Below are positions 1 to 36,652 of a DNA stretch of 36,652 nt, piece by piece (within the stretch, counting starts at the first letter, position 1; the number at the start of each line of letters is the position of its first letter). The notes beneath the pieces were generated by a model. The model was not told where the DNA came from, searched no databases, and saw only the letters and a list, made by a program, of their open reading frames with translations. The translations under genes were made by a program, and so were the position numbers. The stretch is from Actinomycetota bacterium (GTDB lineage Bacteria; Actinomycetota; Thermoleophilia; RBG-16-64-13), in the NCBI GenBank assembly GCA_023483915.1, contig JAMDEO010000150.1:1-36652 (forward strand), in the 5' to 3' direction.

Positions 1-1
1 C

Positions 2-1495
2 TTTTCGCTGGCGTGCGGTCTTGCTCCGAATATCGGATGGCTGATTGCTTTCCGGGTGGGACAATCGATTGGGGCCGCCGCCATGATCCCGGTGTCGCTG
101 ACCATTCTCATGAGCGCATTTCCCCGGCACCAGCACGGCATGGCTACAGCCTTTTGGGGAGTGATGGGCTCCGTGGCCGCTGCCGTCGGGCCGACTCTCG
201 GCGGGATTCTGACCCAGTATGCCTCCTGGCACTGGATCTTCTACGTCAATGTCCCCTTGGGCATCATTACCATCGCCGGAGCTCTTGTGTTCGTGCCGGA
301 GCATCGGCAGGACTTGGGCTCAAGTGGCATAGATCTGCTTGGGATCGCGCTGTCGGGGCTTGCGTTTTTCGCACTGACTCTCGGGCTCATCCAGGGGAAC
401 GGCTGGGGATGGGCCTCAGGGCGGGTTCTCGGCCTGCTGATCGGGGCGGTGGCGCTGCTGGTCCTGTTTGGATTCTGGGAGTCGCGGGCACCTTCGCCCA
501 TGCTCAATCTGAAGCTCTTCCGCATCCGGTCGTTCACGTCGGCCACTGCGTCGATGTCGTTTATCGGTATCGCGGTGGGCGGAGCACTCCTCTTGATCGT
601 CATCTTCATGGTCAACGTGCTCGGGTATTCCGAGGTAAGGGCGGCCATCTCGATCACGCCCATGCCGGCGGTGGGACTCATTCTGGGGCCCGTTATCGGG
701 AGCAAGCTCGACAAGCTCAGCCCCAGGGTTCTGGCGGCCATCGGGGGCATCCTCTTCGGCGCGTCCCTGGTGCTACTTGCTCGCCTAGGACCCGATGCCA
801 GTCTCGGTGACATTGCCTGGCGCATCGTGATCATGGGGGCCGGCTTCACCTTCACCATGCCGGCGCTCACGGCCGCGGGGATGGGTTCGCTACCAGAGCA
901 AGCCAGAGGGATCGGATCGGGTGTGCTCAATACTGGCCGGCAATTTGGCCTCGTGTTGGGCGTGGCTATTTTGGTGGCTATCTTCAGCCATACCATCACC
1001 AGCAACATCACTTCGGCGGCCACCGAGGCCAAGGCATACGTAAGCAGCCAGAGTCAGATTTCCGCCACTGCTCGCGAGCAGATTATCGCCGCCCTGGACA
1101 AGGCGGCGGCTCAGAGCGGCGGCGGATCGGCCTCGGGCGCGGCGGGTGGGGTCTTGAATCCCCTGGCAGGAGTGCCGCAGGCGCCCGCGGGTTCCACCCA
1201 GGCGAAGTTGCAGCAGCAACTGCAGGAGAAGATCGGCCTCATCTTCAAGGATGGTGCCGCCATGGCCTTCAAGTGGCCCTTCTACGGCGGGGCTCTTGTC
1301 GCTCTTCTGTCCATCCCATTCTCGCTCATGGTGGGGCGTCGCATAGGGCAGCACCGAGAGGAAACCAGCGCGCCTGTTCGACCGTTCGGCGCGGAGAGAC
1401 GCAATGAAGCGCCGCTTGGCGCGAGTGGACGCATTGAGGCGCGGCCCGGCACCGGCCGGGGCAATGAAGCAAAGAATTCTGCGGAGAGGGGGTAA
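2..1495 (+). CDS. MFS transporter, DHA2/EmrB-QacA type (5' truncated by window edge)
   Basis: Reading frame is open from base 2 (FSLACGLAPNIGWLIAFRVGQSIGAAAMIPVSL), upstream of the listed GTG at 56; multiple TM segments and GPTLGGILTQYASWHWIFYVNVPLG motif typical of 14-TM DHA2 exporters. Confidence 0.93.
   Translation, partial: FSLACGLAPNIGWLIAFRVGQSIGAAAMIPVSLTILMSAFPRHQHGMATAFWGVMGSVAAAVGPTLGGILTQYASWHWIFYVNVPLGIITIAGALVFVPEHRQDLGSSGIDLLGIALSGLAFFALTLGLIQGNGWGWASGRVLGLLIGAVALLVLFGFWESRAPSPMLNLKLFRIRSFTSATASMSFIGIAVGGALLLIVIFMVNVLGYSEVRAAISITPMPAVGLILGPVIGSKLDKLSPRVLAAIGGILFGASLVLLARLGPDASLGDIAWRIVIMGAGFTFTMPALTAAGMGSLPEQARGIGSGVLNTGRQFGLVLGVAILVAIFSHTITSNITSAATEAKAYVSSQSQISATAREQIIAALDKAAAQSGGGSASGAAGGVLNPLAGVPQAPAGSTQAKLQQQLQEKIGLIFKDGAAMAFKWPFYGGALVALLSIPFSLMVGRRIGQHREETSAPVRPFGAERRNEAPLGASGRIEARPGTGRGNEAKNSAERG
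1385..1474 (+). repeat. Three imperfect 30-nt in-frame tandem units in the C-terminal tail of the MFS protein
   Basis: Units 1385-1414, 1415-1444, 1445-1474 encode FGAERRNEAP / LGASGRIEAR / PGTGRGNEAK. Confidence 0.75.
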
Positions 1496-1497
1496 CG

Positions 1498-1821
1498 GTG
1501 GCTTACGACGAGGAGCTCGACCAGCGTGTCGCAGATATCGTGGGGCTCTGGGGCGCCGTGCGGAGGAAGATGTTCGGAGGCACCGGCTACCTCATCAATG
1601 GAAACATGTTGGCGGGCGTCCACCGCAATCGCCTGATTCTGCGACTTGGAGCTGCCGATGCTGATGCGGCCCTGCAGGACTCGGCCGTGTCCCCCTTCGA
1701 TATGACCCGCAAGCCCATGGCCGGCTGGGTGCAGGTAGATCCTCCCGGATTCGCCGGCGAGAAGCTCGAGGAATGGCTACTGAAGGCGCGGACATTTGTG
1801 AGCTCACTGCCACCGAAGTAA
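1498..1821 (+). CDS. TfoX/Sxy N-terminal domain family protein
   Basis: MAYDEELDQRVADIV...RRKMFGGTGYLINGNMLAGVHRNRLILRLG; typical length and MFGG motif of TfoX_N proteins; GTG start. Confidence 0.8.
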   Translation: MAYDEELDQRVADIVGLWGAVRRKMFGGTGYLINGNMLAGVHRNRLILRLGAADADAALQDSAVSPFDMTRKPMAGWVQVDPPGFAGEKLEEWLLKARTFVSSLPPK

Positions 1822-1837
1822 GTCCGGGGGTCGTCGA

Positions 1838-3529
1838 ATGGCGCTCCGACCGTTTATTGTCTGCCTCGTAGCAGTTGTCGCGGTGATCATTGCCGGCGTT
1901 GGGCTTGCTGGGTGTGAATCACCCGGAACTGCATCCACCACTACCTCCCAGGTCCCCGGCCCCTCCAACTCCGGGCCAACCTCTCTCGTGTCGAGCACTG
2001 CCGTTTCGACTGCCTCAGATGCTGTGGCTGCCGCCCTGCGCTGGGTGGAAGCGGGGACGAGCGAAGCCATCACGTACATGACGGCAAAGCCCGCTGACGC
2101 ATCTGCGCCCGAGGAGGAGCTGTTCATTTACACCTATGCTGCCGGAGGCCAGATAGGCCGCATGGAATCTGCTCAGGATTTGTATGAGCCCATTGTCCCT
2201 TTCCCGCTTATTTGGAGCGGAGATACCTACTATCTCGACACGGAGAACTTCAGCATCCCCGGAACGGGCCGCCCCGGCCTTGCCGCCGACATCTCCGGCA
2301 TTCGGGCGGCCCTCGCCTCTTCCGACGAGACCTGGAAGCAACTCGGCAACTACCTCAGTGTCGCCCTTGCCTCTCTGCGCGTTGGCGACCCTCTGCGGCT
2401 TCTAGCCGGATTCACCCCGACCGAGGGAGCGCTGCCGCCCGAGACCGGCGGACTGATCATCTTGGAGGGCGCGGCGAGTAAGCGTGTGCTCGTCGGGTCG
2501 GACGTTTTACTGAATGCGGCAAGCGCGGCGCTCGAGGGCAACTCCGAGAACCCCTTGCTTCCCGATGAGATTACGCTGACCCTCACACTCTCATCTGCTG
2601 ACTGTCATCCAATTGAGCTTCGCGTCGGCGGCTTGATCGATAAGAATATAAGCGAGATCTTGGTGCGGTGGGAACGGGCAAGCGAAGCTCCCGCAGTCCC
2701 AGTGGACTACATCCCATTGATGGACATCGTGCAACCGGCCACCAACCCGGGCCCGCTCCTTGCCAAAGCTGCTGCTTGGATGGAGGCCGCCCCTCTCGCA
2801 ATAGCCTATCCGGATGGATCCGCGCTTCTGGACGCATCCTGGAGTCTCTTCGAGATATCCGACCTACCAGGGCGGGGCGGCTGGGGAGGCGCGTTCCCCG
2901 ACGAGACCTCGGCCGGAACGCTCCTCAAGAAGGAGGATGGCTTCTTGTGGACCGTCGACCGGCCCTCATTCGATTGGGTCGCCGCCGATCAACTCGAACT
3001 GCAAAAGGCAGTCGAGAAAGTAATGGGCGTGCCGGTGGCCGAACGGAGCACCGAGCGGGCCGAGGCCGTCTACCGAGCGGTTGTGCGGGCGTTCTTATTG
3101 GACGTTCTCGATCCGCACTGGTGGGTGAAAGAAATGCAGGCCTCAATCGGGCAGAAGTTCGCCCCATCCGGTACCGGGATGGCGGTTTCCAAGACCGGCA
3201 CTGGCTATGCGGTCAGAGCGTCGATGCGGGATGAGCAACTATTCCCGCCCCTGCAAGGCTACACGTCTCTCATTGTGACCCTCGGTAACCCGCCGGGGTC
3301 TATTGCCAAACTCGATCCCGCGGACCGCCCGTGGAACTACACCCAGGAGTATGCCCTAACCCTTGAAACAGACAGCGAGGGTAGGCCCGTGTCCCTGACG
3401 ATCGTCTCGAACGCACCGCCCGGCTTTGCCGCCCTTCAGTCCCTGCGAATGACTTTTGAGCGAACCGAAGACCAGGTGGGCACCCCAATCGATGGCTCAA
3501 CACTTAGCCAGTATCTGAACAGCCTGTGA
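1838..3529 (+). CDS. Secreted lipoprotein of unknown function
   Basis: N-terminal hydrophobic segment followed by lipobox LAGC and Ser/Thr-rich linker; long single ORF. Confidence 0.8.
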   Translation: MALRPFIVCLVAVVAVIIAGVGLAGCESPGTASTTTSQVPGPSNSGPTSLVSSTAVSTASDAVAAALRWVEAGTSEAITYMTAKPADASAPEEELFIYTYAAGGQIGRMESAQDLYEPIVPFPLIWSGDTYYLDTENFSIPGTGRPGLAADISGIRAALASSDETWKQLGNYLSVALASLRVGDPLRLLAGFTPTEGALPPETGGLIILEGAASKRVLVGSDVLLNAASAALEGNSENPLLPDEITLTLTLSSADCHPIELRVGGLIDKNISEILVRWERASEAPAVPVDYIPLMDIVQPATNPGPLLAKAAAWMEAAPLAIAYPDGSALLDASWSLFEISDLPGRGGWGGAFPDETSAGTLLKKEDGFLWTVDRPSFDWVAADQLELQKAVEKVMGVPVAERSTERAEAVYRAVVRAFLLDVLDPHWWVKEMQASIGQKFAPSGTGMAVSKTGTGYAVRASMRDEQLFPPLQGYTSLIVTLGNPPGSIAKLDPADRPWNYTQEYALTLETDSEGRPVSLTIVSNAPPGFAALQSLRMTFERTEDQVGTPIDGSTLSQYLNSL

Positions 3530-3548
3530 GGTCCAAGGAGGGAAGAAG

Positions 3549-5417
3549 GTGAGATCAACTATTCGTGCGGCGCTTCTGGCAGTAGCAGCAGCAGTCTTGA
3601 TCCTGGTCTTGATCCTGGGTTTCACCGGGCCGGCGCTCGCCGAGATGGATGTGGCCGGCTGGCAATTCAAGGACCTCTCGTCCCGGCAGGTCAGGATCCA
3701 ATTCGATCTTGCCTTTGATTCGGAAAAGCTTGCGTGGATCAAGTACGACTCTGGGTCTTCCGACGTCTTTCTTCTGGACTTGACTGCCGGCTTCGAGACC
3801 CGTGTCACAGACACGCCGGAGAACGAGGAAGTAGTGGCCCTCGACGGAGACCGCTTGGTTTATGCCGCATGGGACGCCGGCTCCGATATCTCCGCGCCGG
3901 CTAAGATATACCTGGTGAATCTCGCCGGTGGCGCCACCCAGTTGATCGCTGAGGGGCCACTCGACATACAGGGTGGTATCCAGATCGAGGGTGATTACAT
4001 CGCGTGGGCCCAATACGACCCGCCGGCGGGCTGCTCGCCAAGCCAGGCCGGTGGCCGGGGGCTGTACGTTTACACGATCAGCTCCGCCGCGAAGGACAAG
4101 ATCAGCGGTCGTCTCGCGTACGGCGGGGGAAGCTCGGGAGGTCAGAAGGCGTTCGATCTGGGTCAAGGCGGCATTGCCTACGTGGAAGCCGACTCCGGCG
4201 GCGTGGATGGCGAAGCCTTCCTCTACAACTTGGATACCGAGGCCACAGCAGATCTTGGACCCTCCCTCGCTGCCTCTCACCACGTGAGTCTTGCGGGTGA
4301 TCTGGTTACCTGGGCGGCTCCTGGAGTGGAGATGGCCGGCGATATCTATAAAACGGCGGACATTTTTATCCACAAGATCTCATCCGGATCGACTACCAAG
4401 ATCGCGACGGCTCACGCTTACGCGCCTCTCCCGAAAACGGACGGGCGTTTCGTGGTCTGGGAGGATTTCCTACCCCATCCGGTAATGCCACGCCCGGTGA
4501 TCGTGGGCTATGACAGCGAAACCAAGGGATCGATCGACGTCAGTCACAATCTCTTTCTGAACTTCACGCCGGAAATCTCTGACGGCCTGGTCGTCTGGGA
4601 GCGCGGGGGCGAGTTGGAATCGGAGATCATGGCGGCCGACCTGCGCACGGGGCAGATCACTCAACTTTCGGACAATCACACCTGGATGGATCAGGCTGCG
4701 CTCGTGCACGGCCGAACCGTTATCTGGTGGAAATATTGGTTCAGTATGGAGCCAGGAGTCGAGCCACCGGATCAGATGATGATGGCGACGGCGCCCGAAT
4801 CGTTTGTCGATCCCTTCACAGATGTGACCGGCACTCATCGCTATCGCACGGCGATTATGGGGGTAAGTGAGCAAAGCATCGCCGGTGGTTACCAGACCGA
4901 GGCCGGGCAGGAGTTCCGACCGGGTGCTCCGCTGTTGCGGGCGCAATTCGCCAAGATGATCTGCGAGGCCCTGAATGTGCCGGTCACAGAAGAAATGGGT
5001 TCGCAGATCACCGATCTCGGCCTGGATAACCCGCTCAACCTTTATCCGCACGAATACGTCGCCGCCCTTGCGGCGGCGGGAGTCATCAAGGGCAAAACCG
5101 CCACCACTTTTGATCCCTACACGCCGGTAACCCGTGCCCAGGCGATCTCGATGCTCACACGAGCTCTGGATGTGTACAACCCGGGACTGCTACGGGTCAT
5201 CGCGTCCCAGCCTCCCGGGGCGTACTACTGGGAGCCGCCACATCTGGCCAACCTTCGGCGAGCCTATGCGAATGACCTCCTGGGCAGCATGGTTGGCTGG
5301 CAGGAACGCTGGGATGCGAGGGTGGAGTGCAGCCGGGGCGAAGCGGCCCAGCTGATCTGGAATACGCTGGAATTGATCGACCAGAAGGCAGGACCGGCGC
5401 CGGCATCGGCTGAGTAG
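3549..5417 (+). CDS. Secreted protein with TolB-like beta-propeller repeats and C-terminal S-layer homology (SLH) domains
   Basis: Signal peptide MRSTIRAALLAVAAAVLILVLILGFTGPALA; repeated W..Y/LVYAAWD/IAWAQYD/VTWAAPG/VVWEDF/VVWERG blades; C-terminal FTDVTGTHRYRTAIMGVSEQSIAGGY...FRPGAPLLRAQFAKMICEAL and AGVIKGKTATTFDPYTPVTRAQAISMLTRAL. Confidence 0.85.
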   Translation: MRSTIRAALLAVAAAVLILVLILGFTGPALAEMDVAGWQFKDLSSRQVRIQFDLAFDSEKLAWIKYDSGSSDVFLLDLTAGFETRVTDTPENEEVVALDGDRLVYAAWDAGSDISAPAKIYLVNLAGGATQLIAEGPLDIQGGIQIEGDYIAWAQYDPPAGCSPSQAGGRGLYVYTISSAAKDKISGRLAYGGGSSGGQKAFDLGQGGIAYVEADSGGVDGEAFLYNLDTEATADLGPSLAASHHVSLAGDLVTWAAPGVEMAGDIYKTADIFIHKISSGSTTKIATAHAYAPLPKTDGRFVVWEDFLPHPVMPRPVIVGYDSETKGSIDVSHNLFLNFTPEISDGLVVWERGGELESEIMAADLRTGQITQLSDNHTWMDQAALVHGRTVIWWKYWFSMEPGVEPPDQMMMATAPESFVDPFTDVTGTHRYRTAIMGVSEQSIAGGYQTEAGQEFRPGAPLLRAQFAKMICEALNVPVTEEMGSQITDLGLDNPLNLYPHEYVAALAAAGVIKGKTATTFDPYTPVTRAQAISMLTRALDVYNPGLLRVIASQPPGAYYWEPPHLANLRRAYANDLLGSMVGWQERWDARVECSRGEAAQLIWNTLELIDQKAGPAPASAE

Positions 5418-5451
5418 GGGCTGCAGTGAACACGGGCCGCAACAGGAGAAC

Positions 5452-6069
5452 GTGGAGACGTGTAGCTGGCTTGCGGGCGCGCACCTGGACACTACCGGTC
5501 TGGGGCGATATGGCATGGGCGAGGACATCAGCTGGATCACGGGTGAATCCACTCCGACGTCAGCCCCTTCGTCTTCGTCGACGACAACAGCGCTTTCACT
5601 GCGCACCACCACGACTCCTCCTGAGAGCATCACGGGGCCGGGTTCGGATGAGACCGAACCCATTACGACCGGTCCGTCTGTGCCTACAGGTCCAGCGAAG
5701 ATCGCGATGCTGGGTCACTTGCGACTGGACGTGACTCCAAGGGATGGCGTCAGGGTAGCGGTTGGCGGACTCTAGCAGAACGAAGGCTCATATGTGGTCT
5801 CGGGAGAGATCATCATTGATAACTAAAGCAATATGGCTTTCCACTACAACGCAGACGATTTCAAGCTCTACGTCGAGGACACCATTTTGGTGCCCACGCC
5901 TTCCAGTCCCATGGAGATCTCGGGGGAGGTAGAGCCAGGCCAGATCCTTCTTGGCTACCTGCTCACCTGGAGAGTGCCCGTGCTCAGGGCGGACCACATC
6001 TCGCTTTCGTACTTCTCATCGGATCCGGGAAGCAAGGGCTTCAACTTGGGGTCTTCCATCACGCCATGA
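5452..6069 (+). pseudogene. Decayed lipoprotein-like gene with a DUF4352-like C-terminal domain; two in-frame stops
   Basis: ORFs 5452..5775 and 5833..6069 share one frame; reading through TAG (5773) and TAA (5824) gives VAVGGL*QNEGSYVVSGEIIIDN*SNMAFHYNADDFKLYVEDTILVPTPSSPMEISGEVEPGQILLGYLLTWRVP; Ser/Thr-rich linker precedes but no signal peptide is found in frame. Confidence 0.65.
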
Positions 6070-6101
6070 AAGTTCATGGCCGGTTCCGCGCGGATCCGGC
6101 C
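6064..6101. repeat. Two adjoining palindromes at the end of the pseudogene
   Basis: CCATGAA-AG-TTCATGG (6064-6079) and GGCCGGTTCCGC/GCGGATCCGGCC (6078-6101, one mismatch). Confidence 0.6.
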
Positions 6102-6151
6102 ACTGTGGTGGCATCGTCAGTCACCCTCGGGCCGGCGGTCGCCCCCCAGCA

Positions 6152-6175
6152 CGTGAACGATGGCGTGAACGATGG
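6152..6175 (+). repeat. 12-bp perfect tandem duplication
   Basis: cgtgaacgatgg at 6152-6163 and 6164-6175. Confidence 0.8.
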
Positions 6176-6243
6176 ACATAAGCTCTTGGGCCTCCCCATG
6201 ATATTCGCTGTTGTTCTCCCGCTCGGGCACGGCCACGAAACAT

Positions 6244-6289
6244 GGTTCTTCCCGACCAGAGATGGGAAGAACCGGCGTGTGAGGCCGGT
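6244..6289 (+). promoter_or_regulatory. Overlapping hairpins in leader of the SHOCT gene
   Basis: GGTTCTTCCC (6244-6253)/GGGAAGAACC (6264-6273), 10-nt loop; overlapping ACCGGC (6271-6276)/GCCGGT (6284-6289). Confidence 0.5.
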
Positions 6290-6327
6290 TGCTTCCGGTC
6301 TTGGTAACCACTCACAAAGGAGCCATC

Positions 6328-6603
6328 ATGATCATTTTGCTGGCCTTGATCATTGTGGGGATAGTGTTTCTGGTTCGGGGCCTAGCCCGGCGAGACCATC
6401 CGTGGCCGGGTCCCTTCGGGGGCCCCTACGGCGGTCCCCCCTCGCCGCCGGGTGGTCCCGGAAGGCTGGGCGGCCCGGGAACCACTGGGTACAAGACCCC
6501 ACTGGATATTCTTGAAGAGCGTTACGCACGCGGCGAGATCGACCGGGAGGAGTTTCTCCGGCGTAAGAACGATCTCCTCGGGCCCGGAGGGGCAGCGCAG
6601 TGA
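6328..6603 (+). CDS. Small membrane protein with C-terminal SHOCT domain
   Basis: MIILLALIIVGIVFLVRGL TM helix, Gly/Pro-rich linker, C-terminal LDILEERYARGEIDREEFLRRKNDL = SHOCT; RBS AAAGGAG at 6316-6322 supports ATG 6328 rather than 6289. Confidence 0.85.
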   Translation: MIILLALIIVGIVFLVRGLARRDHPWPGPFGGPYGGPPSPPGGPGRLGGPGTTGYKTPLDILEERYARGEIDREEFLRRKNDLLGPGGAAQ

Positions 6604-6687
6604 GCGCGCCTCGCCTCTTCACGCTTGGGACGATGTAGCATGGGTGACTGAGCCACAGGCGGCGGTTTCGGTTTCAAGGAGGTAGTC

Positions 6688-7020
6688 ATGAGCGAGTTCA
6701 CTCGAGTTGGCATTCTCTCCAAGGCGAAGGTGCGCCCGGAGGGCCTCTTCAAGAAGGGACGTGTTGTAGTTGTCTTGGGAAGCGGCGAGGTTGACTTGTC
6801 GGCTGCACAGATAGCGCCCGAGGGGGCAGACCTGACTCTCGTCGGGATCCTCGGATCCATTCTGGTCATCCCTCCCGCCAACGCTCGCATCTTCGTTAGC
6901 GGGGCCACCGTCTTAGGCAGCCATCCCGGATTGCGGCCCGAAGGGACGTCAGTCGATCCCGAGGCTCCCCAGCTTAAGATCAACGCGTCGACGTTCCTGG
7001 GGAGTATTAGGTTCAGATAG
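6688..7020 (+). CDS. LiaF-like C-terminal domain (cell-wall-active antibiotic response, DUF2154-like) protein
   Basis: GRVVVVLGSGEVDLSAAQIAPEGADLTLVGILGSILVIPPANARIFVSGATVLGS right-handed repeat pattern; RBS aaggagg just upstream. Confidence 0.6.
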   Translation: MSEFTRVGILSKAKVRPEGLFKKGRVVVVLGSGEVDLSAAQIAPEGADLTLVGILGSILVIPPANARIFVSGATVLGSHPGLRPEGTSVDPEAPQLKINASTFLGSIRFR

Positions 7021-7031
7021 TGGGCACGGCT

Positions 7032-9107
7032 TTAGTGCCCAGCCTCTTCCAGCTCTGCCAGGTGCTTGATTCTGCAGAGGGAGTGATTCCAGAGAACATC
7101 GTGGGCGAAGCCTGGGAAGACCCTTCTGCCAATGGCCCAGCCAATGCCACTCAGCGGACCGCTCCCGCGGGGAAAATCGAAGCCGACATAAGTGGTCAGC
7201 AGGCTGATGCCGGGTTTGGTCGTCTCGATGTCGAAGGCGAATATCCCTCCACGTCCAAAGCCATCGAGGATTCGGTACAGTAGGTAGCGGCCGGGCACGA
7301 CTTTCTCCAAGGCCACCCTGAATGAAAGTCCTCGCAGAATGTTCTCGTAATGGACAACCGTTCCGACCTGGTTGGGGGCGCCGCAGGTTCGGTGCACATT
7401 GAGAAAGCGGGGGGTGAAATATCCGCGGCCGGGATCACCGAACGCCCCCAACTGCCGCATCACCGCTTCCGCGCCGGCTCTTATCTGAATGGAAAACATG
7501 CGTTCTACCTGCGGCTGCCTTTGCGGCACCGTAACGCCGAGCATGGAGAAGAGCTCTCGGCGCTTGGGTTCGACGTCCTCAAAAGGGACCCCGGTTGGAA
7601 AACGACCGAATCCAGCCCAATCCAGGCCAAAGATACGCTCCGTCAGCTTGTTCCTGATGGTGGTGAGCACACCGCCGGTAATGATCGTCCAGATCGAAGA
7701 CGGGTGAAACATCCCTGCCAGGATGTGGCGGTAGCCGGCGTCCCCGCTGGCGATCTGCCACAGAACCTTGCCCATCCAGCGCTTATCCCGGGGCTTGGTC
7801 ATGACCTCGGTGATGAGAGCTTGATAGAGGACACGGCTCAAAGCCGGGTTGCCGAAGACCCAACGGCTGAGCAGAAAAATGGCCCGGCCGTATCGGTTGT
7901 CGGCATCGAACCCACGGATCACCGGCTCATACTGCCTAGTGAGCGTGGCTCGGTCGGTGCCGTGCTCCAAGATGCAGTCGGCCAGCCTCGATGCCGTGAC
8001 ATAGGCCGAGTAGAGCCCGTCCTTGTAAAGGCGCGAGACGGCCATATCGCCGGCGACCGCCACCCCGTCTGCGAGGAACTCACCCGCCGCTCCCACGGTC
8101 ATGTTGGGATGGCAGCAGCACCCGGGTCGAAGCTCAGCCGCCGGCGGCATCAGGAGTCTGATATGGGGTAGTTCGACGAACTGTTGCACAATTTCCAGAC
8201 ATCGAGAGGGATCGGCGTGGTCTATTGTCTTGCCTAGGAGGACAACGGTGATCCACTTACCCTTGGGAAGAAGCGACGACATCTCGATGTCGATCTCTTT
8301 CGACCCGTACTGAGCGAAGTGCACCTCTCCGTCCAGCGGACGAAGCAGTTCTTCCTCGGCTTGAAGCTCGGCGATGGCCGCCCGGCGCACTCTTGGCGGT
8401 CGCAGACCAGGCAGCACCTCGCGGAGCATCTGGAACGTGGGATCCAACTTCAGGTCCCCACCAGGAAACCGATTCACCCCTGCGGCGAAGACGACGAAGT
8501 CGACCTCGAGGGTCTCATCTTTGGAGCCGTCCGTGCTCGACACCGCGGTCCGATAGGTGACAAGCGGCCTTCGCAATTGCGACCTAGAGACGCGCGTAAC
8601 CTCAGCGGTGACTATCCCAGCTCCCCGAGTCTCGGCGGAGCGGAGTAGAAAACCGTCGAAATTCCCATACCGGCCGGTCCTTTGCCGCGGCCGCGATCCA
8701 CGAAAAACGGACATCATCTCGCGGCCTTCCGGAACTGGGAGCTGGATACTCTTCCAGTCTCCGTGGACGATCACCTCGCTTGCCCTGGACTCGACTATCT
8801 CGTCGGGCAACAACAAACCGATCTCGCGCAGTATGTCGGCCAATCTCGGGGAGATGCCTCCGGCACAGTAGTTGCAGCCTTCCCACGAACAAAAAGGTTC
8901 CGGCTGATAGAAACAGACCTCTGATTTCTTCTCGAAAATGGTCACGTTTATAGATCTGCCGAGCTGCTTGGCCCGATCGAGAAGGCGGATGGCGAAAAAT
9001 GAGCCCGCCGGCCCCCCGCCGACCACGGCCACGGTGGCTGGATTCGGAAGTTCCGTAGTTTGTGCAGCCTTCTTCCTGCCGCGAGGTCTGTCAACCAAGA
9101 TTCGCAC
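7032..9107 (-). CDS. FAD-dependent oxidoreductase, geranylgeranyl reductase-like, with long C-terminal extension
   Basis: N-terminal VAVVGGGPAGSFFAIRLL dinucleotide-binding motif; CSWEGCNYCAGGISPRL; GVAVAGDMAVSRLYKDGLYSAYVTA (FAD-binding GD motif); about 200-residue C-terminal extension. Confidence 0.8.
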   Translation of the reverse strand: MRILVDRPRGRKKAAQTTELPNPATVAVVGGGPAGSFFAIRLLDRAKQLGRSINVTIFEKKSEVCFYQPEPFCSWEGCNYCAGGISPRLADILREIGLLLPDEIVESRASEVIVHGDWKSIQLPVPEGREMMSVFRGSRPRQRTGRYGNFDGFLLRSAETRGAGIVTAEVTRVSRSQLRRPLVTYRTAVSSTDGSKDETLEVDFVVFAAGVNRFPGGDLKLDPTFQMLREVLPGLRPPRVRRAAIAELQAEEELLRPLDGEVHFAQYGSKEIDIEMSSLLPKGKWITVVLLGKTIDHADPSRCLEIVQQFVELPHIRLLMPPAAELRPGCCCHPNMTVGAAGEFLADGVAVAGDMAVSRLYKDGLYSAYVTASRLADCILEHGTDRATLTRQYEPVIRGFDADNRYGRAIFLLSRWVFGNPALSRVLYQALITEVMTKPRDKRWMGKVLWQIASGDAGYRHILAGMFHPSSIWTIITGGVLTTIRNKLTERIFGLDWAGFGRFPTGVPFEDVEPKRRELFSMLGVTVPQRQPQVERMFSIQIRAGAEAVMRQLGAFGDPGRGYFTPRFLNVHRTCGAPNQVGTVVHYENILRGLSFRVALEKVVPGRYLLYRILDGFGRGGIFAFDIETTKPGISLLTTYVGFDFPRGSGPLSGIGWAIGRRVFPGFAHDVLWNHSLCRIKHLAELEEAGH

Positions 9108-9143
9108 GATGACCTAGTATCCCCGAATTCTCGAGGCGCTACA

Positions 9144-9752
9144 TCACGACGTGGTGAGGTGGAAGCTGGCCTTCGAGACGTGCCCCTCTTTGGTGACGAA
9201 GAAAAACTTAACATCGGTCTCGTCGGCGCTGACGTACACGATCAATGTGCCTGCCAACTGCTCGCGCATCGCCTCTGGGGGCATTGCGGCCAACTTGTCG
9301 TAGGCGTAGGTCTCCGACTTGGTGATCAAGACAGCTGGGGCGGCAGTTTCGGCGGGGAGGTCAGATACGTCTGTGTTGACGATGGCCGTGTTGGACCCGG
9401 CCTTCCCATAGGGGTTCTTGTAGGTGGTGTGATCGTCGGCAGCCTCTTCGAGTAGGAATTGCTCCAGGCTGGAACTGAGGGAAGGGGAGATCACCGGATC
9501 CACAGAGGCGGATGCGGTCCCCGTCACATTGGCACCAATGCCAGAGCCGTCCAGCAGGATGGCGTTCACCTGTGACACCAGGCTACGCAGGTTTTCATCA
9601 AGAACAGTCTCTCCAGTACCTGAACGAAGGAGCGGGATAGCCACCGCAAAAAACACGACGATGATGAAGAGCGCTATCAGCAGCCCCAGCAAGCCGCGTC
9701 CATCCTCATCTTGACATCGCAAGGCGCGAAAGTACGCTTGTGTCACCACCAC
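9144..9752 (-). CDS. Hypothetical secreted/membrane-anchored protein (single N-terminal TM, pilin-like layout)
   Basis: DEDGRGLLGLLIALFIIVVFFAVAIPLLRSG near N-terminus followed by polar domain. Confidence 0.55.
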   Translation of the reverse strand: MVVTQAYFRALRCQDEDGRGLLGLLIALFIIVVFFAVAIPLLRSGTGETVLDENLRSLVSQVNAILLDGSGIGANVTGTASASVDPVISPSLSSSLEQFLLEEAADDHTTYKNPYGKAGSNTAIVNTDVSDLPAETAAPAVLITKSETYAYDKLAAMPPEAMREQLAGTLIVYVSADETDVKFFFVTKEGHVSKASFHLTTS

Positions 9753-9882
9753 ACTCCCAGGGATTTCTAACTTATATCGACTGGGGTAGTCCGGCAGTTG
9801 AGCAATTGCCAGGAAGTGTGGTGTGGAAAGGCGATTCCAGGGTAGAACATCACTCGGTAGGCAGGAACGGCGGGGGTTGAGT

Positions 9883-10284
9883 GTGAGCGGTCCAGCAAAA
9901 GAAGCTTTCCTTCAGAGCATCGACCCGAAGTTCATACCTTTGGTTGAGAAGCTCGAGCAGGCTGTCTCGAGCGCACGCCCGGACTTCGACACGAGGTACT
10001 CGTACAAAATGCTCATCTTCACGCTTGGCAAAGACTTTCGCCGTTGGATCTGCGCCATCAGCGTCACACGAAATGCAGTGAACTTGCGGTTCCTGTACGG
10101 GTTTCTCCTGGATGATCCGCAGTCGGTCCTCCGCCCGGGGACTAGCATCCTTAGCACAATCGATTTCACATCACCCGAGGGCATAGATGTCGACCTCGTA
10201 ACCAGCTACGTATGGGAAGCTGTCGACAAACTGAAACAATTCAAGACAATTCCTCGGCAAGAACTACGAAAGGGGGGCTCATGA
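9883..10284 (+). CDS. DUF1801 (YdhG-like) family protein
   Basis: IDPKFIPLVEKLEQAVSSARPDFDTRYSYKMLIFTLG...RWICAISVTRNAVNLRFLYG; GTG 9883 likely start; 4-nt overlap with next gene. Confidence 0.6.
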   Translation: MSGPAKEAFLQSIDPKFIPLVEKLEQAVSSARPDFDTRYSYKMLIFTLGKDFRRWICAISVTRNAVNLRFLYGFLLDDPQSVLRPGTSILSTIDFTSPEGIDVDLVTSYVWEAVDKLKQFKTIPRQELRKGGS

Positions 10285-10709
10285 AGACGATCGTTGCGGG
10301 CATCGACGGGTCAGAGCACGCGGAGGCAGCTCTCTATTTCGCGGCCGAGGAAGCCTCTGTACACAAAGCGCCACTATTGGTGATCTGCGCCTGGGAGATA
10401 CCAATGTTGATCGATCCCATGGCTGCGCTGCCGGGGGAATGGTTCGAAAAGCTCCATGAGGACGCGGAGGGCCTTGTCCAGGCCGCCCTGGCGAGAGTGA
10501 AAGAGTCACATCCCAAAGTCTCTGTGGAAGGAAAAGCGATCGAAGGCCATCCGGCTGAGGTGCTTCTCGATCAGGCCAAGGACGCGGGCATGATCGTTCT
10601 TGGCAGCCACGGGAGAGGCGAATTTGCCACGTTGCTGTTGGGATCGGTGGTGCAGCAGGTAATCCACCATGCCCCCTGCCCGGTGGTTGTGGTGCGTGTG
10701 GCGGAGTAG
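10281..10709 (+). CDS. Universal stress protein, UspA family
   Basis: MKTIVAGIDGSEHAEAALYFAAEEA...GMIVLGSHGRGEFATLLLGSVVQQVIHHAPCPVVVVR (GxxGRG ATP-binding motif). Confidence 0.93.
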   Translation: MKTIVAGIDGSEHAEAALYFAAEEASVHKAPLLVICAWEIPMLIDPMAALPGEWFEKLHEDAEGLVQAALARVKESHPKVSVEGKAIEGHPAEVLLDQAKDAGMIVLGSHGRGEFATLLLGSVVQQVIHHAPCPVVVVRVAE

Positions 10710-10823
10710 GCGCCCAAGGGCGCTTTCTCCTCGGTAGCTCACTTATTGCTCTGGGGCCAGTGGCCCCGCCGCGTTCGCAATGCTCGGCAACAGCGCCCTT
10801 GGGCACCTACTCACCTGGTTTTT
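10706..10823 (+). terminator. Long nested inverted repeat followed by T-run, downstream of usp
   Basis: GTAGGCGCCCAAGGGCGCT (10706-10724) pairs with AGCGCCCTTGGGCACCTAC (10792-10810, one C/T difference); internal GGGGCC-AGT-GGCCCC (10753-10767); ggttttttgg about 10 nt after the stem. Confidence 0.5.
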
Positions 10824-11026
10824 TGGCCGCAAATGTGAGATTATTCATCTCCCGGACGGGCGCTCGGAGTGCCTTTCGCAGCCAAGCGCTTGCTTACAGC
10901 GGCAGACCATGACGGGGATATGTGAGACGCGCTGATCGAATTCCACGGCGCCTCACACACGACAAGGCGGCCTCCCTTACCGCCATGCCAGTCGCCCCTC
11001 TTGCGATCACGTACCGGTGTCTGACA

Positions 11027-11107
11027 AGGCTGCTGGAGAATGACGTTTCGCCAGCAGCCTCCGAGAATCCTTGGTGCCCATGAACGCTGTCTGGCGTTCC
11101 GCCAAGG
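11027..11107 (+). promoter_or_regulatory. Two consecutive hairpins in the 5' leader of the MDH-like gene
   Basis: AGGCTGCTGG (11027-11036)/CCAGCAGCCT (11051-11060) perfect; CCTTGG (11069-11074)...GAACGC (11082-11087)/GCGTTC (11094-11099)...CCAAGG (11102-11107). Confidence 0.45.
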
Positions 11108-11203
11108 TCTTCACGCAATCCGCCGGCCGTGGTATCAACTTCCAGAACTCCAGCCGCAGCGGAGAGCATCAGTACAACGGGACGCACTGGAGGATTGTGG
11201 AAA

Positions 11204-12121
11204 ATGAAGGTTTCCGTTATTGGGGCCGCCGGATCGGTGGGGGCGCCCGCCGCGTTTTACATAGCGGCATCCGGCTTGGTGGACGAGATGGTCCTCATCG
11301 ACGTGCGCCCGAACGTGGTGCAGCAGCACGCCATGGATATGAGCACGGCTGTGTCTGCCCTCGACATCAGCGTCAAGGCCGGTGACTTCCCTGACATGGC
11401 AGGCTCGGATGTGATCATCAATGCTGCGGGGGTGCCGCAGGGTCTCATAGCCGACCGGATGGAGATGCTTCCAAAGAACATCCCGCTTGTTCGCGAGACC
11501 GCTTTCAAGATCAACGAATTCTGCCCCACAGCCGTGGTGATAACGGCCACGAATCCGGTGGATCCGTTGAACTACGCCATGAAGCTCGCCGGGAGGTTCG
11601 AAAGAAGCCGCATCCTGGGCTATTCGATCAACGACTCCTTTCGCTTCCGGGAGCTGGTGGCCGGCACCAAAGGGGTCAAAGTCAGCCAGGTGCAGGCTAC
11701 TGTAGTTGGGGAGCACGGCAGCACCCAGGCGCCGCTCTTCAGCTCGGTGCGCATCGACGGGAAGGCGGTCCCGTTCAGCGATGAAGAGAAAAGGAACATT
11801 CTTGGAGAGATCCCTAATATCCTCCGGCGGTATGAGGAGCTGCAGTCTGGCCGGACGGCCGGATGGACGTGCGCCGTGGGGTTGGCGAAGCTGGTGCGCG
11901 CCATCCGGGATGATTCAGGCGAGATCTTTCCTTGTTCGGTGGTGCTGGCCGGTGAGTACGGTCAGCATGATGTGAGCATGTCGGTGCCGGTCAAGTTGGG
12001 CCGCACGGGCGTGAAGGAGATAGTGGAATGGACACTCGAGCCCGACGAGCAGGCGGCGTTCGAGCGGAGCGCGGCAGCCCTCGGCGCTGCCGCCAGGATT
12101 GTAGATGAGGCCCTGCAGTAA
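11204..12121 (+). CDS. Lactate/malate dehydrogenase family protein
   Basis: MKVSVIGAAGSVGAPAAFYIAASGL; VVITATNPVDPLNY; NDSFRFREL; VVGEHGSTQAPLFSS catalytic His motif; ATG 11204 preceded by a GGAGG. Confidence 0.9.
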   Translation: MKVSVIGAAGSVGAPAAFYIAASGLVDEMVLIDVRPNVVQQHAMDMSTAVSALDISVKAGDFPDMAGSDVIINAAGVPQGLIADRMEMLPKNIPLVRETAFKINEFCPTAVVITATNPVDPLNYAMKLAGRFERSRILGYSINDSFRFRELVAGTKGVKVSQVQATVVGEHGSTQAPLFSSVRIDGKAVPFSDEEKRNILGEIPNILRRYEELQSGRTAGWTCAVGLAKLVRAIRDDSGEIFPCSVVLAGEYGQHDVSMSVPVKLGRTGVKEIVEWTLEPDEQAAFERSAAALGAAARIVDEALQ

Positions 12122-12151
12122 CGCCGGGCTTGCTAGGAGGAAGTGATTCGC

Positions 12152-14275
12152 ATGGCCAAGAGTTATGAACTGCTCATGTCCCCGGGCAAGATCGGCCCGG
12201 TGACCACACGCAACCGCATCATCAAGACCGCCAACGGCACCTCCTACATGGAGCCCGACCAGACCGTCGGCGACCGCATGGTCGCCTACTACGAGCGGCT
12301 GGCAAAAGGAGGCGTGGGCTTTTTGGTGGTGGAATCGTGCGGCGTGGAATACCCGCTGGCGATTCAGCACGTACACTATTTCGAAGATGGGAGCTATGAA
12401 GGGGTGCAGCTCCACTTCGACGATGACCGGTTCATTCCCAGTTATTCCCGGCTGTCAGAGGTCGCCCACAAGCATGGCTGCCCGATCTCCATCCAATTCC
12501 AGCATTCAGGCCCGTGGAACCCGACCGGCCTGCTGCCGCGCGACCCGAAGATCCGCGATATCAAATGCGCCTCCGCGATGACTCAGGAGGAACTGCCTGG
12601 CCCAGACTTCCTTCCGTGTCGGGAGATGACCAGGCAGGAAGTGGAAGACCAGATCGACCTATGGGCTTCGGCCGCAGAGCGCGCCTGGAAGGCCGGCTTC
12701 GATGCCTGTGAGATCAACCACGGAACGTGCCATCAGGGCAACACCTTCCTGTCGCGCGTGTGGAACAAACGCGAAGATGAGTACGGACCGCAAAGCCTCG
12801 AGAACCGCACCCGCTTCCTGCGCAACATCATTGTGGAGGCCAAACGCCGGTGTGGCCCGACCTTCGCGGTGCACACGCTTTTCAACATCGTGGAGTACAA
12901 CCATCCTCTGGGCATCACCATTGACGAAGGTGCCGAGATGGCTAAGCTCATAGCTGAGGTGGCCGACGGGATCAACTGCCGCGCCGAGCGCTACGGCCAC
13001 CGGGGCGGACTGCTCCAACCGGACCGCATCCTCTATCCCGCCCGCGACCTTCAGGACCTGCCCGAAGGGCTCGATTGGAGTATGGACGGACGCGGGGCGA
13101 CTGTTCCCCTCGTGGAGGCCGTCAAGGCCAAGGGCGTGAAGATCCCGGTGTGGACGGCCTGCCGCCTCGACCAAGACCTGGGCGAGGAGTATCTGCGCAA
13201 AGGCAGCCTCGACTTTGTGGGTATGACCCGGCGCCTCCTCGCCGACCCCGAGCTGCCGAACAAGGTCAAGGAAGGCCGCATCGAGGATATCCGCGTCTGT
13301 CACGGCTGCCTCTACTGCTTCGACTGCCGCAACAAGAACAAGAAGCTCGAATGCCGGGTCAACGCGACCCTCGGCCGCGAGATCCTTCCCGAGTACCAAG
13401 CGCGACCGGCTGAGCCGAAGAAGAAGGTTCTCGTAGTGGGTGGCGGCCCCGGCGGCATGGAGGCCGCCCGTGTGGCTGCCGAACGAGGCCACGACGTGGT
13501 CCTCTATGAGAAGGGCTCCTACCTGGGAGGCCTCGAACCGCTGGCCGCTATCGTGAAGGACCTCGAGACCGAGGACATGATGGGTCACTTGAAGTACCTG
13601 GAGACCCAGCTCAATAAGGACAAGGTCACCGTCCACATGAAGAAGGCGGTAACTCCGGAAGTCATCCGGGCCGAGAAGCCTGACGCGGTCATCCTGGCCA
13701 CGGGAGCGGCCCACACTGAGTTCGACCTCAAGGGCTCCCACAGCGGCAAGTTCATCCCCACCCAGAAGCTGCACGGCCTGCTCAAGACGGCGCTCAATTT
13801 CTTCAACCCGGCGCAGATCGAGAAGCTTTCCAAGCTGTGGATGCCGGTGGGCAAGAGCGTGGTCATCATGGGTGGCGAACTTCACGGCTGCGAGCTGGCC
13901 GAGTTCCTCACCAAACGAGGGCGCAGGGTGGTCATCGTGCACGACGGCCCCGAGTCCGAGATGGGCGAGGGCATCTACAAAGACGACAAGGAGAACCTGT
14001 GGCCGTGGTTCAAACTGAGGCACGTGCCGATCTGGACCGACTGCAGCTACCTGGAGATCAACGATGAAGGCCTGAAGATCCAAGTGCCTGACAAGCGTAT
14101 TTTCACCCTGAGGGGCAAGAATGTCATGACCACGCAGGATTGGGGGCCGAACGCCGAACTGGTCGCCGAACTGGAGAAGATGGGCATTGAGACTCTCGTC
14201 GTCGGCAGTGCGAAGGACCCCGGTTGGATCGCGGATGCCATCCGCGAGGGAGCCTTGGCAGGGTACGCGATCTGA
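12152..14275 (+). CDS. Old-yellow-enzyme family NAD(P)H:flavin oxidoreductase with 4Fe-4S and C-terminal FAD/NAD domain (enoate / 2,4-dienoyl-CoA reductase-like)
   Basis: TIM-barrel N-terminus (IGPVTTRNRIIKTANGTSY...FLSRVWNKREDEYGPQSLENRTRF), CHGCLYCFDCRNKNKKLEC cluster motif, KKVLVVGGGPGGMEAARVAAERGHDVVLYEKGSYLGG; RBS AGGAGG at 12135-12140. Confidence 0.9.
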   Translation: MAKSYELLMSPGKIGPVTTRNRIIKTANGTSYMEPDQTVGDRMVAYYERLAKGGVGFLVVESCGVEYPLAIQHVHYFEDGSYEGVQLHFDDDRFIPSYSRLSEVAHKHGCPISIQFQHSGPWNPTGLLPRDPKIRDIKCASAMTQEELPGPDFLPCREMTRQEVEDQIDLWASAAERAWKAGFDACEINHGTCHQGNTFLSRVWNKREDEYGPQSLENRTRFLRNIIVEAKRRCGPTFAVHTLFNIVEYNHPLGITIDEGAEMAKLIAEVADGINCRAERYGHRGGLLQPDRILYPARDLQDLPEGLDWSMDGRGATVPLVEAVKAKGVKIPVWTACRLDQDLGEEYLRKGSLDFVGMTRRLLADPELPNKVKEGRIEDIRVCHGCLYCFDCRNKNKKLECRVNATLGREILPEYQARPAEPKKKVLVVGGGPGGMEAARVAAERGHDVVLYEKGSYLGGLEPLAAIVKDLETEDMMGHLKYLETQLNKDKVTVHMKKAVTPEVIRAEKPDAVILATGAAHTEFDLKGSHSGKFIPTQKLHGLLKTALNFFNPAQIEKLSKLWMPVGKSVVIMGGELHGCELAEFLTKRGRRVVIVHDGPESEMGEGIYKDDKENLWPWFKLRHVPIWTDCSYLEINDEGLKIQVPDKRIFTLRGKNVMTTQDWGPNAELVAELEKMGIETLVVGSAKDPGWIADAIREGALAGYAI

Positions 14276-14283
14276 GGAGGGGC

Positions 14284-15075
14284 ATGATGGGAATCATGGG
14301 TGGAAAGGTGTGCATCGTCACCGGCGGCGCGGGAAGTGTGGGCTTCGCCAGCGCGAGGCTACTGCTGGAAGAGGGAGCCAAGGTGATGCTGGTGGGCCGG
14401 AATGCGGACAACTTGGCGCGAGCCGCCGCGGCGCTGGGCGAAGCCCCGCCCGCAGGCGCGAACGCCGGTCCCGACCGTGTGGCCATGTGTGCTGCCGATG
14501 TGGCCGATGCCGACCAGACCAAAAAGTACATAAGCGATGCGGTCGCCAAGTGGGGCAAGATCGATGTGCTCTTTAGCCATGCCGGAATATCCGGGGTTTT
14601 GCAGCCGGTGACCGAGTATCCAGACGACATGTTCGACGCAGTCATCGCCGCCAATGTGCGGGGATCATTCCTGGCCTGCAAATATTGTCTGCCTCAGATG
14701 AACGACGGGGGCAGCATAATCATCACGTCCAGCATCATGGGTGTGCGGGCCGATCCCGGTACGTGCGCATATGCAACCTCAAAACACGCACTGATCGGTC
14801 TGGCGCGCGTGGTCGCCAAGGAGGTGGCTCCACGCAACATCCGTGTGAACATCTGCGCACCGGGCCCTATCGAGAATGAGTTTCAAACCAAGATCGAGGG
14901 ACAGCTCACCGAGATACTCGGGCAGGATGGCACGGCGTTCCTGAACCACGTGATCCCGCTGGGCAGGCACGGCAAGCCTGAGGAAGTCGCCCGCATGGTG
15001 CTCTTCCTGGCTTCGGATCAGAGCAGCTTTTCCACGGGCGGTGTCTTTATGGTCGATGGAGGGATGAACGTCTAG
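14284..15075 (+). CDS. Short-chain dehydrogenase/reductase (SDR)
   Basis: GKVCIVTGGAGSVGFASARLLLEEGAKVMLVGR; AGISG; YATSKHALIGLARVVAKEVAPRNIRVNICAPG; SSFSTGGVFMVDGGMNV. Confidence 0.95.
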   Translation: MMGIMGGKVCIVTGGAGSVGFASARLLLEEGAKVMLVGRNADNLARAAAALGEAPPAGANAGPDRVAMCAADVADADQTKKYISDAVAKWGKIDVLFSHAGISGVLQPVTEYPDDMFDAVIAANVRGSFLACKYCLPQMNDGGSIIITSSIMGVRADPGTCAYATSKHALIGLARVVAKEVAPRNIRVNICAPGPIENEFQTKIEGQLTEILGQDGTAFLNHVIPLGRHGKPEEVARMVLFLASDQSSFSTGGVFMVDGGMNV

Positions 15076-15117
15076 GGACGCCCCGGTCGGCGGCGCCATC
15101 AGCGGAAGGGGGGCTCG

Positions 15118-15990
15118 GTGCATCTGCGCGATGAGGTCAAGGAATACGCGCTGACCTCTCTCGACATGGATCTGGTCGGGGTGACCGACGTCGATAGGCT
15201 CTCTGGTGCCCCCGCCGGCTATCGGCCTACGGATCTCCTACCCGGAGCGAAGTCGGTCATCGTCATGGCCGTAAGGCTGTCACTGGGGGCCGTACAGGCC
15301 ATCTTCCGTGCGCACGAAAATGGACTACGGCACGCCCAATGCATTTACGGAACGCACGCCTACGCGCTGACCCCTAACTATCACCTCAAGTTCGCCGCAT
15401 ATAGAATGGCCCGCTTCCTAGAAAGGAAGGGCCATCTCGCGGTGCCGTTGCCGTCCGGTCCCGGTTCGGGCGGCGTCCCCTTCAGCCACCGTCATGCTGC
15501 TGTGGCCGCCGGACTGGGAGAATTCAGTTGGTCGGGCATAGTTGTCACTCCTGAGTACGGTCCAAGGGCAAGGTTTGTCAGCATCATTACGCAGGCCGAA
15601 CTCGAGGCTGATCCACTCTACTCCGGACCGCCACTTTGTACTCGATGCGGTATATGCGTGGACAGGTGCCCCGTTGGTGCCATCAGCGCCACCGACTCGA
15701 AATCGGTCGATATCGGAGGCCGCCGCTTCGAGTATGGATACGTGCACTATCCGAAGTGCCGGGTGGGCACTGAGGGCTTGACTACTCGCACCCTGGGCTT
15801 CAAGGACCTTGCGATCCCTGACGACCCCACTCACGAGGACATCGAGCGGGCGCGCCAAGACATCGACAAGCGCCAGCTTTCCGAAGCGATCCTTCCCTCT
15901 GATCGGGCGACCTGGTACTGCGGGCGCTGCCTTGCCTACTGCCCCGTCGGCTCTGATCCTCTCATCGGTGCGTTTTTCAATGTCCCTTGA
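15118..15990 (+). CDS. Fe-S protein related to epoxyqueuosine reductase (QueG-like) / reductive dehalogenase C-terminal family
   Basis: LLPGAKSVIVMAVRLS; two ferredoxin motifs CTRCGICVDRCPVGAI and CGRCLAYCPVG; GTG start. Confidence 0.8.
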   Translation: MHLRDEVKEYALTSLDMDLVGVTDVDRLSGAPAGYRPTDLLPGAKSVIVMAVRLSLGAVQAIFRAHENGLRHAQCIYGTHAYALTPNYHLKFAAYRMARFLERKGHLAVPLPSGPGSGGVPFSHRHAAVAAGLGEFSWSGIVVTPEYGPRARFVSIITQAELEADPLYSGPPLCTRCGICVDRCPVGAISATDSKSVDIGGRRFEYGYVHYPKCRVGTEGLTTRTLGFKDLAIPDDPTHEDIERARQDIDKRQLSEAILPSDRATWYCGRCLAYCPVGSDPLIGAFFNVP

Positions 15991-16621
15991 TGCATCAATG
16001 CCTTTTGATGCCCTCATTTTTGATCTTGATGGCACGCTCTGGGACGCCGCCGCTGCCTCCACATATGGCTGGAACCTCGCACTGGAGAAGCTCGGGCTTT
16101 CTAGCCGGGTGACCGTAGACGACATCCGCTCAGTATCGGGGAAGCCATTCGAGCAGTGCGTTGCGACGCTCCTCCCCGAGCTGCACCCCGCCGATGCCGC
16201 CACCATTGAGCTCCTGGACGGGTTCGAGCGACTGGGTATCGAGAAGTTCGGCGGGGTTCTCTACGACGGGGTAGCCGACGGTTTGGCCAGGCTTGCTGCC
16301 CGCTACCGGCTCTTCGTTGTTAGCAACTGCCCCGACTGGTACCTGGAGGCATTCTTTGGCTTCAGCGGTCTCGGCGAGCATTTTTCTGGCTGGGATTGTC
16401 ACGGGGCCTCGGGTATGGATAAGTCTTCGATGCTTCGCGCCCTTTGCGAGAAATATGGCCTTGAGCGAACGGTGTACGTGAGTGACACTAGAGGGGACCG
16501 ACTTTCTGCAGAGAAGGCAGGCGTTGAATTCGCATTCGTTGGCTATGGTTTTGGAGAGGCAGGGGAAGCGTCACCTGCTTTTGAAAGCTTCGCCGAGCTC
16601 CTGGAAGCGTTCTTGATCTGA
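15980..16621 (+). CDS. HAD-superfamily hydrolase
   Basis: ALIFDLDGTLWD motif I; VVSN motif II; VYVSDTRGDRLSAEKAG motif IV; ATG 15980 or 15998, overlapping the previous stop. Confidence 0.88.
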   Translation: MSLDASMPFDALIFDLDGTLWDAAAASTYGWNLALEKLGLSSRVTVDDIRSVSGKPFEQCVATLLPELHPADAATIELLDGFERLGIEKFGGVLYDGVADGLARLAARYRLFVVSNCPDWYLEAFFGFSGLGEHFSGWDCHGASGMDKSSMLRALCEKYGLERTVYVSDTRGDRLSAEKAGVEFAFVGYGFGEAGEASPAFESFAELLEAFLI

Positions 16622-16634
16622 CCGGAGGCGCGTA

Positions 16635-17489
16635 ATGGCACCGGATGTCGATGTCACAAGGTCAGCACCAACGGATCGCTACATCGATGTGGGAGATGTC
16701 AGAACCCGCTATTGGGCCGAGGGGAAAGGCAAGCCGCTGCTCTTGGTCCACGGCTTCGCCGACTCGGTGGAGACCTGGTCTCATGTCTTTGCCTACTTGG
16801 CCGAACGCTATCGGGTTTTCGCGCTGGATGTGGTTGGCGCGGGCTTGACCGGCAAGCCGGGCGGTCCGATGCCGTTTTCGCGGCTCGCCCAGTTTGTTCG
16901 AGATTTCATGGACGCCCACTCGATCGAGCGGGCGAGCATCATTGGGCAGTCCATGGGCGGAGGGACCGCCCTCAACCTAGCTATCCGGTGGCCGGAGAAG
17001 GTGGACAAGCTGATTCTGGTCGATGCAGCCGGTCTGGGCAAGCAGATGCCCCTTGCTCTCCGCGTCTGTACCTTGCCTGTCCTCGGCTGGCTCATGACCT
17101 TGGGCACTCCCAAGCAAACTCGGTCCTTCCTGCGCAAGTGCGTTTATGATTCCGACGTCATCAGCGACAGCATGGTCAACACCATCTGCGAGCACGCGAA
17201 GGTCCCCAAAGCTCATGCCGCAATGCGCTCCTGGCTCCAAAGCAATGCGGATTTTGGCGGCTGGCGCAAAGACGCCGTGCAGCCGATATTGGGGTCGCTG
17301 GGGTCCATTACAGCTCCCACACTTGTCGTCTGGGGACGCCAGGATTGGGTCATCCCCGTGGCTCATGGCTCTGCGGCCGTACAGGGCATACCCGGGGCGA
17401 AGCTGCACGTTTTCGATCCCTGCGGGCACGTGCCGCAGCTTGAACGACCCGGGGAATTCGCATCACTCGTCACCGAGTTTCTCGGCTGA
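16635..17489 (+). CDS. Alpha/beta-fold hydrolase
   Basis: LLLVHGFADSVETW; IIGQSMGGGTALNLA nucleophile elbow (GQSMGG); VVWGRQDWVIPVAHG; DPCGHVPQLERPGEF. Confidence 0.93.
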   Translation: MAPDVDVTRSAPTDRYIDVGDVRTRYWAEGKGKPLLLVHGFADSVETWSHVFAYLAERYRVFALDVVGAGLTGKPGGPMPFSRLAQFVRDFMDAHSIERASIIGQSMGGGTALNLAIRWPEKVDKLILVDAAGLGKQMPLALRVCTLPVLGWLMTLGTPKQTRSFLRKCVYDSDVISDSMVNTICEHAKVPKAHAAMRSWLQSNADFGGWRKDAVQPILGSLGSITAPTLVVWGRQDWVIPVAHGSAAVQGIPGAKLHVFDPCGHVPQLERPGEFASLVTEFLG

Positions 17490-17593
17490 AGAGTCCACCC
17501 ATTAAGCTCGGAAATTGACGCGGGGGGACCCACGGCGCACCCCGGCCGCCCCGCTGGTACCGCAGTGCACATGTGCGTCTGCTTCGTGCCCGG

Positions 17594-19219
17594 TCATCCC
17601 TCCCGGACCGGCAACTCCTCCGCGACGATAACCGGCACCGGGTCGGCCGAGCTCGCATTCGCCGGCGCGACACCGGACGCGTCGGCGGCCACGCTATGAG
17701 GTCGCCCCCCGCGCACAAAGACGGCGGCCACTACCGCCCCCAGGACCAATGCGGCTCCAGCTACGATTAGAGCCACATGCATGCCCGAGACGAACGAAGA
17801 CTTGAGGCCCTGGGCAAGCGCCTGGAGATTTCCTCCGGCGGGCAGGTTGGCGCCTGCTCCCCCTGCTTGCTCCGCCCCACGACTGACCTGTTCCAGGATG
17901 GTGGCCTTGATTGCGGGCGGGAGCCCCAGTTCGTCAACGAGGCGGCTGACATCGCCGGTGAAGATATGGGTCACGATGGCCCCAAGCAAGGCTATCCCGA
18001 AGACGCCTCCGATCTCGCGACTTGCGCTGGTTGTCGCGGAGGCCATACCGGCCCGCTGAGGCGGCACGGTGCTCATCACAGCCGCAGTCATCGGGGTCAT
18101 GACCATCGCCATCCCGAAGCCTGCCAGCGACAGCAGCGGCCAGATCGCACCGTAGCCGGTGTCCACCTGGACTCGGGTGAACAGGAAGAGGCTGATGGCG
18201 TTAAGGGAAAGTCCCACCGCCATAGGGATCTTCGACCCGATGCGTCCAACTAGGCGCCCGGCGAGCGGCGCGAAAATGATGATCATCAAGGTCATGGGCA
18301 AGGCGCGGACCCCGGCTTGGAGCGGTGTATATCCCTGGATGTTCTGGAAGAAGAGTGTCAGGAAGAAGAACATTCCGAACATGCCAAAGCTGACTATCGC
18401 AGCAGTCGAGGCACCAGCAGTGAAAGTCGCATTGCGGAAGAAGCTCAGTTGGAGCATCGGACTGGAGCTCCTCCGTTCCACAAGGATGAAGAGCGCCCCG
18501 CCGATGGCGGTCACCACAAAGAGAGCGATGATGAGTGGCGATGTCCATCCCCAGTTGTTGGCTTCGATCAGCGCGTAGGTGAGTGCGCCCATCGCGATGA
18601 TCGCGAGGATCTGCCCCGGAACGTCCAGGTGGCGTCCCTCTGGGCTTTTGGACTCCCGCACCGCGAACGCCGAGACGACCAGGGCGACGATTCCGATGGG
18701 AACGTTGAGATAGAAGACGCTCTGCCAGCCGAAGCTATCGACTAGAAGTCCTCCGACCACCGGGCCCATTGCCAGCGCCAAACCAGAGATCCCGGCCCAG
18801 ATACCGATGGCCTGCGCCCGCTCGCGCGGATCCAGGAAGGTGTTGGTAAGAATGGCAAGCGTTCCCGGCATCAACAAAGCCGCGCCAAGTCCTTGTATCC
18901 CTCGGCCGGCAATGAGCACTCCGAGTGACGGAGCGAGAGCACAAAGCAGCGACCCTCCGGTGAAGACCAACAGGCCGACCTGGAAGAACCTCTTGCGTCC
19001 CATGATGTCGCCCAGAGTGCCGCCGGTCAGCATGAGAGTAGCGAAGGTCAGAGTGTAGGCATCGATGATCCACTGCAATCCCGATATGCCTGAGCCGAGA
19101 TCTTGTGAGATTCGAGGTAGTGCGACGTTGACCACTGTATTGTCCAGCATGGCCATGAACAGGGCGAAGCACATCGCGCCCAGCGTGAGCATCTTGGTTC
19201 TGCGATCTATCGGAAACAC
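17594..19219 (-). CDS. MFS transporter, DHA2/EmrB-QacA type
   Basis: MLDNTVVNVALPRISQDLGSGISGLQWIIDAYTLTFATLMLTGGTLGDIMGRKRFFQVGLLVFTGGSLLCALAPS; 14-TM pattern. Confidence 0.95.
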   Translation of the reverse strand: MFPIDRRTKMLTLGAMCFALFMAMLDNTVVNVALPRISQDLGSGISGLQWIIDAYTLTFATLMLTGGTLGDIMGRKRFFQVGLLVFTGGSLLCALAPSLGVLIAGRGIQGLGAALLMPGTLAILTNTFLDPRERAQAIGIWAGISGLALAMGPVVGGLLVDSFGWQSVFYLNVPIGIVALVVSAFAVRESKSPEGRHLDVPGQILAIIAMGALTYALIEANNWGWTSPLIIALFVVTAIGGALFILVERRSSSPMLQLSFFRNATFTAGASTAAIVSFGMFGMFFFLTLFFQNIQGYTPLQAGVRALPMTLMIIIFAPLAGRLVGRIGSKIPMAVGLSLNAISLFLFTRVQVDTGYGAIWPLLSLAGFGMAMVMTPMTAAVMSTVPPQRAGMASATTSASREIGGVFGIALLGAIVTHIFTGDVSRLVDELGLPPAIKATILEQVSRGAEQAGGAGANLPAGGNLQALAQGLKSSFVSGMHVALIVAGAALVLGAVVAAVFVRGGRPHSVAADASGVAPANASSADPVPVIVAEELPVREG

Positions 19220-19243
19220 CCGGTCTCCCTTCTCGACACGCGT

Positions 19244-19930
19244 CTAGACGCCGAATTTGGCGGACTTCAGACCTTCTATATATGTCTGCAAGACAGCTTG
19301 GTGATAGGCGCGAAGTTTTTCTCCCAGTTCCGGAGGCTGACGCTGCTCGAAGCCGGCCAATCCTTCCACGAGCGCCCAGGCTCCGAACGCCGCAAAACGG
19401 ATGTCCTCCTCCGAAGCCAGTTCGAACATCCCGCTGTCAGCCCCGTCCTTGAAGATCCCGAAGACGATCTCCAACAGTTGTTGGTGCCCAGGTGAAGATT
19501 TGACGGTTTCGATGGAGTCGTGGAGAAGGAACAGCGTGGTGTCATGAGGCTTGTTCCGAGCGAAGTCCAGGTAGGCCATACCGAGCTCCACCGCCCTCTC
19601 GTCCGGCGGCAGACCTCGGGGTACCGCTTTGAGCCTTTCCGCGAGGGAGGAAACAGCCCTTTCGGCGAGAGCGTGGATAAGGTCGTCTCGATGGTCGAAA
19701 TACCGGTATATCGCGGTAGGGCAAAAACCTGTCCGCCGTGCAACCTCTCGTAGAGATAGATTGCCCAAACCTCGCTCGGCGAGGATCTCCCGCGCGGTTT
19801 GGAGGATCTCATCCTCTGTCTCGATTCGCCTCCGCTCCCGCCGGCTCAGTGCAGGTTCACCGCTTCGACGCTTGGGAGAGTGATAAGGATGATGAACGGG
19901 CACAGGCCTGCCCCTCCAGATGTTTCCGAC
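19244..19930 (-). CDS. TetR-family transcriptional regulator
   Basis: ILQTAREILAERGLGNLSLREVARRTGFCPTAIYRYFDHRDDLIHALAERA HTH; start uncertain (GTG 19930 or 19903 proposed; ORF open to 20140 but that overlaps the cydA upstream region). Confidence 0.9.
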   Translation of the reverse strand, partial: VGNIWRGRPVPVHHPYHSPKRRSGEPALSRRERRRIETEDEILQTAREILAERGLGNLSLREVARRTGFCPTAIYRYFDHRDDLIHALAERAVSSLAERLKAVPRGLPPDERAVELGMAYLDFARNKPHDTTLFLLHDSIETVKSSPGHQQLLEIVFGIFKDGADSGMFELASEEDIRFAAFGAWALVEGLAGFEQRQPPELGEKLRAYHQAVLQTYIEGLKSAKFGV

Positions 19931-20163
19931 AGTGGCGCCGGCTTTCCAGGCCAACCCAGCGAGAACTTCGAATCGCAAAGTGAACGCTGCTAACTTTAGC
20001 GCACACCGCTCGCATATGTCAAATGGATTTACCTCAAGACGTCCCAGGGCGACCGGGTCTGAGCGTTTCGTTTCCACCCGCGGCGGGTAGGCGAGAAATA
20101 GCCGGAGTGTCTCCATTGCGAGCGCAGCCGGACAATTCACCCGCAGGTCCGGAGGGCGCGAGT

Positions 20164-21681
20164 TTGACGACTGCCGTCTTGTTGTCGAGGGTGCAGTTTG
20201 CCTTCACCATCGGCTATCACTTCTTGTATGTCCCTATCAGCCTCGGCCTAGGGCTGATTCTGGTTCTCGCCGCGCGGCGGTACCGGCGAAGCGGAATGGA
20301 GCTAGACAGGGCGGCCGCCGATTTCTGGACCAAGCTCTTCGCTGCTACGTTTGCCGTAGGCGTCGCCTCAGGTCTGACAATGGAGTTCGCTTTCGGCACC
20401 AACTGGGCCACATATTCCCGGTTCGTCGGCAACATCTTCGGAGCCCCACTCGCCGTCGAAGGCCTTTTCTCATTCTTCATCGAATCGACGTTTCTCGGCA
20501 TCGTTCTCTTCGGGAAACGAAAGGTGAGCACCCGGATGTACTACGTCTCGACGTGGTTGGTGTTCGGCGCCGCCGCCTTCTCCGCGTTCTGGATCCTGGT
20601 TGCTAATTCGTGGATGCACACTCCCGCCGGGTACACTGTCGAGGGCGGACGTGCCGTCCTGACGAACATCTGGGCTGCTATCTTCACCAAGTCCCTTGCG
20701 CCGCGGTTTGTGCATACCCTTAACGCGACCTTCATCACCGGCAGTTTCGTTGCTGCCGCCATCGCGGCGCACTACCTGCTCAAGCGGAAACACCAGGACT
20801 TCGCCAAAAGGGCACTGACAACTGCCCTCATCGTGGGGGTGCTTTCGTCGGTCGCGCAACCCTTCATCGGACACTGGCACGCCATAGAGGTGGAAGCCGA
20901 CCAACCCATCAAGCTAGCGGCCTGGGAAGCAATCTACGAGACCCAATCGCATGCTCCCTTGAGTATCTACGGATGGGTAGATGAGACTGGGCAGCGGCCT
21001 GTGAGTATCGCCATACCGGACGGTCTCAGTCTGCTTTTGGGCCTTCACCCCGGGAAGGTCATCCAGGGCTTGAACTCTGTTCCGGCGTCGGACCGTCCTC
21101 CTGTCCAAGTTCTGTTTCAAACCTGGCATCTCATGATAGGCGTTGGAATACTGCTGGCTCTGATCATGTTGGGCGGTATCTATCTACTCATGCGTAAGAG
21201 GCTCGAGTATTCGCTTGGCTATCTCAAATTGTTGAAGTACGCCATGCCACTGCCTATCCTGGCCAGCATCCTGGGTTGGATGACCACCGAGATCGGGCGG
21301 CAGCCCTGGATCGTCCAAGGTGAGCTTCGAACGGCCGACGCGGTCTCGTCCACGGTTTCAGCCGGGGAAGTCGCCACGACCCTGTCCATCTTCGTGGTTA
21401 TCTACACGGTTCTCTTTTTTGTATGGCTTCGAGTAGTGAGGGCGATCGTTCGCCATGGGCCGGAAGTCGCCCCCGAAGCCGGGCCTGCCGAGGAAGGGGA
21501 ACGCCTGTTGGCGTCCTTGAGATTGAAACTGACCTCGGTTCTGGGACCCAGCGGGCCGCGGCGGCTTGACCAGATAATCAAGTCGCGGAAAGGCGGGGAC
21601 GTCTCGGGGGGATATCACGAGTCGGGCGCCGGGCATTCTCCGGACCGCGGGCATGCTTCGGACGGAGGGGCGCGGCCATGA
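20164..21681 (+). CDS. cydA: Cytochrome bd ubiquinol oxidase subunit I
   Basis: VQFAFTIGYHFLYVPIS (H19-type), EGLFSFFIESTFLG, FVHTLNATFITGSF (H186-type), HLMIGVG (M393-type), TTEIGRQPWIVQGELRTADAVS; TTG 20164 preceded by GGAGGG. Confidence 0.96.
   Translation: MTTAVLLSRVQFAFTIGYHFLYVPISLGLGLILVLAARRYRRSGMELDRAAADFWTKLFAATFAVGVASGLTMEFAFGTNWATYSRFVGNIFGAPLAVEGLFSFFIESTFLGIVLFGKRKVSTRMYYVSTWLVFGAAAFSAFWILVANSWMHTPAGYTVEGGRAVLTNIWAAIFTKSLAPRFVHTLNATFITGSFVAAAIAAHYLLKRKHQDFAKRALTTALIVGVLSSVAQPFIGHWHAIEVEADQPIKLAAWEAIYETQSHAPLSIYGWVDETGQRPVSIAIPDGLSLLLGLHPGKVIQGLNSVPASDRPPVQVLFQTWHLMIGVGILLALIMLGGIYLLMRKRLEYSLGYLKLLKYAMPLPILASILGWMTTEIGRQPWIVQGELRTADAVSSTVSAGEVATTLSIFVVIYTVLFFVWLRVVRAIVRHGPEVAPEAGPAEEGERLLASLRLKLTSVLGPSGPRRLDQIIKSRKGGDVSGGYHESGAGHSPDRGHASDGGARP
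21631..21666 (+). repeat. Two 18-nt in-frame units in the CydA C-terminal tail
   Basis: gggcattctccggaccgc / gggcatgcttcggacgga encoding GHSPDR / GHASDG, preceded by degenerate GYHESGA. Confidence 0.55.
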
Positions 21682-22691
21682 GCGGCCTGCAAACGACTTG
21701 GTTCGTCATCGGGGCGGCACTTGTCGCGGTGTATGCGGTTCTCGATGGGTTTGACCTGGGAATCGGAATCCTGTCCCCAATACTGGCACGCGAGGATGAA
21801 CAGAGAGCGATGCTCCGGCACACTGTCAGCCCTGTCTGGGACAGCAACGAGGTTTGGCTGATCATTATCGGGGGCGTTCTCTTTGCGGCGTTTCCGGGGG
21901 CTTATGCGACCATCCTCAGCGGCTTCTATCTGGTGTTCATGCTGGTCTTTTTCGGTCTCATCGCGCGGGCGACGGCGCTCGGCCTGCACTATGGATCCGT
22001 CGCACCCTCAAGACGCTGGCGCACCGCGTTCTGGGCTGGCTCGGTCATCCCTAGCTTCTTGCTCGGCATCACCGTCGGCAACTTGGTTCGGGGTGTCGGC
22101 CTGACGTCGTCAGGCGATTTCTCAGGAAGTCTGGTATCACTTTTCAACCCGTTCTCCATCGGCATGGGTATCTTGGCCCTGGCTCTCTTTGCCAACCAGG
22201 GTGCCGCCTGGGCGTCTCTCAAGAGCACGGGGGAATTACACGTCCGGTCTGTCAGAGTGCGCCGTGCGACCGGATGGGCACTGCTTGCCCTCTTCGTCCT
22301 CATGACTGCATACGCGGCGGGGATGACAGGCACACATGCCGCGAATATGGTCAGGCGGCCGCTTGGGTGGGTGGTTGTCCTCCTAGCTTTGGCTGGAATC
22401 GCATGTCAACAGTTCTTTGCGCTGCGAGGCGATGACCGGGGTGCGTTTGCCGGGGCCAGTGCTGCCATGGTTGGTTTCGTCGGAATCTGGGCAGTGGGAT
22501 CCTATCCCGTCATCGTGCCTGCACTTGACGGCGGGGCCGCGTTGACGGCCGCAAGCGCCTCCGCAGGTTCCGGCACTCTCAAAGTGATGGTGGTGGTTGC
22601 GGCCCTCGGGATCCCGGTGGCGGCAGCCTCTGCGCTGGTCGTCTATCGCGTGTTCCGCGGCCGCGTGGACGGAAACCCCCGAGGCGAGTAG
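21678..22691 (+). CDS. cydB: Cytochrome bd ubiquinol oxidase subunit II
   Basis: WFVIGAALVAVYAVLDGFDLGIGIL, PVWDSNEVWLIIIGGVLFAAFPGAYATILSGFYL; ATGA overlap with cydA. Confidence 0.96.
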   Translation: MSGLQTTWFVIGAALVAVYAVLDGFDLGIGILSPILAREDEQRAMLRHTVSPVWDSNEVWLIIIGGVLFAAFPGAYATILSGFYLVFMLVFFGLIARATALGLHYGSVAPSRRWRTAFWAGSVIPSFLLGITVGNLVRGVGLTSSGDFSGSLVSLFNPFSIGMGILALALFANQGAAWASLKSTGELHVRSVRVRRATGWALLALFVLMTAYAAGMTGTHAANMVRRPLGWVVVLLALAGIACQQFFALRGDDRGAFAGASAAMVGFVGIWAVGSYPVIVPALDGGAALTAASASAGSGTLKVMVVVAALGIPVAAASALVVYRVFRGRVDGNPRGE

Positions 22692-25600
22692 ATGGGACCA
22701 GGCATGGCCGGTGAGGAGTACTATCGCGATCGCTGGCATCATGACAAGGTCGTCCGCTCCACTCACGGCGTGAATTGCGGCGGGTCATGCTCATGGGACA
22801 TATTTGTCCGCGACGGACTCATCACGGGGGAACAACCGGCGGGGGACTATCCCCAGACGGGGCCCGGTTGTCCCGATTACGAGCCCCGTGGCTGCCCGCG
22901 CGGAGCGGTCTCGTCCTCCTATTCCTACAACAGCGGAAGGATAAAGCACCCCTATGCCCGCGGTGTGCTTCTGGAACTCTGGCGCCGGGCTAGGCAGACC
23001 TACGACGACCCGGTGGAGGCCTGGGCGAGCATTGCCCGAGATCCCGGGAAAACTGCCCTCTATGTCGCCTCGCGGGGCCATGGCGGGTTCGTCAGGATTT
23101 CGTGGGACGAAGCCTTGGAAATCTGCGCGGCTGCGCACGTATTCACCATCAAAGAATACGGTCCCGATCGAGTGGCCGGTTTCAGTCCCGCCCCGGCGGC
23201 GTCCATCGTGTCGCAAGCAGCGGGGTCACGCTACCTCTCCCTTACCGGGGGTGCCCAGCTCTCCTACTACGACTGGCATGGAGATTTGCCCCCGGCTTTC
23301 CCTCAAGCTTTCGGAGACCAAACCGACTCACCGGAATCCGCCGACTGGTGGAATGCCGGTTTCCTGATGCTCTGGGGGACAAACCTCCCTCAGACGCGAA
23401 CCCCCGATGCCCACTTCATGGTCGAGGCGCGTTACAAAGGGCAAAAAGTAGTGGCAGTCTCGCCCGACTATGCTGAGCACGTGAGGTTCGCCGACCGTTG
23501 GTTGCAGGTGCGCCCCGGCCAAGACGCCGCGCTGGCAATGGCAATGGGACACGTGATATTCAAGGAGTTCTTTGTGGATCGCCAGGTGCCGTACTTCGTG
23601 GAGTACGTACGCACATACACGGATATGCCATTCCTGGTGTCCTTGGCCGAACACGGAGGCCATCACGTTCCCGACCGTTTCCTCACTGCGGCAGATCTCG
23701 GCGACCAGAAGGCCGAAGCTATCTGGATGCCGTTGGTCTTCGATGAGCGGACTTCACAGCCGTCGGCACCCAATGGGACACAGGGCTTTCGCTGGGCTGA
23801 GGCCGGAGAGGGGCGATGGAACCTCGATCTGGGTGACATAAGCCCGGCATTGAGTCTTCTCGGGCTCTCAGACAAGCAAGTGGACCTGGCGCTGCCGCGT
23901 TTTGACGCGGAGACCCCCGTCATCATGCATCGTTCGGTTCCCGCGTTGAAGATCAAAGGACACTTGGTCACTACCGTGTTCGACCTGCTGCTTGCGCAGT
24001 GTGGCGTCCAGCGGGGCGAGACGCTTGGTGAGTGGCCGCGGGGATATGACGACAGCCACGAGCCTTTCACCCCGGCGTGGCAAGAGCGGTTGACAGGAAT
24101 TTCCGGCGCGGCGGTCGCCGCGACTGCACGGGAGTTCGCTCGAAATGCAGAGCTCACGCGTGGCCGCTCGATGATCGCGACGGGCGCAGGGCTAAGTCAC
24201 TGGCATCACTCTGACCTGGCTTACCGGGCGATCACCACTGTCCTTGCGGCCTGCGGTTGTATCGGGCGCAATGGAGGCGGGCTCGCTCACTACAGTAGTC
24301 AACAGAAGGTCGCGCCGCTAGCCGGGTGGGCCATGGTATCGACGGCCCGCGACTGGGTAAGCGCAGCACGGCAGGTCTCGGCCACCACGTGGTTCTACCT
24401 TGCCTCGGATCAGTGGCGCTATGAGACTCGCATGGCGGGCGAAGATGAGTCGCCCTTAGCCAAAGGGCTTTTGAAAGACTTGGCGCCTGCCGACGCGTTG
24501 GTCAAGGCCGCTCGGTTGGGGTGGCAGGTACCTCAGCCGGCGTTCGATAGGAATCCCCTCAAGCTTGCTACCGATGCGGCTGCCGCCTATCGGGAGGGGA
24601 TGTACCTAAACGACTACTTGGCGGGTCAGCTCAGGGACGGAAGGCTTAGGTCGGCAGCCGAGGATCCGGACGGCCCCCCAAACTGGCCCAGGGTCCTGTT
24701 CGTCTGGCGGGCCGACCTGCTTGGAAACTCAGCCCAGGGTCACGGATATTTGCTGCGCCACCTGTTGGGCGCCGGGGAGGATGGTCTCTCCGCTGAAGAG
24801 GCTCCTGAGGGTCGACGCCCACGCGACGTGGTGTGGAGAGAATCCGCACCGGTGGGCAAGCTTGATCTGCTTGTCGATCTCGATTTCAGGCTGACCACGA
24901 CCGCCGCGTTCGCGGACATCCTTCTTCCGGCAGCGGGCTGGTATGAAAAGTGTGACCTCTGCAGCACCGACATGCATCCCTTCATCAATTGTCTCAATGC
25001 CGTCATCGCTCCGCCTTGGGAGGCAAGGACCGATTGGGACGCCTTCCGCGAGCTGGCCCGTAAGTTTTCACGCCTGGCCGAATCACATCTGGGCATCCTG
25101 GAGGACCTGGTTGCGATGGCCCTGGGGAGGGACACGCCTGCGGAGGCCTCCCAGCCTCTGGGGCGAGTGCGCGATTGGCACGACAGCGGCGCGGCGGCAA
25201 TTCCGGGACAAACGATGCCACATGTTGTGGTGGTGAGACGCGACTTTCCGGCAGTCTACAGCATGTACACCACCCTGGGCCCAAGAGCAGACGACGTGGG
25301 TTGCAGCGCGAAGGGCTTGGGCTGGGACGTGGTACCGGAGGTGGAAATGCTGCGCACCATCACCGGAACCGCAGGTGGGGGAGCGGGTGCCGGCCGGCCG
25401 CTGCTCGAGGACGACCGGCAGGTCATAGAGGCCATTCTTGCGCTATCTGGTTCAACCAACAGACGGGCAGCTTTCGCCGGGTTTGAAGCCCTCGGCAAGA
25501 GGGTGGGGCGAGACTCGTGCGACCGGGCCTGCGGTGATCCCGGTCAGCGGATCACCTGGGCAGACGTCCAGGCTCGTCCCCAAAGAGTGTACGGGAGCGC

Positions 25601-26225
25601 GGAATGGTCGGGGGAAGAATCGGCGGACCGTTCTTACTCTCCTTTCTCAAGGAATGTCGAGCGGTTGGTTCCCTGGCGCACGCTGACCGGGCGAATCCAG
25701 CTCGCGATAGACCATGAGTGGTTTAGCGAGCTGGGAGAATTCTTGCCCGGATATCGACCTCCTCTCAAGTCCGGCGACCTGAGGTCCGGACAGCTTCAGT
25801 CCGGCGAGCCGGGAGTCATGCTGAGGTATCTCACCCCGCATTCGAAGTGGTCGATCAACTCCACCTACAGTGACGATCCTCTCCTGCTGACCCTTTTCCG
25901 CGGCGGACCGGGCGTTTGGCTCTCACCTGATGACGCTTCAACGATTGGAGTTCGCGATAACGAGCGAGTCGAGATGCGGAACAGGAACGGGAGGATGGTC
26001 TGCCTGGTGGTTGTATCGCCTCGAATCCCCCGCGGGGTGTGCTATCTGTATCAAGGAGCCACACCCAACTTCCTCACAAGGATAGTCCTCAAACCGACTC
26101 ACCTCGTCGGGGGCTATGCTCAGCTGTCGTTCGCGCCCAACTACTACGGCTGCACCGGTGCCCAGCGAGACGAGCAGGTGACGGTTCGTCGCTATCCGGA
26201 CGGTCCAGAAGGTGACTTGACATGA
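22692..26225 (+). CDS. narG: Respiratory nitrate reductase alpha subunit-like molybdoenzyme (NarG family)
   Basis: [34 protein letters not shown]...[50 protein letters not shown] (Asp ligand region); [22 protein letters not shown]; C-terminal [20 protein letters not shown]. Confidence 0.93.
   Translation: [1177 protein letters not shown]
25767..25811 (+). repeat. Three 15-nt in-frame tandem units in narG
   Basis: aagtccggcgacctg / aggtccggacagctt / cagtccggcgagccg = KSGDL / RSGQL / QSGEP. Confidence 0.75.
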
Positions 26226-27703
26226 GGGTCCGGGCACATCTGATGATGGTGATGGCCTTGGACAAGTGCATCGGTTGTCACACGTGCAGCGTTGCCTGCA
26301 AACGGTCGTGGACAAGCCTCGAGGGTTCCGAGCACATCTGGTTCAACAACGTGGAGACTAAACCTGGAAGCGGCTATCCCCGGCATTGGGAAGATCGGGA
26401 ATACTGGGGCGGCGGTTGGCAGCTCGGCCCGCGGGGCGAGTTGAACCTGCGGCCGGGTGGTCGCGGAGCCAACCATGTCGATGATGCCGCCGGCAGCGCA
26501 GGCAGGTCCGGCGACGGTGCAGGCAGGCCCGGCGACGGTGTGGGCCGTTCTGGCGGTGGGTCGGGCGCTTCCGGCGGTAAGCTGGGCGCCGTTTTTCGCC
26601 GAGCCCCGCTTCGCGGTCGAGACAAGTCGGTCGCTGAGGATTACTACGAGGCTTGGACTTATGAGCCGTCGGACCTCATCGAGGCCCCCTTGACAGAGCG
26701 GACTCCGGCTGCCCGGCCGCACTCTCTGGCCACCGGCCTGCCTGTGTCGCCGCATTCAGGACCAAACTGGGATGATGACTTGGCGGGAGTGAAATCGGCC
26801 TACGAGCAAATCTTCATGCTGTACCTTCCGCGCATCTGTAATCACTGCCTCAACCCATCGTGTGTTGCCGCCTGTCCCTCGAAGGCCATCTACAAGAGGG
26901 GCAGCGACGGCATCGTCTTGGTAGACGATGGCAAATGCCGCAGCCACGGGGTCTGCCAGACCGCCTGTCCATACAGGAAGGTCTACCTGAATCGCTTGTC
27001 CGGGAAGGCGGAGAAGTGCATGTTCTGTCTCCATGGAGTGACAGAAGGAGGGTTTCCGACCCTGTGCTCGCGCAGCTGTGTCGGGCGGATCAGGAGCATC
27101 GGGGTCGTCTTATACGATGCAGATGCTGTTCCGGCAGCGGCGAAGTGGGCAACCGAGGCCGATCTGGTGGAAGTCATGCGGGGCCTGCTTCTCGATCCTC
27201 TAGACCCGGCCATCACGTCGGCGGCCGAAGCTTCGGGAGTGTCTCATAATTGGGTGGAGGCAGCCCAGCATTCGCCTGTGTACGCCCTCGCCAAGGAATT
27301 GAAGGTGGCTCTGCCCCTTCGTCCCGAGTTCCGGACTCTCCCCATGGTCTGGTATGTGCCTCCGCTATCGCCGGCAGTTGACGTGCTGGAGAAGAATGGG
27401 TACGAAGCCCAAGATCCCGACGAGGTGCTTACGGCAGTTGATGCAATGCGGGTCCCGCTTGGCTACTTGGCGGGGTTCCTGTCGGCAGGGACGCGGGCAC
27501 CTGTGGAGGATGCCTTGAGAAAGCTGGTCGCAATGCGGGGGTTGAAACGGCACCAGCAAATTTACGGCGATGATGGCACGCAGTTCGCTGAGAGGGCGGG
27601 ATTCGATCCCAACGAGCTCGAAAGGCTGTTCCGCCTGCTCGCTATCGCCGAGTCGGACACCCGCTATGTCATTCCCGCAGCCCAGCTTGAGTCTGGACCT
27701 TGA
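26222..27703 (+). CDS. narH: Respiratory nitrate reductase beta subunit-like Fe-S protein (NarH family)
   Basis: [129 protein letters not shown] overlap with narG. Confidence 0.94.
26498..26560 (+). repeat. 21-nt in-frame tandem units in narH
   Basis: gcaggcaggtccggcgacggt / gcaggcaggcccggcgacggt / gtgggccgttctggcggtggg encoding AGRSGDG / AGRPGDG / VGRSGGG. Confidence 0.8.
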
Positions 27704-27824
27704 GGTGGGATTCTCGCCAGCAGGGACGGTTGGCGGGTCGTATGGCGGGGAAAGATATGGCCAGGAAAGAACTTCCGCGGCGCCGAGAGAGATCCATCTG
27801 GTTGGGTACAGAAAGGGGACAAAC

Positions 27825-29921
27825 ATGGACCCGACCCGCGACCCCAGCGTGACCGGGCCGGCAGAACACGCGTGGCGCATCAACGCCCTGCGCTTTCTGG
27901 CGGTGGATGCGGTCCAGCAAGCTGCCAGCGGGCACCCGGGGATGCCTTTGGGAGCCGCGCCCATGGCATACGTGCTCTGGACCAGGTTCCTCAGACACTG
28001 TCCGTCTGACCCGCAGTGGCCGAACCGGGACCGCTTTGTGCTTTCCGCAGGGCATGGTTCGGCCTTGCTCTACTCGCTGCTTCATCTGACGGGCTATGAC
28101 CTCCCCCTCGAGGAGATGCGCCGCTTCCGGCAGTGGGGAAGTCGCACGCCGGGGCATCCGGAGCGGGGACTGACGCCGGGAGTCGAGGTCACGACCGGTC
28201 CGCTGGGCCAGGGGTTCGGCAACGCGGTAGGCATGGCGATAGCGGAAGCGCATCTTGCGGCGTGGTTCAACAGGCCCGGATATCCGGTGATCGATCACTT
28301 CACGTTTGTCTTGGCAAGTGACGGGGACCTCATGGAAGGGGTTTCCTCAGAGGCCGCTTCCTTGGCAGGGGAACTTGGGCTGGGGAAGCTGATCTGTCTC
28401 TATGACGACAATCACGTGACTCTGGCCGGGGCGACGGACCTGACCTTCCGCGAGGACAAGGCCCTTCGTTTCGCGGCCTACGGGTGGCATGTGGCGACAG
28501 TGGGCGATGGCAACGACCTTGCTGCCATCGAAGCCGCCATTCGCTCGGCGCAGGAGGAAAAGGCCCGGCCTTCCATCATCATGGTCCGCACTCACATCGG
28601 CTATGGCTCACCGCACAAACAGGACTCTTTCGAAGCGCACGGCTCGCCTCTTGGCGAAGAAGAAGTGCGACTTACCAAGCAAAATCTCGGTTGGCCCGAG
28701 GAACCGCCCTTCTTCATTCCGGAAGACGTACTGGCTTTCTACCGAACGGCCATCGATAACGGGAAGAAGCTGAAAGACGAATGGCGGGCCGTCCTGGCGG
28801 CCTACAGGGATGAATACACGGAGCTGGCTGCCGAGCTGGACAGCTCCCTGTCGGGCCGCCTCCCCCTTAACTGGGATGTAGATCTGCCTGTGTTTCCGCC
28901 CGATGCCAAAGGCCTCGCGACCAGGGCGGCCTCAGGAGAGACGCTGAACTGCCTGGCTTCGCGGATCACTTCGTTATTCGGCGGCTCTGCCGATCTCAAC
29001 CCGTCTACCCTTACCGCCATGAGAGGCGCAGGCGATTTTCAGGATCCGGCGGCGACCGTCCAAGACAGGCAAGGGGCGGTCGGCGACGACTGGAGCCATG
29101 CCGGTCGGAATGTTGCCTTTGGGGTCAGAGAGCATGGGATGGGCGCCATAACAAACGGATTAGCAGCGCACGGCGGGCTGATCCCCTTTGCCTCCACCTT
29201 TCTGATCTTCTCCGACTACATGAGGCCCCCTATGCGGCTTGCCGCCTTGATGAAGCTCCATGTTGTCTACGTCTTCACCCACGACAGCATCGGGCTGGGC
29301 GAGGACGGCCCAACGCATGAGCCCGTGGAGCAGTTGGCCAACCTGCGGGCCATCCCAGGCATGACGGTCATCAGGCCTGCGGACGCAAATGAGACTGTCG
29401 AGGCATGGAAGGTTGCTGTGGAGCATGACAACGGCCCCGTTGCCTTAGTGCTGACGAGGCAGAAGGTTCCCACAATCGACCGGGACACCTTGTCCCCCGC
29501 CGGTGGACTGCGTCGGGGAGCATATGTACTTGCCGATCCAACCGACGGCGGACCGGTCGATCTTGTTCTCGTCGCTACCGGCTCCGAAGTCTCACTGGCT
29601 CTGTCCGCAGGGCGCCGCCTGGCCGAACAGGGGGTAAGGGCACGGGTGGTGTCGATGCCCAGTTGGGAGCTCTTCGAGCGGCAGGACGATGCCTACCGGG
29701 AATCTGTGTTTCCCTCCGGCCTGCGGGCCAGAGTGGCGATCGAGGCGGCATCTCCGCAGGGCTGGGACCGATACGTGGGAGCGGCGGGGGCCGTCGTGGG
29801 CGTGCGGACTTTCGGTGCGTCCGCACCGGGCGAGAAAGTGCTCGAAGAGTACGGCTACACCGTGGAGAACGCAGTCACGAAGGGCTTGGCCGTGCTGGCG
29901 GCGAGCTCCAATCACTCGTAG
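27825..29921 (+). CDS. tkt: Transketolase
   Basis: [63 protein letters not shown]-type TPP motif ([14 protein letters not shown]); [30 protein letters not shown] 27825 after GAAAGGGG. Confidence 0.97.
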
Positions 29922-29946
29922 GCAACAGCAAGGGAAAGCTGGCAGC

Positions 29947-31365
29947 GTGGACAGAGGCATCAATGACATAGGTATCATCGGGCTGGCTGTGATGGGGCGG
30001 AATCTCGTCCTCAACATCGCCGACAAAGGATTTTCAGTCGCAGCTTTCAACCGCACGACTGCAGTGACCCAGGAATTCGCGGGGACTCTTCAACCGGGGC
30101 AGAAGATACAGCCGTGCTACTCGCTCGAAGAGTTTGTGGGCGCACTCACGAAGCCGCGTGCAGTCATGATAATGGTGAAGGCGGGGAATGCCGTCGATGC
30201 CGTGATCGAAGGCCTCGTGCCGGTCCTCGAGCCCGGGGACATCATCATCGACGGGGGCAACTCCTACTTCGGGGATACTGATCGCCGCGTCAAGTCGTTA
30301 GCGGAGCGCGGCATCCATTTCCTCGGGGTGGGGATATCCGGCGGCGAGTTCGGCGCCAGATATGGCCCGAGCATGATGCCCGGGGGACCGCGGGAGGCCT
30401 ATGAGCCGGTTCGCGTGATCTTCGAGGCCATCGCGGCCAAGGCCGATGGGCAGCCGTGTGTGACCTACCTGGGGCCCGCGTCTGCCGGCCACTACGTGAA
30501 GATGGTTCACAACGGCATCGAGTACGGAGTCATGCAGCTCATCTCCGAGACTTATGCCCTGATGAAGATGGCTCTTGGCCTCACCAATGACGAGCTTGCC
30601 CGGGTATACGCAGACTGGGATGCCGGCGAACTGAACTCCTACCTCGTCGAGATCACGTCGAAGATCTTCCGCCGTCGGGACGATTCGACGGGCAGCTACC
30701 TCATCGACGTCATTCTCGGCGAAGCCGGCCAGTTGGGAACGGGAATGTGGACATCGCAAAGCGCCATGGACCTGCACGTTCCCGTGCCGAACATTGACGT
30801 CGCTGTGGCCATGCGGAGCCTTTCCGCCCTAGAGGAGGAGCGCGCCCTGGCAGCGAGACTGCTGACCAGTGTGGGCGGGGTTCCGAAGACGGCCTCCCAG
30901 CCGCATATCGAGCACGTCCGCGGTGCTCTACGGGCTGCCATGATCATCACCTACGCGCAGGGATTCGCTCATCTGCGGGTGGCCTCCAAGGCGCTGGGCT
31001 TCAACCTCAACCTTGAAGACGTTGCTGGTGTGTGGCGGGGCGGTTGCATCATCCGGGCTTTGCTGCTTCGTGACATCAAGGGGGCCTTCGAACGATCTCC
31101 TGAACTGCCGAATCTCCTGCTCGATCCGCCGCTGTCCCACGAGGTCGCCTCGCTGCGCCCTGCTCTCGCCGAGGTTGTCGGGGGCGCAACGATCTCGGGC
31201 ATCCCGGTGCCGGGGTTTATGAACGCGCTGGCCTATCTCGACGCATACCGAACGGAGTGGTTGCCTTCGAATCTCATCCAGGCACAGAGGGATTACTTCG
31301 GAGCCCATACGTACCGGCGCGTCGACCGCGACGGCATCTTCCACACGGATTGGCTGACTGAATGA
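29947..31365 (+). CDS. gnd: 6-phosphogluconate dehydrogenase (decarboxylating)
   Basis: DIGIIGLAVMGRNLVLNIADKGFSVAAFNRT; IIDGGNSYFGDTDRR; GHYVKMVHNGIEYGVMQLISETY; GTGMWTSQSAMDLHVPVPNIDVAV; GTG start. Confidence 0.96.
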   Translation: MDRGINDIGIIGLAVMGRNLVLNIADKGFSVAAFNRTTAVTQEFAGTLQPGQKIQPCYSLEEFVGALTKPRAVMIMVKAGNAVDAVIEGLVPVLEPGDIIIDGGNSYFGDTDRRVKSLAERGIHFLGVGISGGEFGARYGPSMMPGGPREAYEPVRVIFEAIAAKADGQPCVTYLGPASAGHYVKMVHNGIEYGVMQLISETYALMKMALGLTNDELARVYADWDAGELNSYLVEITSKIFRRRDDSTGSYLIDVILGEAGQLGTGMWTSQSAMDLHVPVPNIDVAVAMRSLSALEEERALAARLLTSVGGVPKTASQPHIEHVRGALRAAMIITYAQGFAHLRVASKALGFNLNLEDVAGVWRGGCIIRALLLRDIKGAFERSPELPNLLLDPPLSHEVASLRPALAEVVGGATISGIPVPGFMNALAYLDAYRTEWLPSNLIQAQRDYFGAHTYRRVDRDGIFHTDWLTE

Positions 31366-32798
31366 GGACCGGGGACTCGACAGAAAACGAAACGGCCACA
31401 TCGGAGGCGATCGTGGTCTTCGGAGTCACGGGGGACCTGGTACACAAGCAGATCTTCCCAGCCCTTCAGGGACTGGTGGCCGATGAGGGGTTGGATGTCC
31501 CGATCATCGGAGTTGCGAGGTCGGCGTGGACGGACGATGATCTACGTAACCGGGCAAAGGACAGCGTGCAAAGGGCCGGCTCTTTCGATGCAGCCGCCTT
31601 CGAGAAGCTGGCACGCCGGCTGGTCTACGTGAGGGGCGACTATGGCGCGCCGGAGACCTACTTGCATATGCGGGAGGCTGTGGGCAAGGCTAGGAATCCC
31701 GTTTTCTACATGGCCATCCCTCCCAGTGTCTTTCCGGTAGTGACCGCTGCCCTCGCGGAATCAGGGTATTCGCGGGGAGCACGGGTGATAATCGAGAAGC
31801 CCTTCGGCAGAGACCTGGCCTCTGCTGTCGAGCTTAACGAAACCCTGCATGCGCACTTCCCCGAGTCGGCCATCTTTCGGATCGATCACTTCCTGGGAAA
31901 GGAGCCCGTGCAGAACATCACTTACACTCGGTTTGCCAATTCCGTGCTCGAGCCAATATGGAATCGGGATCACATCCGCAGCATTCAGATCACCCAGGCG
32001 GAGGACTTCGGAGTTGGAAATCGGGGCGGATTCTATGAGGAGGCGGGAGCCGTCCGGGATGTCCTGCAGAATCACCTGCTTCAACTTCTCGCAATTCTGA
32101 TGATGGACCCTCCTGCCGGCAACCAGGATTCTTACGGTGTGGAGAAGACAATGCTACTGAGGGCCGTCCGGCCCCTGCGGAAGAAGAACGTCGTTAGGGG
32201 CCAGTATCAGGGCTATCGATCGGAGAAAGGCGTGGATCCGTCATCCAACGTCGAAACCTTTGTCGCGGTGCACTTGGAGGTGGATAGCTGGCGGTGGGCC
32301 GGCGTGCCGGTCTATATCCGGGCGGGCAAGAAGCTGGCGGAAAGTTCGACGGAGGCTTTCATCGAGTTCAAGCGGCCTCCCAGGGAAGCCTTTGGCGAGT
32401 CCATCACACCCTCGTCGAGCCACCTGCGGGTCCGCATCAGTCCGGATGTCTTCGTCGCTTTGGGATTGAGGGTAAAGATTCCCGGAGAACGGATGGTCGG
32501 AGAAGACGCTGAGCTCACTGTGACCTCTTGTCCGCGCGACCTCGAACCTCCCTACCAGAGGCTTCTGGCCGACGCAATGAGGGGAAAGCGGGAACTGTTT
32601 GCCAGCGAAGACGGGGTGGAGGCGTCGTGGCGAATCGTCGACCCCATTCTCAACGACCCGCCTCCGGTTCACTCCTACAGGTCGGGGAGCTGGGGCCCGG
32701 CGGAAGCACGGAAGCTCATTGGGGTCGATGGTCCCTGGATCAACCCGGCGCCCGGTGGGGAAACGACGGATCGGTCCTGCACGAGGTCCGGCACGTGA
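31362..32798 (+). CDS. zwf: Glucose-6-phosphate dehydrogenase
   Basis: VVFGVTGDLVHKQIFPALQGL; IIEKPFGRDLASA; RIDHFLGKEPVQNI; ATGA overlap with gnd. Confidence 0.96.
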   Translation: MRTGDSTENETATSEAIVVFGVTGDLVHKQIFPALQGLVADEGLDVPIIGVARSAWTDDDLRNRAKDSVQRAGSFDAAAFEKLARRLVYVRGDYGAPETYLHMREAVGKARNPVFYMAIPPSVFPVVTAALAESGYSRGARVIIEKPFGRDLASAVELNETLHAHFPESAIFRIDHFLGKEPVQNITYTRFANSVLEPIWNRDHIRSIQITQAEDFGVGNRGGFYEEAGAVRDVLQNHLLQLLAILMMDPPAGNQDSYGVEKTMLLRAVRPLRKKNVVRGQYQGYRSEKGVDPSSNVETFVAVHLEVDSWRWAGVPVYIRAGKKLAESSTEAFIEFKRPPREAFGESITPSSSHLRVRISPDVFVALGLRVKIPGERMVGEDAELTVTSCPRDLEPPYQRLLADAMRGKRELFASEDGVEASWRIVDPILNDPPPVHSYRSGSWGPAEARKLIGVDGPWINPAPGGETTDRSCTRSGT

Positions 32799-32810
32799 GG
32801 AAATGAAACG

Positions 32811-33188
32811 ATGCAGCCCGCCTGGCCACTTCTGGTGTTCGTAGGGCTGATATTGGCTCTGGTCGCATTGATCATGAGTCTGTCATACCTGCTGGGGCAG
32901 AGACAGTCGCATCGGGCCGATCTTGGGCCCTACGAATCCGGGGTGGCCGCCGCTGAGCTGCCGGCTGGCATCTCGGTGGAGTTCTATCGTCTGGCCGTCT
33001 TCTTCGTAATCTTCGACGTAGAAGCGGTGTTTCTGTTCATTTGGGCTGTGGTCGTGCGCGAGGTTGGCTGGTCAGGTTACGCCGAAATGCTCGTCTTCGT
33101 GGGAGTGCTCTTCGCGGCGCTGGTCTACCTATGGCGACTCGGGTCGCTCGACTGGCGGCAGACGCCTCGAAAGCGCAGGCAAGGATGA
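32811..33188 (+). CDS. nuoA: NADH-quinone oxidoreductase subunit A
   Basis: [51 protein letters not shown]. Confidence 0.95.
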
Positions 33189-33808
33189 TCGCGGTCCCGC
33201 CTACGTCGGGTCGCGAATCTCGCAACTCCCTCGAGGAAGTCGTTGCTCGCTCCACTCTCCTCGCCCGTCTGCAGGATCTGCTTGCCTGGTCTCGCGCGAA
33301 CTCGATTTGGCCCTTCAATTTTGGATTGTCATGTTGCTTCGTAGAGATGGCCACCAGTCTTACGCCGAAATACGACATCGCCCGGTTTGGGTCTGAAGTC
33401 ATCCGGGGGTCGCCCCGGGAAGCCGATCTCATGGTCATAGCCGGCACGGTCTTCATCAAGATGGTCCCAGTCATCCGCCGTCTCTACGAGCAGATGATGG
33501 AGCCCCGCTGGGTCATGTCCATGGGCTCATGTGCCAACTCAGGCGGAATGTACGACATATATAGCGTCGTCCAGGGTGTGGATACATTCCTGCCTGTGGA
33601 CGTCTACGTGCAGGGTTGCCCTCCCAGTCCCACGACTTTCACTCAAGGGCTGTTGCTCCTTCGGGAGGCCGTCAGCTCCGAGCGCCGCCCGCTTTCCTGG
33701 GCGGTGGGTCCTCAGGGGGTGGTGCGCCCGCCGCTGCCATCCAGGCGGGATGAGCTCAAGAAAGAGCGGGAAAAGATCGATCGGCTCAGAGCGCCGGATG
33801 AGGTCTAG
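33185..33808 (+). CDS. nuoB: NADH-quinone oxidoreductase subunit B
   Basis: [57 protein letters not shown] overlap with nuoA (start could be upstream at 33131). Confidence 0.95.
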
Positions 33809-33811
33809 CTG

Positions 33812-35548
33812 ATGGATGTCATCGACGAGCTCAAGCTGCGCTTTCCGGGGGTGACCTTCATCCGCCAGGAGGTGCGTGACGAGATTCCGACAGTGTGGGT
33901 GCCGGGGGGCTCCCTTGTGGCCGTTCTCGGCTACCTCAAAAACGAGGCAGCGGCTCCCTACCGCACCCTCTACGACCTCGCGGGCATCGACGAGCGTGTG
34001 CGACAAAACCGCGACGCACAGCCTGACGCGAACTTCACGGTGGTGTACCACCTCCTCTCGTATGAAAGAAACAATGATCTGCGGATCAAGGTAGCCCTGC
34101 AGGGAGATCATCCGTCCATTCCTACGGCCACCGGAGTCTGGGAAGCCGCCAATTGGTACGAGCGCGAGCTGTGGGACATGCTTGGTATAACCGTCGAAGG
34201 GCACTCCAACCTGCGCCGAATTCTGATGCCCCCATGGTGGGAGGGCCATCCCCTGCGCAAGGAACATCCCAGCCGGGCCACCGAGATGGGGACCTTCGCC
34301 CTCTCACCCGAGGACGACGTCCGCTTTCAGGAATCGCTCGAGGTACGCCCTGAGGACTGGGGACTATCGAGCCGCCGCCGGAATTCCCGCATGATGCTCC
34401 TCAATCTAGGTCCCCAGCATCCGGGCACGCACGGATTGTTGCGGGTAATACTCCAGTTGGAGGACGAGCGGATCGTCGATGCGGCAGTGGACATCGGATA
34501 TCACCATCGCGGCGCCGAGAAGATGGGGGAAAGGCAGACCTGGCACACATATATCCCCTACACCGACCGCGTGGACTACCTGGGAGGCGTGCTCAACAAC
34601 CTGCCGTACATTCTGGCGACCGAGAAACTTGCGGGCATCGAGGTACCCGACCGGGCAAAGGTCATTAGGGTCATGATGGCGGAATTGTTCCGCATTGCCA
34701 GTCACCTGGTTTGGTATGGGACGTTTGCCCAGGATCTTGGTGCCATTTCCCCGGTCTTCTACATGTTCAGCGACCGCGAGAAACTGTTCGACATCGTCGA
34801 GGCGATCACCGGTGGACGGATGCATCCTGGTTGGTTCCGTATCGGCGGAGTCGCGCAAGATCTCCCCACAGGGTGGGAGAAGCTGGTGAGTGACTTCCTA
34901 GACCACCTGCCTCCAAGACTCCGCGAATACGATCGCTTGGTGATGGATAGTAGGATCCTCAAGGGACGCACCCGAGGGGTCGGGGAATTGACGAAGGACG
35001 AGGCAATCGAGTGGGGGATCACCGGACCTAACCTGCGCGCCTGTGGATTCGCGTGGGATTTCCGCAAGAAGCGCCCGTATTCTGGGTACGATCAGTTCTC
35101 CTTTGATATACCGACGGCAGATCGCGGAGACTGCTACGGTCGGGCTCAGGTCAGAGTTGAAGAGATTCGCCAGAGTCTGAGAATCGTCCGCCAATGCCTG
35201 GAAATCATGCCCCCAGGGCCGTACAAAGCCGACCACATCCTGACTACCCCGCCCGACGAGAAGCGCATGTTGCACGACATCGAGACGCTAATCGCTCACT
35301 TTCTGAGCGTGAGTTGGGGTCCTGTCATACCGGCCGGCGAGGCCTTCGCCGGGATAGAGGCGGCCAAAGGAAACAATGGGTACTACCTGATAAGCGATGG
35401 CGGTGGCAGCTCCTATCAGACCCGTATCCGGACGCCGTCTTTCGCCCATCTGCAGGCCCTGCCCCTTATGGCTCGGGGGCTGGAGGTCCCCGATATCATC
35501 GCCATCTTGGGCAGTATCGACTTCGTGCTCGCCGACGTCGACCGGTGA
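33812..35548 (+). CDS. nuoC: NADH-quinone oxidoreductase fused subunits C/D
   Basis: NuoC part [40 protein letters not shown] fused to NuoD part [63 protein letters not shown]; ends [12 protein letters not shown]. Confidence 0.96.
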
Positions 35549-35588
35549 GGGCCTGCAGCAAAAGCCGGGGTTGCAGGAGGAGCACCAG

Positions 35589-36053
35589 GTGCTGACCAAG
35601 GAAGAGTTGGAGCAGATCGAGTCCGTGATTGGTCTCTACGAGACGCGATCTGCGGCGGCCGTGGAGGCGCTGCGAATCGTCCAGGACGGCCGAGGCTGGG
35701 TGTCCGACGAATCCTTGGCGGACCTCTCCCGGCATCTGGGGGTATCGACCTCCACCCTCGAGAGTCTTGCCACGTTCTACAGCATGGTTTTCCGCATGCC
35801 TGTGGGCAGGCACGTGATCATGGTCTGCAACAGTGTGTGTTGCTGGATGCAGGGTAGCGAAGATGTGACTCGGTACCTGGCCCATCGGCTGGGCCTAGAG
35901 TTGGGCGGAACCACTCCCGACGGCCGCTTCACGCTGCTTCCGGTGGTTTGCATAGGGGCCTGCGACCAGGCTCCGGCCATGCTCGTCGACTGGGAGCTGC
36001 ACGGGAATCTCACCCCGGACAAGATCGACGAGGTGCTCGCGAGATGCCCATGA
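35589..36053 (+). CDS. nuoE: NADH-quinone oxidoreductase subunit E
   Basis: AAVEALRIVQDGRGWVSDESLADLSRHLGV; ATFYSMVFRMPVGRHVIMVCNSVCCW; CIGACDQAPAML 2Fe-2S ligands. Confidence 0.93.
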   Translation: MLTKEELEQIESVIGLYETRSAAAVEALRIVQDGRGWVSDESLADLSRHLGVSTSTLESLATFYSMVFRMPVGRHVIMVCNSVCCWMQGSEDVTRYLAHRLGLELGGTTPDGRFTLLPVVCIGACDQAPAMLVDWELHGNLTPDKIDEVLARCP

Positions 36054-36652
36054 CCCGTCCGCTCACCGAGCATCTTCACCCAGACGGCCGGCCCCTCGGC
36101 CTCCACGAGTACAGGGCCGTAGGCGGATACAGGGCTCTGCGCAAGGCCCTTAACATGGCGCCTGGAGAAGTCATCAAGGCGGTGCAGGAGTCCAAGTTGA
36201 TGGGTCGCGGAGGGGCAGGCTTTCCCGCAGGCAGGAAATGGGGTTTCGTCGACACCACCGACGTGTGGGCCCGAGCGCGGTTTCTCGCAGCCAACGCCGA
36301 CGAGATGGAGCCGGGCGCATTCAAGGACCGCGTAATCATGCAAGGCAATCCGCACGCGTTGCTCGAGGGAATGGCCATCGCTGCCTACGCCATCGGGGCG
36401 GAGACGGCCTACCTTTTCTTGCGGGCAGAATACGGATCGACGGCTCGGATCATGCGGCAGGCAATCGCGGAGGCTCGCGAGGCCGGCATCATCGGTCCGC
36501 GCGTGATGGGTAAGGACTTCGCACTCGACATCCGTCTTCACGTCAGTGCCGGGCGGTACATCTGCGGCGAGGCTTCGGCGATGCTGAATGCTCTCGAAGG
36601 CGAGCGTCCAGTGCCCAGGCACAAGCCACCTCATCAGACGAGCTCCAGATCG
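36050..36652 (+). CDS. nuoF: NADH-quinone oxidoreductase subunit F, N-terminal part (3' truncated by window edge; absent from supplied ORF list)
   Basis: Manual translation, no stop to window end: MTRPLTEHLHPDGRPLGLHEYRAVGGYRALRKAL...LMGRGGAGFPAGRKWGF...AANADEMEPGAFKDRVIM...YICGEASAMLNALEGERPVPRHKPP; ATGA overlap with nuoE. Confidence 0.94.
   Translation, partial: MTRPLTEHLHPDGRPLGLHEYRAVGGYRALRKALNMAPGEVIKAVQESKLMGRGGAGFPAGRKWGFVDTTDVWARARFLAANADEMEPGAFKDRVIMQGNPHALLEGMAIAAYAIGAETAYLFLRAEYGSTARIMRQAIAEAREAGIIGPRVMGKDFALDIRLHVSAGRYICGEASAMLNALEGERPVPRHKPPHQTSSRS

Follow-up and report, generated by a model that had tools for sequence, protein, structure and literature searches.

Complex I, the entry point of respiration, is taught to be NADH-specific, and Glu183 of its subunit NuoF (Escherichia coli numbering) is a main reason. 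The DNA analyzed here (36,652 nucleotides, referred to as the window) ends within a nuoF gene for which an initial annotation had reported Ala at this position, downstream of pentose-phosphate genes, and had proposed native oxidation of NADPH. We asked whether this locus encodes a complex I that accepts NADPH. If so, the entry point of respiration would be able to switch its cofactor, NADPH of the pentose-phosphate pathway could be respired with a gain of proton-motive force and without a transhydrogenase, and engineering that has hitherto been based on single laboratory exchanges would have a natural template.

The window carries the genes for the front half of a complex I

The window represents contig C145 of a draft genome (G000; 3.2 Mb, 242 contigs, 77% complete). 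Its 3′ part carries, all on the + strand, tkt for transketolase (27855 to 29921; TIGR00232; reading frame open from 27570), gnd for an NADP-type 6-phosphogluconate dehydrogenase (6PGDH) (29962 to 31365, with homology beginning at about 29962; TIGR00873) and zwf for glucose-6-phosphate dehydrogenase (G6PDH) (31362 to 32798; TIGR00871). These genes are followed by nuoA (32811 to 33188), nuoB (33185 to 33808), a nuoCD fusion (33812 to 35548; PRK11742, above the cut-off), nuoE (35586 to 36053, with homology beginning at about 35586 and an overlap with the start of nuoF) and the 5′ part of nuoF (36044 to 36652), which comprises 203 codons from an ATG at 36044 and is open at the contig end. The gene map agrees with the initial annotation in placing tkt, gnd and zwf directly upstream of nuo in the same direction. 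Directly upstream of tkt lie narG and narH (22692 to 27703, +) for the alpha and beta subunits of a nitrate reductase; neither narJ nor narI was found between narH and tkt in the window.

Another contig of the same genome (C101, locus L039) begins with the 3′ end of a nuoF gene, followed by nuoG, nuoH, nuoI, nuoJ, nuoK, nuoL, nuoM and nuoN. This nuoF part bears the motif FCDLAP, which is diagnostic for the clade of the window's NuoF (described below). Because this motif is shared and relatives show an unbroken gene order, the two contigs very probably derive from one operon that was split inside nuoF, with about 200 bases missing. The set of 13 to 14 core subunits of complex I is complete, with nuoA, nuoB, nuoCD, nuoE and nuoF in the window and the nuoF 3′ end and nuoG to nuoN on C101.

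NuoF of the window has Ala at the position of Glu183

The NuoF fragment was assigned to complex I NuoF with its FMN- and NADH-binding fold (TIGR01959, E = 2.8e-67, below the full-length cut-off since the protein is a fragment). Its best solved relative is E. coli NuoF, which belongs to the same family, is about 47 to 50% identical over the matched part, has the same FMN and N3 motifs and is encoded in the same nuo order with a NuoCD fusion. In a gapless alignment with the solved chain (7awt_F), Ala177 of the window protein (codon GCT, 36572 to 36574, +; sequence context GRYICGEASAMLNALEGERPVPRHKPPH) is the equivalent of Glu183, as the initial annotation had counted by hand. E. coli numbering is used below unless window residues are named.

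Between the Ala177 codon and the end of the contig there are 78 bases. The final six, AGATCG (36647 to 36652), are identical to the start of a common Illumina adapter, and homologues have Gly-Leu-Trp at this point. The two terminal codons (Arg, Ser) are probably not genomic and may be an adapter remnant. They lie about 70 bases 3′ of the Ala177 codon, and an assembly or sequencing error at residue 183 was considered. The same block of pocket residues is present in seven related genomes, and such an error can therefore be regarded as excluded for all practical purposes.

Among the sequences compared, Glu183 is clearly near-universal in NuoF; it typifies complex I without being one of the features that define the family. 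It was found in 85 of 85 E. coli-type NuoF proteins, setting aside the clade described below and one Armatimonadota sequence (L080). Likewise, the best 80 NuoF relatives from a multi-phylum genome collection have GEE, bar this one Armatimonadota sequence (GEAEAL), and further clade members may exist beyond the matches listed. This tabulation bears out the initial annotation, which had called Ala at this site unusual. Genomes were also screened with degenerate DNA patterns, which are strict, so that their counts are lower bounds for rarity estimates; the broader pattern took in NuoF plus HoxF/HydB-type relatives. The Glu version gave 80 matches in 54 of 60 Pseudomonadota genomes, and the Ala/Gly version gave none in 200 genomes of this phylum. 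No true NuoF was matched by the Ala/Gly version in 149 Acidobacteriota genomes (the single match, L158, is not NuoF), and 298 genomes of the window's phylum yielded only G000, G005 and a HoxF-type paralogue (L135). The pattern CGE(A/G)-(S/T-type)-A was present in 8 of 399 genomes of the window's class, which belong to two families: f1 (G000, G005 and G017) and f3 (G034, G049, G069, G074 and G092).

The Armatimonadota sequence (L080, 4176 to 5441, from a MAG) is a separate NuoF with Ala183, Glu184, Arg71 and Tyr203, in which the carboxylate has possibly been shifted to 184 rather than lost. Having Glu at 184 and lacking His203, it is at most a possible independent case of Glu183 loss.

Ala/Gly183 proteins form a clade with a remodeled pocket

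The eight NuoF proteins with Ala or Gly at 183, from the window and seven related genomes, formed a clade with a branch support of 100/99 in a tree of NuoF proteins. The clade still held together, with a support of 93, when the columns around 68 to 79 and 180 to 212 were omitted. Ala/Gly183 is kept in both families, f1 and f3, and by this phylogeny the exchange is old, has a single origin in the sample and was retained while the NuoF proteins of the two families diverged to about 54% identity.

The clade shares a block of exchanges comprising E183A/G, T184S, K/R193 to E/D/Q, A195P, F203H, P204Q/M and G211S/A, together with Arg (6 of 8) or Gly (2 of 8) in place of L71. Wild-type E. coli NuoF differs from the clade in having Glu183, Thr184, Arg193 and Phe203 where the clade has Ala/Gly, Ser, Glu/Asp/Gln and His. 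In the window protein, the equivalents (all +) are Arg64 (36233 to 36235) for L71, adjoining the conserved Lys72; Ser178 (36575 to 36577) for T184, a position with Ser in 8/8 clade members and Thr in 85/85 others; Glu187 (36602 to 36604) for R193, where the clade is acidic or has Gln and Lys or Arg is found elsewhere; and His197 (36632 to 36634) for F203, with His in all eight. Ten of 420 alignment columns are strictly diagnostic for the clade, and seven of these fall within residues 181 to 211 (0.7 expected; p ~6e-7, a value to be read with the columns of one clade not being independent).

The FMN-binding GRGGAG, NxDExEPG, Lys72, Glu182 and the N3 motif SCGWCTPC were all kept in the clade; GRGGAG lies within the window, and SCGWCTPC is found on contig C101 and in the full-length clade members. 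In the published Thermus thermophilus structure, the equivalents of residues 183, 200 and 203 border the adenosine-ribose portion of the NADH site. As judged from the alignment, the changes are concentrated around the adenosine, with the nicotinamide/FMN end and the Fe-S clusters unchanged, and this pattern is more in keeping with a changed choice of nucleotide than with a dead site. The initial annotation was thus right about Ala at 183 and missed the conserved, concerted remodeling around it.

Candidates for holding a 2′-phosphate are Arg71, gained in 6 of 8 clade members, and His203, gained in all eight, with K/R193 being lost. An AlphaFold model of the NuoF fragment had a plausible fold (pTM 0.75); the loops around the pocket were poorly predicted, with a pLDDT below 50 for model residues 56 to 61, 88 to 91 and 193 to 203. 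No solved NADP-type NuoF homologue was found among the structures in the alignments examined. Arg71 alone was rejected as a marker of NADPH use; Lys or Arg also occurs at this site in Glu183 proteins (Aquifex NuoF and L003 of the window's genome).

Exchanges of the equivalent Glu in homologues

The reported effect of exchanging Glu183, on which the initial annotation had relied, is upheld by two systems. According to the summary given in PMC10671435, the E183Q and E183H variants of E. coli complex I have a higher affinity for NADPH. The second system is Rhodobacter capsulatus FdsB, a homologous NADH-binding flavoprotein in which E259 and L279 correspond to the 183 site and F203 (alignment of residues 16 to 197 to residues 108 to 279). 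Wild-type FdsB has no NADP+ activity; such activity was gained with E259G, E259R, E259K and E259Q, E259G being the most efficient of the tested variants, and was also seen with L279R, whereas E259D had none (PMC10671435). Adding K276A brought no improvement in NADP+ use, and NAD use was lowered in all E259 variants (PMC10671435); therefore, a pure gain of NADPH use without a loss of NADH use is not to be expected. FdsB differs from the clade proteins in belonging to a soluble formate dehydrogenase and in carrying engineered single exchanges (PMC10671435). The E. coli variants (Morina et al. 2011, J Biol Chem, as cited in PMC10671435) are likewise single laboratory exchanges, whereas the change in the clade is natural and part of a block. 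A NuoEF-like module that oxidizes both nucleotides is the HoxEFU diaphorase of Synechocystis, which prefers NADH about tenfold in kcat/Km and, unlike the protein of the window, is part of a hydrogenase rather than of complex I (PMC7363133).

Pentose-phosphate genes also accompany Glu183 NuoF

The initial annotation had explained the upstream zwf, gnd and tkt by NADPH use. As such, this adjacency was rejected as proof: gnd and zwf are likewise part of the nuo operon in relatives with GEE, and pentose-phosphate genes are missing beside nuo in several Ala/Gly members. Family f6, which belongs to the same class and has the same complex I type, carries the operon gnd-nuoABCDEFGHIJKLMN-zwf (L151, L154, L155, L191 and L192; G042, G027, G047, G052 and G062), so that its oxidative pentose-phosphate genes are operon-linked as in the window; its NuoF, unlike that of the window, has kept GEE and has Phe or Tyr at 203. 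In f6, gnd lies immediately before nuoA in these five genomes, and zwf lies after nuoN in G027, G037, G042, G047 and G052. A gnd relic of 40 residues directly before nuoA in G037 (L190, 7118 to 7280) indicates that the gnd-nuo arrangement has decayed there. In G057, tkt-gnd-zwf lie upstream in divergent orientation. Among the Ala/Gly genomes, zwf precedes nuoA in G000 and G005, an acetyl-CoA synthetase gene is found upstream of nuo instead in G017, and genes for Rieske protein, cytochrome b or oxidase are found there in G034, G049 and G092 of f3. No pentose-phosphate genes were present within 10 kb of nuoF at the best 80 loci from other lineages. In the open-access literature searched, we found no report of a pentose-phosphate-nuo operon or of a native NADPH-oxidizing complex I.

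The cofactor type of the linked dehydrogenases appears to match NuoF

The second strand of the window's Gnd ends with Asn-Arg-Thr (30049 to 30057, +), the 2′-phosphate-binding triad (Asn-Arg-Thr/Ser) of NADP-type long 6PGDHs (PMC5090862). The motif is present in 3/3 f1 genomes (FNRT in the window and G005, YNRT in G017) and aligns to the Asn-Arg of solved 6PGDHs. In f6, the corresponding motifs are FDKD, MDNV, FDKE, MDNV and YDKD; Asp replaces Asn in the five Glu183 relatives with gnd abutting nuoA and in the gnd relic of a sixth. In Thermotoga maritima 6PGDH, N32D alone removes the preference for NADP+, and N32E/R33I/T34I reverses the preference about 64,000-fold (PMC5090862). In Zwf, the Arg of GVARS (31518 to 31520, +) corresponds to E. 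coli R50, which binds the 2′-phosphate, and removal of K18 and R50 abolishes the NADP+ preference of the E. coli enzyme (PMC4807051). This Arg is found in all three f1 genomes, whereas the operon-linked Zwf proteins of f6 have neither Arg nor Lys at the R50 site, Asp at or beside it and Ala where the E. coli enzyme has K18. At that position, the window's Zwf has Thr, in common with the dual-specificity G6PDH of Leuconostoc; the NADP preference of Zwf is therefore less certain than that of Gnd.

By these motifs, each operon looks internally matched, with NADP-type Gnd and Zwf beside A/G183 NuoF in f1 and NAD-type Gnd and Zwf beside E183 NuoF in f6, although this match is essentially one evolutionary contrast and no statistical result. 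What survives of the neighborhood argument is thus the cofactor type of the operon-linked enzymes and not their adjacency. With such an operon in each of two families of the same class, the question also becomes directly testable with a few purified enzymes.

PntB was detected neither in the f1 genomes, two of which are 93 to 96% complete, nor in f6, and is present in f3; it was rejected as a correlate of residue 183.

A candidate NADPH-accepting complex I and its alternatives

The best explanation, in our view, is a naturally NADPH-accepting complex I, probably of relaxed or dual specificity, and we put its probability at roughly 55%. Counting for it are Ala/Gly183 in 8/8 clade members, the concerted block, the kept catalytic motifs, mutagenesis of homologues, the cofactor match and the lack of detectable PntB in f1, where such an enzyme would therefore fill a real need. 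On this reading, the genes of the window specify the front half of a complete complex I of the E. coli type, the NuoF of which has a remodeled adenosine-ribose pocket. The carboxylate of Glu183 normally forms hydrogen bonds with the 2′- and 3′-hydroxyls of NADH and repels the 2′-phosphate of NADPH; its loss, together with F203H and usually L71R, would allow NADPH to be accepted, with Arg71 and His203 as possible partners of the 2′-phosphate. Since neither the nicotinamide/FMN end nor the Fe-S clusters have changed, FMN would be expected to receive the hydride, and quinone the electrons by way of the clusters, in the usual manner. In f1, NADPH would be supplied by the putatively NADP-type Zwf and Gnd of the same, presumably cotranscribed, operon, and sugar carbon could pass through the oxidative pentose-phosphate pathway into respiration with no need for a transhydrogenase. 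The quinol-oxidizing NarGH encoded beside the operon may make nitrate the final acceptor. Strict NADPH use appears less likely than dual use of NADH and NADPH, given that the clade genomes examined apparently have no canonical complex I NuoF besides that of the clade and that f3 has an oxygen-type chain and PntB.

The same pocket could instead have drifted or been re-tuned for NADH, for affinity, product release or lower production of reactive oxygen species, with other residues compensating for the loss of Glu183 and the enzyme being NADH-specific in practice. The exchange of K/R193 for an acidic residue or Gln is not a change that a 2′-phosphate site would be expected to acquire, and with Arg and Gly mixed at 71 there is no obvious phosphate site. 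Also speaking against NADPH, f3 combines this pocket with PntB and, next to nuo, with a bc/oxidase chain and no pentose-phosphate genes, G017 has the acetyl-CoA synthetase gene there, and in G005, G017, G034 and G049 the clade protein is apparently the sole canonical complex I NuoF, so that NADH oxidation is probably still needed. Every tested non-acidic replacement of FdsB E259, however, led to NADP activity and weaker NAD use (PMC10671435), and Glu183 is retained nearly everywhere else; we regard re-tuning for NADH as a serious but less probable alternative. That the adenosine-end residues changed as a block, in a genome with many HoxF/NfnB-like flavoproteins, could also mean that the pyridine-nucleotide site is degenerate and that NuoF is fed by another donor, e.g., ferredoxin or a partner flavoprotein. 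Conservation of the FMN site, of the E95-type loop, of Lys72 and of every N3 cysteine, for which a dead site would have no need, makes another donor improbable.

An acceptance of NADPH need not account for the gene neighborhood. Pentose-phosphate genes might lie beside nuo for general reasons, such as a shared expression of glucose respiration, with the cofactor match being a coincidence. The gnd-nuo-zwf linkage with Glu183 NuoF in f6, the distance between the f1 and f6 Zwf proteins (34 to 37% identical) and an effective sample size of one contrast are consistent with this possibility; on the other hand, in each family Gnd, Zwf and NuoF all differ in the way that a match would predict, and coincidence seems to us a tenable minority view. 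Similarly tentative is the boldest version of the NADPH-accepting enzyme, namely, a native NADPH-preferring, proton-translocating complex I that forms one operon with an NADP-type oxidative pentose-phosphate pathway, has a sister pairing of NAD-type enzymes and NADH-oxidizing complex I in the same class, and would have switched its cofactor as a unit.

No relatives were found in viral contigs. Two further flavoproteins, one of the window's genome (L004, 1015 to 2946; contig C34) and one of another genome (L135; G629, contig C66), are of the HoxF/NfnB type, have Ser or Ala at the 183 site and have no KPPF motif (PRGKHVRTV; SPEMTLSYYPTERG); they may be additional NADP-type proteins within the NuoF superfamily.
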